From contig SVHT01000002.1 in NCBI GenBank assembly GCA_015055615.1, positions 62,001 through 126,000 on the forward strand: DNA of 64,000 nucleotides, read 5' to 3'. The position numbers were made by a program, and so were the translations under genes. The notes under the pieces were generated by a model. It had not been told where the DNA came from. It was given only the letters and a program-made list of their open reading frames with translations, and made no database searches. Origin of the DNA: Clostridiales bacterium. Lineage in GTDB: Bacteria; Bacillota; Clostridia; Christensenellales; Borkfalkiaceae. Shown here piece after piece: positions 1 to 64,000 of this stretch (within the stretch, counting starts at the first letter, position 1; each line of letters starts with the position of its first letter).

Positions 1-605
1 TTTGTCACCACCCTGCAATCTATGGAAAGATTTCCGACGTGCGCATCGACGACGAACGGTTGACGGGTAGCAAAATCGTGCAATGTTTAAAGGCGGGGAT
101 TTCGGTGATTGCGATGCACCTGAATTTGGACACGGTGGACGGCGGTATCGACGACAGCTTGATGCACGGCGTGGCGTTGGCGGCGGGCGAAGATTTTCCC
201 CTTCCGCTCAGCGTGATGCACCCCGTAGAGGGCGGCGGTTACGGAAAGGCGTACGATTTGCCGAAGATTTCCGTTGCAAAGCTTGCGGAGAATATCAAAA
301 AGGAATTTTCGTCTTCTCGGGTGCTGTATTACGGTGGCGAAAAGACGGTAAAACGGGCGGCGAGTTGTTGTGGCGCAGGCGCAGATGAAGAGAGTATTTT
401 ATTTGCGGCAAAGGCGGGCGCAAACGTGTTTATTTCCGCTGATTTTAAACATCACTTGCTTGGCTTGGCAATGGAAAAGGGCATGGGCGTAATCGTGTTG
501 ACACACTATTCGTCCGAAAATTACGGTTTTGAAAAATATTATAAAAAAATCTGTCAAAGAGTGCAAATTCCGTGCGTTTATCACACGGAAAACGCGTGGC
601 TTTGA
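1..605 (+). CDS. Nif3-like dinuclear metal centre protein (DUF34), 5' truncated by window edge
   Basis: The reading frame is already open at base 3 and begins with C-H-H-P-A-I-Y-G-K, the metal-binding HHP segment typical of the N-terminal third of Nif3/YqfO proteins, so the true start lies before the window. About 200 residues are visible. The C-terminal half has the expected G-A-N-V-F-I-S-A-D-F-K-H-H and H-Y-S-S-E segments; the late H-x-x-x-E supplies further metal ligands in the family. The biochemical role is not firmly established (a divalent-metal hydrolase, sometimes annotated GTP cyclohydrolase I type 2). It sits directly before a zinc-ribbon coiled-coil gene, a common pairing. Confidence 0.88.
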   Translation, partial: CHHPAIYGKISDVRIDDERLTGSKIVQCLKAGISVIAMHLNLDTVDGGIDDSLMHGVALAAGEDFPLPLSVMHPVEGGGYGKAYDLPKISVAKLAENIKKEFSSSRVLYYGGEKTVKRAASCCGAGADEESILFAAKAGANVFISADFKHHLLGLAMEKGMGVIVLTHYSSENYGFEKYYKKICQRVQIPCVYHTENAWL

Positions 606-625
606 CGGAAAGGGAGTATATAGTT

Positions 626-1327
626 ATGGCACAGTTACAGGCAATTTTGAAGTATCAGGAAATCGATGCGAAGCTCTATAAGTTGGAGCGTGAGTTGGCG
701 GGCTCGGAAGAGAGAAAGGAGTATGTAAAGTACAAGAAATTTTTGGAAGGCGCGCCTGAAAAGTTGGACGCTTTGGAAGCGAAAGCGGCGTCCTTGAAAG
801 CAGAAGCGGCGGAGTTGACCAAAAATTACGAACAGCTGGAAGAAACGTTGCAATATTTTGACAACGTGGACGAGTTGGTGACGGACGGCGCGGATATTTC
901 CTTCTATCAAAAGAAAGCGCAAACGAAGGTAGAGCAGTTGAAAAAATTCAAGGCGGATTTGGCGGCTTTGGTTGCCAATATCAAGGCGACGGACGCTGAA
1001 TACAAAAAACTGAAAAAGCAGGTTATCACCGCGCAAAATCAGTATAAGGAAGCGGCGGAAAAATACAAGGCAATCAAGGCGGAAAAGGACACGGAAATGA
1101 AACCGATCGAAAAGGAACTCTCCGCGCTTGCCAAGGACGTGCCTGCCGAGATGATGGAAAAATATCAAACGAAGAGAAAGGAGAAAAACGTTCCCGTGTT
1201 CATCGAAATCAACGGAACGCGCTGTTCGTGGTGCGGTATGGAACCGCCTTTGGCTGCGCGTAACAAGTTGACGGGCGGGGGAATGATTGAGTGTGATAGC
1301 TGTCACAAAATCATTTACAGTAAGTAA
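626..1327 (+). CDS. Coiled-coil protein with C4 zinc ribbon (DUF164 / zf-RING_7 family)
   Basis: A protein of 233 residues. Residues about 5-185 are charged, Lys/Glu/Ala-rich heptads predicting a long antiparallel coiled coil; the C-terminus carries C-S-W-C and C-D-S-C, a four-cysteine zinc ribbon. This is the architecture of the CT398/FlgZ-like family, whose function is unclear (proposed nucleic-acid or sigma-factor binding). The ATG at 626 is chosen because it follows AAGGGAG by a normal distance, 20 bases after the Nif3-like stop; an upstream in-frame start would overlap the neighbour. Adjacency to a Nif3-like gene is conserved in many bacteria and suggests a functional link. Confidence 0.85.
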   Translation: MAQLQAILKYQEIDAKLYKLERELAGSEERKEYVKYKKFLEGAPEKLDALEAKAASLKAEAAELTKNYEQLEETLQYFDNVDELVTDGADISFYQKKAQTKVEQLKKFKADLAALVANIKATDAEYKKLKKQVITAQNQYKEAAEKYKAIKAEKDTEMKPIEKELSALAKDVPAEMMEKYQTKRKEKNVPVFIEINGTRCSWCGMEPPLAARNKLTGGGMIECDSCHKIIYSK

Positions 1328-1328
1328 G

Positions 1329-1425
1329 GTCGTTTTTGATAAGCTACGCATTTCGGCGTTGCCCCTCGGTTACGTACTTTTAAAAACGACGATGAGTAAA
1401 CGGCGCATTTCGACGTTGTGTGGCA
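1329..1425. repeat. Candidate dispersed repeat with inverted-repeat boundary
   Basis: A 9-bp inverted repeat (1329-1337 and 1382-1390, GTCGTTTTT/AAAAACGAC) encloses a 32-base core at 1347-1378 that matches 24 of 32 bases of 6026-6057, ungapped. A third partial match (14 of 17 bases to the core start) lies at about 1405-1421. No T-run follows the inverted repeat, so it is a poor terminator. It fills the gap before alr. Confidence 0.45.
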
Positions 1426-1436
1426 TATAATATACC

Positions 1437-2489
1437 GTGCAGAAAGTTGTGGCGAAAATTCATTTGGGGAATATCAGACGGAACGCGGAAACCTTTCGAC
1501 GGCTTACGAAAACGGGGCTGTGCGCGGTGGTAAAAGCCAATGCGTACGGTCACGGCGCGGAGGAAGTGGTAAACGCATTGAGTGGCGTGGCGGATTCCTT
1601 TGCGGTGGCGATTGTGGACGAGGGTATACGGATACGCGGTGTAGCGTGCGGAAAGGAAATTCTCGTGCTTACGCCACCGATTACGGCGGAAGACGTCTTG
1701 CGCGGGGCGTGGAACGGTTTTTCGCTAACCGTATCCGATTTGATAACGGCAAAGCTGATTGACGGCATTTCAAGGGCAAGGAGATTGCCCATAAACGTAC
1801 ATTTGAAAGTGAATACGGGTATGAACCGCTACGGTATGGAGCCGTCTGCATTGGGCAAAGTCTGCAAACGCTTGCAAACGAATCCTTTCGTGCGGGTGGC
1901 GGGAGTATATTCGCACCTTTATGCTACGTCGGTGGAAACTTCGCGGGCGCAACGGACGGCATTTGAACGGGCTGTGACGATTTGCAAGCGATATTTTCCC
2001 TTGATAAAAGCGCATTTATCCGCGACCTACGGCGCGTTGCTTGGCAAGGAATTTGCTTTCGATAGTGTGCGTATCGGGTTGGGCTTGTACGGATATTTGC
2101 CCGTTGACAAGGACAGCGGTTTGGTTATGCCCGATTTAGAAAAGGGTATGACGGTGTATGCGACGGCGGTAACGTCTAGGAAATACTTATACGGTGGCGC
2201 GGGGTACGGCGAAAATTCCTTTGCAAAATCACCAAAGGACTTGACGGTGTGTCGGTACGGATATGCGGACGGTTTTTTGCGACGGCGCGAAAACGGTTTG
2301 CTTGACGCAGAAACGCAGGCGAACAATCTGTGTATGGACGCGTGTATTAAAATCGGCAGATTACCGCGCGGGAAGCAATTCCCGATTATGACGGACGCTG
2401 CGGCGGTTGCGAGGGCAACGGATACGATTCCCTACGAAGTTTTATGCGCGGCGACTCGTCGCGCGGAGAGGATATATGACAACGAATAA
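1437..2489 (+). CDS. alr: Alanine racemase
   Basis: Interconverts L- and D-alanine for peptidoglycan, using PLP. The 350-residue protein has the PLP-lysine motif A-V-V-K-A-N-A-Y-G-H-G at about residues 31-41, the TIM-barrel segment H-L-K-V-N-T-G-M-N-R-Y-G and the C-terminal-domain G-Y-G-E-N-S stretch carrying the second catalytic tyrosine. Length is slightly short of the usual 360-390. Translation starts at GTG 1437; the ribosome-binding site is weak, with a TATAAT-like sequence just upstream (about 1425-1430). The 3' end overlaps the next gene by 14 bases, suggesting translational coupling. Confidence 0.93.
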   Translation: MQKVVAKIHLGNIRRNAETFRRLTKTGLCAVVKANAYGHGAEEVVNALSGVADSFAVAIVDEGIRIRGVACGKEILVLTPPITAEDVLRGAWNGFSLTVSDLITAKLIDGISRARRLPINVHLKVNTGMNRYGMEPSALGKVCKRLQTNPFVRVAGVYSHLYATSVETSRAQRTAFERAVTICKRYFPLIKAHLSATYGALLGKEFAFDSVRIGLGLYGYLPVDKDSGLVMPDLEKGMTVYATAVTSRKYLYGGAGYGENSFAKSPKDLTVCRYGYADGFLRRRENGLLDAETQANNLCMDACIKIGRLPRGKQFPIMTDAAAVARATDTIPYEVLCAATRRAERIYDNE

Positions 2490-3102
2490 ATTGCGTTTTG
2501 TGGAAACCGATTCGCCTCAAAAAGAAGAGGATCTTGCCGAGGCGAAAAAACGGCTTAGGGCGTACATGAAAGGACGGCGGGGCGAAAACGAAAACCGCGA
2601 TATAAAAGAGGAGCTGTTGCTACGCAACGTTTTGCGCGCGATAGCGGAAAAGGGTTTGGACGCAGTCAAGGATAGGAAAGCCTTCGTCTATCTTTCCTTT
2701 TCTTCCGAAGCCCCAACGGACAAGCTAATACAGGCTCTGTTGGAAGGCGGTTGGAGGGTGTACTGCCCGCGAATAGAAAACAGGCAGATGCTTGCCGTGG
2801 AATACGGAGAAGATTTTTCTCTTTCGAGCTTTGGCACGCGCGAGCCGATTGGCGAGCCGTACACGGGGAAGCTGGATTTGGCGGTTGTTCCTTTGCTTGC
2901 CGTGGACGAGCAAGGCAGACGGCTGGGTTACGGTGGAGGGTATTACGACCGATTTTTAGGGGAGCACCCCGAAACCTTGCGCCTCGCATACGGGTTTGAT
3001 TTTCAAATCATACGCCAAGTGCCAACGGAAGAACACGATATAAAAATGGACGGAATTGCAACGGACAAGCGTATCGTTTGGACAAGCGTCCGCGAAAAAT
3101 AG
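2476..3102 (+). CDS. 5-formyltetrahydrofolate cyclo-ligase
   Basis: Converts 5-formyl-THF to 5,10-methenyl-THF with ATP, salvaging the folate pool. The 208-residue protein shows the family signature G-R-R-L-G-Y-G-G-G-Y-Y-D-R-F-L near residues 145-160 (phosphate-binding loop) and an N-terminal K-K-R-L-R-A-Y-M-K helix. The ATG at 2476 follows GAGAGGA and lies inside the alr 3' end. Folate metabolism is also represented in this window by thyA and folA. Confidence 0.92.
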   Translation: MTTNKLRFVETDSPQKEEDLAEAKKRLRAYMKGRRGENENRDIKEELLLRNVLRAIAEKGLDAVKDRKAFVYLSFSSEAPTDKLIQALLEGGWRVYCPRIENRQMLAVEYGEDFSLSSFGTREPIGEPYTGKLDLAVVPLLAVDEQGRRLGYGGGYYDRFLGEHPETLRLAYGFDFQIIRQVPTEEHDIKMDGIATDKRIVWTSVREK

Positions 3103-3143
3103 AAAAAAATTTACAATAAAGATAAAATAGGAGAATTACGGAA

Positions 3144-3878
3144 ATGGCTAAATCTAACAGCAAATTTAAATTTTATGCAAAGTACGTATGGCAGTTGATT
3201 AAGGACTCGTTGCCGTCGGGTATTATGTATCTTTGCGCAGGTTGTATCTTGATGATGGCGACGATTAAGATGAGGGAGGATAACGCGTTTACGTTTAAAA
3301 ACGCAGCCCTTTTTTGGATAATATTCTGTCCCGTAGTGGCGGCGGCGTATAACGCTTTGATGTCGTGGGCGAACGGCGGTCAGCAATACGAAATGCTGGT
3401 GTCGGGTAATATCCGTCGCAGTACGGAACAGACCTACGGCGCGGGTTATAAAATTGGCAAATACAAAGAAGAGAAAGAATATCGCATTTGGAAAGGCTTT
3501 GTTGTGGGTGGCTTGATGGCGTTTTTCGCAATCCTCGTAGGTATCGTTTGGGGAGTAAAGCAATCCCGAATTGACGCGCGTTTGGCGGATATGGAAATCG
3601 GCTTGTCCGAAACGCTGGGTATTATTCTGTCGGGTTGGTCGGTGATGCCGATTTATTACGCAAACGCTATGGGCGCGAACATCAGCTATTTCGTGTCGCT
3701 TGTATTTGCGTTGGTGCCCATTGGCGTAACGGCAGGGTTCTACATTTGGGGCGCGTACGCGCGCAGAAACAAAAGACTGCGCGAACAGGCAATAGCAGAC
3801 AGAGCCTCGCAGTCGAATAAACCGCAAAAAATCAATTACGGCGGTTTGCCTGGGACAAAACCCAAGAAGAAAAAATAA
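3144..3878 (+). CDS. Uncharacterised four-helix membrane protein
   Basis: I do not recognise a family. The 244-residue protein has a short basic cytoplasmic N-terminus, two hydrophobic segments (about residues 24-42 and 53-71), a polar loop of about 60 residues rich in Lys, Glu and Tyr, two more segments (about 117-137 and 182-202) and a strongly basic tail ending in K-P-K-K-K-K. No catalytic motif is visible. The start follows TAGGAGAATTACGGAA. Its place just before rsmD-coaD may be only positional; a role in membrane organisation cannot be argued from sequence. Confidence 0.7.
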   Translation: MAKSNSKFKFYAKYVWQLIKDSLPSGIMYLCAGCILMMATIKMREDNAFTFKNAALFWIIFCPVVAAAYNALMSWANGGQQYEMLVSGNIRRSTEQTYGAGYKIGKYKEEKEYRIWKGFVVGGLMAFFAILVGIVWGVKQSRIDARLADMEIGLSETLGIILSGWSVMPIYYANAMGANISYFVSLVFALVPIGVTAGFYIWGAYARRNKRLREQAIADRASQSNKPQKINYGGLPGTKPKKKK

Positions 3879-3905
3879 AGTGCGGGCAAGCGCGGAGAGT
3901 GGACG

Positions 3906-4451
3906 ATGAGAATTATCGGCGGAAAATATAGGAGCAGGGTTTTGGCGGAGTTTGCAGGCGAGGACGTTCGTCCAACCTCCGATCGCGCCAAAGAATCGCT
4001 GTTTAATATTCTGTCCTTAAAGCTGTATGGAGCGAGGGTTTTGGACCTGTTTTGCGGTAGTGGCGCGTTGGGGCTGGAAAGCCTTTCGCGCGGTGCAAAA
4101 GAGGCGGTTTTTAACGATTTTGCCAAGGATAGTCTGGCGATTGTGAAAAAGAATCTTTCGGCTTTAAAAATCCCCGTAAACGGCGACGAGGCAAAGCTTT
4201 CAAACGCCGATTATTCGGTGTGTTTGGAAAGCGCGCGCGGGGAGTTTGATATCATTTTTATTGACCCGCCCTACCGTTTTGATTACGGCGAAAAGGCGCT
4301 GAAAACGATTGCGCAAAAGGGGCTTTTGACGGAAAACGGCGTGGCTGTGTACGAGCGCGACCGTCCTTTCGAGGGCGAAATTGAGGGCTTGGAAAAATAC
4401 GACGAACGAAAATACGGCAAGGCGTATATTACGTTTTTCCGTAGAAAATAG
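3906..4451 (+). CDS. rsmD: 16S rRNA (guanine966-N2)-methyltransferase
   Basis: SAM-dependent methylation of G966 of 16S rRNA. The 181-residue protein begins M-R-I-I-G-G-K-Y-R-S-R, contains the R-P-T-S-D-R-A-K-E-S-L-F-N RNA-binding segment, SAM motif D-L-F-C-G-S-G-A-L-G and catalytic D-P-P-Y. The length is standard. It is followed three bases later by the possible GTG start of coaD; rsmD-coaD is a widely conserved bacterial pair. Confidence 0.95.
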   Translation: MRIIGGKYRSRVLAEFAGEDVRPTSDRAKESLFNILSLKLYGARVLDLFCGSGALGLESLSRGAKEAVFNDFAKDSLAIVKKNLSALKIPVNGDEAKLSNADYSVCLESARGEFDIIFIDPPYRFDYGEKALKTIAQKGLLTENGVAVYERDRPFEGEIEGLEKYDERKYGKAYITFFRRK

Positions 4452-4463
4452 ACGGTGAACGGT

Positions 4464-4955
4464 ATGAACGAAAACAAGAAAAAATGCGTGTTTGCGGGGA
4501 CGTTTGACCCCCCTACGCTCGGGCATGAGGCGTTGATTAACGATTGCTTGCGTATCTTTGACGAAGTGGTGGTGGCGATTATGGTTAACCCGATGAAAAC
4601 CCCTTGCTTTACGGTGGAAGAGCGCAAAGAGATGCTGTCGCTTGTCTTTGGTAAGGACAGCCGTGTGCGCGTGGTAGCGTTTAGCGGTACGGTGGCGGAA
4701 TTGCTCGCGCAAGAAGGCACGAAGGTGTACGTGCGGGGGATTCGCAACGGTACCGATTTGGATTTTGAAAACGCGAACTTTTACGCGAGCTGTAAGCTAG
4801 ATGAAGATATCACGGCGGTATATCTGCCTTGTCGGCAGAATTTGTTGCACGTCAGCTCGTCCATGGTACGCAATTCTTTGAAATTCGGTACGCCGATTGA
4901 CGAATACGTGTCTAACGCGGTAAAGGACTATATTATAAATAAGGTAGAAAAATAA
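4464..4955 (+). CDS. coaD: Phosphopantetheine adenylyltransferase
   Basis: Transfers AMP from ATP to 4'-phosphopantetheine in coenzyme A synthesis. The 163-residue protein has the nucleotidyltransferase motif A-G-T-F-D-P-P-T-L-G-H near the N-terminus (the GxFDPxTxGH signature) and Y-V-R-G-I-R-N-G-T-D plus the S-S-S-M-V-R segment of the second ATP-binding motif. ATG 4464 is used; GTG 4455 in frame is possible because neither has a clear Shine-Dalgarno. Coupled to rsmD. Confidence 0.93.
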   Translation: MNENKKKCVFAGTFDPPTLGHEALINDCLRIFDEVVVAIMVNPMKTPCFTVEERKEMLSLVFGKDSRVRVVAFSGTVAELLAQEGTKVYVRGIRNGTDLDFENANFYASCKLDEDITAVYLPCRQNLLHVSSSMVRNSLKFGTPIDEYVSNAVKDYIINKVEK

Positions 4956-4986
4956 TACGAGAGAGAATAGAAAAGGAGATACGACT

Positions 4987-6009
4987 ATGTTGGAAAAGCA
5001 GTACTTTATTCCAGAGCCTGAAGAGTTTATCTCGGAAAAGCCCATGACGGCGGAAATGAAAAAAATTAAAAAAGAACGCGACCAAGAGGTTCGCGACGCC
5101 ATTGCCGGCAGATCGGACAAGATGCTCGTTATCGTCGGGCCTTGTTCCGCACACGAGCCTGCGCCTACGCTCGAATACATTTCCCGCCTTGGTAAACTCA
5201 ACGAAAAGGTCAAGGAAAAGTTGGTTATCGTGCCCCGTATTTACACCAACAAGCCCCGTACCAAGGGCGTTGGGTACAAGGGCATGTTCTTGCAACCCGA
5301 CCCCGAGGGGGCGGCGGACATTGCTAGGGGTATCCGCAGTATTCGCGCTTTGCACCTCGCGGCGATTAACGAGTCGGGTTTGACCTCGGCGGACGAAATG
5401 CTCTACCCCGAAAACACGCCGTACGTAGAGGACCTTTTGTCCTACCACGCGGTTGGCGCGCGGAGCGTGGAAGACCAGCTACATCGCCAAGTTGCGAGCG
5501 GTATCGACGCGCCCGTCGGCATGAAAAACCCGATGAGCGGTAATATTATCGCCCTTGTTAACTCCATTTTTGCGGCGCAGAGTCCGCAGGTGTTTAAATA
5601 CCGCAATTATCAGGTAAGCTCGGATGGAAACCCTTACGCGCACGCAATTTTGCGTGGGGGAGTGGACGGTTCGGGTGGGGACGTGCCCAATTTCCATTAC
5701 GAAACGGTGATGCAGCTCGAAGAAATGTACCGTGGCAGTAACCTTGAAAACCCCGCAATCGTTATCGATTGTAATCACTCGAACTCGGGCAAGCAATTTA
5801 AACAGCAAATTCGTATTGCCGAAGAAGTAATGCAAAACCGTCGTTTTGATAAGGATTTCAAGCGTATCGTCAAGGGCTTTATGATAGAGAGTTTCTTGGT
5901 GGAGGGCAGTCAAAAACACGACGAGGTTTTCGGGAAATCGATTACCGATCCCTGTCTTGGATGGGAGGATACCGAGAGGTTGCTCCTTGATTTGGCAGAA
6001 CAGGTATAA
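4987..6009 (+). CDS. 3-deoxy-7-phosphoheptulonate (DAHP) synthase, class I AroG/F/H type
   Basis: First step of the shikimate pathway: phosphoenolpyruvate plus erythrose 4-phosphate. The 340-residue protein carries V-G-P-C-S-A-H (metal-binding Cys), P-R-I-Y-T-N-K-P-R-T, K-N-P-M-S-G-N and D-C-N-H-S-N-S-G-K motifs of the type I-alpha enzymes (AroG-like), rather than the AroA(Q)-fused or class II forms. The start follows AAAAGGAGATACGACT. Its neighbour downstream is pheA, suggesting a phenylalanine-directed isozyme; which amino acid inhibits it cannot be read safely. Confidence 0.93.
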   Translation: MLEKQYFIPEPEEFISEKPMTAEMKKIKKERDQEVRDAIAGRSDKMLVIVGPCSAHEPAPTLEYISRLGKLNEKVKEKLVIVPRIYTNKPRTKGVGYKGMFLQPDPEGAADIARGIRSIRALHLAAINESGLTSADEMLYPENTPYVEDLLSYHAVGARSVEDQLHRQVASGIDAPVGMKNPMSGNIIALVNSIFAAQSPQVFKYRNYQVSSDGNPYAHAILRGGVDGSGGDVPNFHYETVMQLEEMYRGSNLENPAIVIDCNHSNSGKQFKQQIRIAEEVMQNRRFDKDFKRIVKGFMIESFLVEGSQKHDEVFGKSITDPCLGWEDTERLLLDLAEQV

Positions 6010-6169
6010 AACGACGTACATACGTCGCATGTCTGCGTTACGGCTTAGTTACGTGCTATCGGTACGCGCCCTCGTAGCGTCTTGAACTGCTCGTATCTTC
6101 GTCACGTTCACTCGCATAAGGGTGTGACAATTTCAACAATTACAAACCAAATTTTAGAGGTAAAAGAAT
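6010..6169 (+). repeat. Intergenic region before pheA with hairpin and dispersed-repeat copy
   Basis: The 160-base gap begins with a 7-bp palindromic stem (CGACGTA-CA-TACGTCG, about 6012-6027) and contains the 32-base core at 6026-6057 that matches the 1347-1378 core at 24 of 32 bases. The rest shows no T-box motif and no obvious terminator. A Shine-Dalgarno-like AGAGGT lies before pheA. Confidence 0.45.
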
Positions 6170-7024
6170 ATGAAAATTGCATTTTTAGGACCAGAGGGGA
6201 GCTATTCGCACCTCGCGGCAAAACAGTTTTTAAAGACGGAATCGACGGGGGTAAAAGCCGTCGGCGAGTGGGACGAATGCGTGCCTTTCCGTAACTTTCC
6301 CGAAGTGCTCGCGGCGGTAAAGAGCGGTAAAGTGGACGGCGCGGCGATTCCCATTGAAAACAGCCTGCAAGGCGGTGTGTCGCAAAATCTCGACCTTTTG
6401 CAGGATTGCGAAAATTTGTACGCGGTCAAAGAAGAAATTATCCGCGTGGATCATCGCCTTATCTACAAAAAGGGTGTGAAGTTTTCCGAGATTGGCAGAG
6501 TATATTCGCACCGTCAGGCGCTCGACCAATGCGCGACGTTTTTGACGAAGGAGATGCCGTTTGCGTCCTTGCGCGATGCGGAATCCACGGGGTTTGGCAT
6601 TTCGCGCGCGGTGGAGGACGATTCGGGTAAGAGCGCGGCGATTGCGGGCGCGCACACCGAAAATTTGCGTAGTGGATTCGTGATGAGCGAGGAATCGATT
6701 TCGGACGAAAAGAACAACTATACGCACTTTCTTTTGATTAAAAAGGGGGAGGGCGCGTTGCCTAAAACAAGCAACCGTGTGTTCTTCTCGGCGGTTTGTC
6801 CGCACCGTCCCGGGAGCTTGCTTGAATTGTTGCAAATCATTGCAAAACACGGTATCAACATGACGAAAATCGAGAGCCGTCCCGTAAAGAATAGACCGGG
6901 CGATTACCGTTTCTTTATTGAGGCGGATTGCGATATTGCGTCCGACGAAGTGAAGGAAATGTTTGACTCTATCCGTCACCATACCTTAGAGTGTAAATTG
7001 CTCGGCGCGTATAACCGCGGTTAA
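6170..7024 (+). CDS. pheA: Prephenate dehydratase with ACT domain
   Basis: Converts prephenate to phenylpyruvate. The 284-residue protein begins F-L-G-P-E-G-S-Y-S-H-L-A-A, has P-I-E-N-S-L-Q-G in the first lobe, a Y-S-H-R-Q-A-L-D-Q-C segment, and a C-terminal ACT domain from about residue 195 with G-S-L-L-E-L-L and E-S-R-P-V (the ESRP phenylalanine-binding motif). There is no chorismate mutase domain, so it is the monofunctional Gram-positive form. Feedback inhibition by Phe is expected from the ACT domain. Pairs with the DAHP synthase upstream. Confidence 0.95.
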   Translation: MKIAFLGPEGSYSHLAAKQFLKTESTGVKAVGEWDECVPFRNFPEVLAAVKSGKVDGAAIPIENSLQGGVSQNLDLLQDCENLYAVKEEIIRVDHRLIYKKGVKFSEIGRVYSHRQALDQCATFLTKEMPFASLRDAESTGFGISRAVEDDSGKSAAIAGAHTENLRSGFVMSEESISDEKNNYTHFLLIKKGEGALPKTSNRVFFSAVCPHRPGSLLELLQIIAKHGINMTKIESRPVKNRPGDYRFFIEADCDIASDEVKEMFDSIRHHTLECKLLGAYNRG

Positions 7025-7089
7025 AAACAGCGAGGCGTAACTTAGCAATACCTAAACAAAAGATTTCTTGTCCGTACATAAACCGTTGA

Positions 7090-7113
7090 TTGCGACCCGT
7101 ATAGGGGGCTTTT
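7090..7113 (+). repeat. Short dispersed repeat, copy 1
   Basis: TTGCGACCCGTATAGGGGGC plus TTTT at 7090-7113 matches 61503-61526 at 22 of 24 bases. A weaker relative (GCGTACCGTGTAGGGGG) lies at about 9769-9785. It sits between pheA and the patatin gene, about 30 bases before the Shine-Dalgarno. Confidence 0.4.
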
Positions 7114-7144
7114 GCGGTTTGACGTGTTAGGAGGATAAGAAAAA

Positions 7145-7921
7145 ATGAAAACGTTAGGATTGGCATTGGGCGCAGGCGCGGCGCGCGGAACGTCGCATAT
7201 CGGTTTTTTGCGAGGATTGGAAGAGGCGGGGATAAAACCCGACTTTATCACGGGCTGTTCGATGGGGGCGATTGTCGGCGCGCTTTATGCGGCGGGGATA
7301 TCCCTTAGCGAAATGCAACAAGCGATGGATAGGTTGCGTTTGGTGGATTTTTTTAAGCCTACGGTGAAACGTGGCGGACTGTTCACGATGAAGAAAATCC
7401 GCAAGATATTAGAGGCGCGGTTGGGGGATTTGCAGTTTAAAGATTTGGAAATTCCCTTTCAATGCGTGGCGACCGACCTCGTTTCGCGAAAGCTGATTTG
7501 CTTTTCTAAGGGTAGCGTGGTGGATGCCGTTTTGGCGTCGGCAAACGTTCCGTTTTTGTTTGCGCCGATAAAAAAAGACGGTATGAAACTGATCGACGGG
7601 TATATTTTGGAACGTGTTCCCGCGCGGTTGGTTAAGGATATGGGCGCGGACATCGTAGTGGCGGTGGACGCGCTCGGGAAAAGACCGTTTGGTGCAAAGG
7701 ACCCCACGGCGTTGCAGATGGCGCTGGAAATTATGGATATCTTGGAGTGCGAACGCTTGGAAAAGCGCAAGCAAGCCAATGGGGATTGGCTCGATTTTTG
7801 GTTGGAGCCCGACCTTGGCGATATGGGACAGACGGAATTGAAAAAGATACGGTTTGCTTGCGAGCAGGGGTATGCCTTGGCGCAGGATAACCTAAAAAAG
7901 ATAAAAAAGGCGTTAAAGTAA
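7145..7921 (+). CDS. Patatin-like phospholipase (RssA/NTE family)
   Basis: Predicted serine lipid hydrolase of 258 residues with a Ser-Asp dyad. The oxyanion-hole glycines are in G-L-A-L-G-A-G-A-A-R-G (residues 5-15), the nucleophile in G-C-S-M-G (Ser39) and the Asp in D-G-Y (Asp151). No signal peptide or membrane segment is seen, so a cytoplasmic or peripheral role is likely. The start follows TAGGAGGATAAGAAAAA. It stops immediately before rarA with no gap, implying coupled translation. Substrate unknown. Confidence 0.9.
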   Translation: MKTLGLALGAGAARGTSHIGFLRGLEEAGIKPDFITGCSMGAIVGALYAAGISLSEMQQAMDRLRLVDFFKPTVKRGGLFTMKKIRKILEARLGDLQFKDLEIPFQCVATDLVSRKLICFSKGSVVDAVLASANVPFLFAPIKKDGMKLIDGYILERVPARLVKDMGADIVVAVDALGKRPFGAKDPTALQMALEIMDILECERLEKRKQANGDWLDFWLEPDLGDMGQTELKKIRFACEQGYALAQDNLKKIKKALK

Positions 7922-9229
7922 ATGGATTTGTTTGATTTTAACAACAACGAAGAAACGGCGAAACCGCTTGCGGAGCGCATGCGCGCCAATTCGCTGGACG
8001 AATTTATCGGGCAAAAGCATATCGTTGCGGAAGGCTCTCTTCTTCGCCGCGCGATTGCGACCGACCGATTGGGGAGTTGCATTTTTTGGGGCCCCCCAGG
8101 GTGTGGTAAAACGACCCTTGCCAATATCATTGCCTTGCGTACAAACGGCGAATTTATAAAGCTCAACGCCGTCAACGCGGGGGTGGCAGACGTCAAAAAG
8201 GCGGTGGAAACGGCGCGGGAGAATTTGAAACTGTTCGGCAAGCGCACTTACCTCTTGTTGGACGAGTGTCACCGTTTCAATAAAACGCAGAGCGATTCTT
8301 TGCTCCCCGCAATCGAACAGGGCACGATTATTTTTATCGGCTCGACGACGGAAAATCCGTATGCGGCGATGACGCCGGCTATCGTTTCCCGTTGCCGTGT
8401 GTTTGAGTTTAAGCATTTGACAAACGACGATATTATCGGTGCGTTGCGCGCGGCGATTAAGAGCCGTCATAAGGGCTTGGGAAAGCAAGGAGTGACGGCG
8501 ACGGACGAGGCGATTGAGCATATTGCGCGTATGGCGGCGGGGGATTTGCGTTCGGCGTATAACGCCCTTGAATTGGCGGCGCTCACGACAAACCCCGACG
8601 AGGACGGTAAGGTTGTGATTACGCTTGCGGATGCGGAACAGAGTATTCAGCGCAAAGCCCTTTCCTACAACGAGGATTCCTATTACGATTTCTTATCGGC
8701 GTTTTGTAAATCTTTGCGCGGTAGCGACGCCAACGCGGCTTTGTATTATGCAATGCGCTTGATTGAGGGCGGTTGCGACCCGATGTTGGTTGCAAGGCGT
8801 TTGGTGGTGCATTCGGCAGAGGACGTGGGTATGGCGGACCCGCGCGCGTTGCAAATAGCAACCTCCGCTATGTACGCTTTGGAAAAAATCGGATACCCCG
8901 AGGCGCGTATTCCCTTATCCGAGGCGATTATCTACGTATGCGAGGCGGATAAGAGCAATTCTGTGGTCAACGCAATGTATGCGGCGATTGCAGACGCAAG
9001 GGAAGTGCGCGACGATAACGTGCCGCCCTATTTAAAGGACAACAGCTTTGGCAGTAAAGAGGACAAGGCAAACAGTAATGCGTATAAATATCCGCATAAC
9101 TACGGCGGATACGTTGAACAGCAATATTTGCCCGATTCCCTTAAAGACAAAGTGTATTACGTGCCGGGGAACAACGGCTATGAAAACACGGTAAAAGAAA
9201 TCCGCGAAAGAAAGGGCAAAAAACGTTAA
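7922..9229 (+). CDS. rarA: Replication-associated recombination protein A (AAA+ ATPase, MgsA/RarA)
   Basis: Clamp-loader-like AAA+ ATPase acting at stalled replication forks. The 435-residue protein has Walker A G-P-P-G-C-G-K-T-T, Walker B L-L-L-D-E-C-H (D-E-C-H box), sensor motif G-S-T-T-E-N-P and the C-terminal tetramerisation region with R-R-L-V-V-H-S-A-E-D-V-G. The N-terminus P-L-A-E-R-M-R-A-N-S-L-D-E-F-I-G-Q is diagnostic. Directly abuts the patatin gene. Confidence 0.95.
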   Translation: MDLFDFNNNEETAKPLAERMRANSLDEFIGQKHIVAEGSLLRRAIATDRLGSCIFWGPPGCGKTTLANIIALRTNGEFIKLNAVNAGVADVKKAVETARENLKLFGKRTYLLLDECHRFNKTQSDSLLPAIEQGTIIFIGSTTENPYAAMTPAIVSRCRVFEFKHLTNDDIIGALRAAIKSRHKGLGKQGVTATDEAIEHIARMAAGDLRSAYNALELAALTTNPDEDGKVVITLADAEQSIQRKALSYNEDSYYDFLSAFCKSLRGSDANAALYYAMRLIEGGCDPMLVARRLVVHSAEDVGMADPRALQIATSAMYALEKIGYPEARIPLSEAIIYVCEADKSNSVVNAMYAAIADAREVRDDNVPPYLKDNSFGSKEDKANSNAYKYPHNYGGYVEQQYLPDSLKDKVYYVPGNNGYENTVKEIRERKGKKR

Positions 9230-9284
9230 AAAAGAGAAAACGGGCATATACGGTCCGCGATGAACGAAAAGAGAAGGTGTAATT

Positions 9285-9758
9285 ATGAAGTGTTTGTATT
9301 GCGATTGTACGGAAAGCAAAGTAATTGATTCCCGCTCGGCAGACGACGATAGAACGATTCGTCGCCGTAGAGAGTGTATCGGCTGCGGCAGAAGATTTAC
9401 GACCTATGAAACGATAGAAGTCACCCCCGTGTTGGTGGTAAAAAACAACGGCACGAGACAGTCGTTTAACGCGGAAAAGATTCGCAACGGCATTATCAAA
9501 TCTTGCGAAAAACGTCCCGTTCCGATGTCGGTTATCGACGATATGGTCGCGGATATCTCTAAGCAAGTATACAACAGCATGGAAAGCGAAATTACGACCA
9601 AAGTCATTGGCGAAATGGTTATGGAACGATTGAAAAAGGTGGATGAGGTTGCGTACGTTCGCTACGCGTCCGTGTACCGCTCGTTTAAGGACTTGTCGTC
9701 CTTTATGACAGAGCTGAAACAAATGATGAAGACGGACAAAGAAAAAAAGAACGGTTAA
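9285..9758 (+). CDS. nrdR: Transcriptional repressor NrdR
   Basis: Represses ribonucleotide reductase genes in response to dATP/ATP. The 157-residue protein has an N-terminal zinc ribbon (C-L-Y-C and C-I-G-C-G-R-R-F-T-T-Y-E) and an ATP-cone domain from about residue 49. The length is standard. No nrd genes lie in the window, so its targets must be elsewhere; I did not find a convincing NrdR box here. Start follows GAGAAGGTGTAATT. Confidence 0.95.
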   Translation: MKCLYCDCTESKVIDSRSADDDRTIRRRRECIGCGRRFTTYETIEVTPVLVVKNNGTRQSFNAEKIRNGIIKSCEKRPVPMSVIDDMVADISKQVYNSMESEITTKVIGEMVMERLKKVDEVAYVRYASVYRSFKDLSSFMTELKQMMKTDKEKKNG

Positions 9759-9845
9759 ACGGTTCAACGCGTACCGTGTAGGGGGTAATTCCTATAACGG
9801 CATCTTTTTTGTGGTGAAAAATCAGCGGGAATATACGGTGGAATT

Positions 9846-10901
9846 ATGAGAAAGCAGACAAGGCTTGTGACGGTCGGCGACGTTAAAATCGGTGGCGGCG
9901 AGCGTGTAAAAATTCAATCGATGACTACGACGAAAACTTCGGACGTGGAAAAGACTGTGGCGCAAATTTTGGCGCTCGAAAATGCGGGTTGCGAGATTGT
10001 GCGCGTGGCGGTGTCGGACGAGGCGGACGCTTTGGCGATTAAGCAAGTGGTGGAAAAAATCAACTTGCCCCTTGTGGCGGATATTCATTTTTCACCCAAG
10101 CTCGCTGTTATGGCGATAGAAAACGGCGCGGATAAGGTGCGTATCAACCCTGGCAATATCGGGGGCGAAAACGAGATTAAGTACGTTGCCGATTGTGTAA
10201 AAGCGCATAAAATCCCCGTGCGAGTCGGCGCAAATACGGGCAGTATCGAAAAGAATTTTTTAGAAAAGTACGGCAGAAGCGAGCGGGCTTTGGTAGAGAG
10301 CGCTCTCTATAACGTCGGTATTTTGGAAAAACACGGCGTAAACGATATCGTAATTTCGGTAAAGGCGTCGGACGTGCCGTTGACGGTGGGGGCGTATACC
10401 CTGCTGTCGCAAAAAACCGAGTACCCTCTGCATCTTGGCGTGACGGAGGCGGGGACGACGGAGGCTGGTATCGTCAAGAGCGCCGTCGGTATCGGCAGTT
10501 TGCTTTTGAGTGGTATCGGGGATACGATTCGTGTTTCGCTCACCGATAACCCCGTCCAGGAGATTTATGCGGCGAAGAATATTTTGCGCGCGTGCGGTTT
10601 GGAAGAGGAATACGTGGAGGTGGTTTCTTGCCCTACTTGCGGACGTTGCGCATGGGAAAGTATGTCGCTGGCAAATAAAGTGACGGAGTTTGTCCGTCCC
10701 TATCAAAAGCGCGCGAAGATTGCGGTGATGGGTTGCGTGGTCAACGGCCCGGGCGAGGCGAAGGACGCGGACCTTGGGATTGCGGGCGGTAACGGCTCGT
10801 GTCTTATATTTAAAAAGGGTATGGCGTATAAAAAGGTGTCGGTGGAAAGCGCCGAAAGTGAATTTTTTAAGGAAATTAGGTTGTTGTTAGATGGCGAGTA
10901 A
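9846..10901 (+). CDS. ispG: 4-hydroxy-3-methylbut-2-enyl diphosphate synthase (flavodoxin/ferredoxin)
   Basis: Penultimate step of the MEP isoprenoid pathway, a [4Fe-4S] enzyme. The 351-residue protein shows V-K-I-Q-S-M-T-T-T, R-I-N-P-G-N-I-G and the cluster cysteines in S-C-P-T-C-G-R-C and V-M-G-C-V-V-N-G-P-G-E-A. It is the short bacterial form without the plant insert. It overlaps the following PolC-like gene by 11 bases, the usual ispG-polC coupling of Bacillota. Confidence 0.95.
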   Translation: MRKQTRLVTVGDVKIGGGERVKIQSMTTTKTSDVEKTVAQILALENAGCEIVRVAVSDEADALAIKQVVEKINLPLVADIHFSPKLAVMAIENGADKVRINPGNIGGENEIKYVADCVKAHKIPVRVGANTGSIEKNFLEKYGRSERALVESALYNVGILEKHGVNDIVISVKASDVPLTVGAYTLLSQKTEYPLHLGVTEAGTTEAGIVKSAVGIGSLLLSGIGDTIRVSLTDNPVQEIYAAKNILRACGLEEEYVEVVSCPTCGRCAWESMSLANKVTEFVRPYQKRAKIAVMGCVVNGPGEAKDADLGIAGGNGSCLIFKKGMAYKKVSVESAESEFFKEIRLLLDGE

Positions 10902-12471
10902 GACGGAACAATATTTGGCGGATATTCGTGCGTTGGACGGATTGAAAAACGCGATTTTGTGCGGGATTTCCGTGAGTAAACGGGATTACGGCGCGGAATT
11001 TTTGTTGGTGACGGACAAGACGTATACGGCGCAAGAAGAAAACGAGGCGAGGGAGGTATCGCAAAGGTATTTGCCCGCCGATTTTTCCGCGCGCGTAAAA
11101 ATTGTAAAACGCGTCCCCGACGCGCAGAGTGTCGGAGATAAAATCTTCGCGTTTATCGGCAAGAATTTTCCTGCGGCAGCCGCTTTTTTGGAACGGGAAA
11201 ATATCAAAGTGGAAATGCTGACGAGCGGCGCTAATTTTTACGTGGAGATAGCCTCGGGGGAACAGACGTTGTTTTCCTCGGGAAAAATTCTTGACGAGAC
11301 GAGTAAATACCTTATGAGCGGGTATTGCGGAAGTTTTTACGGCAACGTGCGGTTGGTGGAAAAGGCGGCGCCCGACGCTTCGATTTTGGACGAGCAGGTG
11401 GAAGAAAAGGAAGAGATTATTCCGCTTGAAATACGCCGTTTTTCCATTGAAAATTACAAGAAAATCGACGGCGCGGATACGTACGAGCAGTTGACGAAAG
11501 CGGTATACATAGCGGATAGCCATAACGTCGAGGGGGTGTATACGGTCTGCGGTAACGTGACGTATATAGAAGAAATTAAATACGTAAAGCACAACGACGA
11601 AACGGGCGAGGATATCGAGAAAACCCGTTTTTCGGTGACGATAACGGATGGTTCGGGCAGTTTGCGAACGACCTATTTCCCCAAGAAAGCGACGGTGGAA
11701 AAAATTCGTGAAATTAAGGCGGGGGATAAGATTATGATTACGGGCTCTAACGAGGAATATAAGGGCTCGAAGTCGTTTAAGGCGGCGAAAATTAATTTGG
11801 GTACGCCCCCCGAGGGTTTTGTACCCGAGGCAAGAAAGAGTAAGCCCGTGCCGAAATTTTACCACACCGTCTTTCCGCAACCATATGCCGATTATACGCA
11901 ATCGGGCTTTTTTGAAGACCGCTTTAAGCCCGACAATTTGAAAAATAACGTCTTCGTTTGTTTCGATTTAGAGACGACGGGGTTGAACAATAACCCCGCG
12001 ATGGGCAGAATGGACAGAATTATCGAGCTTGGCGCGGTCAAGATTGTAAACGGCGAAATCGTGGAGAAATTTTCTTCGTTTGTGGCGTGTCCCGAACGTT
12101 TGTCGAAAGAAATTATCAATCTGACGGGGATTGAGGACGCCGATTTGGTCGGCGCGCCCGAATACGAGCAGGTACTTGCCGATTTTTATAAATTCACCGA
12201 TGGAGCGATTTTGGTCGGGCATAACGTTACGTTCGACTACCGTTTCGTGTCTTATTATGGGGAACAATGCGGTTACGCTTTTGATAAAAAACAGTACGAT
12301 ACCTTGCATTTGGCGCAGGAAGTTTTGCGTGGAAAATTGGCGAATTATAAGCTGAATACGGTTGCCGATTATTACGGTTTTACCTTTAATCATCACCGCG
12401 CGTTTGACGATGCGTGCGTGACGGCGAAGGTGTTTATTGAGTTGGTAAAGGCAAAAGGTAAATTGGATTAA
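10891..12471 (+). CDS. PolC-like protein: N-terminal region, OB-fold and DEDDh exonuclease, no polymerase
   Basis: A 526-residue protein in the normal polC position. Residues 1-170 resemble the poorly conserved PolC N-terminus; 215-305 form an OB-fold-like domain with the K-A-G-D-K-I and G-S-K-S-F-K-A motifs; 355-520 form a DEDDh exonuclease with F-D-L-E-T-T-G (Asp359, Glu361), H-N-V-T-F-D (Asp449) and H-H-R-A-F-D-D (His502, Asp507). PolC normally has a PHP domain around the exonuclease and about 800 more residues of polymerase; both are absent and the stop is followed by an unrelated gene. All four exonuclease acidic residues are kept, so it is probably an active 3'-5' exonuclease. It could be a proofreading subunit working with another polymerase or a repair nuclease. 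Confidence 0.85.
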   Translation: MASKTEQYLADIRALDGLKNAILCGISVSKRDYGAEFLLVTDKTYTAQEENEAREVSQRYLPADFSARVKIVKRVPDAQSVGDKIFAFIGKNFPAAAAFLERENIKVEMLTSGANFYVEIASGEQTLFSSGKILDETSKYLMSGYCGSFYGNVRLVEKAAPDASILDEQVEEKEEIIPLEIRRFSIENYKKIDGADTYEQLTKAVYIADSHNVEGVYTVCGNVTYIEEIKYVKHNDETGEDIEKTRFSVTITDGSGSLRTTYFPKKATVEKIREIKAGDKIMITGSNEEYKGSKSFKAAKINLGTPPEGFVPEARKSKPVPKFYHTVFPQPYADYTQSGFFEDRFKPDNLKNNVFVCFDLETTGLNNNPAMGRMDRIIELGAVKIVNGEIVEKFSSFVACPERLSKEIINLTGIEDADLVGAPEYEQVLADFYKFTDGAILVGHNVTFDYRFVSYYGEQCGYAFDKKQYDTLHLAQEVLRGKLANYKLNTVADYYGFTFNHHRAFDDACVTAKVFIELVKAKGKLD

Positions 12472-12509
12472 AAGCGCATGAAAAGCGTTTAGGTGGGGGA
12501 CGTGTCGCG

Positions 12510-13631
12510 ATGAACGGGAAAAAGACGATAGAGTATATCGACAAAATTTGCGCTGAAAAGGGGTTGACCTACTTGGACGTGCGTATGTATAAGGGCTATG
12601 AAGAGCTGTTTTCGTACGGAAAGGCGAACGGCGAAAAACCGACGGGGAAAGAGCGCTTGTTTTTGTTTTCCGCCACAAAACCGATGACGGTCGTTTGCGC
12701 CATGCGCCTTGTGGAAGAGGGGAAATTGGGCTTAGACGACGCCGTAGAAAAATATTTGCCCGCATACAAGGATATCTTTTTATTGGACGAGAAAGGCAAC
12801 CGTGTGCCGACGAAAAATAAGATGACTGTGCGCCATCTTTTGACTATGTCCGGGGGGCTTTCGTATAACGTGCAGACGAAAGCGGTGCAGGATATGCTCC
12901 GCGAAACGGACGGAAAACCTTCCACGGAGGAGGCGGTAAGCGCTTTTGTGAAAGAGCCGTTGCTCTTTGAACCGGGGACCCGTTTTGAATACAGCCTTTG
13001 TCACGACGTTTTGGCGGCGGTAATTGAAAAGGCGAGTGGAAAACGTTTTTCTGCGTATATGGACGAGATTATTTTTCAACCGCTCGGCATGACGGATAGC
13101 GGTTTTCATACCGAAGACAACGGTATGTACGATATGTATGACTGTGATTTAGAAGGAAAGACGTGGCAAATCGAGCCGTATAACCGTTTGATTTTAGGGG
13201 AGAATTACGACAGCGGCGGTGCGGGCGCGATTTCTAACGTAGACGATTACGTGAAGTTTGCGGTGACGCTTGCCAACGGCGGTGTGGCGAAAAACGGCGC
13301 GCGTATACTCCAAGAAAAGACGTTGGAAACGGTGCGTTCTACGGCGCATGCAGAGATGCAGGTGGAGAACAGTTTTACCTGCGTGCAAGGGGATGAATAC
13401 GTGTACGGTTTGGGGGTGCGCGTTCGTCAAAAGGACACGTCTTGGGGATTGGCTAAGGGCGAATACGGTTGGGACGGCGCAGCGGGTATGTATTTGATGG
13501 TTGACCCGCATCAAAAAATTGCCGTGGTAATTGGTATGCATTTGCTTTGTTGGCCCTATCTTTTCCGTGGGGAACACTTGAAAATCGTACAATGCTTGTA
13601 CGAGGATATGAAAAAGGAAAACTTGCTGTAA
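12510..13631 (+). CDS. Serine hydrolase, class C beta-lactamase / esterase family
   Basis: A 373-residue penicillin-binding-fold hydrolase. Motifs: S-A-T-K (Ser54, Lys57) for SxxK and Y-S-L at Tyr161 in place of YxN, as in esterase-type members; a G-W-D-G-A-A-G stretch near the C-terminus replaces the KTG-like motif. No signal peptide is visible, which argues for an intracellular esterase or peptidase rather than a secreted lactamase. It separates the PolC-like gene from rimP, a position that holds nothing in most Bacillota. Start follows AGGTGGGGGA. Confidence 0.85.
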   Translation: MNGKKTIEYIDKICAEKGLTYLDVRMYKGYEELFSYGKANGEKPTGKERLFLFSATKPMTVVCAMRLVEEGKLGLDDAVEKYLPAYKDIFLLDEKGNRVPTKNKMTVRHLLTMSGGLSYNVQTKAVQDMLRETDGKPSTEEAVSAFVKEPLLFEPGTRFEYSLCHDVLAAVIEKASGKRFSAYMDEIIFQPLGMTDSGFHTEDNGMYDMYDCDLEGKTWQIEPYNRLILGENYDSGGAGAISNVDDYVKFAVTLANGGVAKNGARILQEKTLETVRSTAHAEMQVENSFTCVQGDEYVYGLGVRVRQKDTSWGLAKGEYGWDGAAGMYLMVDPHQKIAVVIGMHLLCWPYLFRGEHLKIVQCLYEDMKKENLL

Positions 13632-13660
13632 AAAATGTGCAAAAAAGTGGCGCGAAACGC

Positions 13661-13689
13661 TTGCAATTTACAGGGGATAATGGTATAAT
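13661..13689 (+). promoter_or_regulatory. SigA-type promoter for the rimP-nusA-infB operon
   Basis: TTGCAA (13661-13666), 17-bp spacer, TATAAT (13684-13689). Transcription would start near 13696, just before the leader hairpin. Confidence 0.8.
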
Positions 13690-13711
13690 AAGGATACTTA
13701 ATAATGATTGT

Positions 13712-13747
13712 GTTATTGAGAGCGGAGCAAAACCCGCTCTCAATAAT
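13712..13747 (+). promoter_or_regulatory. Leader hairpin upstream of rimP
   Basis: A perfect 13-bp stem (13713-13725 with 13734-13746), extended by a G-U pair, with an 8-base loop AGCAAAAC. No T-run follows, so it is not an intrinsic terminator; it lies 16 bases before the rimP start and close to the predicted 5' end. It could protect the mRNA or be a protein or RNase target. Confidence 0.7.
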
Positions 13748-13763
13748 GCTATTCAGGGGGATT

Positions 13764-14234
13764 ATGAAGACGAAAACGATAGAAGAAATTCAAAACGCGC
13801 TCCAACCGATTGCCGACGAACAAGGTATCGAGATTGTGGAAGTGGAGTTCAAACAGGGCAAGGAACCTGCGCTCACCGTATACATTGATATCGAGGGCGG
13901 AGTGGATTTGAATACCTGCGAAAAATTTCACCGCGCAATCGACCCCGTGTTAGATGAACTCGATCCGACGTTCGGCGCGCCGTACACGCTCAACGTGTCT
14001 AGCCCTGGTTTGGACAGACCGCTCAAAACCGATCGCGATTATGCAAAGTGTATCGGGCAGAGGGTGGAAGTAAAGCTGTTTGCGCCGCTCAAAGGCAAGA
14101 AGTTTTTCGAGTTGACCTTGAAAGGGCACGATGAGACGTGCGTGTACTTGGAAGACAAGGGCGAAGAAATGAAGATTGAAAAGGCGAAAATTGCAAAAAT
14201 TTGTCGCGCAATCGATTTGGACAGCTTGTTATAA
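13764..14234 (+). CDS. rimP: Ribosome maturation factor RimP
   Basis: Needed for 30S subunit maturation. The 156-residue protein shows the N-terminal alpha/beta domain (G-I-E-I-V-E-V-E-F), the conserved Y-T-L-N-V-S-S-P-G-L-D-R-P-L motif and a C-terminal SH3-like barrel ending A-K-I-C. ATG 13764 is chosen over 13704 because it follows CAGGGGGATT and lies beyond the leader hairpin. First gene of the rimP-nusA-rnpM-L7Ae-infB-rbfA operon. Confidence 0.94.
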   Translation: MKTKTIEEIQNALQPIADEQGIEIVEVEFKQGKEPALTVYIDIEGGVDLNTCEKFHRAIDPVLDELDPTFGAPYTLNVSSPGLDRPLKTDRDYAKCIGQRVEVKLFAPLKGKKFFELTLKGHDETCVYLEDKGEEMKIEKAKIAKICRAIDLDSLL

Positions 14235-14295
14235 TTGTTGAAAAAAATAAACAAAAACCATAAATTTACGAAAATTCAATTAGGAGATTGAAATC

Positions 14296-15405
14296 ATGGA
14301 AAACAAAGAGTTTTTTGCTGCGCTTACCGATTTGGTAAGAGAAAAGGGAATCAGCGAAGAAGCGTTTATTGCCACGCTCGAAAACGCGCTTGCATCCGCG
14401 TACAAAAAGCAGTTTGACAACGGCGCGGAAATTGCCGTTGCGCTCGATGCGGAAAACGGTACGATTGAGTTCCGCGCAACCCGCTACGTAGTGGAAGAGG
14501 TGCAGGACAAGGATAAGGAAATTTCTTTAGAAGAGGCGCAGGAGCTCGACCCCACGCATCAGGTAGGGGATACGATTGTCAACGTGTTTATCCCCAAGGA
14601 TTTCGGCCGTATTGCGGCGCAGACTGCGAAACAAGTTATTCAACAAAAATTACGTGAAGCGGAACGCGATAATACCTTCTCGGAGTTCTCGGATAAAGAA
14701 GGGGAGCTTATGGAGGGCGTTATCCGTAAGATTGACGAACGCAATATTTACGTGGAGCTCGGCGACAAGAAAATTGAAGGCGTTATGCCCCCGCTCGACC
14801 GTGTTCCCACCGAAAAATATGCGGTTGGCGACAGATTGAAGGTGTTTGTAAAACGCGTTAAGAACAACGGTAAAAACTCGCAAATCGTCGTATCGCGTAG
14901 CGCGCCCGGCTTGGTAAAGAAGTTGTTTGAGGCGCAGGTGCCTGAAATTGCGCAAGGTATCGTAGAAATCAAGGAAATTGCGCGTGAGGCAGGTCGCCGT
15001 ACGAAGATGGCGATTCTTTCCAACGACGCGAGAGTGGACGCTGTCGGCGCATGCGTGGGCAACAGAGGCGCGCGCGTCAATGCGGTTGTGGAAGAACTCG
15101 GCGACGAAAAAATCGACATTATTTTGTGGAACGAAGATCCTTTGGCGTTCATTTACAAGGCGTTGTCGCCCGCGACGGTAATTTCGGTTACGGCGCGCGG
15201 TGAAAAGAGCGCGATGGCAATCGTTCCCGATGATAAGCTGTCCCTTGCAATCGGCAGAGACGGACAAAATGCGAGATTGGCGGCTCGTTTGACGGGTTGG
15301 AAAATCGACGTAAAGAGCGAATCCTCGCCCGAGGCTGCGGAAGTTTTGGCGCAGATTGCGGCGGAAGAAGCGGAAGGATTTGACGACGAGACCGTAGAAG
15401 AATAA
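14296..15405 (+). CDS. nusA: Transcription termination/antitermination protein NusA
   Basis: RNA-polymerase-associated pausing and termination factor. The 369-residue protein has the N-terminal NusA domain, an S1 domain (about residues 135-200; G-V-I-R-K-I-D-E-R-N-I-Y-V-E-L) and two KH domains with G-A-C-V-G-N-R-G-A-R and A-I-G-R-D-G-Q-N-A-R-L-A. It lacks the C-terminal acidic repeats of enteric NusA, as usual in Bacillota. A short acidic tail ends the protein. Start follows TAGGAGATTGAAATC. Confidence 0.96.
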   Translation: MENKEFFAALTDLVREKGISEEAFIATLENALASAYKKQFDNGAEIAVALDAENGTIEFRATRYVVEEVQDKDKEISLEEAQELDPTHQVGDTIVNVFIPKDFGRIAAQTAKQVIQQKLREAERDNTFSEFSDKEGELMEGVIRKIDERNIYVELGDKKIEGVMPPLDRVPTEKYAVGDRLKVFVKRVKNNGKNSQIVVSRSAPGLVKKLFEAQVPEIAQGIVEIKEIAREAGRRTKMAILSNDARVDAVGACVGNRGARVNAVVEELGDEKIDIILWNEDPLAFIYKALSPATVISVTARGEKSAMAIVPDDKLSLAIGRDGQNARLAARLTGWKIDVKSESSPEAAEVLAQIAAEEAEGFDDETVEE

Positions 15406-15427
15406 TCGTAAAAAAGGAGCATACGAT

Positions 15428-15691
15428 ATGCCCAAGACGAAAAAGATTCCTATGCGTATGTGTATCGCCTGTCGGGAGATGAAACCCAAGGCGGAAATGA
15501 CGCGCGTGGTAAAGACTGCGGACGACGAGATATATCTCGACCCTACGGGAAAAGCTGTAGGACGCGGCGCGTACGTTTGTAACAGCGCGGACTGTTTGAA
15601 AAAACTGAACGGTAAAAAACTGTTGCACAAGGCGTTTTCCGCAAACGTTAGCGAAGACGTTTACCAAGGAATCGGGGAGGAAACTCCGTGA
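15428..15691 (+). CDS. rnpM: RNase P modulator RnpM (YlxR family)
   Basis: An 87-residue RNA-binding protein with the family signature C-I-A-C-R and G-R-G-A-Y-V-C. The B. subtilis homologue (YlxR) was shown to bind RNase P RNA. It overlaps the next gene by four bases (ATP-independent coupling through GTGA) and lies in its standard position between nusA and the L7Ae-like gene. Confidence 0.92.
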   Translation: MPKTKKIPMRMCIACREMKPKAEMTRVVKTADDEIYLDPTGKAVGRGAYVCNSADCLKKLNGKKLLHKAFSANVSEDVYQGIGEETP

Positions 15692-16017
15692 ACAATAAAA
15701 TAGAAACGTACGTCGGGTTTTGTATCCGTTCTCGGAAAATTATTTTCGGTGTAGAAATGATTGAACGGCAAAAAAAGGGCGTATATCTCTTGATTGCGGA
15801 CGGCGCAATCGGGAAAAATTCCTTAAAATCGATGATAAACGCGCAGAGCAAGTTCGCTTGTCCGTTCTTGATAACGGACGAGGGCGTGCTGAGCGCAGCG
15901 GTGCACCGCCCTGCCGTAAAAGCGGTGGCTATTACTGATCAAAATCTCGCTAAGGCGATACTTTCCGTCGTCGATAGCGAGCCCCAAATTAAATTCTATT
16001 CGGGAGGAAACAACTGA
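15688..16017 (+). CDS. L7Ae/YlxQ-family ribosomal-like protein
   Basis: A 109-residue L7Ae-fold protein that in relatives binds kink-turn RNA. It starts at GTG 15688, overlapping rnpM, with G-G-G-A-G-G-A-A-A just upstream. Visible features: an N-terminal S-R-K-I-I-F-G-V-E segment and L-L-I-A-D-G-A-I-G-K-N, typical of YlxQ. It sits between rnpM and infB as in B. subtilis. Confidence 0.88.
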   Translation: MNNKIETYVGFCIRSRKIIFGVEMIERQKKGVYLLIADGAIGKNSLKSMINAQSKFACPFLITDEGVLSAAVHRPAVKAVAITDQNLAKAILSVVDSEPQIKFYSGGNN

Positions 16018-16021
16018 ACCT

Positions 16022-18679
16022 ATGGCAAAAAAATATGAAAATGTGGAAAAAATATTGGGGCTTTTAGACGATGCGCAGCTCGGCGGGCTGCAAAAACGTC
16101 TTGCTTCCACAGAAAGAAGCCTTTCGGAGATTATGAAAAAGCTCTCCGCTATTGAGGCGGCTAAGGCGGAACGTGAAGCTGCGGAGGCTGCGGCTAGGGC
16201 GGAAGAAGAGGCGCGCATTGCGGCGGAAGAGGCTGCCAAGGCGGCGTTAGCGGCGAAAGCGCAAGAAGAGGCTGCTCCCGAAACGGAAAAACCGAAAAAG
16301 ACGACCAAGAAAAAGGCGGTAAAAGAAGAAACGCCCGTAGAAGAAAAGACGGAAGAAGTCGTTGCTCCTACGCCTTCCGAGGAAATCGTTGCGCCTAAGG
16401 CGGAAGAAAAAACGGAAGAAAAGGCGGAAGAGAAAGTAGAAGAAAAGGCGGAAGAAAAGGCGCGCACGTTTGCGCCCAAGACACCGGCTACGCCGGCAGG
16501 TCCTCGCGCGCCGAGATATTTCCGCAACGGGCAAGAACAGGGCGTATACGTAGCAAAACCGGGCGTTGATCCCAACGCTTCGACGACCTATCGTCCTACG
16601 CGTCCCACGGGCGACAGAACACCGCGTCCCGCAGGCGATAAGACGTTTGGACAAAGACCGACGCAACAAGGCGCTCGTCCTACTCGTCCCGCAGGCGGCG
16701 CTCCGATTGCCGCGCCTATGATGCCGAGCAAGGATAACAAATCCTTCTCTGCTCCCGCAAAGAAAAAGACGTTTGAAAAGACGTATACCGAAAAGAAACC
16801 GATGTCCAAACGTTCCTTGTTAAAACAACAGGGCATGACGGTGGAGGATTTCGACGAAGATAAGAGCGGTTACAGAAAGGTTCGTGGACCGAAGAAGGCA
16901 AAACAGAAAGAAATTCCGACGATTAAGATTGAACACGCAGTCGTTACGACCAAGGATATTCCTTTGAAGGTTCTTTCTGAAAAGCTCGGTGTTTCCGCGG
17001 TGGAAATCACCAAACGTCTGTTTAAAGAAGGCATTATGAAGGGCATTAACGATTCGATTGATTATGAAAATGCGCTCATGATTGCGATGGATATGGGTAT
17101 TGATTTGGAATACAAGCCCGAAAAGACGGCGGAAGAAGTGTTGATGGATACGGTGGTTGCGGAAGACGAAAGCAAGCTCGTACCCCGCGCGCCCGTCGTT
17201 ACGGTTATGGGTCACGTTGACCACGGTAAAACTTCGCTCTTGGACGCAATCCGCGCGACGTCGGTTACGGCAGGCGAAGCGGGCGGTATTACGCAGAGTA
17301 TCGGTGCATACACGGTTACGGCAAAAGGCAAGCAGATTACCTTTATCGATACGCCCGGACACGCGGCGTTTACGGCTATGCGTGCGCGTGGCGCGCAGGT
17401 AACGGACGTCGTTATCTTGGTGGTTGCGGCGGACGACGGTATCATGCCCCAAACGGTGGAGGCAATCAACCATGCGAAAGCGGCAAACGTGCCTATCATC
17501 GTTGCAATGAACAAAATGGATAAATACGAGGTCAATCCCGACCGCGTAAAACAAGAATTGATGCAGTACGAGCTCGTTCCCGAAGAATGGGGCGGCGACA
17601 CGATGGTAATTCCCATTTCGGCAAAGACGGGTATGGGTATCGACGAATTGCTCGAATCGGTCAACCTCGTTGCGGAAATGCAAGAACTCAAAGCGAACCC
17701 CGACCGTCAGGCGAAGGGTACGATTATCGAGGCGAAACTCGACAAGGGCAAAGGGCCTGTTGCGAGCATTATCGTGCAGACGGGTACGTTGAAAACGGGC
17801 GACAATATCCTTTCGGGTACGACGATGGGGCGTGTGCGCGCGATGTTCGACGACAAGGGCAGAGCGGTCAAAACGGCTGGTCCGTCCATGGCAGTTTCGA
17901 TTCTCGGTTTAGAGGACGTTCCCAACGCAGGCGACAGCATTATGGCGGTTGACCAAGCGCTGATGAAGCAAGTACAAGAAGAAAGAAAGAACCGCGAACG
18001 TGAGAGCATGATTAAGGAACAGAGCCGCGTTTCGCTCGACGATATCTTTGCGCAGGTGGAAGAGGGCAAGATGAAAAATCTCAACCTCATCGTCAAAGGT
18101 GACGTACAAGGTAGCGTAGAAGCGGTAAAACAGTCCCTTGAAAAATTGTCGAACGAAGAAGTACGCGTGAAGGTTATTCACTCGGCGGCGGGTGCGATTA
18201 ACGAGGGCGACGTTATGCTCGCCGACAGCGCGAACGCGATTATTATCGGGTTCAACGTTCGTCCCGATACCAAAGCGAAAAAGCTTGCCGAAACCTCTAA
18301 GGTTGACGTTAGAAGTTACCGTATCATTTACGAACTTCTCGACGATATGGAGGCGGCGCTTAAAGGTATGCTTGCACCCAAGCTCAAAGAAGTGCTTACG
18401 GGTAAATGCGAAGTGCGTCAGACGTTCAATATCACGGGCGTGGGTACGATTGCAGGTTGCTACGTTACGGACGGTAAGATTATCCGTGGCGGCAAGCTCC
18501 GCATTTATCGCGAAGATATCATGATTTGCGAAGGCGGCGTTAAGCAGCTCAAGAGATTTAAGGACGACGTTAAGGAAGTCAACTATGGCTACGAATGCGG
18601 TTGCGCTATCGAAGGCTTTAACGAAATTCGCGTTGGCGATATTATCGAATGTTACGTTACGGAGGAAATCAAAGCGTAA
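16022..18679 (+). CDS. infB: Translation initiation factor IF-2
   Basis: GTPase that places initiator tRNA on the 30S subunit. The 885-residue protein has a long low-complexity N-terminus (residues about 40-165) of Ala/Glu/Lys repeats such as E-E-K-A-E-E-K, a Pro/Arg/Thr-rich linker to about 290, an IF2-N domain and the G domain with G-H-V-D-H-G-K-T (from residue 397), D-T-P-G-H and N-K-M-D. Domains II to IV follow. The 1-base TAATG overlap couples it to rbfA. The repetitive N-terminus is typical but its composition varies rapidly. Confidence 0.97.
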   Translation: MAKKYENVEKILGLLDDAQLGGLQKRLASTERSLSEIMKKLSAIEAAKAEREAAEAAARAEEEARIAAEEAAKAALAAKAQEEAAPETEKPKKTTKKKAVKEETPVEEKTEEVVAPTPSEEIVAPKAEEKTEEKAEEKVEEKAEEKARTFAPKTPATPAGPRAPRYFRNGQEQGVYVAKPGVDPNASTTYRPTRPTGDRTPRPAGDKTFGQRPTQQGARPTRPAGGAPIAAPMMPSKDNKSFSAPAKKKTFEKTYTEKKPMSKRSLLKQQGMTVEDFDEDKSGYRKVRGPKKAKQKEIPTIKIEHAVVTTKDIPLKVLSEKLGVSAVEITKRLFKEGIMKGINDSIDYENALMIAMDMGIDLEYKPEKTAEEVLMDTVVAEDESKLVPRAPVVTVMGHVDHGKTSLLDAIRATSVTAGEAGGITQSIGAYTVTAKGKQITFIDTPGHAAFTAMRARGAQVTDVVILVVAADDGIMPQTVEAINHAKAANVPIIVAMNKMDKYEVNPDRVKQELMQYELVPEEWGGDTMVIPISAKTGMGIDELLESVNLVAEMQELKANPDRQAKGTIIEAKLDKGKGPVASIIVQTGTLKTGDNILSGTTMGRVRAMFDDKGRAVKTAGPSMAVSILGLEDVPNAGDSIMAVDQALMKQVQEERKNRERESMIKEQSRVSLDDIFAQVEEGKMKNLNLIVKGDVQGSVEAVKQSLEKLSNEEVRVKVIHSAAGAINEGDVMLADSANAIIIGFNVRPDTKAKKLAETSKVDVRSYRIIYELLDDMEAALKGMLAPKLKEVLTGKCEVRQTFNITGVGTIAGCYVTDGKIIRGGKLRIYREDIMICEGGVKQLKRFKDDVKEVNYGYECGCAIEGFNEIRVGDIIECYVTEEIKA

Positions 18680-19065
18680 TGAAGGTGTCCAGAACTTCCC
18701 GCTTGAACGGGGAATACCAAAAAGAAATCAGCGTGATTTTGCGCCGTTTGAAGGATAAAGCGCCCGATTTGAAAGGGCTGATATCCGTTACGGAAGCGGA
18801 CGTTGCGCCCGATTTGAAAACGGCTATCGTTTACGTTAGTATTTACGGTACGAGCGAGGCGGAAACCAAGCGTTCTTTCGCGCTTTTGCAGGAAAACGCA
18901 GGGTGGATTCGCCACGAGCTTGCGCAAGTAATGCGTATGCGTACCGTTCCGTCACTCACGTTCCGCATGGACGGAAGTATGAGCTACGGCGCAAAAATGG
19001 ACGAGTTGTTTAAAAAAATTACCTATTCCACGTCCGAAGACGGGGATACGGAACAAGAAGATTGA
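18679..19065 (+). CDS. rbfA: Ribosome-binding factor A
   Basis: A 128-residue KH-fold protein that matures the 5' end of 16S rRNA in the 30S subunit. The characteristic start S-R-T-S-R-L-N-G-E-Y-Q-K-E-I-S and the P-S-L-T-F-R-M-D-G-S motif near the C-terminus are present. The ATG at 18679 overlaps the infB stop (TAATG). Last gene of the rimP operon before a terminator-like hairpin. Confidence 0.95.
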   Translation: MKVSRTSRLNGEYQKEISVILRRLKDKAPDLKGLISVTEADVAPDLKTAIVYVSIYGTSEAETKRSFALLQENAGWIRHELAQVMRMRTVPSLTFRMDGSMSYGAKMDELFKKITYSTSEDGDTEQED

Positions 19066-19071
19066 GCTTTT

Positions 19072-19107
19072 AATGCGTTGCTATTTGGCAGCGCATTAAG
19101 GCTTTTT
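19072..19107 (+). terminator. Terminator/attenuator after rbfA
   Basis: A 10-bp stem (19072-19081 with 19088-19097, one G-U pair), loop TATTTG, followed by GGCTTTTT. nrnA starts 12 bases beyond, so readthrough into nrnA is likely. Confidence 0.65.
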
Positions 19108-19118
19108 AGGAGTATACT

Positions 19119-20087
19119 ATGAATTGTTCTTTGGAACAGATTGCAGGCAAAATTAAATCGGCGACCAGCGTATTGATTATGACGCATATGCGCCCTGACG
19201 GGGACGCTTTCGGGAGTTCCTTAGCGCTTTCGACGGCGCTCGATAATTTGGGAATTGCCAACGAAGTGTGCGTGGAAACGGATATTCCGTCCAATCTTAC
19301 CTTTATCAATGGAATCGACAAGGTGAAGAAAGCGCCGACGAGGGAGTACGATTTGTTGGTGACGGTGGATTGTAGTGACGAACAGCGTTTGGGTGCGTTG
19401 CAAAGTGAGTTTTTGTTGGCAAAGCGTAAAAAAATCGATACCGTCAACGTCGATCATCATATCTCGAATATTGGCTTTGCGAAGTACAATTTTGTGCGCG
19501 AATGTTCGGCGAATTGTATGAACGTAGCAACGCTCATCGCGGACATGGGTGCCCCGTTTGATAAAAAAACGTCGGAATATCTGCTCATTGGCTTGCTGAC
19601 TGATTCGGGTAATTTTTCGCACGACGACGTGACGGAAGAGACGTTTTTGCTTGCGGCGAAATTGGTAAAGGCGGGCGCGGATATCCGCTATTACAATTAT
19701 ATGCTGTTTAAAACGCAACCCAAGGCGCGCGCCGCGTTGTATGCAAAAACAATGAGCGGAATTCGTTATTATCACGACGACCGCTTTGCGGTAATTGTCA
19801 TTAGTAAGGAAAATATGGAGCTTTGCGGTGCGGATAACGGCATGACGGAAGGGTTTGTGGATTTTCCCTTAAACGTGGACACGGTAGAGGTTGCCGCGTC
19901 GGTGATGGAAGTGAAAAAGGGACAATACAAGATTTCGTTGCGCTCGAAAGAATACGTAGACGTCAACAAAATTGCGGGTGTATACGGCGGTGGCGGGCAT
20001 ATCCGCGCGGCTGGATGTATGCTGTTTGGCGACGTGGAAGAGGTGCTGGACAAGCTCTCGTATACGGTATCGCAATACCTAAACTAA
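19119..20087 (+). CDS. nrnA: DHH/DHHA1 phosphoesterase (nanoRNase / pAp phosphatase, NrnA-like)
   Basis: Degrades short oligoribonucleotides and probably 3'-phosphoadenosine 5'-phosphate. The 322-residue protein has motif I T-H-M-R-P-D-G-D-A-F-G-S, V-T-V-D-C-S-D, the D-H-H motif N-V-D-H-H-I and a C-terminal DHHA1 domain with G-G-G-G-H-I-R-A-A-G. Position after rbfA is common in Bacillota, where truB or ribF often follow; here they are replaced by a regulator and comEC. Confidence 0.93.
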   Translation: MNCSLEQIAGKIKSATSVLIMTHMRPDGDAFGSSLALSTALDNLGIANEVCVETDIPSNLTFINGIDKVKKAPTREYDLLVTVDCSDEQRLGALQSEFLLAKRKKIDTVNVDHHISNIGFAKYNFVRECSANCMNVATLIADMGAPFDKKTSEYLLIGLLTDSGNFSHDDVTEETFLLAAKLVKAGADIRYYNYMLFKTQPKARAALYAKTMSGIRYYHDDRFAVIVISKENMELCGADNGMTEGFVDFPLNVDTVEVAASVMEVKKGQYKISLRSKEYVDVNKIAGVYGGGGHIRAAGCMLFGDVEEVLDKLSYTVSQYLN

Positions 20088-20100
20088 GCGAGAATATTTT

Positions 20101-20138
20101 TATTTGAGCGTTTGAACAACTGTTCAAACGCTCAAATA
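20101..20138. terminator. 17-bp perfect stem-loop after nrnA
   Basis: Arms 20101-20117 and 20122-20138 are perfectly complementary with a four-base loop AACT. The downstream side on the + strand is A/T-rich but has no solid T-run; the minus-strand side has AAAAATATT. Probably the nrnA terminator, insulating the XRE gene; alternatively a recognition element. Confidence 0.6.
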
Positions 20139-20153
20139 ATATGTCATATTATC

Positions 20154-20208
20154 TCTCGCAACTGCGAGAAAGTGAGTATTATTCTTACTACTGTGAGATA
20201 ATACTAGT
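20154..20208 (+). promoter_or_regulatory. Operators and extended -10 promoter of the XRE gene, likely leaderless
   Basis: A perfect 16-bp palindrome TCTCGCAACTGCGAGA (20154-20169) is followed 29 bp downstream by a related site TCTTACTACTGTGAGA (20183-20198; 12 of 16 bases identical). The second overlaps an extended -10 element, TGA-GATAAT (20194-20202), 6 bases before the ATG at 20209. No Shine-Dalgarno is present, so the transcript probably starts at or next to the A of ATG. Confidence 0.65.
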
Positions 20209-20415
20209 ATGGTAAAGATATTCGCTGAAAGATTTAAAGAGTTGCGCTTGGAAAAAGGGATAGGGCAAGAACAGCTTGCCAAAGAGCTTGGGGTTGGTAA
20301 AGCAACCATAAGTCTTTGGGAAAACGGTTTGAGAGAACCCAAACTGTATAGCTTAGTAATAATCGCCAAATACTTTGGCGTTTCCATTGATTATTTGGCG
20401 GGGTTGGAAAACTGA
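20209..20415 (+). CDS. XRE-family helix-turn-helix repressor
   Basis: A 68-residue single-domain HTH_3 protein. The helix-turn-helix covers about residues 18-42 (Q-E-Q-L-A-K-E-L-G-V-G-K-A-T-I-S-L-W-E-N-G) and the C-terminal Y-F-G-V-S-I-D-Y-L-A-G is typical of small Bacillota regulators. It probably dimerises on the two palindromes at its promoter and represses itself. comEC starts 18 bases after its stop with no terminator between, so repression would extend to comEC. Target signals are unknown. Confidence 0.85.
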   Translation: MVKIFAERFKELRLEKGIGQEQLAKELGVGKATISLWENGLREPKLYSLVIIAKYFGVSIDYLAGLEN

Positions 20416-20433
20416 CGTTAAAAGTGTAGACCA

Positions 20434-22116
20434 ATGAATAACGCATGCAAAAGAGAAAACGTAGCTGATAGATTATTTAATTTTCGTCCGCTGTTGTTTT
20501 CGGCGGCGAGTTTTGCGCTTGGCATTGTGTTTGCGTATTTACGTATATTCAAAGACGTTTCCGCGTGGTGGAGTTTGTTGTTGCTCCCCTTTGCGGCGGC
20601 GTCTTTTTCTTTTTGCAGAACGGCAAAGCGGTTTGCGGTAACATTAGCCTCTGTCGTATGGCTGACGGCGTGTTTTTGTTTTGGGTTTGCATCTTTTAAG
20701 AGCCGTATTTTAGATTTTACCGACGCTCCGCAGTACAACGTGACGACGGAAGTGGTCGGGCAAGTGAAGAAAAAGCAAGCGACCGATTATATGCTGTTGT
20801 TAGAATTGGACGACGTGCAAATTGGCGGTGAGGCGCAAGACGGGCGGTTGGTTGCATACGTATCCAAGCAGTATGCGGACGTGATTGACGTTGCCGACGT
20901 GTTGCGTATCCATGGCAACGTGCAGACGAACGTTTCTTTTTTCGGGAAGAACGGTTTTCGGGCAAACGAGATTAGCAAAGACGTGCGTTTCACGTTGCAA
21001 AAAGCGCAGAGCATAGAAGTTATGGCGCATAAATTTGATCCTTTTGCTACGGTGCGGAACCGTATGGAGCGTGTGGTTTATGCGGGTATGGATGAAACGC
21101 CCGCCTCGGTGACGATGGCGGTTTTGACGGGGGATACGTCGGGGATTGACAGCGATTTATTGCAAAACGTACGCAAGGGCGGTATCGCGCATATTTTTGC
21201 GGTATCAGGATTGCACGTGGGCGCGTTGTATGCTTTTTGCTTATTATTGTTGCGGAAAACGTCGCTTAAACGTTTGCCGAAAGCGGTGCATTTTGTCCTA
21301 ATAGCCTTTGTTTTATGTTTTTACGCGGGCATTTGTGGGTTTACGGCATCCGTCGTCCGCGCGTTGATTTTATGTTTGACTAGCTACGCTTGCAAGGTAC
21401 TCGGGATAAAAAATGATTTATTGGAAACGTTGGGGTTGGCGGCGTTTTTGATTTTGCTGATGAACCCAATCGAGTTGTTTTGCGTGGGGTTTCAGTTATC
21501 CTTTACGGCTTGTTTCGGGATTGCGTTTTTAGCAAAACCCCTAGGGTATGTCTGCGATGAAGGGTATAACAGAGCGGTTTTACTGTTTGCGGGGAAACAC
21601 AGAGAAAAGGTTTTGCAACGCAGAAAGGAACGGGAGGATTTACCGCCGACCTTATGGGAAAAGATGCGTCGTAATTTCTTTTCGCTATTGGGTGTGTCGC
21701 TTGCCACACAAATTGCAACCGCGCCCATTTTATTGGCGACGTTTGGATACGTGTCCTGCTGGGGACTGTTTTTAAATCTGCTGTTCGTGCCATTGATTAG
21801 CGTGGCATTTTCCTTTCTTTTACTCTTTGTGTTGATAGCTTGCGTGCTACCCATGTCCGCGGCGAGTGTGATTTTACGTCTACCCTCTATGCTTTGGTCT
21901 GCGATCTTGCTCGTATTTGAAGCGTGTGATTTTTCAAAATTTTCCGTTTACGGTTTAAGGTTGCCCGTAGGCGGTGTAATTTGCTATTATTTGGCGTGCA
22001 CGTTTGCCTCGGATAAATGGAATATATCTAAAAAATTCCGCAAAGCGAGTGTTTGGGGTTTAACAATTTTCTTTTTTGTGGCGTTAATTTGGTATAATAT
22101 CCCCGTAATTTTTTAA
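20434..22116 (+). CDS. comEC: ComEC/Rec2-type DNA uptake channel lacking the C-terminal MBL domain
   Basis: Membrane channel for single-stranded DNA import. The 560-residue protein has an N-terminal helix pair, a DUF4131 OB-like extracellular domain (about residues 60-190) and the polytopic Competence domain from about residue 215 with H-I-F-A-V-S-G-L-H-V-G, diagnostic of the family. It ends in a last membrane helix; the metallo-beta-lactamase domain present in most ComEC (full length about 750-800) is missing, although a separate MBL protein is encoded at 62882. Shine-Dalgarno is weak, suggesting low expression. Follows the XRE gene. Confidence 0.88.
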   Translation: MNNACKRENVADRLFNFRPLLFSAASFALGIVFAYLRIFKDVSAWWSLLLLPFAAASFSFCRTAKRFAVTLASVVWLTACFCFGFASFKSRILDFTDAPQYNVTTEVVGQVKKKQATDYMLLLELDDVQIGGEAQDGRLVAYVSKQYADVIDVADVLRIHGNVQTNVSFFGKNGFRANEISKDVRFTLQKAQSIEVMAHKFDPFATVRNRMERVVYAGMDETPASVTMAVLTGDTSGIDSDLLQNVRKGGIAHIFAVSGLHVGALYAFCLLLLRKTSLKRLPKAVHFVLIAFVLCFYAGICGFTASVVRALILCLTSYACKVLGIKNDLLETLGLAAFLILLMNPIELFCVGFQLSFTACFGIAFLAKPLGYVCDEGYNRAVLLFAGKHREKVLQRRKEREDLPPTLWEKMRRNFFSLLGVSLATQIATAPILLATFGYVSCWGLFLNLLFVPLISVAFSFLLLFVLIACVLPMSAASVILRLPSMLWSAILLVFEACDFSKFSVYGLRLPVGGVICYYLACTFASDKWNISKKFRKASVWGLTIFFFVALIWYNIPVIF

Positions 22117-22130
22117 GAAAAGCGGGTAAA

Positions 22131-22166
22131 TTACAAGCTTTTGCTTGTAAGGTCTTGCTTTTTTGT
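22131..22166 (+). terminator. Weak terminator between comEC and holA
   Basis: An 8-bp stem (22131-22138 with 22143-22150, TTACAAGC/GCTTGTAA) followed by GGTCTTGCTTTTTTG. The -35 of the holA promoter overlaps its tail. Confidence 0.55.
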
Positions 22167-22183
22167 TGCGCATGTGCTATAAT
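22155..22183 (+). promoter_or_regulatory. SigA-type promoter for holA
   Basis: TTGCTT (22155-22160), 17-bp spacer, TATAAT (22178-22183), 26 bases before the GTG start. Confidence 0.78.
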
Positions 22184-22209
22184 AACGAAAAAGGTAAGGG
22201 GGTGCGCTT

Positions 22210-23208
22210 GTGAAATACGTAGAATTTAAAAAATTCACAGATGAAAACGGCGCGCGTCCGATTTATTTGTTTGAAGGCGAAGAGGTGTATTTTCGCGAAA
22301 AGGGCGAGGCGATGCTGAAAGCGCTTTACGTGCAGGAACCGACCTTGGATTACGTTTCCTTTGACGGCGCTACATTGAAGGGGGACAAAATCAAAGCGTT
22401 GGTAGACGCGGCGCGCTCGTTTCCTTTTATCAGTCAAAAACGCTTGGTAAAAGTGACGGAGTTTTACCCCACGGACAAGGATTTTGACAGCTATTTAAAA
22501 CCGCTGTTCGACAATCCGCCCACGGATAATATTTTGCTGATTATCAACGGTTCCAAGGGTAAAAAGGACACGGCGGCATTGGCGAAAAAACCGAACGTAA
22601 CCTACGTGGACTGCTCCCGCGCGGATGAAGAAACGATTAAAAAATGGATATACGTGACCTGTAAACGGGCAGGGGTATATGCGGACGGAATTACCTGCGG
22701 AAAGCTGGCGTCCTATTGCGTGCTCGATATGTCCCGTATCGCAATGGAAACGGAAAAGCTGTTGGGGTATTGCGCGGCGACGGACAAACAGCGGTTGACG
22801 GACGAGATTGTGGACGGGCTGGTTTATCCCGATTCCGAATACAAGTTGTACGAGCTTGCCAACGCTTTGGCGCGGAAGAATTATTCGGAATATATGAAAA
22901 TAATCAAGGAGTTATCTACACGCGGTTTCAACGAAACGTCCTTGCTTTCCTCCCTTGCGAGCTACTTCAAGGGGCTGTATGAGGTATCTCTTTGCAGAGG
23001 GAGCGATAAAGAGGTTGCGGCGACGCTGGGTATTAAGGAATATGCAGCGAAGAAGAACCGCGAGCAGGCGGCTAAGTTTGGAAAGGGCGAGTTGTTGGCG
23101 TTGTATAGCGACGTGTATCAGGCGATTAGCGATATCAAGTGCGGTGCGTTGACGCCGCCGTCGGCGTTAAAAGCGGTAACAGCAAAGCTGTTTTTTAAAA
23201 AAAGCTGA
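22210..23208 (+). CDS. holA: DNA polymerase III delta subunit
   Basis: Clamp-loader subunit that opens the beta ring. The 332-residue protein starts at GTG 22210 after AAGGTAAGGGGGT. It shows the degenerate AAA+ features of HolA: Y-L-F-E-G-E-E near the N-terminus (in place of a Walker A), R-L-V-K-V-T-E-F, and the C-terminal helical domain with L-L-S-S-L-A-S-Y-F and K-K-N-R-E-Q-A. Often found beside comEC and rpsT; rpsT is not here. Confidence 0.92.
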   Translation: MKYVEFKKFTDENGARPIYLFEGEEVYFREKGEAMLKALYVQEPTLDYVSFDGATLKGDKIKALVDAARSFPFISQKRLVKVTEFYPTDKDFDSYLKPLFDNPPTDNILLIINGSKGKKDTAALAKKPNVTYVDCSRADEETIKKWIYVTCKRAGVYADGITCGKLASYCVLDMSRIAMETEKLLGYCAATDKQRLTDEIVDGLVYPDSEYKLYELANALARKNYSEYMKIIKELSTRGFNETSLLSSLASYFKGLYEVSLCRGSDKEVAATLGIKEYAAKKNREQAAKFGKGELLALYSDVYQAISDIKCGALTPPSALKAVTAKLFFKKS

Positions 23209-23242
23209 AAAGATAGGGCAAAACGCTTTATTTTCGGCGATA

Positions 23243-23280
23243 GATTTTATATAATAATAGTATAAAATCCTTTTTTACAA
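23243..23280 (+). terminator. A/T-rich terminator candidate after holA
   Basis: A 9-bp inverted repeat GATTTTATA/TATAAAATC with a nine-base spacer is followed by CTTTTTTAC. The stem is A/T-rich and weak; the same stretch could hold a promoter for cdaA (TTTACA with CATAAT 18 bp downstream, near 23275-23305). Confidence 0.4.
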
Positions 23281-23360
23281 ACAAAGTTGCGTTTTGTCAT
23301 AATGCTTGTTGCGGTAAGGTGACGGAACGCAAAGGGAAGTAGAAATGGGCGGAGGTATTT

Positions 23361-24227
23361 ATGAATACACAACTTCTGGCAACGAAATGGGGCGCAATAA
23401 ACGCGCAGTTGCAAGCATTTTTCCAATCGTTTGGGATTTTGCAAGTCGTAGAGATTATTTTGTTGTTTACGGTGATTTTCTTTGTTTCAAAGATTTTGCG
23501 TGACAACGACGCGACGAACCTTATGGTCGTGTATTGGTGTCTGATTATTGGAGGCGGTTGCATTTCCATTTTGGCAAAGGGAATTCTGCCGGCGTATGCC
23601 TTGCTCCTGTTTGTTTTGATTGTATCGGCGACCATGCTGTTGCTGTTCAACATGGAGGTGAAGAAATACTTCTGGGATGCGCATACGGCAACGGAAAAAG
23701 CCGCGGACAAATCGTCGGGCAGAACGGAAACCGTTTCGAAAGCGGAAACGGAGCGCTGTATCGACAACATCGTAAAAGCTTTGCAAAATATGTCCAAAAA
23801 CAACGTGGGCGCGCTCATCGTTCTTTCCAAGGGGGCTTTGCCCAAGCAGGTGTTGCAGAGCGGTGTTTCTATTGATTCGCAAATCTCCACGCAGATGATA
23901 GAGGGCGTATTTTTCCCGAAAGCGCCTTTGCACGACGGCGCAATGGTTATCCACGGGCATAAAATTCAGGCGGCAGGCTGTTTCTTGCCCTTGACGCAAA
24001 AGACCAGCTATCCCAAGGAATATGGCACTCGTCATCGCGCGGCAATCGGTATCACCGAAGTGTCCAACGTCATTTCGTTGGTGGTTTCCGAAGAAACGGG
24101 TATTATTTCGATTGTAAAACAAGGTTCGGTAATACGATATGCCGACTACGATATGCTGGTTGACGCATTGAAAGATTACTATTGGCACGAAATGCCCTTG
24201 GTGGATAAAAAGGCTTCGCGGAGGTAA
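23361..24227 (+). CDS. cdaA: Diadenylate cyclase CdaA
   Basis: Makes cyclic di-AMP from two ATP at the membrane. The 288-residue protein has three membrane helices (about residues 27-45, 53-72 and 76-97), a linker and a DisA_N domain with the catalytic H-D-G-A (Asp192-Gly-Ala) and G-T-R-H-R-A-A (RHR 224-226). Length matches CdaA rather than DisA or CdaS. In B. subtilis the operon is cdaA-cdaR-glmM; here only a 34-residue helix-bearing stub follows. Start follows GGGCGGAGGTATTT. Confidence 0.95.
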   Translation: MNTQLLATKWGAINAQLQAFFQSFGILQVVEIILLFTVIFFVSKILRDNDATNLMVVYWCLIIGGGCISILAKGILPAYALLLFVLIVSATMLLLFNMEVKKYFWDAHTATEKAADKSSGRTETVSKAETERCIDNIVKALQNMSKNNVGALIVLSKGALPKQVLQSGVSIDSQISTQMIEGVFFPKAPLHDGAMVIHGHKIQAAGCFLPLTQKTSYPKEYGTRHRAAIGITEVSNVISLVVSEETGIISIVKQGSVIRYADYDMLVDALKDYYWHEMPLVDKKASRR

Positions 24228-24231
24228 AACA

Positions 24232-24336
24232 ATGAAATTTGCAAGGATTTTGAAGAATATATTTGTTTCTAAATTTTGGATTAAAGCTATCTGCGTAGGC
24301 CTTGCCTTTTTCGTAGTATTGGCTTTGCACATATAA
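24232..24336 (+). CDS. 34-residue membrane peptide in the cdaR position
   Basis: Four bases after cdaA, with GGAGG spaced six bases before ATG 24232, lies a 34-residue open frame. It begins with basic residues (M-K-F-A-R-I-L-K-N) and has one membrane helix (about residues 18-33). This resembles the N-terminal anchor of CdaR (YbbR family), the regulator normally encoded here, but all extracellular YbbR domains are missing. Either a natural small regulator or a decayed cdaR; the good ribosome-binding site and tight spacing favour translation. Confidence 0.65.
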   Translation: MKFARILKNIFVSKFWIKAICVGLAFFVVLALHI

Positions 24337-24390
24337 AAACTACTCCCTTGTAGGGATATAGAGAATAGAAAGAAAGAGAAAAATTGTGTA

Positions 24391-24425
24391 GGAGTGGCAT
24401 GCGGTAACTTGCCGTATGCAAGGAG
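24391..24425 (+). promoter_or_regulatory. Hairpin and two-codon ORF before lysC
   Basis: An 8-bp stem (24397-24404 with 24412-24419, one G-U) lies immediately before the lysC Shine-Dalgarno AAGGAG. Inside its 5' arm a GGAG-led ATG-CGG-TAA (24399-24407) could be read as a two-codon frame. No lysine riboswitch is present. Confidence 0.4.
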
Positions 24426-24430
24426 TTTGT

Positions 24431-25759
24431 ATGGGTATAAAAGTATGTAAATTCGGTGGAACGTCGATGGCGAGCGGGAACGTGATTTTGTCCGCGGCAA
24501 AAATTGTTGAAAGCGACAGCGAACGCCGTTACGTGGTGGTTTCTGCGCCTGGAAAACGTTTTGGCGGCGATATCAAAGTGACCGATTTGCTGTATCAATG
24601 CTCGGATGAAATAGAGGCGGGGGATATTGCGGCGTTTAAAGAAACGTTTGGCAAAATCCGCGTACGCTTTACGAATATTGAAAAGGAAATCGGCAAAGAA
24701 CTGCATATCGAAGACGGCTTGAACGAGGCTGAAAACGAGATTTTAAACGGCGCGGGTCGTGATTATTGCGCTTCCCGTGGTGAATTTTTGGCGGCGAAGA
24801 TTATGGCGGCGGTGTTGGGCGTTCCATTTGTGGACGCAACGGAATTCGTTCGTTTTGACGAGAACGGTGCGCTCGACCAAGAAAAGACCTTTGCTTTGGG
24901 CGCGGAAGTTTTAAAACAGTATCCGCGCGCGGTTATTCCCGGGTTTTACGGCTTGGGTGCGAACGGCAAGGTGAAAACCTTCTCGCGCGGTGGCGGCGAT
25001 ATTTCTGGCTCTATCGTGGCGCGTTCGGTGTATGCCAACTTGTACGAAAATTGGACGGACGTCAGCGGTTTCTACGTATGCGATCCCCGCATTGTAGACT
25101 CGCCGAAATGTATTCCCGAGCTCACCTATCAAGAACTTCGCGAACTTTCGTATATGGGCGCGAACGTACTGCACAGCGAATCGATTTTCCCTGTACGTAG
25201 CGCGGGGATTCCCATTCGTATTTGCAACACCTTCCGTCCGGAGGACGCGGGTACGTATATCGTAAAAAACTCGACGCGTGATATTCGTGATTACGTAGTT
25301 ACGGGTATTGCGGGGAAAAAGGATTTTACCTCTATTACGCTTGAAAAATCGCTGATGAACGCGGAAGTCGGGTTTGTTGGAAAGGTACTTTCGGTAATCG
25401 GTAAGCGTGGTATTTCTTTCGAGCATTTGCCCTCTGGTATCGATACCTTATCCCTCGTTATCGACAACGAGTATTTAAAGGGCGGTGTCTTGCAGGAAAT
25501 TATCGATGAAATGGTGGCGACGGTTAATCCCGACAAAGTATACACGCATGAAAATATTGCCCTGATTGCAACCGTTGGGCACGGTATGGCGAAGAACGTA
25601 GGTACGTCCGCGCGTCTGTTTAAAGCGCTTAGCGAGGCGGGTATTAACGTCAATATGATAGACCAAGGTTCTAGCGAGCTGAACATTATCGTTGGCGTAG
25701 AGAGTAAAGACTACGTAGATTGCTTAAAGGCGATTTACAACGAATTTTTTAACGCATAA
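24431..25759 (+). CDS. Aspartate kinase
   Basis: Phosphorylates aspartate at the head of the lysine/threonine/methionine pathway. The 442-residue protein has K-F-G-G-T-S-M-A at the N-terminus, S-R-G-G-G-D-I-S-G-S in the kinase domain, G-V-Y-V-C-D-P-R-like F-Y-V-C-D-P-R-I-V and tandem C-terminal ACT domains (from about residue 300). It is closest to the single-polypeptide monofunctional form (as in ThrA-type/LysC-III kinases). ATG 24431 is preferred to ATG 24416 because AAGGAG lies between them. Confidence 0.93.
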   Translation: MGIKVCKFGGTSMASGNVILSAAKIVESDSERRYVVVSAPGKRFGGDIKVTDLLYQCSDEIEAGDIAAFKETFGKIRVRFTNIEKEIGKELHIEDGLNEAENEILNGAGRDYCASRGEFLAAKIMAAVLGVPFVDATEFVRFDENGALDQEKTFALGAEVLKQYPRAVIPGFYGLGANGKVKTFSRGGGDISGSIVARSVYANLYENWTDVSGFYVCDPRIVDSPKCIPELTYQELRELSYMGANVLHSESIFPVRSAGIPIRICNTFRPEDAGTYIVKNSTRDIRDYVVTGIAGKKDFTSITLEKSLMNAEVGFVGKVLSVIGKRGISFEHLPSGIDTLSLVIDNEYLKGGVLQEIIDEMVATVNPDKVYTHENIALIATVGHGMAKNVGTSARLFKALSEAGINVNMIDQGSSELNIIVGVESKDYVDCLKAIYNEFFNA

Positions 25760-25784
25760 GAGGTAGCATATAAGAGGTAGCATA
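25757..25784 (+). repeat. 14-bp tandem duplication carrying the Shine-Dalgarno
   Basis: TAAGAGGTAGCATA occurs twice head-to-tail (25757-25770, 25771-25784). The first copy includes the aspartate kinase stop, the second places AGAGGT before the ATG of the esterase. Confidence 0.85.
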
Positions 25785-26620
25785 TGAAGACGATTGCGGT
25801 TGATTTGAAAGACGTATATCCTTTTTTACAAGGTGGCAAGCTGGAAGGGTTTGTAACCGATTATCCGTATGACGGCGAAGCGCCTTCCGATTGGGCTAGA
25901 CCCGCGGTATTGGTAATCCCCGGCGGTGGGTACAGTATGGCGAGCCGCCGCGAGGGGTGGCCGGTTGCCAACGCCTTTATTGGATATGGCTTTCAAGGGT
26001 TTGTGCTCTGGTATCAAAATCTTCCCGAGGGGGCGCGTTATCCCGAACAGCTCTTGGAAATTTCGTCCGCGGTCGATTATATCAAAAAGAACGCGAAGGA
26101 TTTGGGGGTAAACCCCAACGAGGTGTTCGTTGTCGGTTTCTCTGCGGGCGGGCATTTGACGGGGAACTTGGCGATTGAACATCAAAACGTTTCGCAAAAG
26201 GCGGGTGTTGTACTCGATTGTAAGCCGACGGCAGTAGGGCTTTGCTATCCCGTTATTTCCAATACACATGGACATTTTGGCTCGTATATTAATTTGTTGG
26301 ACGGGTATGCTGAGGAAGAAAAAGCAGAGCTTTTAAAGACGCTTAACCTCAATGAGGCGGTTTCCGAGCACACGCCACCTGCGTTTATCTGGGCGACAGC
26401 CGACGACGGGGTCGTTCCTGCGGATAACGCAATCCGTTTTGCGCAAGCGATGTCCGACCAGGGGCTTGAATATGAATTACATATTTATCCGCATGGAAGG
26501 CACGGTTTGGCGACGGGGCGCTTGGATATCAATCCCGAAGGACCTGAGCTGAAAAAGGTGATACGTTGGGTGGAAGATTGCGCAGAATTCTTCCGTATGT
26601 ACTGTGTGGAAAAATTTTAA
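25784..26620 (+). CDS. Alpha/beta hydrolase, acetyl-esterase/xylan-esterase-like
   Basis: A 278-residue cytoplasmic hydrolase with no signal peptide. The oxyanion motif is V-I-P-G-G-G-Y, the nucleophile lies in G-F-S-A-G-G-H (about residue 120) and the catalytic triad is completed by A-D-D-G-V-V and H-G-L-A. This is the BD-FAE/axe-like family found in plant-polysaccharide degraders and gut Clostridia, removing acetyl groups from imported oligosaccharides. Exact substrate unknown. Followed by a strong terminator. Confidence 0.88.
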   Translation: MKTIAVDLKDVYPFLQGGKLEGFVTDYPYDGEAPSDWARPAVLVIPGGGYSMASRREGWPVANAFIGYGFQGFVLWYQNLPEGARYPEQLLEISSAVDYIKKNAKDLGVNPNEVFVVGFSAGGHLTGNLAIEHQNVSQKAGVVLDCKPTAVGLCYPVISNTHGHFGSYINLLDGYAEEEKAELLKTLNLNEAVSEHTPPAFIWATADDGVVPADNAIRFAQAMSDQGLEYELHIYPHGRHGLATGRLDINPEGPELKKVIRWVEDCAEFFRMYCVEKF

Positions 26621-26635
26621 AACAAGCATAAAAAG

Positions 26636-26666
26636 AAGAGAGGCGAAAACCTCTCTTTTTTCTTTT
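26636..26666. terminator. Bidirectional terminator between esterase and deacetylase genes
   Basis: An 8-bp stem (26636-26643 with 26650-26657, AAGAGAGG/CCTCTCTT) and loop CGAAAA is followed by a T-rich tail; the converse strand has a run of A before it. It serves two convergent genes. Confidence 0.85.
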
Positions 26667-26687
26667 CATCGTGATACGTATCGTGGG

Positions 26688-27569
26688 TTATGCCTTGCGG
26701 ATACGGATATATTCCTTGCCCTTATACAGTTTGCGCCCGTGCATTTTGCACATTTGCGACACGTTGACGACTTGATATCCCGCCTTTTTTAAATCTGGCA
26801 AAAGTCGTTTTACCGCTTGCACCGTTTCTTTATAACCGTCGTGCATAAGAACGATTGCGCCCGAAAATTTATTTTGCATCACGCTTTCATAAATGGCATT
26901 TTCGCCTAAGCCCGTCCAATCAAGGGTATCGATTGTCCAACTGATAACGGGAACTTGCACGGCGTTTTTTTGCTCGTCTGTGATTTTTCCGTACGGCGGA
27001 CGGAAAAGATGTCGGTTTTTCCCGTCGAAAGGGGATAAAACATTGTCGACGCGGTCGATTTCGTCAATGCCCGCAGTAAGAGAAAGGGTCGTGAAATCGG
27101 GATGCGAGTAGGAGTGGTTTCCAAGCTCGAAACCAAGCGCAAGGGCCGTGGTAAGTAGAGTGGGGGTTTGGTTGTCAAAGAGATATCCGTTCAAAAACAA
27201 AGTCGCGGAGGCAATACAATCGGGATTGCTCTCGTTATACGACGCATACACCGCCATAAGGTTTTCCAAGCAACGCGCGGGCGCGTCGTCGAAGGTAAAG
27301 GAAATCAATTTTCGCGCGGGGTCAATTCGGGAAATATCCACGTCGGAAACGTCCCAAATGCTGGGATTGGCAGGCTCGTTTGGCGTATCGGCGCTGTCAA
27401 AAGCGGATAGCTCTTCATCGGGAAAAATGGGCAAAGGCATGGGGACGTGTTGCGATGAAAGGCTGTTTTCGGGAGATATTCCCTCTGTTAAGGTGGTGTG
27501 ATGGCAGGCGGAAAACCCTAAAAGTGCAAAGAAAATAGAAAGAGCATAACAAAGAGAACGTTTTTGCAT
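26688..27569 (-). CDS. Polysaccharide deacetylase, probable lipoprotein
   Basis: NodB-homology carbohydrate esterase 4 family; de-N-acetylates peptidoglycan or another glycan. The 293-residue protein starts at ATG 27569 with a signal peptide and a lipobox-like G-F-S-A-C (Cys22), so it is likely anchored on the outer face of the membrane. Motifs: S-F-T-F-D-D-A-P (MT1), N-H-S-Y-S-H (MT2), F-R-P-P-Y-G (MT3), W-T-I-D-T-L-D-W (MT4) and V-L-M-H-D (MT5). The metal and catalytic residues are all kept. The Shine-Dalgarno is weak. Confidence 0.9.
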   Translation of the reverse strand: MQKRSLCYALSIFFALLGFSACHHTTLTEGISPENSLSSQHVPMPLPIFPDEELSAFDSADTPNEPANPSIWDVSDVDISRIDPARKLISFTFDDAPARCLENLMAVYASYNESNPDCIASATLFLNGYLFDNQTPTLLTTALALGFELGNHSYSHPDFTTLSLTAGIDEIDRVDNVLSPFDGKNRHLFRPPYGKITDEQKNAVQVPVISWTIDTLDWTGLGENAIYESVMQNKFSGAIVLMHDGYKETVQAVKRLLPDLKKAGYQVVNVSQMCKMHGRKLYKGKEYIRIRKA

Positions 27570-27652
27570 AGTAACAGTATGGGGAAAAGGTCTGGTTTTA
27601 TGTCGTATTTGTTGCGGAAAAGGGGAAAAGGCAATAAAAAAAGGGAAAAGTA

Positions 27653-27681
27653 TTGACAAAAGACGGCGGACGTGATATACT
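27653..27681 (+). promoter_or_regulatory. SigA-type promoter for the NahK-like gene
   Basis: TTGACA (27653-27658), 17-bp spacer, TATACT (27676-27681). It implies a leader of about 140 bases before the start at 27827; I see no recognised riboswitch in it. Confidence 0.85.
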
Positions 27682-27826
27682 TATAAAGATAAGTAGGAGA
27701 AAAAAGGCGTGTTTTTTTGCTTTGGTAAGTGGCAAAAAGGAAGGAAACGCGCATACCAATGGATATACCTTTTGCGGACTGAAAGAAAAAATCGGAAGGG
27801 TAAAATCAGAAAAGGAAAGTGGTTTG

Positions 27827-28933
27827 ATGGAAGAAAAGCAGATACAATCGATTTGTCAGACGTTCTGTATTCAGGGGGAATATCGTCGCTACGAAATCGT
27901 CAACAGCGGACATATCAACACGACGTATCGGGTATATTTTTTCCGCAACGGAGCAATCAAGGATTATATTTTGCAAAAGGTGAATACCTACGTGTTCACC
28001 GACCCGATTGCCGTTATGGAAAACATTTCGTCGGTAACGGAGTTCGTCCGCGCGAAGATAAAACAAAAGCAAACGACGGCGAAACGCAACGTATTGCATT
28101 ATTGCAAGACGGCGGACGGGGATTATTATACGCATACGGAAGACGGCGGATTTTGGCGGTGCTGTCGCTATATTGACGATTCTGTGTGCTTTGAAAATAC
28201 GGACGATTTGAAGGTGATTGAAGAATCGGGGATTGCGTTTGGGGAATTCCAGCTCTATCTTTCCGATTATCCCGTAAAAGATTTGCATATCGTAATCCCG
28301 CATTTCCATAACACGATTTGGCGTTATGAAAACTTCCGCAAGGCAATCGACGAGAACTTGGCGGACAGAGTAAAGGAAACGGAGCAGGACGTGGCGGGGT
28401 ATTTGTTGCTCGAAGAGATAGCGACGACGCCGTATCGGCAGCAAAAGGCGGGGATTTTGCCCCTGCGCGTAACGCATAACGACACGAAAACGAGCAACGT
28501 TTTGTTCGACGCAAAAACGCGGGAGCATTTGTCGGTAATCGATTTGGATACGGTAATGCCTGGGCTGGTAGCGTTTGATTTTGGCGACGCAATTCGCGTG
28601 GCGGCGTCCACGTGTGCCGAGGACGAGCGGGATTTGCGCAAGGTTGCGCTCGATATTGAAAAATACGAAGCCTTTACCCGCGGGTTCGTTTCGTCGGTTA
28701 AGGGCGGAATTACCGAGGCGGAAAAGGATTCCTTGGCGCTTGGCGCGATAGCCATGACGGTGGAGTGTGGCGTGCGGTTTTTAACGGACTATTTGAACGG
28801 GGATAAGTATTTTAAGATACATTATCCCGACCAAAACTTGGTGCGCGCGCGTTGCCATTTGGTATTGGCGCGGGATATGATTGCGCATTTGGACGAGATG
28901 AAACAAATCGTAGATAAATATTACGGCGAATAA
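27827..28933 (+). CDS. Phosphotransferase of the APH family, N-acetylhexosamine 1-kinase-like
   Basis: A 368-residue kinase with the Brenner motif H-N-D-T-K-T-S-N (catalytic Asp, Asn) and V-I-D-L-D-T-V-M-P-G with F-D-F-G-D-A-I-R, the pattern of NahK-type sugar 1-kinases that start the lacto-N-biose/GalNAc salvage pathway. ATG 27827 follows AAAGGAAAGT; an upstream in-frame ATG would put it inside the promoter region. No other sugar-salvage genes are adjacent, so the substrate (GlcNAc, GalNAc or other) is inferred only from motif similarity. Confidence 0.8.
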   Translation: MEEKQIQSICQTFCIQGEYRRYEIVNSGHINTTYRVYFFRNGAIKDYILQKVNTYVFTDPIAVMENISSVTEFVRAKIKQKQTTAKRNVLHYCKTADGDYYTHTEDGGFWRCCRYIDDSVCFENTDDLKVIEESGIAFGEFQLYLSDYPVKDLHIVIPHFHNTIWRYENFRKAIDENLADRVKETEQDVAGYLLLEEIATTPYRQQKAGILPLRVTHNDTKTSNVLFDAKTREHLSVIDLDTVMPGLVAFDFGDAIRVAASTCAEDERDLRKVALDIEKYEAFTRGFVSSVKGGITEAEKDSLALGAIAMTVECGVRFLTDYLNGDKYFKIHYPDQNLVRARCHLVLARDMIAHLDEMKQIVDKYYGE

Positions 28934-28935
28934 AA

Positions 28936-28970
28936 AAGTCGGCAGAGTGGTTCTGCCGACTTAATTTTTT
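28936..28970. terminator. Bidirectional terminator
   Basis: A 10-bp stem (28936-28945 with 28953-28962, AAGTCGGCAG/CTGCCGACTT) with T-runs on both strands. It ends the NahK-like gene (+) and the 29-residue peptide gene (-), whose stop codon lies at its edge. Confidence 0.9.
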
Positions 28971-29050
28971 CCGTTTTTAAAGAGCGCTATGATAAGGGCT
29001 CCAAAATTCCCGCCCAAGAAAAATCCCAACGCCAAGCCCGACCAAAACAT
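28961..29050 (-). CDS. 29-residue single-helix membrane peptide
   Basis: A short frame starting at ATG 29050, seven bases after GCGGAGG. The sequence is M-F-W-S-G-L-A-L-G-F-F-L-G-G-N-F-G-A-L-I, then a hydrophobic stretch and a basic tail K-N-G-K-N: a single Gly-rich helix like the short DUF3789-type peptides. A TATACT -10 lies about 30 bases upstream on the minus strand with a poor -35. It ends at a bidirectional terminator. Coding is supported by the strong ribosome-binding site and hydrophobic composition; function unknown. Confidence 0.65.
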   Translation of the reverse strand: MFWSGLALGFFLGGNFGALIIALFKNGKN

Positions 29051-29190
29051 ACGATATCCTCCGCTTTTTCTGTGAAAAAGTATAGCCCAAAAACGCTTTG
29101 TATATACAGTATATTACGGTGAGAAAAAAATTGTAACCTTTTCCGCGCGTGACGGATATACTAAAAAGAGAACGTTTTTAGGGGTGGGTT

Positions 29191-29856
29191 ATGCGGATTT
29201 GTTTTGTAGGGCAAGGGAGCGCGGTGGAATATTGGCAAAAAACGAGGGAGAAAAAAGAGAAAAAGAGCGCGGTAACGGTGTTTTCGTTCAATGGCGACGA
29301 GGTGTGTTACGAGCGCGAATTAAAGGGTGAAACCCATTTTTTTGAAGGTGTGGCGCAACTATCCAAAAGGGACAAAAATTTGGTCGTTTGCGGGATTATT
29401 ACCAGTACGCACGGGCATCGGCGAAAGTCCGCAATCGTGGCGGAGGATGGGCGGATTTTGGGGGTTTCCGATGCCTTACACGTCATGGACGGCGACGCGC
29501 ACAGCGGTGCGTTTTTGCAGGTGTATGAAACGAAAATAGGGCGTGTGGGCGTGGCGGTTGCGGAAGATATATACGATTTTGAAACGTTAAAAACGCTGTC
29601 TGTTTGCGGCTGTGATTTTATAATATGTCCGTTTGGGAAGGTAGAGAATAGTATTTGCCCCGTCTTGTTGCGCGCGTATGCCTTTTTGTGCGGTGTGCCA
29701 ATTCTTTTTTGTGGCGAGGGATACGCCGTGATTGCGGACGTGGACGCTACGATTGCCTTTGCCTCGCCACATAGCCCGATACAGGTGGAGTTTAAAGTAA
29801 AAAAGGAGTTTCACCTTTTTGAAACCCGTCGTAAAATATACCTAAAATCAAAATAA
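29191..29856 (+). CDS. Nitrilase-fold protein without catalytic Cys and Lys (pseudoenzyme candidate)
   Basis: A 221-residue protein that matches the carbon-nitrogen hydrolase layout. G-R-I-L-G-V-S-D-A-L-H aligns with the catalytic-Lys segment G-x-I-L-G-x-Y-R-K-x-H, with Lys replaced by Ala95. G-R-V-G-V-A-V-A-E-D-I aligns with the G-x-x-I-C-Y-D-I nucleophile segment, with Cys replaced by Ala124. Length is below the usual 260-300. Both losses point to a noncatalytic binding or regulatory role, or a decaying gene; the intact frame argues against simple decay. Start follows a GGGGTGGGTT. Confidence 0.65.
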   Translation: MRICFVGQGSAVEYWQKTREKKEKKSAVTVFSFNGDEVCYERELKGETHFFEGVAQLSKRDKNLVVCGIITSTHGHRRKSAIVAEDGRILGVSDALHVMDGDAHSGAFLQVYETKIGRVGVAVAEDIYDFETLKTLSVCGCDFIICPFGKVENSICPVLLRAYAFLCGVPILFCGEGYAVIADVDATIAFASPHSPIQVEFKVKKEFHLFETRRKIYLKSK

Positions 29857-29880
29857 AACGCGCCCTTTTTGGGCGCGTTT
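29856..29880. terminator. Bidirectional terminator between the nitrilase-fold gene and smpB
   Basis: A 10-bp stem (29856-29865 with 29871-29880, AAACGCGCCC/GGGCGCGTTT), loop TTTTT. The minus-strand side ends in TTTTATTTTG, so it mainly serves smpB. Confidence 0.85.
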
Positions 29881-29917
29881 GGCTATTGATATCATACAAT
29901 ATATCGTCAAGCATCCG

Positions 29918-30370
29918 TTAAAAACCTGCGTTTTTGATTTCACGGTCTACCGAGCGTTTGATGTCCCTCTGCGCAATCGTTTCCTTTTTATCAAAGGTGT
30001 GTTTACCGCGACAAAGGGCAACCTCTACTTTTACGAGAGAGTCCTTAAAATACAGTTTCAACGGCACGAGGGTATAGCCTTGACGGTTAATTTTTCCCGC
30101 GATTTTTGCAATTTCGCTTTTATGCAACAACAACTTTCTGTCTCGACGGGTATCTTTCGTGCTGAAAGAATCGGATTTTTCATACAGCGCAACGTGCATA
30201 TTTTTAACGCTGACGGTGTTACCGCGAAGAAAACAGAAACTGTCGTTCATATTCACGTTTCCCGCGCGTATGGACTTAATTTCATTGCCTTCCAGTACGA
30301 TGCCCGCTTCGTATTTTTCTTCGATAAAATATTCGAAAGAGGCGCTTTTATTCGTCGCTATTATCTTCAT
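29918..30370 (-). CDS. smpB: SsrA-binding protein SmpB
   Basis: Delivers tmRNA to stalled ribosomes. The 150-residue protein has I-A-T-N-K-S-A-S-F-E-Y, E-A-G-I-V-L-E-G-N-E-I-K-S-I-R, the L-L-L-H-K-S-E-I segment and a C-terminal K-R-S-V-D-R-E-I-K basic tail. ATG 30370 follows GGAGAAGAAAC and lies inside the 3' end of rnr (23-base overlap), so the two are coupled. tmRNA (ssrA), often next in Bacillota, is not visible here. Confidence 0.95.
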   Translation of the reverse strand: MKIIATNKSASFEYFIEEKYEAGIVLEGNEIKSIRAGNVNMNDSFCFLRGNTVSVKNMHVALYEKSDSFSTKDTRRDRKLLLHKSEIAKIAGKINRQGYTLVPLKLYFKDSLVKVEVALCRGKHTFDKKETIAQRDIKRSVDREIKNAGF

Positions 30371-32507
30371 GTTTCTTCTCCGTAGTTTCGTTCGTTGCGT
30401 ACATGGGTGGGGTGTTTTTGCCAAGCAAACGGAATTCCGTTCTGCGACGGCTAAAATCGACGTCGACTGCTTTTACGCGTATGCTTTCGCCGATTGTGTA
30501 GCTTTCCGTTCGCCCGATAAGGCATAAACGGTCGGGGTTAAACGTATATTCGCCGAATAAACTTTCAATGGGGATTAACCCCTCAATGCCATTGGAAAGC
30601 TCTGCAAATAAACCGAAAGAGGTCACGCCCGAGATAACGGCGTCAAATACTTCGCCGAGGCGTTCGCTCATATACATCGTCATATATAAATCGTCCACGT
30701 CCCGTTCGGCGTCGGTGGCTCTGCGTTCCCGCTCGGACGATTGTTTTGCGGCGCGCGCTACGAAATCTGCGTACGTTTCGCACGCCTCGCCGTAACCGCC
30801 GTTTATTACCTGCTTGATGATGCGGTGAATACAAAGGTCGGGATAACGGCGAATCGGGGAAGTGAAATGGCAGTAGCAACTGCTCGCCAAGCCAAAATGC
30901 CCCAAATTTTCCGCGTCGTATCTCGCTTTTTGCATAGAGCGGAGCATTACGCGATTGAGCACCGTATAAACGGGTAAGCCCTCCGCGGATTTTAATACGT
31001 TTTGATAATCGTAGGGCTTTACTTCGTCTGCGTTAAAGCGTGCCGTCAAACCCAAAGTTTGCGCAAAGGTGCGGAAAGCCACCGCTTTTTCTTCGCTCGG
31101 TTTTTCGTGGACGCGGTAGACAAAGGGGGCTTCGATGCCGTGCATATATTCCGCAACGGTTTCGTTGGCAAGCACCATAAACGCCTCGATGATTTGATAG
31201 GAAAATGCGCGTTCGTATTCGGGAATCACGATTTCGTTGCGCTCGTCCAAGATAATTTTTGCCTCTTTTACGTCCAAGGAAACGTTGCCTTTTTTGTTGC
31301 GCATAGCTTGCAAAATTTCGGTCAGTTCTTTAAAGAGGTATACCATGTCCGTGGCGAGCGCATATTTTTTTGTCGTTGTCTTGTCGCCGTCCAATATTTT
31401 TGTGACGTCCGTATAGGTCATGCGGTAGGTGGAGCGGATAACCCCCTCTACAATTTCGCTGCTCTTGACAACGCCCTTTTTGTCAATGCGCATAAGGCAA
31501 GACAAGGTTAGACGGTCTTCGCCTTCGTTCAGCGAACAAATGCCGTTGGACAAAGCGCGGGGGAGCATAGGCAAAACGCGGTCGGGGAAATAAACGCTCG
31601 TGCCACGGTCAAACGCCTCTTCGTCTAAGGGCGAACGATAGGCCACGTAATGGGTTACGTCTGCGATATGCACGCCCAAAAGATATTCGTCGCCGACTTT
31701 TTCCAAGGATACGGCGTCGTCGATATCGCGCGTGTCCTCGCCGTCTATCGTGACGATAATTTGGTCGCGGAAATCCCGACGATTTGCAATGTCTTCCGCT
31801 GTAATTGCGCGTGAGGCTTGCTTTTTAGCCTCCTTTTCCGCGCGGAGTGGGAATTCTTCGCGCAGGTCGTAAGAGCGGATAATAGAGAGTTCTTCCGCAA
31901 AAAAATCGTCTTCGTCGCCAAGGACCTCTATAATTTCTCCGCCAGGGGCTTTGCCGTAGGGGTACGAGGTGATTTTTGCCACCGCCTTCACGCCGTTTTT
32001 GATTTGAAAACAATCGGAAAGGGGGATATAAATTTCGGTTGAGAATTTCTTTTCGTCGGGGAGCAAATAACCTGCCCGTCTATCGCGGCGGAAAGTGCCG
32101 ACGATTTTATCGTAACCGCGCGCGAGGATTTTGACGACGTTGCCCTCGTCCTCGCTCCCGAAAACCCGTTCGATAAGAACCGTATCCCCATGCAGAGCGC
32201 CGTGCAGACTCTTGTGGGGGATAAAGAAATCGTTTTCGTGGCGTTCCTTGTCCTCGGGGACGAGGAAGGCAAACCCTCGTTCGTTCCCCGAAAGTACGCC
32301 TTTAATCAAGCCTAATTGTTCAATAGTTCCGTACCGTCCCCCGCGGTTTTGAAAAATCTTTCCCGCAGAGCAGAGTTTTTCAAGCACGTCTACAAGCCGC
32401 CCCTTTTCACGATAGGGCAGCTGTAAAATTTTACAAATTTCAGACTCTGTTTTGTTGGCAAGCGTGCCGTCTTGAAACAGAGCGTATATTCTATCTTGTG
32501 CGTTCAA
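30348..32507 (-). CDS. rnr: Ribonuclease R
   Basis: 3'-5' exoribonuclease that works on structured RNA and with tmRNA. The 719-residue protein has an N-terminal winged helix, two cold-shock/OB domains, the RNB catalytic domain with D-T-R-D-I-D-D-A-V (catalytic aspartates) and a C-terminal S1 domain (V-T-S-F-G-L-F-A-E-L). TTG 32507 is chosen because GGGAGG lies just before it; the upstream TTG 32522 would place the Shine-Dalgarno inside the coding frame. Operon: gpmI... secG-rnr-smpB order of Bacillota. Confidence 0.93.
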   Translation of the reverse strand: MNAQDRIYALFQDGTLANKTESEICKILQLPYREKGRLVDVLEKLCSAGKIFQNRGGRYGTIEQLGLIKGVLSGNERGFAFLVPEDKERHENDFFIPHKSLHGALHGDTVLIERVFGSEDEGNVVKILARGYDKIVGTFRRDRRAGYLLPDEKKFSTEIYIPLSDCFQIKNGVKAVAKITSYPYGKAPGGEIIEVLGDEDDFFAEELSIIRSYDLREEFPLRAEKEAKKQASRAITAEDIANRRDFRDQIIVTIDGEDTRDIDDAVSLEKVGDEYLLGVHIADVTHYVAYRSPLDEEAFDRGTSVYFPDRVLPMLPRALSNGICSLNEGEDRLTLSCLMRIDKKGVVKSSEIVEGVIRSTYRMTYTDVTKILDGDKTTTKKYALATDMVYLFKELTEILQAMRNKKGNVSLDVKEAKIILDERNEIVIPEYERAFSYQIIEAFMVLANETVAEYMHGIEAPFVYRVHEKPSEEKAVAFRTFAQTLGLTARFNADEVKPYDYQNVLKSAEGLPVYTVLNRVMLRSMQKARYDAENLGHFGLASSCYCHFTSPIRRYPDLCIHRIIKQVINGGYGEACETYADFVARAAKQSSERERRATDAERDVDDLYMTMYMSERLGEVFDAVISGVTSFGLFAELSNGIEGLIPIESLFGEYTFNPDRLCLIGRTESYTIGESIRVKAVDVDFSRRRTEFRLLGKNTPPMYATNETTEKKHEDNSDE

Positions 32508-32542
32508 AACAATACCTCCCAAGTATGTAAGGGGATAGTGGG

Positions 32543-32576
32543 AAATAAAAACGGCGGCTTAATTACACAGCCGCCG
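32543..32576 (-). terminator. Terminator after secG
   Basis: An 8-bp stem CGGCGGCT/AGCCGCCG (32552-32559 with 32569-32576); on the minus strand it is followed by TTTTTATTT. It sits between secG and rnr, so rnr likely depends on readthrough or its own promoter. Confidence 0.85.
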
Positions 32577-32592
32577 AAGTAAACGTTTTTGA

Positions 32593-32913
32593 TTAAATCT
32601 TGATGATAGCTCTCAAAACGAAAAGCAAAATGGAGCAAAGAGCAAGGAAAGCAAGACAAATCCAAGTCCATTTTTTCATTTTTGCTTCCGTCGATTTACC
32701 CTTGTTCTTACCGAAGAAGGTTTCGCTCGAACCGCCGAGAGCGTCGATACCCGACGAGTTCGCAGGCTGCATCAGTACAAGGATAATCAAAACGATTGCT
32801 GTGAGCGCAATCAAACCGAGTAAAATTCCGGCGCAGATATAATAAGTATTCGCTTTTTGGGTGTCATAGCCACCGTTGCCGGCTGCCATTAACAAATTCA
32901 TGAAAATATTCAT
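32593..32913 (-). CDS. secG: Protein-export translocase subunit SecG
   Basis: Accessory subunit of the SecYEG channel. The 106-residue protein has two membrane helices and the conserved loop V-L-M-Q-P-A-N-S-S-G-I-D-A-L-G-G-S between them, followed by E-T-F-F-G-K-N-K-G-K. The N-terminus has an extra 20 or so residues before the first helix. ATG 32913 follows AAGGATTGAACGGT; a TTG at 32922 is too close to the Shine-Dalgarno. The promoter lies at 32976-33004. Confidence 0.93.
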   Translation of the reverse strand: MNIFMNLLMAAGNGGYDTQKANTYYICAGILLGLIALTAIVLIILVLMQPANSSGIDALGGSSETFFGKNKGKSTEAKMKKWTWICLAFLALCSILLFVLRAIIKI

Positions 32914-32975
32914 ACCGTTCAATCCTTTTTCTTATATGTGACCAAAAACTGCCACTTTCTCAAAATTACTAATTG

Positions 32976-33004
32976 ATTATACCATACTTATACAAATATC
33001 GCAA
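32976..33004 (-). promoter_or_regulatory. SigA-type promoter for secG
   Basis: Read on the minus strand: TTGCGA (33004-32999), 17-bp spacer, TATAAT (32981-32976). Confidence 0.8.
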
Positions 33005-33070
33005 CTGTTTTTTGCGCTCTTTTTGAAAAAATTTTTCTTTTTTAAGAAAAGGAAAGGCGGGTACGGAAAA

Positions 33071-33093
33071 GGGCGGAGCATACGGCTCCGCCC
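33071..33093 (-). terminator. Terminator after gpmI
   Basis: A 9-bp stem GGGCGGAGC/GCTCCGCCC (33071-33079 with 33085-33093), followed on the minus strand by TTTTCC. It ends the pgk-tpiA-gpmI run before secG. Confidence 0.8.
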
Positions 33094-33111
33094 TCAATTT
33101 GCGCAAAAAAA

Positions 33112-34683
33112 TTATTTAATCAGGCTCTTACCCGTCATTTCTTTGGGCTGTTCGATTTTCATCATATCCAAGAGAGTGGGGGCAAGGTCTGCCAAAACGC
33201 CGTCTTCTCTAAGGGATACGTTTTTATACTCTTCCGAAACCAAAATTACGGGCACGGGGAAGGTCGTGTGTTGGGTAAACGCGCCTACGCCGTCGTCTGC
33301 AAGCATTTGGTCTGCGTTGCCGTGGTCTGCCGTGACCAACGCGCTGCCGCCCATGGCAAGGATTTTGTCCGTTACCTTTTTCACGCATTCGTCAACTGCG
33401 TGTACCGCTTTGGTTGCCGCCTCCATAACGCCCGTGTGGCCGACCATATCGCAGTTTGCAAAGTTCAAAATCACTACGTCGTATTCGCCCTTGTCAAGCT
33501 CTTCCAAAACTTTTTCGGTAACGGGATAAGCGCTCATTTCAGGTTGCAAATCGTAGGTCGCAACCTTCGGGGAAGGGATAACGATACGGGTTTCGCCGTC
33601 CACGGGGGGTTCCAACTTCGCGTTGAAGAAGAAGGTTACGTGCGCGTATTTTTCCGTTTCCGCAATGTGGAGCTGTTTCAAGCCCAAGGAAGCGATATAT
33701 TGGGGCAAAGTATTCGTGATTTCGTCGGGAGGGAACGCCACGCCGACGTTTTCAAAGGACGAATCATATACCGCAAAGCCTACGTACGTAGGGGCAAGGA
33801 AACCCGTCTTTCTTTCAAAACCGAGGGTTGCGCCCGTCTTTGCGTCTACGAACGGGAATTTTTCTTGCGAGAACATACGGGAAATCTGTCTTGCTCTGTC
33901 GGGGCGGAAGTTAAAGCAGATAATGCTGTCGCCCTTTTCGATCAGCGCAACGGGTTTGCCGTTTTCGGTTAAGTTCGTGGGCAGAATAAATTCGTCGGTA
34001 ACGCCGTTTTCGTAGGAAGCCTTCGCCGCGTCTTCCGCCGTGCCTTCGAACTGCACGCCGTTTCCAAGCGTCAACATATCGTACGCCTTTTCTTCTCTGT
34101 CCCAGTTATTGTCGCGGTCCATTGCGTAATATCTGCCCGAAACGGAAGCGATTTTACCAAACGAAAGCTCGTTCATTTTGTCTTGCAAATCTTTCAAGAA
34201 CCCTGCGCCCGAGGTGGGGGCAACGTCGCGCCCATCCGTGAAAGCGTGCACGTATACGTTGTCAAGCCCTTCCTTTTTCGCCATTTCGATAAGGGCGTAA
34301 AGGTGTTCGGTGTGGCTGTGTACGCCACCGGTGGAAACCAAACCGTAAAGGTGGAGTTTCTTGCCGTTGTCCTTTGCCGTGCGCATAGCGCGGAGCAATT
34401 CTGCGTTTTTAAAGAATTCGCCGTTTCTGATATCCTTGGTGATTTTCGTCAAGTCTTGATAGACGATTCTACCCGCGCCGATGTTGAGGTGACCAACTTC
34501 GCTGTTGCCCATCTGACCGTCGGGCAGACCTACGGACATACCGCTTGCGCCGAGCTGTGCCGAGGGGTATTTCGCTTTGAGTTCGTTGACGTATTTGCTA
34601 CCGTCTGCAACGATTGCATTGCCGACGGCGGAGGGGTTGATGCCGTAACCGTCCATGATGATAATGGCATAAGGCTTTTTCAT
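33112..34683 (-). CDS. gpmI: 2,3-bisphosphoglycerate-independent phosphoglycerate mutase
   Basis: Interconverts 3- and 2-phosphoglycerate using two Mn ions. The 523-residue protein starts with the metal site M-D-G-Y-G and has the nucleophile serine in Q-M-G-N-S-E-V-G-H-L-N-I-G-A-G-R-I-V, plus S-T-G-G-V-H-S-H and A-D-H-G-N-A-D-Q. The length is standard. The start follows TAGGAGATATTTTT. Third gene of the minus-strand glycolytic run. Confidence 0.96.
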   Translation of the reverse strand: MKKPYAIIIMDGYGINPSAVGNAIVADGSKYVNELKAKYPSAQLGASGMSVGLPDGQMGNSEVGHLNIGAGRIVYQDLTKITKDIRNGEFFKNAELLRAMRTAKDNGKKLHLYGLVSTGGVHSHTEHLYALIEMAKKEGLDNVYVHAFTDGRDVAPTSGAGFLKDLQDKMNELSFGKIASVSGRYYAMDRDNNWDREEKAYDMLTLGNGVQFEGTAEDAAKASYENGVTDEFILPTNLTENGKPVALIEKGDSIICFNFRPDRARQISRMFSQEKFPFVDAKTGATLGFERKTGFLAPTYVGFAVYDSSFENVGVAFPPDEITNTLPQYIASLGLKQLHIAETEKYAHVTFFFNAKLEPPVDGETRIVIPSPKVATYDLQPEMSAYPVTEKVLEELDKGEYDVVILNFANCDMVGHTGVMEAATKAVHAVDECVKKVTDKILAMGGSALVTADHGNADQMLADDGVGAFTQHTTFPVPVILVSEEYKNVSLREDGVLADLAPTLLDMMKIEQPKEMTGKSLIK

Positions 34684-34767
34684 AAAAATATCTCCTAAAA
34701 ATTCAAAATGGTGGGGGCAGGTACGCGATGAACGCCCCCTGTCCCCATAGTTTGTGCGTATTAAAAC

Positions 34768-35514
34768 TTATTTATCAAAGTTTACGATTGCCGCAAAGTC
34801 GGGAGCTTTCAAGGACGCGCCGCCAATCAAACCGCCGTCGATTTCCGCCATAGCCATCAATTCTTTGCAGTTGCCGGCGTTCATGCTGCCACCGTATTGG
34901 ATGCGGAGCTTTTCAGCACATTTCGGGCAGAACATTTCGCCAACCGTTTTACGGATGAACGCAATCGTTTCGTTTGCCTGTTCAGCGGTTGCGGTCTTGC
35001 CCGTACCGATTGCCCAAACGGGTTCGTAAGCGATAACGATTTTCGTGATATCTTCGATATCCTTCAAGCCTTCGTGGATTTGCGTAGCGAGGACTTCTTC
35101 CGTCTTGCCCGTTTCTCTTTCTTCCAACGATTCGCCGATACATACGATAGGGGTAAGGCCGTTTGCGAGCGCGGTCAACGTTCTCTTGTTTACCGTTTCG
35201 TCCGTTTCGCCAAAATACTGACGGCGTTCGCTGTGACCGATGATAACGTATTCAACGCCGTATTCCAAGAGCATCGCCGCGGAAATTTCACCCGTGTACG
35301 CGCCTTTTTCTGCAAAGTGTACGTTTTCTGCGCCGAGCTTGATATTCGTGCCCTTGATTGCCTCGCTGATAGCGGGGATATTGATGGCGGGTACGCAAAC
35401 GACTACGTCGCAGTTTGCTTCCGTAACGAGGGGAGCGATTGCATTTACGAGCGCAACGCCCTGCGATGCGGTGTTGTTCATTTTCCAGTTACCTGCAATA
35501 ATAGGTCTTCTCAT
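34768..35514 (-). CDS. tpiA: Triosephosphate isomerase
   Basis: Interconverts dihydroxyacetone phosphate and glyceraldehyde 3-phosphate. The 248-residue protein has A-G-N-W-K-M-N (catalytic Lys), G-H-S-E-R-R (catalytic His), A-Y-E-P-V-W-A-I-G-T-G (catalytic Glu and loop 6) and Y-G-G-S-M-N. Standard length. Start preceded by AGGAGTATATT. Between gpmI and pgk. Confidence 0.97.
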   Translation of the reverse strand: MRRPIIAGNWKMNNTASQGVALVNAIAPLVTEANCDVVVCVPAINIPAISEAIKGTNIKLGAENVHFAEKGAYTGEISAAMLLEYGVEYVIIGHSERRQYFGETDETVNKRTLTALANGLTPIVCIGESLEERETGKTEEVLATQIHEGLKDIEDITKIVIAYEPVWAIGTGKTATAEQANETIAFIRKTVGEMFCPKCAEKLRIQYGGSMNAGNCKELMAMAEIDGGLIGGASLKAPDFAAIVNFDK

Positions 35515-35599
35515 GATAATATACTCCTAAATTGTAAAATTTTATTTTGGTTATAAACGCAAGGAAAGGGCAAACCGTGTTGCCCTTGTCCGTGTATTC

Positions 35600-36916
35600 T
35601 TATTTGTCGTTGAGGCAAGCGATACCGGGAAGTACTTTGCCTTCAAAGAGTTCGAGGGATGCGCCGCCACCCGTGGAGATGTGCGTCATCTTGTCTGCAT
35701 AGCCGAGTACTTGAACAGCCGCCGCGCTGTCGCCACCACCAATGATGGTCGTTGCTTTGCCGTATGCGTTTGCAAGGGATTGCGCAACCGCTTTCGTGCC
35801 TTCTGCAAGGATGGGGTTTTCGAATACGCCCATGGGGCCGTTCCAAATAACCGATTTCGCGTTTGCAACTGCGTCTGCGTAAATCTTTTTGGTTTCGGGA
35901 CCGATATCCAAGCCCATCATATCGTCGGGGATATTCATGGAATCAACCACCGTCGTGTCGATAGGCGCGTCGATGGGGTTGGGGAATTCCTTCGCTGCAA
36001 CGGTATCTACGGGGAGCAAAATCTTCTTGCCAAGGCTCTCTGCTTTTTTCAGCATTTCAAGGCAATAATCGATTTTTTCGTCGTCCACGAGGGAAGTACC
36101 GATTTTGCCACCCTTTGCTTTCAAGAAGGTGTATGCCATACCGCCGCCGATAACGAGCGTGTCGCATTTTTCAAGCAAATTGGAGATAACGTTGAGCTTG
36201 TCCGCAACCTTTGCGCCACCGAGGATAGCAACGAAAGGTCTTTCGGGATTTTCGAGCGTATCTGCCATTACGGAAAGTTCCTTTTCAATCAAGAAACCGC
36301 AAGCTGCCGTCGTAACCAAACCTTCTTCCACGATACCCGCGGTGGAGGAGTGGGAACGGTGCGCCGTACCGAACGCGTCGTTGACGTATACTTCGCAATA
36401 GCTTGCAAGCGCCTGCATAAATTCGGGCGCTTTCTTTTCTTCGCCCTTGTGGAAACGAAGGTTTTCAAGAAGAACGCATTCGCCTTCTTTGCAAGCGGCA
36501 ACCTTTGCCTTAGCGTCGTCGCCGATAACGTCGGACGCGAACGCAACTTTGTTATCCAAAAGTTCGTTCAAACGAGCCGCAACGGGAGCGAGCGAGAGCT
36601 TCTTCACGTCTTTCTTTGCCTTTTCCAAGAATTCTTCGGTAGCGGCAGCCTGTTCAGCTTCGGGAAGAGCGGCAACCTTGCCTTTTTCCTTCTTGTTGAG
36701 TTCGAGCTTTGCGTCGAACACGTTATGAGGCTTGCCCATGTGCGAGCAAAGTACGACTTTCGCGCCCTGTTCCATCAAATACTTGATAGTGGGAAGCGCG
36801 CCGATAATACGGTTTTCATCGGTGATAACACCGTCTTTCATGGGAACGTTGAAATCGCATCTTACGAGGACCTTTTTGCCCTTAACGTCGATGTCTTTTA
36901 CGGTTTTCTTATTCAT
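35600..36916 (-). CDS. pgk: Phosphoglycerate kinase with an N-lobe insertion
   Basis: Makes ATP from 1,3-bisphosphoglycerate. The 438-residue protein has V-R-C-D-F-N-V-P at the N-terminus, [15 protein letters not shown] and the C-terminal G-G-G-D-S-A-A-A hinge. It is about 40 residues longer than usual: residues about 64-106, a Lys/Glu/Ala-rich segment, replace the short loop between S-H-M-G-K-P and L-S-L-A-P-V-A. The start follows AAAGGAGAG. First gene of the run; gapA is not upstream. Confidence 0.95.
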
Positions 36917-36961
36917 AGAATTAAGAACTCTCCTTTCAATATAATTTTTGCATACGTATAT

Positions 36962-36990
36962 ATAATACCCAAAAAATTCCGCTTTGTCAA
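36962..36990 (-). promoter_or_regulatory. SigA-type promoter for pgk-tpiA-gpmI
   Basis: On the minus strand: TTGACA (36990-36985), 17-bp spacer, TATTAT (36967-36962). It is divergent from the thyA promoter 40 bp away. Confidence 0.88.
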
Positions 36991-37028
36991 CTTTTTGCGA
37001 AAATAAACGAAAAAAAGTTTTTTAAATC

Positions 37029-37057
37029 TTGACGAAATCTTTCTTGTATGCTATAAT
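37029..37057 (+). promoter_or_regulatory. SigA-type promoter for thyA-folA
   Basis: TTGACG (37029-37034), 17-bp spacer, TATAAT (37052-37057), then GAAAGAGGTGG before the ATG. Confidence 0.88.
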
Positions 37058-37086
37058 AGACAAGATAAAACGAAAGAGGTGGCATT

Positions 37087-37917
37087 ATGAGCAGAGCGGA
37101 CGAGATTTTTGCGCAAAACATGACGGACATTATGGAAAACGGATATTGGGACACCGAGTTAGACGTGCGCCCCCATTGGGACGACGGCGTGCCCGCGCAT
37201 ACCGTTAAAAAATTTGGCATCGTCAACCGTTATAATTTGCAAGAGGAGTTTCCCATATTGACCATGCGCCGTACCGCGTTTAAGTCGTGTATTGACGAGC
37301 TTCTTTGGATTTGGCAGAAAAAGAGCAATAATATCCACGATTTGAACTCGCACATTTGGGACAGCTGGGCGGACGAAACGGGCTCGATTGGTAAGGCGTA
37401 CGGCTATCAGCTCGGCGTAAAGCATAAGTATAAAGAGGGGGAATTCGACCAAGTCGACCGCGTTTTGTACGATTTGAAACACAACCCCGCCAGCCGTCGT
37501 ATTATGACGAATATCTACAATTTCCAAGATTTACACGAAATGGGCTTGTACCCTTGCGCGTACTCGATGACCTTTAACGTGTCGGGGGATACCCTCAACG
37601 GTATTTTGAACCAGCGCTCCAACGATATGCTGACGGCGAATAACTGGAACGTGGTGCAGTACGCGATTTTGCTCGTTATGATGGCGCAGGTATCGGGTTT
37701 GAAAGCGGGGGAACTCGTGCACGTGATTGCAGACGCGCACATTTACGACAGACATATCCCTATCGTGAAGGAAATTTTGGAAAAGCCCCGTCATAAAGCG
37801 CCGAAATTGATTGTGGATACGAGTATTACCAATTTTTACGATTTTACGGTGGACAGTTTCCAACTCGTCGATTACGAATACGAAAAGCTGGATAAGAAGA
37901 TCCCCGTTGCGATTTAA
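37087..37917 (+). CDS. thyA: Thymidylate synthase (ThyA type)
   Basis: Folate-dependent dUMP to dTMP. The 276-residue protein has L-Y-P-C-A-Y-S-M-T-F-N (catalytic Cys), Q-R-S-N-D-M-L (dUMP phosphate site) and H-V-I-A-D-A-H-I-Y-D. The N-terminus and length are closer to the B. subtilis ThyA/phage-type than to the E. coli enzyme. It is followed 12 bases later by folA, the usual pairing because ThyA makes dihydrofolate. Confidence 0.95.
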   Translation: MSRADEIFAQNMTDIMENGYWDTELDVRPHWDDGVPAHTVKKFGIVNRYNLQEEFPILTMRRTAFKSCIDELLWIWQKKSNNIHDLNSHIWDSWADETGSIGKAYGYQLGVKHKYKEGEFDQVDRVLYDLKHNPASRRIMTNIYNFQDLHEMGLYPCAYSMTFNVSGDTLNGILNQRSNDMLTANNWNVVQYAILLVMMAQVSGLKAGELVHVIADAHIYDRHIPIVKEILEKPRHKAPKLIVDTSITNFYDFTVDSFQLVDYEYEKLDKKIPVAI

Positions 37918-37929
37918 GGAAGTTATTTT

Positions 37930-38430
37930 ATGATATACGCGATTGTACACGCCGACAAGGAGTGGGGAATTGGGAAAAACAACGATATGATGTTTTCTCT
38001 GCCCGCCGATATGAAATTTTTCCGCACAACGACGATGGGGCATACCGTTGTAATGGGCGGAAATACGCTACGTTCTTTCCCTGGACAAAAACCGCTGAAA
38101 AATCGAACGAATATTGTGTTGTCTAGGGGGACGGTACGCGATGACTGCGTTATCGTGCGCAGTTACGACGAATTGAAAGCCGAGATGAAACAGCGTGAAA
38201 ACGAGGATATTTACGTAATTGGCGGCGGTGCAATTTATCAGGAGCTTTTGCCCTATTGCCACGGCGCTTTGGTTACCAAGGTGGACGCAATCGGCGGGGC
38301 GGAAGTCTTTTTCCCGAATTTGGACGAGCATCCCGACTTCGTTTGCATAGACGAGGGCGCGCCCATCGATGATAACGGATATACAATTCGTTTTACAACG
38401 TATAAAAATAATAACGTAAAGCAGTTATGA
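37930..38430 (+). CDS. folA: Dihydrofolate reductase
   Basis: Reduces the dihydrofolate made by ThyA. The 166-residue protein shows G-I-G-K-N-N near the N-terminus, L-P-A-D-M-K-F-F-R (catalytic acidic Asp), V-V-M-G-G-N-T-L-R-S-F and V-I-G-G-G-A-I-Y (NADPH site). Standard length. Shares the thyA promoter and ends at a strong terminator. Confidence 0.95.
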   Translation: MIYAIVHADKEWGIGKNNDMMFSLPADMKFFRTTTMGHTVVMGGNTLRSFPGQKPLKNRTNIVLSRGTVRDDCVIVRSYDELKAEMKQRENEDIYVIGGGAIYQELLPYCHGALVTKVDAIGGAEVFFPNLDEHPDFVCIDEGAPIDDNGYTIRFTTYKNNNVKQL

Positions 38431-38431
38431 T

Positions 38432-38470
38432 AAAAATTCCGCGAAACGATAGAGTTTTGCGGAATTTTTT
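38432..38470 (+). terminator. Terminator after folA
   Basis: A 16-bp stem (38432-38447 with 38454-38469; one G-U) with six-base loop and a T-run inside the 3' arm end. Confidence 0.92.
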
Positions 38471-38511
38471 ATAGAATATAAAAAAATTTTTCTAAATTAG
38501 CCGTTATTTTC

Positions 38512-38540
38512 TTGTCAACGGCGCGAAAAAGTATTAAAAT
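38512..38540 (+). promoter_or_regulatory. SigA-type promoter for typA
   Basis: TTGTCA (38512-38517), 17-bp spacer, TAAAAT (38535-38540). Confidence 0.75.
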
Positions 38541-38582
38541 AGTAGGGTTGAAAAGTTTACAAGACAAAGGAGTTGTTTCATT

Positions 38583-40415
38583 ATGATTAGAAACGATTTG
38601 AGAAACGTAGCAATCATTGCCCACGTTGACCACGGTAAGACGACGCTCGTCAACGAAATGTTGGCGCAGGGCGGTGTTTTTCGTGAAAATCAGCAGGTAC
38701 AGGACCGCGTTATGGACAGTGGCGACCTCGAAAGGGAACGTGGCATTACCATTTTGGCAAAAAATACTTCGGCGCATTATAACGGTGTAAAAATTAATAT
38801 CATCGACACTCCGGGGCACGCTGATTTCTCGGGCGAGGTGGAACGTGTTTTGAAGATGGTAAACGGCGCGATTATCCTCGTGGACAGCGCGGAGGGTCCG
38901 TTGCCACAAACCCGTTTCGTTATGCAAAAGGCATTGGCGCTTGGATTAAAGACGATTATCGTTATCAATAAGGTTGACCGTCCCGACGCGCGTATTGCCG
39001 AGGTAGTGGAAGAAATGCAACTTTTGATGATGGATTTGGACGCGACGGACGAACAGCTCGAAAGCCCGATTGTCTACTGTTGCGGTAGAGAGGGTACGGC
39101 GTCTCTTGATCCCGATCACCAAGAACCCAATTTAAACCCCTTGTTCGATACCATTTTGGAAACGATTCCGCCCATGGAAATGGACGTAGAGGGCCCGGGC
39201 CAGCTCTTGGTTTCGTGCATTGATTACAACGAATTTGTTGGCCGTATCGGTATCGGCAGAATCGAACGCGGCGTCATCCGCGCGAACGAACCCGTTTGTA
39301 TTTGCAATTATAACGAAAGCGGCAAAGTGCGGACGAACTGCAAAATTGCCAATCTCTATCAAATCGAGGGGTTGGAAAGAGTGCCCGTAGAACGCGCGCA
39401 GGCTGGAGATATCGTTATGTTTTCGGGTATCGACGGGCTGAATATCGGGGATACCGTGTGCGAGCCGACGAAGGTCGAGCCCGTGCAATTTGTCCGCATA
39501 GAAGACCCGACGGTGGAAATGACCTTCTCGGTAAACGACAGTCCGTTTGCGGGAAAAGAGGGTAAATTCGTCACCAGCAGACAGCTCCGTGACAGATTGT
39601 ATAAGGAACTTCTGCGTGACGTATCCTTGCGCGTGTCCGACACCGAGCTTGCGGACAGTTTCCGCGTGTGTGGCAGAGGGGAAATGCACCTTTCCATTTT
39701 AATTGAAACGATGCGTCGCGAGGGGTATGAGTTCCAAGTTTCTACGCCGAAGGTTTTGTATAAGGACATTGACGGCGTTCGTCACGAGCCGATTGAGCGT
39801 TTCGTTGCGGACGTGCCCGAGGATATGACGGGACCGGTGTTCTCGGCGATGGGGAACAGAAAAGGAAATCTTGTATCCATGACGGCCATTGGCAATCGTA
39901 TGCGTTTGGAATTCACCGTTCCGTCCCGCGGTTTGTTCGGTTATAAGAGCGAATTCTTGACCGATACAAAGGGACAGGGTATTATGAACACGATTTTCTA
40001 TTCGTACGAGCCCTACAAAGGGGATATGCAACGCAGAAACACGGGCTCTTTGGTTGCGCACGAAACGGGCGAGGCAGTCACCTACGGCTTGTTTAACGCG
40101 CAGGGCAGAGGCATTTTGTTTATCGGCGCGGGTACGCCCGTATATCAAGGTATGGTCGTAGGATATACCAACCTTTCCGACGATATTAACGTCAACGTCT
40201 GCAAAACCAAGCATTTGACGAACACTCGTTCTTCGGGTAGCGACGATGCGTTGACGCTTGTTCCCGTCAGCAAAATGAGTTTGGAAGAATGCTTGGAATT
40301 TATCGCCGACGACGAGTTGTTGGAAGTTACGCCTAAGTCCTTGCGTATCAGAAAGCGCATTTTGGACAGCGAACTTCGTGCAAAGGCAAGAGCAAAAGAA
40401 AAGGTGGCTAAATAA
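38583..40415 (+). CDS. typA: Ribosome-associated GTPase TypA/BipA
   Basis: Translational GTPase involved in 50S assembly and stress adaptation. The 610-residue protein has A-H-V-D-H-G-K-T (residues 13-20), D-T-P-G-H-A-D-F and N-K-V-D-R for the G domain, a domain II beta barrel, an EF-G domain III/V-like region and the BipA C-terminal domain ending in a Lys-rich tail. The start follows AAAGGAGTTGTTTCATT. Ends at a strong terminator. Confidence 0.96.
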   Translation: MIRNDLRNVAIIAHVDHGKTTLVNEMLAQGGVFRENQQVQDRVMDSGDLERERGITILAKNTSAHYNGVKINIIDTPGHADFSGEVERVLKMVNGAIILVDSAEGPLPQTRFVMQKALALGLKTIIVINKVDRPDARIAEVVEEMQLLMMDLDATDEQLESPIVYCCGREGTASLDPDHQEPNLNPLFDTILETIPPMEMDVEGPGQLLVSCIDYNEFVGRIGIGRIERGVIRANEPVCICNYNESGKVRTNCKIANLYQIEGLERVPVERAQAGDIVMFSGIDGLNIGDTVCEPTKVEPVQFVRIEDPTVEMTFSVNDSPFAGKEGKFVTSRQLRDRLYKELLRDVSLRVSDTELADSFRVCGRGEMHLSILIETMRREGYEFQVSTPKVLYKDIDGVRHEPIERFVADVPEDMTGPVFSAMGNRKGNLVSMTAIGNRMRLEFTVPSRGLFGYKSEFLTDTKGQGIMNTIFYSYEPYKGDMQRRNTGSLVAHETGEAVTYGLFNAQGRGILFIGAGTPVYQGMVVGYTNLSDDINVNVCKTKHLTNTRSSGSDDALTLVPVSKMSLEECLEFIADDELLEVTPKSLRIRKRILDSELRAKARAKEKVAK

Positions 40416-40480
40416 CAGAACGTACGCGTTCAAGCTAAAAAAAGATTTATTCTAACGAATAAAAAGTCAAGGTTGCCATA

Positions 40481-40517
40481 AAAAAACGGGTTTTTTGCCC
40501 GTTTTTTAATTTTTTTG
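40481..40517 (+). terminator. Terminator after typA
   Basis: A 10-bp stem AAAAAACGGG/CCCGTTTTTT (40481-40490 with 40498-40507) with loop TTTTTTG and a further T-run. Confidence 0.92.
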
Positions 40518-40595
40518 CAACAAAACGGGATTTTGCGCGGTTTAATAAGTGAAAAAGGTTTTATGGAAGAAGAAAACCGCTACTTGGAGGTAGAG

Positions 40596-41111
40596 ATGGG
40601 AGTAAATATTTTGGATGTGTTGCTAAGGCGCGTTTCAGAAGGGAACGATGACGCGTTTGAGGAATTATATGTGCAAACAGGAAAAGGCGTATATGCGTTT
40701 GTGTATACCTATTTACATAATGCGGCGGATACGGAAGACGTAGTACAAACGGTGTATTTGAAGGTAAAACTTGGTATACATACTTATAAACATGGTTCAA
40801 ATCCCAAGGCTTGGCTGTTGCAAATTGCCAAAAATCAATCGTTAAACGAATTAAAAAAGCGTCGTCGCGAGGTGCCGACGGAAGAAATAGAAATTGTTTC
40901 CGATCCTCAGTTTGGCGAGGGGACGGTAATGGACGCAATGAAGAGATGTCTTTCAGAGGAAGAGCAAAGGATTGTAACGTTGCACGTATTGTGGGCGTAT
41001 AAGCACAAAGAAATAGCGGAAATATTGCATTGCCCAATCGGTACGGTTACTTCAAAATATAAACGTGCGCTTGAAAAATTAAAAGAAAAATTAAAGGAGG
41101 ACGAATTATGA
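40596..41111 (+). CDS. ECF-type RNA polymerase sigma factor
   Basis: A 171-residue sigma-70 group 4 factor. Region 2 spans about residues 22-95 (D-T-E-D-V-V-Q-T-V-Y-L-K-V) and region 4 about 115-165 with H-K-E-I-A-E-I-L-H-C-P-I-G-T-V-T-S-K as the helix-turn-helix. ATG 40596 is chosen because TTGGAGG lies just before it; the upstream in-frame starts lack a ribosome-binding site. It overlaps the next gene by four bases (ATGA), so its membrane partner is made with it. Targets are unknown. Confidence 0.9.
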   Translation: MGVNILDVLLRRVSEGNDDAFEELYVQTGKGVYAFVYTYLHNAADTEDVVQTVYLKVKLGIHTYKHGSNPKAWLLQIAKNQSLNELKKRRREVPTEEIEIVSDPQFGEGTVMDAMKRCLSEEEQRIVTLHVLWAYKHKEIAEILHCPIGTVTSKYKRALEKLKEKLKEDEL

Positions 41112-42502
41112 AAAAACTCAAAAACCGTTGGGAAAACGAATTGAAAACGGCAATTCCCGCGCTTTCCGATTCTGTGAAAAACACGGCGATTCCCAAGGCA
41201 GAAAATCAAAGCTCTATTGTAAAAACTTCGTCCTTAAAAGAGGGAAAGGAGAGAAAAAACATGTTGAAAAAAAGAACTATTTGGGCAGTTGTATCAGGTG
41301 GTGTGGCTTGTGCTTGCGCGTTGGCGATTATTTTGCCGAACGCTTTGAAGGATTCGCCGCCGATCGTCAGCGCAAAGGAAATGAAGGTAATGAACGTTTC
41401 CTGTAATCCGTCCGTAGAATTTGTGCTTGACGAAAATAACGTGGTTGTCAGCGCAAACGCGTTAAACGAAGAGGGAAATCTTGTTGTGAGCGCGGAAGTG
41501 TTCGTTGGTAAGGGCGCGGAAGATGCCGTTTGCTTGTTTGCGGAAATTGCGCAAGAATCGGGTTTTCTTGTGGCGGGCGAGGCAAAATCAGTTGGCGCAG
41601 ACAATCAAATATCCATCGCGTTTTCGGGCGACGTAACGATAGCCGAAACGTTGTATGGGGGGGTACGTGCCCGCGTTGAAGAGTATTTTTTGATGCATGG
41701 GATTGATGGTGAAATACAAAAAACGGATGCGGTCACGGAAGAGCAGCTGGAAAATATTTTATCCGAATGTATGCCGCATATTGAAGTAGAAAAGATTCGC
41801 GAGATGAACTACTCTACTTTGGTGGAAACGTTGGCAGAAAAGCGAAAGGAAACGGAAAATATCTTTTCTCAGGAGCTTAAAACGGCGTATTACGAAATGA
41901 AAGCATTTGCGATAGAGCAGGCAGAATTAGAAACGATAAAGGCAAATGCAAACGCTATTACGTCGGCGATTTTGGACGGTGTATATACGGAATACACAAA
42001 GGTGATTTCGGATATTGAAAATTTCCGTATGGAATATTTGGTCGGCAAGGATAGCCCGTATCAGCAGGCTTTGGCTGCTTATCGTACGGCAAAGATAGAG
42101 TATCTCAATTATAGAAGTGAAATTGCGCAACTCGAACAAGAGGTTACACAGGAAATTTTAGACGTGCTTTCGGCGTATGAAGAAACGTTGGACAGTCTGC
42201 ACAATCAGCTACTGCAAGCTGGTGAAACTGCGCATGAAAGCTTGGACGTTATGAAAGGGCAGGTAAAAGAACTCTTTGTTGGGATTTCCGATCGTTTACA
42301 AGAGTGGGGAATTGATAAAGAGGACATAGCGGAAAATATTTTGGCGGAACGCAACAAAGCGGATAAGGAGTTCCTTGCAAAATTCACCGAAAAATGCGAA
42401 AAGGAAATCAATGAGGCGCACGGACATTGGACAGCGATGAAGGAAGCGCTCAAGGGTAATCCGAATAAAGGCGGCGAAGGTTCTGGCGGCGAAACGGCAT
42501 AA
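41108..42502 (+). CDS. RsgI-like transmembrane anti-sigma factor with coiled-coil ectodomain
   Basis: A 464-residue protein coupled to the ECF sigma gene. Residues 1-56 are cytoplasmic and basic (possible sigma-binding region), one membrane helix covers about 57-77, and residues about 90-205 match the extracellular RsgI domain: V-N-V/N-x-S-C-N-P-S-V-E-F-V-L-D-E-N-N-V then N-A-L-N-E-E-G. In SigI/RsgI systems this domain undergoes self-cleavage. The remaining 250 residues are Glu/Lys/Ala-rich and look like a long coiled coil, ending in a Gly-rich tail. No carbohydrate-binding module is visible. Likely surface-stress sensor. Confidence 0.75.
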   Translation: MKKLKNRWENELKTAIPALSDSVKNTAIPKAENQSSIVKTSSLKEGKERKNMLKKRTIWAVVSGGVACACALAIILPNALKDSPPIVSAKEMKVMNVSCNPSVEFVLDENNVVVSANALNEEGNLVVSAEVFVGKGAEDAVCLFAEIAQESGFLVAGEAKSVGADNQISIAFSGDVTIAETLYGGVRARVEEYFLMHGIDGEIQKTDAVTEEQLENILSECMPHIEVEKIREMNYSTLVETLAEKRKETENIFSQELKTAYYEMKAFAIEQAELETIKANANAITSAILDGVYTEYTKVISDIENFRMEYLVGKDSPYQQALAAYRTAKIEYLNYRSEIAQLEQEVTQEILDVLSAYEETLDSLHNQLLQAGETAHESLDVMKGQVKELFVGISDRLQEWGIDKEDIAENILAERNKADKEFLAKFTEKCEKEINEAHGHWTAMKEALKGNPNKGGEGSGGETA

Positions 42503-42619
42503 GTCGGAAAGGAGAAAACGGATTGTAGCCTCTCAACCGAATCTCGATACGTCGTTTAAGGGGTGTGGAGGTCTGCAACCGTAATAAAAACAGCCCACAA
42601 GGAAGGAGTTTTTACATAG

Positions 42620-42664
42620 AGCGGAAGTTCGGGGAAAGAAATTTCCTCGGGCTTCTGCTTTTTA
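42620..42664 (+). terminator. Terminator of the ECF sigma operon
   Basis: An imperfect stem of about 17 bp (42620-42637 with 42642-42659, several G-U pairs) followed by TTTTTAAATT. Confidence 0.85.
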
Positions 42665-42676
42665 AATTAAAAACGC

Positions 42677-42705
42677 TTGACAATACGCGCGCGACAATAT
42701 ATTAT
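42677..42705 (+). promoter_or_regulatory. SigA-type promoter, distal promoter of the ribosomal operon
   Basis: TTGACA (42677-42682), 17-bp spacer, TATTAT (42700-42705). A short palindrome TACACGTGCGCGTGTA overlaps the expected transcription start. The transcript would run into the second promoter. Confidence 0.75.
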
Positions 42706-42869
42706 TATACACGTGCGCGTGTAGACTTTATTTGTAAATAAGAGGTATAAGCGCGATAAAAAAGGGGAATAATTCGGCTGAAACTTCGCATATATGCCCA
42801 AACCCTTCAAAAAATACGTCCTTTGAAAAAAAAATTCCAAAAAAAGTTAAAAAAAGTGCGTTCAAATGC

Positions 42870-42899
42870 TTGACAATCTATTTACAAATCGGTTATTAT
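42870..42899 (+). promoter_or_regulatory. Main promoter of the S10 operon
   Basis: TTGACA (42870-42875) and TATTAT (42894-42899), 18-bp spacer. Transcription would start near 42906 and give a leader of about 245 bases. Confidence 0.8.
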
Positions 42900-42905
42900 A
42901 AGTAG

Positions 42906-43149
42906 GCTGTGTAAAAACGCGTGTATGGGTTGATACGGGAAGTTACTGTAAATCCAAGGCAAAAGCCGCTTTGGCAGATAATTTCCGTTGACAAAAGTGG
43001 GGGCTAGACTCCTGCGACTAACCGAGGCTTTGCGTAGAAACGCTCGGTCCAAAAAAGAAGAGTGTTTTTATTTTGCAAAAGGCTCGATACACACGGATAG
43101 GTTGACACGGCAAAATAAAATGTTAGTATAAACTAAAAGGAGCAACAAA
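42906..43149 (+). promoter_or_regulatory. Structured leader of the S10 operon
   Basis: Visible helices: an imperfect stem pairing about 42936-42949 with the copy near 42981-42994, with CCAAGGC-AAAA-GCC-TTGG nested in it; ACCGAG/CTCGGT (43021-43026 with 43043-43048); and a perfect 11-bp helix TTTTATTTTGC/GCAAAATAAAA (43066-43076 with 43110-43120). Two short repeats, TATGGGTTGATACGGG (42924-42939) and GATAGGTTGACACGGC (43096-43111), sit at its ends. Probable site of ribosomal-protein feedback; no known Rfam class was recognised. Confidence 0.6.
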
Positions 43150-43449
43150 ATGGCAGTACAGAAAATCAGAATTAAGTTGGCGGCTTATGAGCACGAACTT
43201 GTAGACGAAGCGGCAAGCAGAATCGTTGAAACGATGAAGAAGAGCGGCGCGAAAATCAGCGGTCCGATTCCCCTTCCCACCGAAAGAGAAGTTATCACGA
43301 TTCTTCGTTCCCCCCACAAGTACAAGGATTCCCGCGAGCAGTTCGAAATGAGAACGTATAAGAGAATCATCGACATCTATTCCCCCAACGCAAAATTGCT
43401 TGATTCGATTCACCTCCCCGCAGGCGTTGACATCAAAATCAAGCTCTAA
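43150..43449 (+). CDS. rpsJ: Ribosomal protein S10
   Basis: 30S head protein and, as NusE, an antitermination partner of NusB. The 99-residue protein has [11 protein letters not shown] and [14 protein letters not shown] and the conserved C-terminal V-D-I-K-I-K-L. First gene of the S10-spc-alpha superoperon; the start follows AAAGGAGCAACAAA. Codon use shifts to the highly expressed pattern from here. Confidence 0.98.
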
Positions 43450-43518
43450 TCATCACTAAGCCCAGAAATACTTTCAAAGGTATTCGAAAATAAAATTTTT
43501 AAGGAGTGAACTTTATCA

Positions 43519-44154
43519 ATGAATAAAGCAATCATCGGTCGCAAAGTTGGGATGACCCAAATCTTTGCAGAAGACGGGAAGATGATCCCCGTCACGGTAG
43601 TAGAGGCAGGTCCTTGCCCCGTCGTACAGGTTAAGACGGTTGCAAACGACGGTTACGCAGCGCTCAAGCTCGGTTTCATCGAAGTAAGCGAAAAAGCTCT
43701 TACGAAGCCCGAACTTGGTCAGTTCAAGAAAGCTGGCGTAAAGCCCCACAAGGTATTGAAAGAAATCAGAGTGGACAACGCTGAATCTTTCGCAGTAGGT
43801 ACGGAACTTAAAGCTGACGTGTTTGCGGCAGGGGACAAGGTTGACGTAGCAGGCGTGACGAAAGGTCACGGTTTCACGGGTGTTATCAAGAAGTGGAATC
43901 AACACAGATTGAAGATGACGCACGGTACCGGTCCTGTGCACAGAGAACCCGGTTCTATGGGTCCTATCAGCTCCCCCTCGCGTGTTTTCAAAAACAAGCA
44001 CCTCGCAGGTCAGTACGGTAACGATAACGTAACGATCCAGAACCTTGAAGTTGTTCGCGTAGACCTCAACAGAAACGCGATTTTGATCAAGGGCGCTATC
44101 CCCGGTGCAAAGGGTAGCATCGTTACCATTTCGTCCAGCGTAAAGAGCAAATAA
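43519..44154 (+). CDS. rplC: Ribosomal protein L3
   Basis: 50S assembly initiator near the peptidyl-transferase centre. The 211-residue protein begins A-I-I-G-R-K-V-G-M-T-Q-I-F and contains G-K-G-like T-K-G-H-G-F-T-G-V-I-K-K-W and G-P-V-H-R-E-P-G-S-M-G. Standard length. Start after AAGGAGTGAACTTTATCA. Confidence 0.98.
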   Translation: MNKAIIGRKVGMTQIFAEDGKMIPVTVVEAGPCPVVQVKTVANDGYAALKLGFIEVSEKALTKPELGQFKKAGVKPHKVLKEIRVDNAESFAVGTELKADVFAAGDKVDVAGVTKGHGFTGVIKKWNQHRLKMTHGTGPVHREPGSMGPISSPSRVFKNKHLAGQYGNDNVTIQNLEVVRVDLNRNAILIKGAIPGAKGSIVTISSSVKSK

Positions 44155-44169
44155 GGAGAGTGACAGACA

Positions 44170-44793
44170 ATGGCGGCTATTAAAGTATTAAATATGAAAG
44201 GCTCCGAAGTCGGCAGCATCGAGCTCAACGACAACGTATTCGCAGTAGAATACAACGAGCCTCTGATTCATCAGGCAGTCGTTACCCGTCTTGCAAACGA
44301 AAGACAGGGTACAAAATCCACCCTCACGAGAACGGAAGTCCGCGGCGGCGGTATCAAACCTTGGAGACAGAAAGGCACGGGTCGTGCTCGTCAAGGTTCG
44401 ATCAGAGCACCCCAGTGGATTAAGGGCGGCGTAGTATTCGCACCCAAGTCCCGTGATTTCTCGAAGAAGATGAACGACAAGGCTAAGAAAGCAGCGTTGC
44501 TTTCCGCACTTTCCAAGAAAGTGGCTGACGGCGAATTCATCGTAGTAGACGAATTGACGGTTTCCGCTCCCAAGACGAAAGAAATGGCAGCGTTCGCAAA
44601 AGCGCTCGGCTTGAACAAGACGGCGCTCGTGGTTATGGATAACAACGACGTTAACGTAATCCGCGCGGCTGCAAACCTTCCCAAGGTTGCAACGTTGCCC
44701 CTCGCACAACTTAGCACCTACGAAGTCGTAGTAAATCAGAAGATTGTTATGACGAAGGCGGCGGTTGAGAAATTCCAGGAGGTAAATGGCTAA
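44170..44793 (+). CDS. rplD: Ribosomal protein L4
   Basis: 50S protein lining the exit tunnel. The 207-residue protein has [12 protein letters not shown] and the extended loop [19 protein letters not shown] that reaches the tunnel. In gamma-proteobacteria L4 autoregulates this operon; whether the leader here responds to L4 is not known. TAATG overlap with rplW. Confidence 0.98.
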
Positions 44794-45083
44794 TGTTTGC
44801 AGAAGACATCATCATTAAACCCGTCCTTACCGAAAAAGGTTACGACGGTATCGCGGATAAGAAATATACGTTCATCGTAAAGAAAGACGCGAACAAGACG
44901 GAAATCAAACTGGCAGTAGAAAAGATTTTCGGCGTTAAGGTTGCAAGCGTTAACACCGTTACCTGCAAGGGCAAATTGAAGAGAATGGGCAGAAATCAGG
45001 GTTACACGCCTGACCGCAAGAAAGCAATCGTTACGCTGAAAGCGGACAGCAAGTCCATCGAATTCTTCGATTCTTTGACTTAA
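44793..45083 (+). CDS. rplW: Ribosomal protein L23
   Basis: Tunnel-exit protein that docks SRP and trigger factor. The 96-residue protein has [10 protein letters not shown] near the N-terminus and the [15 protein letters not shown] basic loop. It starts within the rplD stop (TAATG). Confidence 0.97.
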
Positions 45084-45100
45084 TGGAGGAATAAAAGAAA

Positions 45101-45931
45101 ATGGCTATTAAATCGTATAATCCCACCTCGGCAGGTCGCCGTTTCGTAACGGTTCTTACCAACGACGATCTCACGAAAGGTGCTAAGCCCGAAAGATCCT
45201 TGATGCATGACCAGCGTCACAGCGGCGGTCGTAACAACACGGGTCGCATCACCACCAGACACATCGGCGGCGGCAACCGCAGAAAATACCGTATCATCGA
45301 CTTTAAGAGAATTAAAGACGATATCCCCGCAACGGTACAGAGCATTCAGTACGACCCCAACCGTAGCGCGCACATCGCGTTGCTCGTTTACGCAGACGGC
45401 GTAAAATCGTATATTCTTGCTCCCGTTGGTTTGAACGTAGGGGACAAGGTTATGAGCGGTGCAAAAGCAGATATCAAAGTTGGCAACGCATTGCCCCTTG
45501 AAAACATTCCCGTTGGTACGATGGTACACAACATCGAGCTCACCCCCGGTAAGGGCGGTCAGATTGCTCGTTCGGCAGGTATCTCCGCGCAAATCATGGC
45601 AGTTGAAGGTAAGTATGCAACCCTTCGTATGCCTAGTGGCGAAATGAGATACGTGCTCTTGAAGTGCCGCGCGACCATCGGTCAAGTTGGTAACGTAGAC
45701 CACGAACTTGTATCCCTCGGTAAAGCAGGTAAGGCAAGATACCTCGGTTTGAGACCCGAAGTAAGAGGTTCGGTAATGAACCCTGTTGACCACCCTCACG
45801 GCGGTGGTGAAGGTAAGTCTCCTATCGGTCATGCCGGTCCTTTGACGCCTTGGGGCAAACCCGCTCTTGGTTACAAGACGCGTAAGAAGAAGAATGCAAC
45901 CAACAAGTTCATTCTTAAGAGAATTAACTAA
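45101..45931 (+). CDS. rplB: Ribosomal protein L2
   Basis: Core 50S protein near the peptidyl-transferase centre. The 276-residue protein shows [27 protein letters not shown] and the conserved [10 protein letters not shown] (catalytic-centre histidine) with a basic C-terminus. Standard length. SD TGGAGGAATAAAAGAAA. Confidence 0.98.
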
Positions 45932-45947
45932 TCGGAGGAACTGAAAA

Positions 45948-46223
45948 ATGTCGAGAAGTGTTAAGAAAGGACCTTACGTCGAAGCGAAACTCATGAGCCG
46001 TATTTTGGCTATGAACGCTGCGAACGAAAAGAAAGTTATCAAGACCTGGTCGAGAGCATCCACGATTTTCCCCGATTTCGTAGGTCACACGATTGCTGTA
46101 TACGACGGTCGTAAGCACGTTCCCGTATACGTAACGGAAGATATGATTGGCTGCAAGCTCGGTGAGTTTGCTCCCACGAGAACCTTCCACGGCCATACGG
46201 CAAGAACGACGGGCGGTAAATAA
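45948..46223 (+). CDS. rpsS: Ribosomal protein S19
   Basis: 30S head protein contacting the decoding site. The 91-residue protein begins [10 protein letters not shown] and has the conserved H-N-G-like [10 protein letters not shown] and [11 protein letters not shown]. Standard length; SD CGGAGGAACTGAAAA. Confidence 0.98.
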
Positions 46224-46237
46224 GGAGAAATAAGACA

Positions 46238-46642
46238 ATGGCAAGTAATATGAAGAAAAAGACGGAAAGGGTAGCGGCTATCAAAGAAAAGCGCCCCCAC
46301 GCAGTTGCTAAATATATCAGAGTTTCGCCTTACAAAGTAAGAACGGTTCTTGCTTTGATCCGCGGTAAGGATTACAAGGAAGCGAAGGCGATCTTGGATT
46401 ACAGTGTAAACGGTAGCGCGCTTGCGGTTAAGAAAGTTCTTATGTCCGCGGCGGCAAATGCAGAAAATAACATGGGTATGGACAGAAACGACCTCTACGT
46501 TGCAGAATGTTTTGCAGACGGCGGTCAGATGCTCAAGAGAATGCAGCCCGTATCGAAAGGTCGCGGCCACGCAATCTTGAAGAGAACCAGCCACATCACG
46601 GTTATTTTGGACGTTAAAAAATTGGAAGGAGAAGATAAATAA
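46238..46642 (+). CDS. rplV: Ribosomal protein L22
   Basis: 50S protein with a long beta hairpin in the exit tunnel. The 134-residue protein has [20 protein letters not shown] and the hairpin tip [15 protein letters not shown]. An N-terminal extension of about 20 basic residues precedes the core. TAATG overlap with rpsC. Confidence 0.97.
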
Positions 46643-47304
46643 TGGGACAGAAAGTTAATCCTCATGGTTTGAGAGTCGGCATTATCAAAGACTGGAATAC
46701 CACTTGGTATGCAGACAAGAAAGAATTCTCCAAATTCCTTAAAGAAGACAACGTAATTCGTACCTTCTTGAAGAAGAAGTACTACGCAGCGGCAATCAGC
46801 AAAATTTTGATTGAAAGAGCAGCTGCAAGAATCGTTGTAACGATCTACACGGCTCGTCCCGGCGTTATCATCGGTAAGGGCGGCGCAGAAGTAGAAGTTA
46901 TCAAGAAAGACCTTGCGAAACTTACGAACGGTAAAGCAATCAGCATCAACATTACCGAAGTAAGAAAGCCCGATTGCGACGCGCAGCTCGTAGCAGAAGG
47001 CGTTGCAGCGCAGCTTGAAAAGCGTATGTCTTTCAGACGTTGTATGAAACAGGCAATCGGCCGTTCGATGAGAGCTGGTTGCAAGGGTATCAAAATGATG
47101 GTTAGCGGTCGTCTTGACGGCGCTGAAATCGCAAGAAGCGAAAGCTATCACGAAGGTTCTATTCCCCTTCAAACGCTTCGCGCGGACATCGATTACGGGT
47201 TTGCAGAAGCTCACACGACGTTTGGTATGATCGGCGTTAAGTGCTGGATCTACAAGGGCGAAGTTATTAAGGCTGCGAAGAAATCCGAAGGAGGCGAACA
47301 GTAA
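46642..47304 (+). CDS. rpsC: Ribosomal protein S3
   Basis: 30S head protein at the mRNA entry site, with helicase activity. The 220-residue protein starts [10 protein letters not shown], has the KH motif [10 protein letters not shown] and the C-terminal A-E-I-A-R-S-E-S-Y segment. Starts inside the rplV stop and ends in TAATG with rplP. Confidence 0.98.
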
Positions 47305-47759
47305 TGTTAATTCCCAAGAGAGTAAAAAGACGTAGACAGCATCGCGGTACGATGAAGGGTAAGGCACAGAAGGGTAACGTAATCGCATACGGCGACTACG
47401 GTCTTGTATCCGAAGAACTTGGCTGGATCAAATCCAACCAAATCGAAGCTGCCCGTATCGCAATGACGAGATTCATCAAGCGTGGCGGTAAAGTATGGAT
47501 TGACATCTTCCCCCACAAGCCTATCACGAAGAAACCTGCTGAAACGCGTATGGGTTCCGGTAAAGGTTCGGTAGAATACTGGGTAGCAGTTGTAAAACCC
47601 GGTCGCGTAATGTTCGAAATGTCGGGCGTTAGCGAAGAAGTAGCAAGAGAAGCTATGCGTCTTGCGTCGCACAAGCTTCCCGTAAAGTGCAAGTTTGTTA
47701 AGAAAGAAGTGGTTGCAGAAGTAGAAGCTCCCGCAACGACTGAAGGCGGTGAACAATAA
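47304..47759 (+). CDS. rplP: Ribosomal protein L16 with short C-terminal tail
   Basis: 50S protein near the A site. The 151-residue protein has [22 protein letters not shown] and the conserved [10 protein letters not shown]. It is about 12 residues longer than usual, ending in an acidic Glu/Ala/Thr tail. TAATG overlap with rpmC. Confidence 0.97.
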
Positions 47760-47953
47760 TGAAAGCTAAAGAAGTGAAAGAGATGACGAACGAAGAGCTC
47801 GCGAAGAAACTCGCAGAACTCAAGAGTGAACTTTTTAACCTTCGTTTCCGTGCAGAAGCCGGCCAGCTTGAAAACCCCGTTTCCATCAGAACCTGCAAGA
47901 GAGACATCGCTCGCGTGAACACGGAAATCCGTGCGAGAGAACTCAAGGCGTAA
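47759..47953 (+). CDS. rpmC: Ribosomal protein L29
   Basis: 50S tunnel-exit protein. The 64-residue helical hairpin has E-M-T-N-E-E-L and L-F-N-L-R-F-R-A-E-A-G-Q, the latter characteristic of the family. Tightly coupled to rplP. Confidence 0.97.
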   Translation: MKAKEVKEMTNEELAKKLAELKSELFNLRFRAEAGQLENPVSIRTCKRDIARVNTEIRARELKA

Positions 47954-47971
47954 CATCGGAGGACAACAATC

Positions 47972-48226
47972 ATGGAAAGAAATTTGAGAAAAGAAAGAGT
48001 AGGGCTTGTTGTATCCGATAAAATGGATAAAACGGTTATCGTTCTTGTGAGCGATAAGAGCAAGCACCCGCTTTACAAGAAGACCATCACGACGAGTAAG
48101 CGTTATAAGGCGCACGACGAAAACAACGAATGCGGCATCGGCGATACCGTACGTATCGTTGAAACGAGAAAGCTCAGCAAAGACAAGAACTGGCGTGTTG
48201 CTGAAATCGTCGAAAAGGCGAAGTAA
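47972..48226 (+). CDS. rpsQ: Ribosomal protein S17
   Basis: 30S primary-binding OB-fold protein. The 84-residue protein has [15 protein letters not shown] and [16 protein letters not shown]. Standard length; SD CGGAGGACAACAATC. Confidence 0.97.
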
Positions 48227-48245
48227 TTAAGGAGGACGACAGATT

Positions 48246-48614
48246 ATGATACAACCTCAAAGCAGATTGAAAGTAGCTGATAACAGCGGTGCAAAAGAGA
48301 TTATGTGTATTAGAGTATTGGGCGGCTCCTTCCGTAAAACCGGTAACATCGGCGACGTAATCGTTGCGTCTGTAAAGACGGCTACGCCCGGCGGCGCAGT
48401 TAAGAAAGGCGACGTTGTAAAGGCGGTTATCGTAAGAAGCGCAAGCGGCGTTAGAAGAGCAGACGGTACGTTCGTTAAATTTGACGAAAACGCAGCCGTA
48501 ATCATCGACGCGCAGAAACAACCCAAGGGTACGCGTATCTTTGGGCCGATCGCGAGAGAATTGAGAGATAAGGACTACATGAAGATTATCTCCCTTGCTC
48601 CCGAAGTACTGTAA
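48246..48614 (+). CDS. rplN: Ribosomal protein L14
   Basis: 50S protein and binding site of the silencing factor RsfS. The 122-residue beta barrel begins [16 protein letters not shown] and ends [10 protein letters not shown]. Starts the spc part of the superoperon. SD AGGAGGACGACAGATT. Confidence 0.98.
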
Positions 48615-48635
48615 TTGGTCAGGAGGACTACAACA

Positions 48636-49073
48636 ATGAACGTAAAAGTAAATGATAACGTACTTGTAATTGCCGGTAAAGATAAAGGCGTACAGGGAAA
48701 AGTCCTTGCCACGTCCCCTAAGGCAAATACGGTAACGGTGGAAGGTGTTCGTATTCAGAAGAAACACCAGAAAGCAAGAAGAGCAAACGAAACGAGCAAG
48801 ATCGCAGAAGTTCCCGGCGCAATCGACGTTTCCAACGTAATGGTAGTATGCCCTACGTGCGGCAAGCCGACGAGAGTACACCATAACGTAGTAGACGGCA
48901 AGAAGGTTCGCGTATGCGCTTGCGGTGGCGTTCTCGACAAGGCATATTCCAAGAAGGCTGCTGCAAAAGCTGCGGCTGCTGCGGAAGAAGCACCCAAGAA
49001 GAGAACGAGAAAGCGTGCGGCTAAGACGGAAGCTCCCGTTGAAACGCCTGCTGAAACCACGGAAAACAACTAA
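48636..49073 (+). CDS. rplX: Ribosomal protein L24 with Ala/Lys-rich C-terminal extension
   Basis: 50S assembly initiator. ATG 48636 follows CAGGAGGACTACAACA. The 145-residue protein has the KOW motif V-I-A-G-K-D-K-G-V-Q-G-K-V and a C4 zinc-ribbon-like pair (C-P-T-C-G and C-A-C-G). Residues from about 105 to the end form an Ala/Lys/Glu-rich tail absent from the usual 100-residue L24, suggesting a disordered extension. Confidence 0.95.
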   Translation: MNVKVNDNVLVIAGKDKGVQGKVLATSPKANTVTVEGVRIQKKHQKARRANETSKIAEVPGAIDVSNVMVVCPTCGKPTRVHHNVVDGKKVRVCACGGVLDKAYSKKAAAKAAAAAEEAPKKRTRKRAAKTEAPVETPAETTENN

Positions 49074-49087
49074 CGAGGTAAGTTAAA

Positions 49088-49645
49088 ATGGCAGAAAAAG
49101 TTTATAAGAATAGAGTTAAAGAAAAGTACGAAAAAGAAGTCGTACCTTATCTTATGAAGAAATTCGGATACAAATCCGTAATGGAATGCCCTAGACTCGT
49201 TAAGATTGTTATCAACACGGGCCTTGGCGATATCAAAGACAACGCGAAATCCATTCAGATGACCGAAAACGAAATCAAATTGATTTCCGGTCAAAAACCT
49301 ATCTTGACGAAGGCGAAGAAATCCGTCGCAAACTTCAAGGTAAGAGAAGGACAGACCGTTGGTATCAAAGTAACCCTTCGTGGCGAAAGAATGTACAACT
49401 TCTATGACAAGTTCGTATCCATCGCGCTTCCCAGACTCCGCGACTTCCGCGGTGTATCGGACAAAGCGTTTGACGGACGCGGCAACTACTCGGTAGGTTT
49501 GAAAGAACAATTGATCTTCCCCGAAATCACGTACGATCAGGTAGAAAAGATCAGAGGTATGGACGTAGCAATCGTTACGACCGCAAACACCGATGAAGAG
49601 GCAAGAGAGCTTTTGAAAGCGCTCGGTATGCCTTTCAAAAAGTAA
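49088..49645 (+). CDS. rplE: Ribosomal protein L5
   Basis: 50S central protuberance protein binding 5S rRNA. The 185-residue protein contains K-I-V-I-N-T-G-L-G and [17 protein letters not shown] and the R-D-F-R-G-V loop. Standard length; SD ACGAGGTAAGTTAAA. Confidence 0.97.
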
Positions 49646-49657
49646 GGAGAAACGAAC

Positions 49658-49843
49658 ATGGCAAAGAAGTCAATGATTAATAAACAGCAAAAGACGCCTA
49701 AGTTCTCGACGAGAGCTTATACGAGATGCAGCATCTGCGGAAGACCTCACGCGGTTTTGAGAAAGTACGGTGTATGCCGTATTTGCTTCCGTAACCTTGC
49801 GTACAAGGGAGAAATTCCCGGCGTTAAGAAGTCGAGCTGGTAA
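49658..49843 (+). CDS. rpsN: Ribosomal protein S14, zinc-binding type Z
   Basis: 30S head protein. The 61-residue form has C-S-I-C (Cys24, 27) and C-R-I-C (Cys40, 43), the zinc-binding C+ paralogue, rather than the longer zinc-free one. R-C-S-I-C-G-R-P-H and W at the C-terminus are conserved. Confidence 0.98.
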
Positions 49844-49858
49844 TAGGAGGTAAAAGAA

Positions 49859-50248
49859 ATGACGGATCCTATCGCAGATATGCTTACTAGAATTAGAAAC
49901 GCGATCACGGCTAACAAGGAAACGGTGGAAATCCCCGCTTCCAACGAAAAGAAAGCTATTGCTGAAATCCTTGCAAACGAGGGTTGGGTAAAGGACGTTA
50001 AGATCGTAGAAGACGGTTACAACGGCAAGATCGCAATTACGCTTAAATACAACGACAAGAAGTCGGTTATCACCGGTTTGCAGAGAGTATCCAAGCCCGG
50101 CTTGCGTACGTATGCAGGCGTTGATAACATGCCCAGAGTACTCGGTGGTTTCGGTACGGTTATTCTGTCCACGAACAAGGGTATTATGACGGGTAAGAAG
50201 GCAAAGGCAGCCAACGTAGGCGGCGAAGTCCTTTGCTACGTCTGGTAA
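49859..50248 (+). CDS. rpsH: Ribosomal protein S8
   Basis: 30S platform protein and known autoregulator of spc-type operons. The 129-residue protein starts [13 protein letters not shown] and has G-I-M-T-G-K-K-A and C-Y-V-W at the end. No S8 binding mimic was recognised in the gap before rplE. Confidence 0.97.
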
Positions 50249-50265
50249 TAGGGAGGTAATGGACA

Positions 50266-50814
50266 ATGTCGAGAATCGGTAAAATGCCCATCGCGCTTCC
50301 CGCGGGCGTTGAAGTTAAATTTGCAGACGGTATCGTAACGGTTAAGGGCCCCAAAGGCACGCTCAGCCGCGAAATCGTAGGCAACATCGGTATTGAAGTT
50401 GAAGGCGCTACCCTTTTGGTAAAGGCGCTTGACGACAAGGCAGATACCAACGCAAAACATGGCTTGTATCGTGCGCTCCTCAACGGTATGGTTACGGGCG
50501 TATCCGCAGGCTTTGTAAAGTCGTTGGAAGTAAAAGGTGTAGGTTGGAAAGCTGCCGTTCAGGGCAACAAGCTTGTTTTGAACGTAGGTTTCTCCCACCC
50601 TGTAGAAATTGTAGCACCCGAAGGCATCAAGTTTGAGTGCCCTACGCTGACGGAAGTAAACGTTTCCGGTATCAGCAAGGAACTCGTTGGTCAGACGGCG
50701 GCGAACATCCGGAAAGTAAGACTTCCCGAACCTTATCACGGATACGGTATTCGTTACAAGGGCGAATACGTTGAACATAAGGAAGGTAAGACCTCCGGTA
50801 AAGGTAAGAAATAA
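50266..50814 (+). CDS. rplF: Ribosomal protein L6
   Basis: 50S protein at the factor-binding site. The 182-residue protein starts S-R-I-G-K-M-P-I-A-L-P and has the second-domain motif P-E-P-Y-H-G-Y-G-I-R-Y. SD GGGAGGTAATGGACA. Confidence 0.97.
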   Translation: MSRIGKMPIALPAGVEVKFADGIVTVKGPKGTLSREIVGNIGIEVEGATLLVKALDDKADTNAKHGLYRALLNGMVTGVSAGFVKSLEVKGVGWKAAVQGNKLVLNVGFSHPVEIVAPEGIKFECPTLTEVNVSGISKELVGQTAANIRKVRLPEPYHGYGIRYKGEYVEHKEGKTSGKGKK

Positions 50815-50827
50815 GGAGCGTTAAAGT

Positions 50828-51211
50828 ATGATTACTAAAATTGATAAAAATGCAGTCAGACAGAGACGCCACGCACGCGTCAGAAAGACGATTACGGGTA
50901 CGGCAGAAGCTCCCCGTATGAACGTTTACAGAAGTCTGAACCACATCTACGTACAGATTATCGACGATCGTAAGGGCAACGAAAAGGGTGGTGTAACCAT
51001 CGCTGCTGCGTCCACGATGGATAAAGCTGTAAAGGAAAAAATTGCAGGCTTGAACAAGACGGAAGCTGCTAAGGTTGTCGGCGCGGTTGCTGCTGAAAGA
51101 GCAATGGCAAAAGGCGTTCAGGCAGTCGTATTCGACAGAGGCGGTTACCTCTACACGGGACGTGTTAAGGCAGTCGCAGACGGCGCAAGAGAAGCCGGAC
51201 TTAAATTCTAA
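50828..51211 (+). CDS. rplR: Ribosomal protein L18
   Basis: 50S protein binding 5S rRNA. The 127-residue protein has [24 protein letters not shown] and [13 protein letters not shown]. Standard length. Confidence 0.97.
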
Positions 51212-51223
51212 GGAGTGGGTACA

Positions 51224-51751
51224 ATGGCAGACGAAAAAAGAGAAAGAAGACCTCAAAGAAGACAGGCTGAAGACGACGGGCTGATCAAAAAGCTTATCGA
51301 AGTTAACCGTGTAACGAAGGTTGTAAAGGGTGGTAAAAACATGCGCTTTGCAGCTCTCGTAATCGTAGGCGACGGCAAGGGCAAGATCGGCGTAGCTACG
51401 GGTAAAGCAAAAGAAGTTCCCGAAGCAATCGAAAAGGCTACTTTGAGAGCAAAGAAAAACATGGTTTCCGTATCCATCGTAGACAACACGATCCCTCACA
51501 TGATCGTTGGTAAATTCGGCCGCGGCGCAGTTTTGATGATGCCCGCTGAAGAAGGTACCGGTGTTATCGCAGGCGGTCCCGTTCGTGCGGTTATGGAAGC
51601 AGTTGGTATCAAGAACATCAGAACGAAATCCCACGGTAGCCAGAACCCTGGTAACTGCGTAAAGGCAGCTATCGAAGGTTTGAAAGAGCTGAAATCTGTT
51701 GAACAGGTAGCAGCGCTTCGCGGCAAAACCGTAGAAGAAATTCTGAGCTAA
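51224..51751 (+). CDS. rpsE: Ribosomal protein S5
   Basis: 30S protein at the mRNA entry site; fidelity (ram) mutations occur here. ATG 51224 follows AAGGAGTGGGTACA; a GTG nine bases upstream overlaps the Shine-Dalgarno and is less likely. The 175-residue protein has [12 protein letters not shown] and V-A-A-L-R-G-K-T near the C-terminus. An N-terminal charged stretch of about 20 residues precedes the core. Confidence 0.96.
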
Positions 51752-51770
51752 GAGACGGAGGAATAAGACA

Positions 51771-51950
51771 ATGGCAAAAATTAAAGTAACGCTTGTAAAG
51801 AGCACGATCGGTCAGATCGAATCCGTAAAAGCTACTGTAGCGGCGCTTGGTCTTAAAAAGATCCGTTCTTCGAAAGAACTTGAGGATACCCCCGCAATTC
51901 AGGGTATGGTTGCGAAGGTTAAGCACCTCGTGAAAGTAGAAAATATCTAA
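51771..51950 (+). CDS. rpmD: Ribosomal protein L30
   Basis: A 59-residue 50S protein. The sequence begins M-A-K-I-K-V-T-L-V-K-S-T-I-G and continues with A-L-G-L-K-K-I and V-K-H-L-V-K-V, typical of L30. SD CGGAGGAATAAGACA. Between rpsE and rplO as expected. Confidence 0.96.
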   Translation: MAKIKVTLVKSTIGQIESVKATVAALGLKKIRSSKELEDTPAIQGMVAKVKHLVKVENI

Positions 51951-51961
51951 GGAGATTTATC

Positions 51962-52408
51962 ATGAGAATAGATACTCTTTCTCCCGCACAGGGAGCTACC
52001 AAAGCGACCAAGAGACTCGGTCGTGGTATCGGTTCGGGTACGGGTAAAACGTCCGGTAAGGGCCACAAAGGTCAGTGGGCTCGTTCCGGCGGTGGCGTAC
52101 GTCCCGGTTTTGAAGGCGGTCAGATGCCTATCGCTCGCCGTGTACCTAAGAGAGGTTTCAACCACGTAGGCAAGAAAGTATACGTGATCGTAAACCTTTC
52201 CGACCTTGCAGAACTTCCTGCAGGTACGGTTGTAGACTACGGTTTCGTGATGGAAAACGGCCTTGCTAAAGAGGTTAAAAACAACAGCGGTTTGAAGGTT
52301 TTGGGCAACGGCGAACTCAAAGTTGCGCTTACCGTAAAGGCAGCTAAATTCTCCGAATCCGCAAAAGCGGCTATCGAAGCTGCAAAAGGCACGGCGGAGA
52401 TCATTTAA
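51962..52408 (+). CDS. rplO: Ribosomal protein L15
   Basis: 50S assembly protein. The 148-residue protein begins L-S-P-A-Q-G-A-T-K-A-T-K-R-L-G-R-G-I-G-S with the Gly/Arg-rich extension typical of L15, then R-R-V-P-K-R-G-F-N-H. Followed by a hairpin and secY. Confidence 0.97.
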   Translation: MRIDTLSPAQGATKATKRLGRGIGSGTGKTSGKGHKGQWARSGGGVRPGFEGGQMPIARRVPKRGFNHVGKKVYVIVNLSDLAELPAGTVVDYGFVMENGLAKEVKNNSGLKVLGNGELKVALTVKAAKFSESAKAAIEAAKGTAEII

Positions 52409-52424
52409 CAAGGAATTTGTGACA

Positions 52425-52452
52425 CGGAAAATCGCGCCTTTGCGGTTTTCCG
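52425..52452 (+). terminator. Hairpin between rplO and secY, possible attenuator
   Basis: An 11-bp stem (52425-52435 with 52442-52452; one G-U) without a T-run. It may slow polymerase or block RNase processing so that secY and downstream genes are expressed below ribosomal-protein level; secY begins 90 bases later. Confidence 0.55.
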
Positions 52453-52541
52453 CTGTTCGCATTATTTCTCCCCAGACGTATTTTGTTTATCATAAGACGG
52501 TACATGAAATACGTGAAAAATAAAATCAAACGGAGAAAAAA

Positions 52542-53864
52542 ATGTTACAAACAATCATTAATGCATTTAAAGTAAAGGAGATTAGACGTAAAGTCTATAT
52601 GATGCTCCTGCTCTTGCTGGTGTTCCGTATCGGTTGTTTCATTCCTGTTCCCGGCATTGATTCAAGCACGTTCAGCTCTCTTTTTGAAGAGGGCTCGGGC
52701 AACGATTTCCTGAGATTGATGAGCAGTATTACCGGTGGTGCGTTGGCGCAAGGTACGTTGTTCTCGCTCGGTATCGGTCCGTACATTAACGCGTCGATTA
52801 TCATGCAGTTGCTTTCCGTGGGTATTCCCGCATTGGAAAGACTCTCGAAACAGGGTGAAGAAGGCCGTAAAAAGATTTCGGCGTATACGAGATACCTTAC
52901 GATTTTACTTGCAGTAGTGCAGTCTATCGGTATCATCGTTAACTTTGCAAATACGAGCGGTTCGATTGATGCAGGCGTTTTGGAAATCGTAGGCGGACGT
53001 AAGTGGATTATCATGGCGTTCATGACGATCGTTTACACGTCGGGCGCGCTCCTCGTTATGTGGATTGGTGAAAGAATCACCGATTACGGCGTAGGTAACG
53101 GTCAATCGATGATCATCTTCGTAGGTATCCTCTCGACGGCTGGCGGTATGCTTTTCAACAAGGCTGCAGCGCTTTCGAGCGATATCAATCAGATTTGGGA
53201 TATCATCGCCTTTATTCTTGTGTGCGCGTTGATCTTCTTTGCAATCGTATACGTAGATCTTTCCGAAAGAAAGGTTCCCGTACAGTATGCAAAACAAATC
53301 CGTGGCAGAAAGATGTACGGCGGTCAGTCGTCTTCGATTCCCATCCGTATCAGCGGTGGCGGCGTTATGCCTTTAATCTTTGCGTTCTCGATTTTGAGCT
53401 TCCCGCAAATGATTTCGACGATGGCAGCGCCTAACAGCGGTTTTACGAGATTTTGGAACAATTATATGTCGGCTTCGGCGACGGGTTGGGGCGCAGTCGT
53501 TTACACGCTCGTGCTTTGTATCCTGATTTTTGCATTCTCGTTCTTCTATGCGCAGATGCAATTCAATCCCGAAGACGTATCCAAGAATATTCAGCAAAAC
53601 GGCGGTTTCATCCAGGGTATTCGTCCTGGTAAAGCAACGGAGGCATATCTCAAAAAGATTTCCAACCGTATCACGCTGTTCGGGGCTATTTACCTTTCGT
53701 TGGTTGCGTTTATTCCATCCGTGGCGTTTGCGTGGGCTTCGTTCGACCTTGTCAACGTATTCTCCACGACGGGTATCCTCATCGTAGTATCTTGCGCAAT
53801 GGAATTCGAAAAGCAATTACAGGCGCAGCTGATGATGAAGAATTACAAAGGATTCTTGAAGTAA
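52542..53864 (+). CDS. secY: Preprotein translocase channel SecY
   Basis: Central pore of the Sec machinery. The 440-residue protein has ten membrane helices and N-terminal V-F-R-I-G-C-F-I-P-V-P-G-I-D, the plug region, K-Q-G-E-E-G-R-K-K and the cytoplasmic R-K-V-P-V-Q-Y-A-K loop. Standard length. SD CGGAGAAAAAA. Confidence 0.97.
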   Translation: MLQTIINAFKVKEIRRKVYMMLLLLLVFRIGCFIPVPGIDSSTFSSLFEEGSGNDFLRLMSSITGGALAQGTLFSLGIGPYINASIIMQLLSVGIPALERLSKQGEEGRKKISAYTRYLTILLAVVQSIGIIVNFANTSGSIDAGVLEIVGGRKWIIMAFMTIVYTSGALLVMWIGERITDYGVGNGQSMIIFVGILSTAGGMLFNKAAALSSDINQIWDIIAFILVCALIFFAIVYVDLSERKVPVQYAKQIRGRKMYGGQSSSIPIRISGGGVMPLIFAFSILSFPQMISTMAAPNSGFTRFWNNYMSASATGWGAVVYTLVLCILIFAFSFFYAQMQFNPEDVSKNIQQNGGFIQGIRPGKATEAYLKKISNRITLFGAIYLSLVAFIPSVAFAWASFDLVNVFSTTGILIVVSCAMEFEKQLQAQLMMKNYKGFLK

Positions 53865-53874
53865 GAAATAACGT

Positions 53875-53904
53875 TTTCCGCGTCCATACAAGCGGGCGCG
53901 GAAA
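53875..53904 (+). terminator. Hairpin between secY and adk
   Basis: An 11-bp stem (53875-53885 with 53894-53904, one G-U) and loop ATACAAGC, no T-run. Possibly an RNA-processing or attenuation site; adk starts 46 bases on. Confidence 0.5.
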
Positions 53905-53949
53905 GCGGCTAAACCAAAGAATACATACGTAATTTTCGGGGAGGCAGCA

Positions 53950-54582
53950 ATGAACATCATATTACTCGGTGCGCCTGGCGCAGGTAAGGGTACGCAAGCG
54001 TCTAAGATTTCGGACGCATACAAATTGCCCCACATCTCAACGGGCGACATTTTCAGAGAAAACATCAAAAATCAAACCCCAATCGGGGTGCTTGCAAAAT
54101 CTTTCATCGATAAGGGACAGCTTGTTCCCGATGAAGTAACTTGCAAAATCGTGGAAGACCGTATCGAAAGAGAGGACTGCAAAAACGGTTATATGCTCGA
54201 CGGTTTCCCTCGCACGATTGCGCAGGCAGAGGCGCTGGACAAAATCGCAAAGATTGATCTCGTAATCAATATCGACGTGGATCATTCCTTGCTCTTGGAC
54301 AGACTTTGTGGCAGACGTGTTTGCAAGAATTGCGGCGAAAGCTATCATATTTCGAGACTTGGCGACAAGACGGACTGCGCGCGTTGCGGTGGCGAATTGT
54401 ATCAGAGAAAGGACGACAATCCCGAAACGGTACAGAGTCGTTTGGACGTATACAACGCACAGACGTCACCCTTGATCGATTACTATGCGAAAAAGGGAAT
54501 CCTCTTCAACGTCGTTGGTAACACGACGCCCGAGGACGTCTTTGAAGAAGTATCGAAAAAGCTCGACGCCATGAACAAATAA
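53950..54582 (+). CDS. adk: Adenylate kinase, zinc-binding type
   Basis: AMP + ATP to 2 ADP. The 210-residue protein has the P-loop G-A-P-G-A-G-K-G-T-Q, the L-D-G-F-P-R-T motif and a LID domain with C-K-N-C and C-A-R-C, a zinc site usual in Gram-positive enzymes. SD GGGGAGGCAGCA. Typical secY-adk-map order. Confidence 0.97.
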   Translation: MNIILLGAPGAGKGTQASKISDAYKLPHISTGDIFRENIKNQTPIGVLAKSFIDKGQLVPDEVTCKIVEDRIEREDCKNGYMLDGFPRTIAQAEALDKIAKIDLVINIDVDHSLLLDRLCGRRVCKNCGESYHISRLGDKTDCARCGGELYQRKDDNPETVQSRLDVYNAQTSPLIDYYAKKGILFNVVGNTTPEDVFEEVSKKLDAMNK

Positions 54583-54585
54583 GTT

Positions 54586-55329
54586 ATGATTCACGTAAAG
54601 AGCGAAAAAGAAATAGAATTGATTCGTGAGGCTTGTCGAATTGTCCGCGATACACTCAACTTCGTAGGGGAGAAAATTCACGCGGGGATGACGACGAAAG
54701 AGTTGGACGTTTTAATCGAGCGGTTTATTCGTTCGGAGGGTGCAAACCCGTCCTGCCTTGGTTACGGCGGGTTTCCCGCTTCGGCTTGCATATCCATTAA
54801 CGAAGTGGTTGTACACGGGATTCCGGGCGAGCGCGTGATACAAGAGGGCGATATCGTCAGCGTTGACGTTGTAGCCGACAAAAACGGGTATCACGGCGAT
54901 GCTTGCAGAACCTTTTGCGTAGGCGGCGTTGCGCCGGAAACGAAAAAGCTCGTACAAGTCACGGAACAATGTTTCTTTAAAGCAATCGAAGGATTGAAAG
55001 CGGGTACGCCCTTATTCGATATCGGGTATCGGGTACAAAAATATGCGGAAAGTTTTGGGTACGGCGTAATTCGTTCCTATACCGGACACGGCATCGGTAG
55101 GGAAATGCACGAAGATCCGTCCGTTCCAAACTACGGCAAATTGGGTACGGGTATGCGGTTGAAAGCTGGCACCGTCCTTTGTATCGAGCCGATGATTGCC
55201 ATGGGCAGTTGGCGAGTAAACGTATTACGGGACGGCTGGACGGCGGTAACGGAAGACGGCAAACCTGCGGCGCATTATGAAAATACCGTAGTAGTGCGCG
55301 AAGACGGCGTGGAAATTCTTACTCTATAA
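54586..55329 (+). CDS. map: Methionine aminopeptidase, type I
   Basis: Removes N-terminal Met from new proteins. The 247-residue protein has metal ligands in V-S-V-D-V-V, H-G-D-A-C-R-T-F, G-H-G-I-G, I-E-P-M and E-N-T-V-V-V. Its start codon lies four bases after the adk stop with no strong Shine-Dalgarno, implying coupling to adk. Confidence 0.96.
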   Translation: MIHVKSEKEIELIREACRIVRDTLNFVGEKIHAGMTTKELDVLIERFIRSEGANPSCLGYGGFPASACISINEVVVHGIPGERVIQEGDIVSVDVVADKNGYHGDACRTFCVGGVAPETKKLVQVTEQCFFKAIEGLKAGTPLFDIGYRVQKYAESFGYGVIRSYTGHGIGREMHEDPSVPNYGKLGTGMRLKAGTVLCIEPMIAMGSWRVNVLRDGWTAVTEDGKPAAHYENTVVVREDGVEILTL

Positions 55330-55401
55330 GAAAGAAACGCAGACATGAAAAATAACGGCGACGGCGAAAACCGACGCGATAAAAATTCGGAGGAAATTTC
55401 T

Positions 55402-55623
55402 GTGTCCAAAGACGACGTAATCGAAGCGGAAGGGAAAGTAATCGAGGCGTTGCCCAACGCAACGTTCAGAGTGCAGCTTTCCAACGGTCACATAATCACG
55501 GCGTATATTTCCGGTAAGCTGAGAATGAACTATATCAGAATCATTGAAGGCGATACGGTAAAATTGGAAATGAGCCCGTATGATTTGACGAAAGGCAGAA
55601 TCACATGGCGTAGCAAGTCGTAA
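55402..55623 (+). CDS. infA: Translation initiation factor IF-1
   Basis: A-site occluding OB-fold protein. GTG 55402 is chosen because CGGAGG precedes it by eight bases and gives 73 residues, matching the family ([12 protein letters not shown]). An in-frame ATG at 55345 would add 19 unconserved residues and has a weak ribosome-binding site. Contains R-G-like K-L-R-M-N-Y-I-R-I and [10 protein letters not shown]. Confidence 0.93.
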
Positions 55624-55667
55624 AATTCAGACGACGAAAGACTTTTAATTAACAAGGAGAAATTACA

Positions 55668-55784
55668 ATGAAAGTTAGACCTTCTGTAAAACCTATGTGC
55701 GATAAGTGCAAAGTTATCAAGAGAAACGGCAGAGTTATGGTTATCTGCTCCAAGAGCAAGAGCCACAAACAAAGACAGGGCTAA
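55668..55784 (+). CDS. rpmJ: Ribosomal protein L36
   Basis: A 38-residue zinc-binding 50S protein. [14 protein letters not shown] carries the first two ligands (Cys11, Cys14), Cys27 the third and a histidine the fourth. The usual form is 37 residues with C-x4-H; here the C-to-H spacing is one residue longer (Cys27, His33). SD AAGGAGAAATTACA. Confidence 0.96.
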
Positions 55785-55814
55785 AAAATTTATTAAGAAA
55801 GTATCGTAAAACAG

Positions 55815-55852
55815 TTGACAGACCTTGACAGAATATGGTAAAATGCTATTAT
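55815..55852 (+). promoter_or_regulatory. Tandem overlapping promoters of the alpha operon
   Basis: P1: TTGACA (55815-55820), 18-bp spacer, TAAAAT (55839-55844). P2: TTGACA (55825-55830), 16-bp spacer, TATTAT (55847-55852). The two start points would be about 8 bases apart. Confidence 0.75.
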
Positions 55853-55859
55853 GCCGTAA

Positions 55860-56103
55860 TTTGGGGGATGTCGCAAAAAAGCCGATATTTTCCGAAAAAA
55901 GAATAGTGTAATCGAGCTGAATTTCCGTAATTTTACGGAAACTCAGTTTTGTTGCGTTTATCCGTCGGTGCATTTTTTCGTAAAAAACGGAGCGGACAGG
56001 CTGTAAAAATCCAGCTACGCTGAAAAATGCAAAGGATAAACAGATTACGAAAATAATACGGTACGCAACGTGAGGCATTTTCCACTGCCGAGCTTATGCG
56101 TAC
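55860..56103 (+). promoter_or_regulatory. Structured leader of the rpsM-rplQ (alpha) operon
   Basis: Helices seen: an 8-bp hairpin (55922-55929 with 55934-55941) extended by CTGA/TCAG; a nested element with GTTTATCC/GGATAAAC (55956-55963 with 56034-56041), TGCATTTTT/AAAAATGCA (55969-55977 with 56023-56031), AGCG/CGCT and GGCTG/CAGCT inside it; and a stem GTACGCA/TGCGTAC (56061-56067 with 56097-56103) containing GGCA/TGCC. Likely the S4-responsive feedback element in function, although I cannot match it to a known family by sequence. Confidence 0.6.
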
Positions 56104-56160
56104 TTGTTGGCGATATAAAGAAAAAATAAAAAAGATTAAACAAATGGAGGACAGAAATCT

Positions 56161-56529
56161 ATGGCACGTATTGCCGGTGTGGATTTACCCAGAGAAAAGA
56201 GAGTCGAAATCGGTCTTACCTACATCTATGGTATCGGTTTGACGACTTCCAAAAAGATTCTCGCGGAAACGGGCATCAATCCCGATACGAGAGTTAAAGA
56301 TCTCGACGAGAACGACGTTTCCAAATTGAGAGAATATATCGATCACAATCTTAGAGTAGAAGGTGAACTTCGCAGCGAAGTTTCCCTCAACATCAAGCGC
56401 CTTATGGAAATCGGTTGCTATCGTGGCATCCGTCACAGAAAGGGCTTGCCCGTACGCGGACAGAGCACGAAGAGAAACGCTCGTACGCGTAAAGGTCCTG
56501 CACGCGCAATCGCAGGCAAGAAGAAGTAA
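56161..56529 (+). CDS. rpsM: Ribosomal protein S13
   Basis: 30S head protein contacting P-site tRNA and the 50S subunit. The 122-residue protein starts A-R-I-A-G-V-D-L-P and contains [21 protein letters not shown] and a basic C-terminus ending G-K-K-K. SD TGGAGGACAGAAATCT. Confidence 0.98.
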
Positions 56530-56547
56530 TAGGAGGCGATAAGAATT

Positions 56548-56946
56548 ATGGCAGAAATGAAGAAAAAAGTCGTTTCCAGAAAGCGCAAAGAAATTAAGAA
56601 AATCGACAAAGGTCAGGTTCATATTCAGTCCACGTTCAACAACACGATCGTAACGGTAACGGATATGAACGGTAACGCAATCTCCCAGTCCAGCGCAGGT
56701 GCGCTTGGTTACAAGGGCAGCAGAAAGGGTACGCCTTTCGCGGCGCAGATGGCAGCTGAAACGGCAGCTAAAGTTGCGAAAGAACACGGTTTGAGAACGG
56801 TTGAAGTGTACGTAAAAGGCCCCGGTGCAGGTAGAGAATCTGCAATCCGCGCGCTCGCTACGTGCGAATTGGAAATCACTTTGATTTCCGACGTTTCCCC
56901 CATCCCTCACAACGGATGCAGACCCCCGAAGCGTCGTAGAGTATAA
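56548..56946 (+). CDS. rpsK: Ribosomal protein S11
   Basis: 30S platform protein. The 132-residue protein has [25 protein letters not shown] and the C-terminal [31 protein letters not shown]. Confidence 0.98.
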
Positions 56947-56966
56947 TCAGGAGGCGAAAGAAAGTT

Positions 56967-57593
56967 ATGGCAAGATATAGAGAAGCTAAATGTAAGCTTT
57001 GCAGAAGAGAAGGCGGCAAATTGTTCCTTAAAGGGGACAAGTGCTACATGGAAAAGTGCCCCTTCAATAAGCGTCCCGTTGCTCCCGGTCAGCACGGCGC
57101 AGACAGAAAGAAGGTTTCCGAATACGGTTTGCAGCTTCGTGAAAAGCAGAAGACCAAGAGAATTTACGGCGTTCAGGAAGGTCAGTTCCGTAAGTATTAC
57201 GAAATGGCTGACCGCATGAAGGGCGTAACCGGTGAAAACATGCTTTCCTTGTTGGAAAGAAGACTTGACAACGTAGTATTCCGTATGGGCATTGCGCCTT
57301 CCAGAACGTTGGCTCGTCAAATCGTAAGCCACGCGCACCTTTCGGTAAACGGCAAGACGGTAACCGTTCCTTCCTACATTGTAAAGGCTGGCGACGTAAT
57401 CGTTGTTAAAGAAAACAGAAAGGGCAACAAATATTTCACGGCTCTTAAAGAAACGAAAGCAAGCAACACCCTCGTAAAATGGGTTGAGTTTGACAGAGAA
57501 AAGCTTGAAGGTAAAGTATTGGCTCTTCCCACGAGAGAAGATATCGACAGCCAGATTGCAGAGCATATGATTGTCGAATTGTACTCCAAATAA
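56967..57593 (+). CDS. rpsD: Ribosomal protein S4, zinc-binding form
   Basis: 30S assembly initiator and translational repressor in other bacteria. The 208-residue protein has an N-terminal Cys4 site (C-K-L-C at Cys9/12, then Cys26 and Cys31), unlike the zinc-free form, and an S4 domain with [10 protein letters not shown]. Located inside the alpha operon, so autoregulation through the rpsM leader is plausible. Confidence 0.98.
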
Positions 57594-57615
57594 TCGAATA
57601 TAAGGAGGTAACATA

Positions 57616-58569
57616 ATGATCGAAATGGATATGCCCAAGCTCGAAGTGCTTGAAAACGACGACTTTTATGCAAAAGTAGTGTGCGAGCCCTTAGAGAAAG
57701 GTTTCGGTCTTACTATCGGAAACTGTCTTAGAAGAATTTTGCTCTCTGCATTGCCCGGCGCGGCGGTAGAAGGCATCAAATTCCTTGACGGTAGCGTAAA
57801 ACACGAGTTGTCTGCTGTATCGGGCGTTAAAGAAGACGTTACGGAAATTATCCTTAACCTCAAAACGCTTGCGATTAAAACGAAAGTAATCGACAAAGAT
57901 TATGAAAAAGTTCTGCACATTTGCAAGGAAGGTCCTGCCGTATTGACGGGCAAAGACCTCAATATTGACGCGGAAATCGAAGTTATCAACGGTGATCAGT
58001 ACATCTGCATGATTGACGACGGCGCAAAGCTCGACATCGAGCTTACCATTGGCAGAGGCAGAGGGTACAGACCTTCCAAAGAAAACAAGAAACCCGTTAT
58101 CGATTATATTGCAATCGACTCTATCTATACCCCCGTACAGAAAGTAAACTATACGGTTGAACCTACGCGCGTAGGTCAGGCTGTTGACTACGATAAGCTG
58201 ACGTTGGAAGTATGGACGGACGGTACGTTCTCGGGCAAAGAAATCATTTCTTTGGCTGCGAAAATTATGCAAGATCACATCGGTCTGTTCGTAAACCTTT
58301 CGGAAACGATTAAGGGTATGGACATCCTTGTTAAGACGGAAGACGATAAGCAGCAACAAATTCTCAAAATGGCGATCGAAGAATTGGAAAACCTTTCCAT
58401 TCGTTCGTACAACTGCCTGAAGAGAGCAAATATTCACACGATCGAAGATTTGACCAAGAAGACGGAAGACGATATGTTGAAGGTAAGAAACCTCGGCAGA
58501 AAGTCCTTGGAAGAAATTATTCAGAAGTTGGAATCTTACGGTCTCTCATTAAAACAACAGGAGGATTAA
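57616..58569 (+). CDS. rpoA: RNA polymerase alpha subunit
   Basis: 317 residues. The N-terminal dimerisation domain has F-G-L-T-I-G-N-C-L-R-R-I-L-L-S and G-R-G-R-G-Y-R-P; the C-terminal domain has R-S-Y-N-C-L-K-R-A-N-I-H-T-I-E-D-L, the promoter UP-element and regulator-binding region. SD AAGGAGGTAACATA. Standard position between rpsD and rplQ. Confidence 0.98.
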   Translation: MIEMDMPKLEVLENDDFYAKVVCEPLEKGFGLTIGNCLRRILLSALPGAAVEGIKFLDGSVKHELSAVSGVKEDVTEIILNLKTLAIKTKVIDKDYEKVLHICKEGPAVLTGKDLNIDAEIEVINGDQYICMIDDGAKLDIELTIGRGRGYRPSKENKKPVIDYIAIDSIYTPVQKVNYTVEPTRVGQAVDYDKLTLEVWTDGTFSGKEIISLAAKIMQDHIGLFVNLSETIKGMDILVKTEDDKQQQILKMAIEELENLSIRSYNCLKRANIHTIEDLTKKTEDDMLKVRNLGRKSLEEIIQKLESYGLSLKQQED

Positions 58570-58573
58570 AATT

Positions 58574-59080
58574 ATGCCCAGAAAATTGGGAAGAACGTCC
58601 AAAGAAAGAAATGCGCTCCTTAGAGGCTTAGCGTCCCAGTTGCTTTGGTACGGTAAAATTGAAACGACCGCTGAAAAAGCGAAAGAACTTCGTTCCTACG
58701 TTGAAAAATTGATCACGAAAGCGGTTAATACCTATGACGATAACATCGAATTTGAAGTAACGAAGAAAGACAGCAAAGGCAAAGAAGTTACGGTTACCAG
58801 CGTAAAAGACGGCGCTAAGAAATTGGCTGCTCGTCGCGCAATCATGGCAAAGACCTACGATTTGCAGGAAATCAAAGCTTTCTCCGAAAAGAAGAGCGAA
58901 TTCAAGGCAAGAACGGCTGACGTTCAGCACCCCTTGATGGACAAAATCTTCAACGAAATCGCACCCAAATATGCGGCTCGTAAAGAAGAACTTGGCCAAG
59001 GTGGCGGCTATACGAGAATTTATCTTCTCGGCGAACGTCGTGGCGACGGCGCAGAAGTTGCTATCATCGAACTTGTTTAA
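58574..59080 (+). CDS. rplQ: Ribosomal protein L17 with insertion
   Basis: 50S tunnel-exit protein. The 168-residue protein begins K-L-G-R-T-S-K-E-R-N-A-L-L-R-G-L and ends in G-G-Y-T-R-I-Y-L-L-G-E-R-R-G-D-G-A, both typical. It is longer than the usual 113-130 residues because of a charged segment at about residues 54-80 and another stretch near 95-115. Ends the superoperon at a strong terminator. Confidence 0.96.
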   Translation: MPRKLGRTSKERNALLRGLASQLLWYGKIETTAEKAKELRSYVEKLITKAVNTYDDNIEFEVTKKDSKGKEVTVTSVKDGAKKLAARRAIMAKTYDLQEIKAFSEKKSEFKARTADVQHPLMDKIFNEIAPKYAARKEELGQGGGYTRIYLLGERRGDGAEVAIIELV

Positions 59081-59097
59081 TTGTCAAACGACAGTAA

Positions 59098-59132
59098 AAA
59101 TACCCGTTGGATATCCAATGGGTATTTTTTTT
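59098..59132 (+). terminator. Terminator of the S10-spc-alpha superoperon
   Basis: A 13-bp stem (59098-59110 with 59115-59127, one G-U), loop ATAT, followed by a T-run. Confidence 0.93.
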
Positions 59133-59163
59133 GCATCTAGTTTTAAGTTGATTACGTTCGCTA

Positions 59164-59192
59164 TTGCTTTTTTTAAAAAAGTGTGTTATACT
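59164..59192 (+). promoter_or_regulatory. SigA-type promoter for the thioredoxin-reductase-like gene
   Basis: TTGCTT (59164-59169), 17-bp spacer, TATACT (59187-59192). Confidence 0.75.
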
Positions 59193-59213
59193 GTTAGCGA
59201 AAGGAGAAAAAAT

Positions 59214-60077
59214 ATGACGGATTGTATTGTTATCGGTAGCGGTGTTGCGGGTATTTCCGCCGCGCTTACCTTAAAGGCAAACGGCAAAAGCTTTTTAATT
59301 TTTGGTTCGCCCAACCTTAGCGAGAAGATTGAAAAAGCAGAAATGATTCGCAATTATCCAGGGCTTTCTAACGTCACGGGTAAGGATTTTTTGACAGCGT
59401 TAAAGGCGCAGCTTTCCGACGAAGAAATCGAGATAAAAAGCGAAAAGGTGGGGGGCGTGTACGCGATGAAAGACAAATTCGTCGTATTAACGCAGGACCA
59501 AACATCGTACGAAAGTCGCACGGTTATCCTTGCTTGCGGGGTGGAGAGCGTCAAGCAAATCGACGGCGAAGAGACGTTTTTAGGTCGAGGCGTCAGCTAT
59601 TGCGCAACTTGCGACGGTTTTTTATATAAGGGGAAAACGATTGTCGTATTCTGCACGTCCAAACGTTTGGAGCATGAGATTGATTATTTGGCGGACATCG
59701 CTGCAAAAGTATATTTAATTCCGATGTATAAAGACGTGGCGATTCGCCGTGATAACGTGGAAATTATCCGTAAAATGCCCCAAAAAATCGACGGAGCAAA
59801 GCGAGTGGAAAAGATTACGTTTGCGACGCCTCCGTCGCAAAATATCCCCAAAGAAATTCCTGTGGACGGCGTATTTATGTTGCGTGAGTGTGTTTCGCCT
59901 GCAATTCTAGTTGGCGGGTTGGAGATGAAAGACGGACACGTAGTCGTTGATCGCGACATGTCTACCAACCTTTCGGGGTGTTTTGCCGCGGGGGATTGCA
60001 CGGGCAGACCTTATCAATACGCAAAAGCGGTTGGAGAAGGAAACGTCGCCGCGCACGCAGTTACTAAGTTTGTGTAA
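59214..60077 (+). CDS. Thioredoxin-reductase-like flavoprotein lacking NADPH-binding motifs
   Basis: A 287-residue FAD-dependent disulfide reductase. The FAD motif is G-S-G-V-A-G (residues 8-13), the redox pair C-A-T-C (Cys130, Cys133) and the second FAD motif A-A-G-D-C near the end. Between them, the place where NADPH-dependent enzymes show G-G-G-D-S-A and H-R-R is V-V-F-C-T-S-K-R-L-E-H-E and L-I-P-M-Y-K. This is the pattern of the ferredoxin-dependent flavin thioredoxin reductases (FFTR) of Clostridium. ATG 59214 follows AAAGGAGAAAAAAT. Ferredoxin as donor is inference. Confidence 0.85.
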   Translation: MTDCIVIGSGVAGISAALTLKANGKSFLIFGSPNLSEKIEKAEMIRNYPGLSNVTGKDFLTALKAQLSDEEIEIKSEKVGGVYAMKDKFVVLTQDQTSYESRTVILACGVESVKQIDGEETFLGRGVSYCATCDGFLYKGKTIVVFCTSKRLEHEIDYLADIAAKVYLIPMYKDVAIRRDNVEIIRKMPQKIDGAKRVEKITFATPPSQNIPKEIPVDGVFMLRECVSPAILVGGLEMKDGHVVVDRDMSTNLSGCFAAGDCTGRPYQYAKAVGEGNVAAHAVTKFV

Positions 60078-60120
60078 AAAGTAGGTCGCGGACAGCAAAA
60101 ATCTGTAAAAGGGGGTAAAA

Positions 60121-61350
60121 ATGGAACGAGAACGTGTTATTTTGCACTCAGACCTAAATAATTTTTTTGCCTCCGTGGAGATTGCGCTCAATCCGTCGTT
60201 GGCAGGAAAACCGCTTATCGTTTGCGGAGATCCTAAGGAGCGGCACGGGATTGTGCTTGCCAAAAACGAAGAGGCGAAAAAATATGGCATTAAAACGGCG
60301 GAAACGGTGTATTCTGCGCTGAAAAAGTGCCCCGACGTGCAGATGGTCGGTTCGCATTATCACGAATATAAACGGTATTCTGAGCGTGTAATGGCGATTT
60401 ACGGACGATACACGGACGTTATTGAGGCGTGTAGCATTGACGAGTGTTCACTCGATATGACGGAAAGTACGCTGCTTTTTGGGGACGGCAGGACGATTGC
60501 CGAGCGTATTCGCAAAGAAGTGAAGGAAGAGCTTGGCGTTACGGTGTCGATAGGGGTTAGCTTTAACAAGGTATTCGCAAAGCTGGCGTCCGAGCTGAAA
60601 AAACCGGATGCCGTCACCGAAATTACGCGCGAAAATTATCAGCGCGTGGTTTGGTGTTTGCCTGTGGGGGATTTGTTGTTCGTCGGTAAGGCGACGGCAG
60701 AGAGCTTGCGAAAGCTTGGTATCCGCACGATTGGAGACCTTGCCCTTGCGGAAGAGGAACTCTTAGGGCGTGTATTGGGGAAACGTGGTAGACAACTCCG
60801 CATTTACGCGCGTGGGGAAGACAAAGAACCTGTCCGCGCGTTAAAGGATAAAGAAGATTTAAAATCGGTGGGCAATTCCACGACGCTCGCCAAAGATATC
60901 ACCGACCGAGAAGAGATAAAGCGTTGGTTTTATGCAATCGCCGAGAGCGTTGCTGGTCGTTTGCGGGATGCGGACGTTGGGCGGGCGAGTACGGTGCATA
61001 TTGTGGTGCGCAACGAAAAATTGCAAGATACGACCTGTCAAATGAAAGTACCGCCGACCGCGCTTTGTGGGGATATTGCCAAAGCGGCGTACGAGCTATA
61101 TTGTAAGCATTTTGCGCCCGGGACCAAGGTGCGTATGTTAGGGATTACCGTGTCGGGTTTTGATTATCATATAGAACAAATTCGTTTGGACGATATGTTG
61201 GATGGTCAAAACGGTTACGATCGACGAGAAAGAGCGGAAAACACCATAGCAAAGCTCCGTGAAAAATACGGGTATGCTATGCTGCAACGCGGTATTGTTA
61301 TGGAGGACGAAAAGTTAAACGGTTTGGATATTCGCGGGAAAAAGGATTAA
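60121..61350 (+). CDS. dinB: DNA polymerase IV (Y-family translesion polymerase)
   Basis: Translesion synthesis polymerase. The 409-residue protein has the Y-family motif D-L-N-N-F-F-A-S-V-E, the catalytic S-I-D-E-C-S-L-D-M-T, the HhH-like G-I-R-T-I-G-D-L-A and a little-finger domain. No C-terminal clamp-binding peptide is obvious. The start follows AAAAGGGGGTAAAA; it is downstream of the FFTR gene by 43 bases. Confidence 0.95.
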   Translation: MERERVILHSDLNNFFASVEIALNPSLAGKPLIVCGDPKERHGIVLAKNEEAKKYGIKTAETVYSALKKCPDVQMVGSHYHEYKRYSERVMAIYGRYTDVIEACSIDECSLDMTESTLLFGDGRTIAERIRKEVKEELGVTVSIGVSFNKVFAKLASELKKPDAVTEITRENYQRVVWCLPVGDLLFVGKATAESLRKLGIRTIGDLALAEEELLGRVLGKRGRQLRIYARGEDKEPVRALKDKEDLKSVGNSTTLAKDITDREEIKRWFYAIAESVAGRLRDADVGRASTVHIVVRNEKLQDTTCQMKVPPTALCGDIAKAAYELYCKHFAPGTKVRMLGITVSGFDYHIEQIRLDDMLDGQNGYDRRERAENTIAKLREKYGYAMLQRGIVMEDEKLNGLDIRGKKD

Positions 61351-61389
61351 GTTTGCGAAAAAGTTAAAAATACAACGTATAAAAAGCAA

Positions 61390-61422
61390 AAAACCGTCGA
61401 TACTGATGTTATCGGCGGTTTT
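61390..61422 (+). terminator. Terminator after dinB
   Basis: A 13-bp stem (61390-61402 with 61410-61422, one G-U) with a T-run inside the 3' arm. Confidence 0.85.
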
Positions 61423-61445
61423 ATACGTCGGTTGTAATAAAAAGG

Positions 61446-61479
61446 GCGCCACCAAAAAACGGATGTTTTTTGGTGGCGC
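61446..61479 (-). terminator. 15-bp perfect hairpin, terminator downstream of the SRP RNA gene
   Basis: Arms 61446-61460 and 61465-61479 are perfectly complementary. On the minus strand the stem is followed by CCCTTTTTATTA, so it would stop readthrough from the SRP RNA gene. Confidence 0.75.
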
Positions 61480-61502
61480 TCAATGCTAAAAATATGCTTT
61501 CG

Positions 61503-61526
61503 TTGCGATACGTATAGGGGGCTTTT
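61503..61526 (+). repeat. Short dispersed repeat, copy 2
   Basis: TTGCGATACGTATAGGGGGC plus TTTT (61503-61526) matches 7090-7113 at 22 of 24 bases. It overlaps a small stem GGCTTTT/AAAAGCC just beyond the SRP RNA 3' end. Confidence 0.4.
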
Positions 61527-61562
61527 ATGAAAAAGCCTATATTTTAGAGAAAAAAATAAAAA

Positions 61563-61832
61563 ACTGCGCGATCCTTTTTTGCCGAAATTTACCGAAGTGG
61601 AAACGCCGCAGGTGACTCCTGCAAAGCTACCTTATGGCACACGCAAACAATCCGCTTAGAGCTGCTACATTCCTGTCCTGACACGGTTCACGGCATTACG
61701 TTGCATAAGACCTTGCGATCAACGTTCCTTACGGCGCGCAAGCCTCCCATAAATCTCGTCGAGAAAGGCATTCGGCTCTGCTATAGCGGATTGCAGATAC
61801 AGGGTGCCGCTAACTCCCCACCTACGCGCAGC
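61563..61832 (-). ncRNA. ffs: Signal recognition particle RNA, bacterial large type
   Basis: Read on the minus strand, the sequence contains the S-domain core G-T-C-A-G-G...GGAA...A-G-C-A-G-C (about 61690-61660) and a 5' Alu-like region with GGTGGGGAG, GCGGCACCCTGTA and GCAATCCGCTATAGCAG, the pattern of the 6S/scRNA-type large SRP RNA of Bacillota. Length about 270 bases agrees. CTGCGCG at 61831-61825 pairs with CGCGCAG at 61570-61564 to close the molecule, and TTTTTTATTTTTTT follows. It is transcribed from its own promoter opposite to dinB and mrp. Confidence 0.9.
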
Positions 61833-61838
61833 CTACTT

Positions 61839-61867
61839 ATTATACACCATTTTGAAGGGGAAAGCAA
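61839..61867 (-). promoter_or_regulatory. Promoter of the SRP RNA gene
   Basis: On the minus strand: TTGCTT (61867-61862), 17-bp spacer, TATAAT (61844-61839). Transcription would start near 61832. Confidence 0.88.
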
Positions 61868-61959
61868 CCGTTTTTGCACCGTTTTTTCTCGGCTTTGTGT
61901 TGAAGAAATGAAAGATTTTACCAAAATAGCCTTTTTGTCTATTTTTAGTGAGCGAACGG

Positions 61960-61989
61960 TTGACAAAATTCGACAAAAAGGGGTATAAT
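61960..61989 (+). promoter_or_regulatory. SigA-type promoter for mrp
   Basis: TTGACA (61960-61965), 18-bp spacer, TATAAT (61984-61989), then AAAGGAGATAAAGCT before the ATG. Confidence 0.85.
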
Positions 61990-62015
61990 AAACGTAGACG
62001 AAAGGAGATAAAGCT

Positions 62016-62855
62016 ATGTCGGAAAATTGTTCTCATAATTGTTCTAGCTGTTCGTCCAACTGTTCGTCCAGAAAGGAAGAAAGTTTGCTCAAACAGCCGC
62101 ACAAAAAATCAAAAATTAAAAAAGTAATCGGCGTCGTCAGCGGTAAAGGCGGCGTGGGAAAATCACTCACGACCTCGTTGCTTGCCTCGTACGCGCAAAA
62201 ACAAGGTCTGTCCGTGGGGATTATGGACGCGGATATTACCGGTCCCTCTATCCCGCACATGTTCGGCGTAACCGACCGTATGACGGGCGATGAAAAGGGT
62301 ATCAACACGGTGCTTTCGCCGTCGGGCATGCAAATGGTTTCGATGAATTTATTGCTTGACGACGACACGTCCCCCGTCATTTGGCGTGGAATGGTGATTT
62401 CAGGGACGGTTATGCAGTTCTGGACGGACGTGATTTGGAAGGACGTCGATTTGCTGTTTATCGATATGCCCCCTGGGACGGGCGACGTTCCTTTGACCGT
62501 TTTTCAGAGTATTCCCATTTCGGGTATCGTCATCGTAACAACCCCCCAAGACCTTGTGAAAATGGTCGTGGAAAAAGCGGTAAATATGGCTCAAATTATG
62601 CACGTTCCCGTGCTTGGGTTGGTGGAAAATATGAGTTATCTTACTTGCCCCGATTGTGGTAAAAAGATAGAGATTTTCGGGCGTAGCAAAGCGGAAGAAA
62701 TCGCTACGGAATACGGTATTCCTGCGGTGGCAAAGATGCCGTTGGATGCAAACATTTCCAAGCTTGCGGACGCGGGCAGAATAGAAGATTACGACGGCGC
62801 AGCGCTTTCCGCCGTGTTCCAATCCATTGAAAAAGCGCCTTCAAAAATGCAATAA
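62016..62855 (+). CDS. Mrp/NBP35-type Fe-S carrier ATPase
   Basis: P-loop ATPase that carries or helps insert iron-sulfur clusters. The 279-residue protein has the deviant Walker A G-K-G-G-V-G-K-S (from residue 43), D-A-D-I-T-G-P-S, and C-P-D-C-G near the C-terminus. The N-terminal tail carries five cysteines within residues 5-16 (C-S-H-N-C-S-S-C-S-S-N-C), a Cys-rich extension seen in some clostridial forms and possibly a cluster site. Its own promoter lies upstream. Confidence 0.93.
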   Translation: MSENCSHNCSSCSSNCSSRKEESLLKQPHKKSKIKKVIGVVSGKGGVGKSLTTSLLASYAQKQGLSVGIMDADITGPSIPHMFGVTDRMTGDEKGINTVLSPSGMQMVSMNLLLDDDTSPVIWRGMVISGTVMQFWTDVIWKDVDLLFIDMPPGTGDVPLTVFQSIPISGIVIVTTPQDLVKMVVEKAVNMAQIMHVPVLGLVENMSYLTCPDCGKKIEIFGRSKAEEIATEYGIPAVAKMPLDANISKLADAGRIEDYDGAALSAVFQSIEKAPSKMQ

Positions 62856-62881
62856 AATACTATATACGGAAGATAAACACG

Positions 62882-63907
62882 ATGGGATATCGAGCAGAGA
62901 AACAAAAAACGGAGAGAAAAGGAAAAATTCTCAAACGAATTCTGCTCGGTATCCTTTTATTTTGCATTGTAGCGCTGTCAATTTTTTCGGCGATTGTACC
63001 GCCTGTCACATGGAAATACCATGTCAAATTGCCCAAAATTCCTCGCCGTGGTATCGGGGAATTGCGTATTCATTTTATTGACGTAGGACAAGGCGATTCA
63101 ACGTTGATAGAGTTCCCTGATGGAAAGGTTATGCTTATCGACGGTGGGAACGGTTCAAAAACGACGGAAAAGATGATTTTGCGCCGTTTAAATGCCCTAG
63201 ATATTGATGTAATTGACTATCTCGTCGTGACGCATACGGATGTTGACCATTGCGGAGGGCTGAACGAAGTGATAAAATACAAGGTCGTGCGGAACGCCTT
63301 TTTGCCGCATACAGAGGTGGCGGAGGGTAGCGAGTACGAGCGGTTGTTTCATACGCTAACCAAGAGTAACTGCGCTTGGACGTACACGTCGAGCAAAGTG
63401 GAAAATATTACGTCTGACAGCGAGCTTTATCCCTACCACGTAGCCTTTTTGTATCCACACGTCAGCGACGTGGACGAGAGTTTGGGCTCGGACGAAGGCG
63501 GATTGCAAGGCTCGGAAAACGACTCTTCGTCGGTCTTATATTTGGAATATGCGGGCATACGTACCTTGTTCACGGGGGATATATCGCACGAAATCGAAAC
63601 AAAGCTCGTAGAGAGCGATAAGCTTGATTTATATGAAAAAGTGGGCGCGTCCTTACAGGAATTAGACCTTTTAAAAGTGTCGCATCATGGCAGTAAAGAC
63701 GCTAGCTGTTTGGAATTTATAGAATATACATCCCCGAAAACAGCGGTGATTTCTTGTGGACTGAATAACATATACGGAAATCCCTCTCCCGTGGTGCTTG
63801 GCAGATTGAGCGACGTCGGGGCGCAGGTGTACCGTACGGACGTGCAAGGAAGTATCATGATTACGATTTCAAACAGCGGAGTTTCGTACGCCGTATGGGG
63901 AGTGTAA
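62882..63907 (+). CDS. Membrane-anchored metallo-beta-lactamase protein, ComEC C-terminal-domain-like
   Basis: A 341-residue protein with a basic N-terminus, one membrane helix (about residues 19-38) and an outside MBL domain: F-I-D-V-G-Q-G-D-S-T, T-H-T-D-V-D-H-C-G-G (His118, Asp120, Asp122, His123), T-G-D-I-S and S-H-H-G-S-K. The first H-x-H position is Asp120. This is the domain found at the C-terminus of full ComEC; the comEC gene at 20434 lacks it. Role inferred: nuclease-like partner in DNA uptake, or an independent phosphodiesterase. The neighbour is mrp (26-base gap). Confidence 0.85.
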   Translation: MGYRAEKQKTERKGKILKRILLGILLFCIVALSIFSAIVPPVTWKYHVKLPKIPRRGIGELRIHFIDVGQGDSTLIEFPDGKVMLIDGGNGSKTTEKMILRRLNALDIDVIDYLVVTHTDVDHCGGLNEVIKYKVVRNAFLPHTEVAEGSEYERLFHTLTKSNCAWTYTSSKVENITSDSELYPYHVAFLYPHVSDVDESLGSDEGGLQGSENDSSSVLYLEYAGIRTLFTGDISHEIETKLVESDKLDLYEKVGASLQELDLLKVSHHGSKDASCLEFIEYTSPKTAVISCGLNNIYGNPSPVVLGRLSDVGAQVYRTDVQGSIMITISNSGVSYAVWGV

Positions 63908-63947
63908 AAAACGCAAAAAGAAATCTCGTTTTTTGTAAAATTAGGTA

Positions 63948-63976
63948 TTTACATTTGGGAAAATGTGTGTTATAAT
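63948..63976 (+). promoter_or_regulatory. Promoter for a gene beyond the window
   Basis: TTTACA (63948-63953), 17-bp spacer, TATAAT (63971-63976). The window ends in AGGA, a likely Shine-Dalgarno. Confidence 0.75.
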
Positions 63977-64000
63977 ACAGCAAATCAAATATTTTTAGGA

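Follow-up and report, generated by a model that had tools for sequence, protein, structure and literature searches.

Genome comparisons show that, in a clade spanning several families within one order of Clostridia, polC has been reduced to a gene encoding two KH-like domains, an OB fold and a DEDDh exonuclease. The PHP domain (both pieces), the polymerase and the clamp motif at the C-terminus have been lost, the remnant sits at the polC locus, and DnaE is the only C-family polymerase detected in the clade. We call this polymerase-less PolC PolC-lite. Judging from its predicted domains and motifs, PolC-lite is likely a subunit of a DnaE-only replisome, derived from PolC and tethered to the clamp, that corrects DnaE errors in trans.

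The window, by which we mean the whole 64,000-nucleotide stretch of DNA analyzed here, carries the gene as an open and complete forward-strand frame (10891..12471, +) encoding 526 amino acids. An earlier sequence-only reading had described a cleanly ending frame that encodes just the N-terminus, OB fold and DEDDh exonuclease of PolC, and Pfam, NCBIfam and hhalign agree with that description. The domain order is two KH-like domains, an OB fold, a short linker and the exonuclease. The N-terminal region, with two KH-like (type II) units, spans about residues 1–158 (10891..11364, +). The OB fold lies at about residues 216–305 (11536..11805, +) and scores slightly below the Pfam cut-off (25.7 against 27). 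The DEDDh 3'-5' exonuclease domain occupies residues 354–522 (11950..12456, +), and its RNase_T match (residues 356–515, 115 bits) is the only match above the Pfam cut-off. The top two NCBIfam models are PolC models, with the matched region confined to the exonuclease stretch, and the OB fold and exonuclease together align to residues 218–603 of 9qpc_A. The N-terminus and OB fold are co-linear with PolC (hhalign probability 99.6 over 286 columns); the N-terminal region alone gave 97.1, compared with 0.2 or less for one reversal and four shuffles of that region without the OB fold. By hhalign and these models, the KH-KH pair and OB fold of PolC are present together with a PolC-type DEDDh exonuclease, and the gene is, on its sequence, a PolC derivative. 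A second DEDD-type exonuclease in the genome (L189, 337 amino acids), with a weak RNase_T match of 37.7 bits, is not PolC-lite.

The same reading held that the PHP half and the polymerase are absent, and our searches bear this out. Pfam finds no PHP domain and no palm, fingers or thumb in the protein; the gap between OB fold and exonuclease is a short linker, and nothing follows the exonuclease. A model of the polymerase half of PolC had zero matches in a six-frame translation of the window (stretches of at least 25 amino acids), with the DnaE of the same genome serving as positive control at 156 bits. The protein ends four residues past the last exonuclease helix, and its C-terminus lacks the QxxLF clamp motif of PolC. 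An epsilon-like C-terminal segment that would bind DnaE is likewise absent, and the aligned relatives share no tail.

The linker carries a candidate clamp-binding motif of the type Qxx[LIMVF][FLM], read from the alignment as QSGFF in the window copy (residues 337–341; 11899..11913, +). The clamp-binding consensus is reported to be QxxLF, and the C-terminus of B. subtilis PolC to carry QLSLF (PMC12309361). In 53 of 57 scored nonredundant proteins the PolC-lite linker contains the motif, against 3.7 expected from shuffled linkers, and the stricter Qxx[LIM]F occurs in 44/57 (0.74 expected). The motif was spotted by eye in the alignment and counted afterwards, and 33 of the 57 scored rows are independent of the spotting; among the 33 named genomes outside the set used to spot it, 31 have it. 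The three unscored rows of the 60 nonredundant ones are the window itself, L025, where the motif is apparently missing, and L102. It is missing or altered in 4/57 and weak or unclear in rows whose exonuclease is dead. It lies between OB fold and exonuclease, typically 22–25 residues before the first catalytic aspartate, in a linker that occupies the place of the first PHP piece of PolC. In all 17 full PolCs scanned, such a motif lies no more than about 15 residues from the C-terminus. We infer that the linker motif is of the clamp-binding type and ties PolC-lite to the sliding clamp.

The placement of the gene is that of polC. The sequence-only reading had put it in an ispG-polC-rimP position; ispG does adjoin it upstream (9846..10901, +), its stop overlapping the PolC-lite start by 11 bases, and the locus is the polC locus, to which we add that another gene separates PolC-lite from rimP. 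This gene (12510..13631, +), which we place outside the system, encodes a beta-lactamase-fold (PF00144) serine hydrolase and was unmatched in the other loci fetched for the polC-locus comparison. Beyond it lies rimP (13704..14234, +), the first of the rimP-nusA-rnpM-infB run that marks the locus. Among 20 fetched loci of the order with full PolC (L002–L021; flanks of about 1.5 kb), 17 have ispG beside it. PolC-lite is readable in 27 of the fetched PolC-less loci; 25 of these have ispG upstream in the same orientation and 21 have rimP. The two loci where ispG was not seen are from family f28, and several contigs end early. The short form occupies 36/80 named loci, with frames of 492–595 amino acids, too short for a polymerase. 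Candidatus Coproplasma stercoripullorum (L112) is among the relatives with the short form and a Christensenella sp. record (L176) has a 1343-amino acid PolC frame; we take both to be Christensenellales in GTDB. Two other frames, L030 (G016) and L042 (G039), are other exonucleases and not PolC-lite, and L033 (G020) was excluded as it runs off its contig.

We assessed the extent of the loss in a census of 198 genomes of the order, each at least 90% complete, with family counts made by hand. PolC was found in 69/198 genomes, 66 above the model cut-off and three as partial matches (G048, G297, G327), and was absent from 128, spread over 15 families. One genome, G039 (f11), is undecided: it was a candidate for the PolC-less group, but ispG was not found there either and its DnaE has the PolC-type V593, so we read it as a probable assembly gap and assigned it to neither group. 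All 128 PolC-less genomes give some match to the PolC-lite model. The full model matches at E 2.6e-98 or better in 104 of them and more weakly in 24 (eight in f16, 14 in f19, two in f32). Fifteen of these weaker cases have long matches beginning in the N-terminus, and two (G016, G044) were read directly. The short form is thus seen as such in at least 121/128; for G299, G312, G325, G336, G347, G359 and G341, the extent of the match is not among the matches listed, and it could be to another exonuclease. No separate full-length PolC-lite is among the matches listed for PolC-bearing genomes (to about E 3e-60), and PolC and PolC-lite do not co-occur among the matches listed for the 198 genomes. 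Outside the order, 219/230 genomes of the class are above the PolC cut-off (overall 222/243, three of these within the order). Seven of the 230 (G092, G162, G139, G197, G239, G267, G293) have a best PolC match weaker than E 1e-70, which may reflect gaps in the assemblies or additional losses; G092 and G162 share a genus, and none of the seven has a full-length PolC-lite.

The sequence-only reading had left open that the true polC lies elsewhere or that a frameshift or assembly error was involved, and had proposed as the other option that the lineage dispensed with the PolC polymerase while keeping a stand-alone exonuclease. The latter is the option our searches support. The genome of the window (1.69 Mb in 12 contigs, 94% complete) has no full PolC elsewhere that we could find, and its single PF07733 (C-family polymerase) match is DnaE. 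In 32 of 34 PolC-less genomes there is likewise one PF07733 match; in G254 a single gene is in two pieces, and G041 has none. No second PF07733 gene was found among the 34, PF07733 being the only domain searched across genomes. Because so many genomes of the order share the short form, a frameshift or an assembly error is very unlikely. Truncated forms conserved in relatives, which the sequence-only reading had named together with a missing PolC as support for reassigned replication, are indeed present. That reading did not extend to the loss across the clade, the motif in the linker, the DnaE signature or the families with a dead exonuclease.

In a DnaE tree rooted on ten other Clostridia, the 30 PolC-less rows all fall together in a single clade (SH-aLRT 100, stem 0.35) that sits among PolC-bearing families and has f13 as its sister (SH-aLRT 91); the tree comes from a quick search with no bootstrap. 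Absent from these 30 rows are G039, which groups with its own PolC-bearing family, G029, for which a wrong antisense ORF had been taken and which was also dropped from the DnaE residue counts, and G020 and G041, which have no DnaE row. As the 30 PolC-less genomes form one clade, the polymerase of PolC was, most simply, lost a single time.

The DnaE of the clade has a distinctive signature. As in PolC-bearing relatives, its PHP metal site is intact (HHDHEHCDH) and it mostly has a QxSLF-like clamp motif. At residue 593 (L052:1765-5397), all 30 PolC-less rows have D and all 30 PolC-bearing rows have V. This position is close to the catalytic core, nine residues past the conserved KMD aspartate, which is presumably catalytic. 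Of the best-matching 29 further DnaE loci among 61 genomes of a phylum sample, 28 are readable at this position, with V in 20, I in six and M in two, and never D. Position 723 is S in 90% of PolC-bearing rows and A in all PolC-less rows, and PolC-less DnaEs have an insert of several residues near 504–508. The invariance of V593D at these divergences suggests constraint, while a clade signature need not be functional. Concerning the clamp loader, the DnaX frame of one 0.9-Mb genome (G028:C1:142565-143620, L214) is 410 amino acids long, compared with 501–706 in 15 others searched, possibly a clamp loader without the C-terminal part of tau.

PolC-lite is under purifying selection, as estimated from codon comparison. 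Compared with L102, the nearest relative fetched (90% identical), the gene has a dN/dS of 0.045 as a whole, 0.084 for the N-terminal region, 0.020 for the OB fold and 0.029 for linker plus exonuclease, at a dS of 1.3, which is high; comparisons to L103 and L104 were saturated or undefined. The catalytic exonuclease residues, described as intact in the sequence-only reading, are indeed all present in the window copy (D359, E361, D449, H502, D507). All five DEDDh residues occur in 62/62 aligned proteins, a set in which D359 and E361 were preselected in 36 rows (named relatives found by a pattern holding both) and which contains no exonuclease-dead rows, L030, L032 and L037 having been excluded from alignment A2 (26/29 rows kept).

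Exonuclease activity has probably not been kept throughout. In four of four rows examined from f16 (G016, G044) and f19 (G019, G047), the catalytic set is gone and the N-terminus and OB fold are kept at the locus. These exonuclease-dead rows are L206, L207, L208 and L032; L206 and L208 (f16, f19) have both ispG and rimP, and L207 has ispG alone. Two other f19 genomes, G381 and G391, still have strong full-model PolC-lite matches. One f30 protein (G030; L037:6654-8000) shows the reverse, with no OB match and the exonuclease residues kept. In sister family f13, two full PolCs (L019 and L021; G040 and G012) have an intact polymerase motif and a dead exonuclease (SRTFE and SRSTE for DEDHD), a third genome (G297) has a strong exonuclease match, and the PolC of L018 (f11) is missing the first Asp. 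In Pol III alpha subunits, the inactivated site according to a 2026 survey is PHP and not a DnaQ-type proofreader (PMC12926913). Taken together, the exonuclease-dead rows, the OB-less G030 protein and the dead exonucleases of f13 PolCs argue that the modules are separable and that the N-terminal part has its own role. Loss of the catalytic set in the f16 and f19 rows, along with the 24/128 weak matches, means that proofreading would not be the sole, or not a constant, role of PolC-lite; since some families lost the active site and keep the rest, a docking role should also exist.

Precedent for proofreading in trans comes from B. subtilis. There, DnaE is described as having no exonuclease of its own; it recruits PolC at primed ends, the PolC exonuclease corrects DnaE errors in trans, and a physical contact between the two polymerases underlies this correction (PMC5627055). 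A 2014 analysis reports a conserved putative epsilon-binding surface on clostridial DnaE1s and proposes that the PolC N-terminus contacts the clamp loader (PMC3919608). We propose that PolC-lite belongs to a DnaE-only replisome as a subunit attached to the sliding clamp through its linker motif. The KH-KH-OB part would dock on the replisome or on single-stranded DNA, akin to the proposed docking of the PolC N-terminus on the clamp loader, and the exonuclease would trim mismatched 3' ends left by DnaE, in trans. The clade would thereby have retained the trans function of PolC and discarded the remainder, with clamp attachment now provided by the linker. The B. subtilis precedent is inexact and a second proofreader is not strictly needed, because the clade DnaE keeps an intact PHP site. 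The PolC-lite exonuclease may be a second safeguard next to that site, which would explain how several sublineages could lose the active site and keep the docking part.

PolC-lite could instead be mainly a scaffold, in which the KH-KH-OB part and the clamp motif tether DnaE, the clamp and either the clamp loader or single-stranded DNA, with an exonuclease of secondary importance or in decay. The dead f16 and f19 rows with their retained N-terminus and OB fold, the full-model matches that are only weak in 24/128 genomes and the death of the exonuclease even in full PolCs of two sister-family f13 genomes would fit such a role. We nevertheless regard it as rather unlikely: 104/128 genomes, the f19 members G381 and G391 included, retain strong full-model matches, the five catalytic residues are found in all 62 aligned proteins (two positions preselected in 36), the dN/dS of linker plus exonuclease is low (0.029 against the nearest fetched relative), and module loss also runs in the reverse direction in G030. 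A stand-alone repair nuclease brought by the clamp, for example to mismatch or gap repair, and not a replisome subunit, seems improbable. Repair proteins are reported to carry clamp-binding motifs as well (PMC12309361), and PolC-lite is an independent polypeptide; against such a role stand the PolC-specific N-terminus that was kept, the place of PolC that was taken, and the fixed DnaE change common to the clade.

Explanations that deny the gene its origin or its function fare worse. Taken by itself, the exonuclease domain is similar to many DEDDh families, and an unrelated exonuclease might have moved into the locus, but the N-terminus and OB fold are co-linear with PolC, the locus is the polC locus of PolC-bearing relatives and the top-scoring exonuclease models are those of PolC, which makes a non-PolC origin very improbable. 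Still harder to sustain, to the point of being negligible, is a truncated pseudogene, frameshift or assembly error with the true polC elsewhere. These are draft genomes, some with short contigs, and G039 looked PolC-less through a probable assembly gap; against this stand the short form in at least 121/128 PolC-less genomes and 36 named records, purifying selection, a single polymerase, and a window with no polymerase remnant. Proofreading for DnaE from the clamp remains our preferred reading of PolC-lite.

PolC-lite has partial likenesses among known systems. With the B. subtilis-type PolC of Bacillota it shares the KH-KH N-terminus, OB fold, DEDDh exonuclease and a locus after ispG; unlike PolC it has no PHP, palm, fingers, thumb or helix-hairpin-helix, is about one third of the length, and has its clamp-type motif in the linker, where PolC has one at the C-terminus. 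Like epsilon (DnaQ) of E. coli Pol III, it is a DEDDh exonuclease encoded as a polypeptide of its own and is predicted to act for a DnaE1-type polymerase at the clamp. The clamp motif of epsilon follows its exonuclease, whereas the clamp-type motif of PolC-lite, putatively clamp-binding by sequence, precedes it, and PolC-lite differs further in its PolC descent, in the KH-KH-OB part in front and in having no C-terminal polymerase-binding segment. The exo-less PolCs of Clostridia and Negativicutes are likewise clostridial PolCs minus a module and, as far as the available text describes them, the mirror image, lacking the exonuclease insertion where PolC-lite lacks the polymerase (PMC3919608). 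DnaE1-only Clostridia, noted in 2014, also have DnaE1 and no PolC, and the available text of that account mentions neither a remnant derived from PolC, nor a loss across a clade, nor a signature in DnaE (PMC3919608). The configurations given in the available part of the 2026 complete-genome survey are DnaE1 only, PolC with DnaE1, and PolC with DnaE3, and a DnaE1 system with a PolC remnant falls outside them (PMC12926913). No polymerase-less PolC is among the matches listed from the open-licence literature, judged by titles and the starts of abstracts, with subscription papers mostly outside that scope. On balance we lean towards a fourth bacterial Pol III configuration, in which DnaE1 works with a PolC-derived, clamp-tethered exonuclease and docking subunit that arose by deletion of the polymerase in a two-polymerase system, DnaE being re-tuned next to its active site (V593D) as sole replicase. 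If true, an epsilon-like subunit would here have originated independently.

For low-GC Gram-positives, PolC is regarded as the signature replicase. The clade offers a natural experiment in the collapse of a two-polymerase replisome to one, and it bears on which PolC modules are important beyond polymerization. PolC is also the reported target of ibezapolstat (PMC11963600, PMC12592400); because PolC was not found in 128/198 genomes, a PolC drug should not reach such gut Clostridia through PolC. The clade is relevant, too, to the question whether the strong strand bias of Bacillota genes is due to PolC. In 20-kb stretches (L231–L290), mean gene-direction coherence was 0.72–0.86 in PolC-less genomes (five genomes, 37 stretches) and 0.61–0.74 in PolC-bearing ones (three genomes, 22 stretches), a comparison made by crude ORF calling in few genomes with one all-N stretch dropped. 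Coherence is no lower without PolC, which hints, weakly, that the bias is not caused by PolC.
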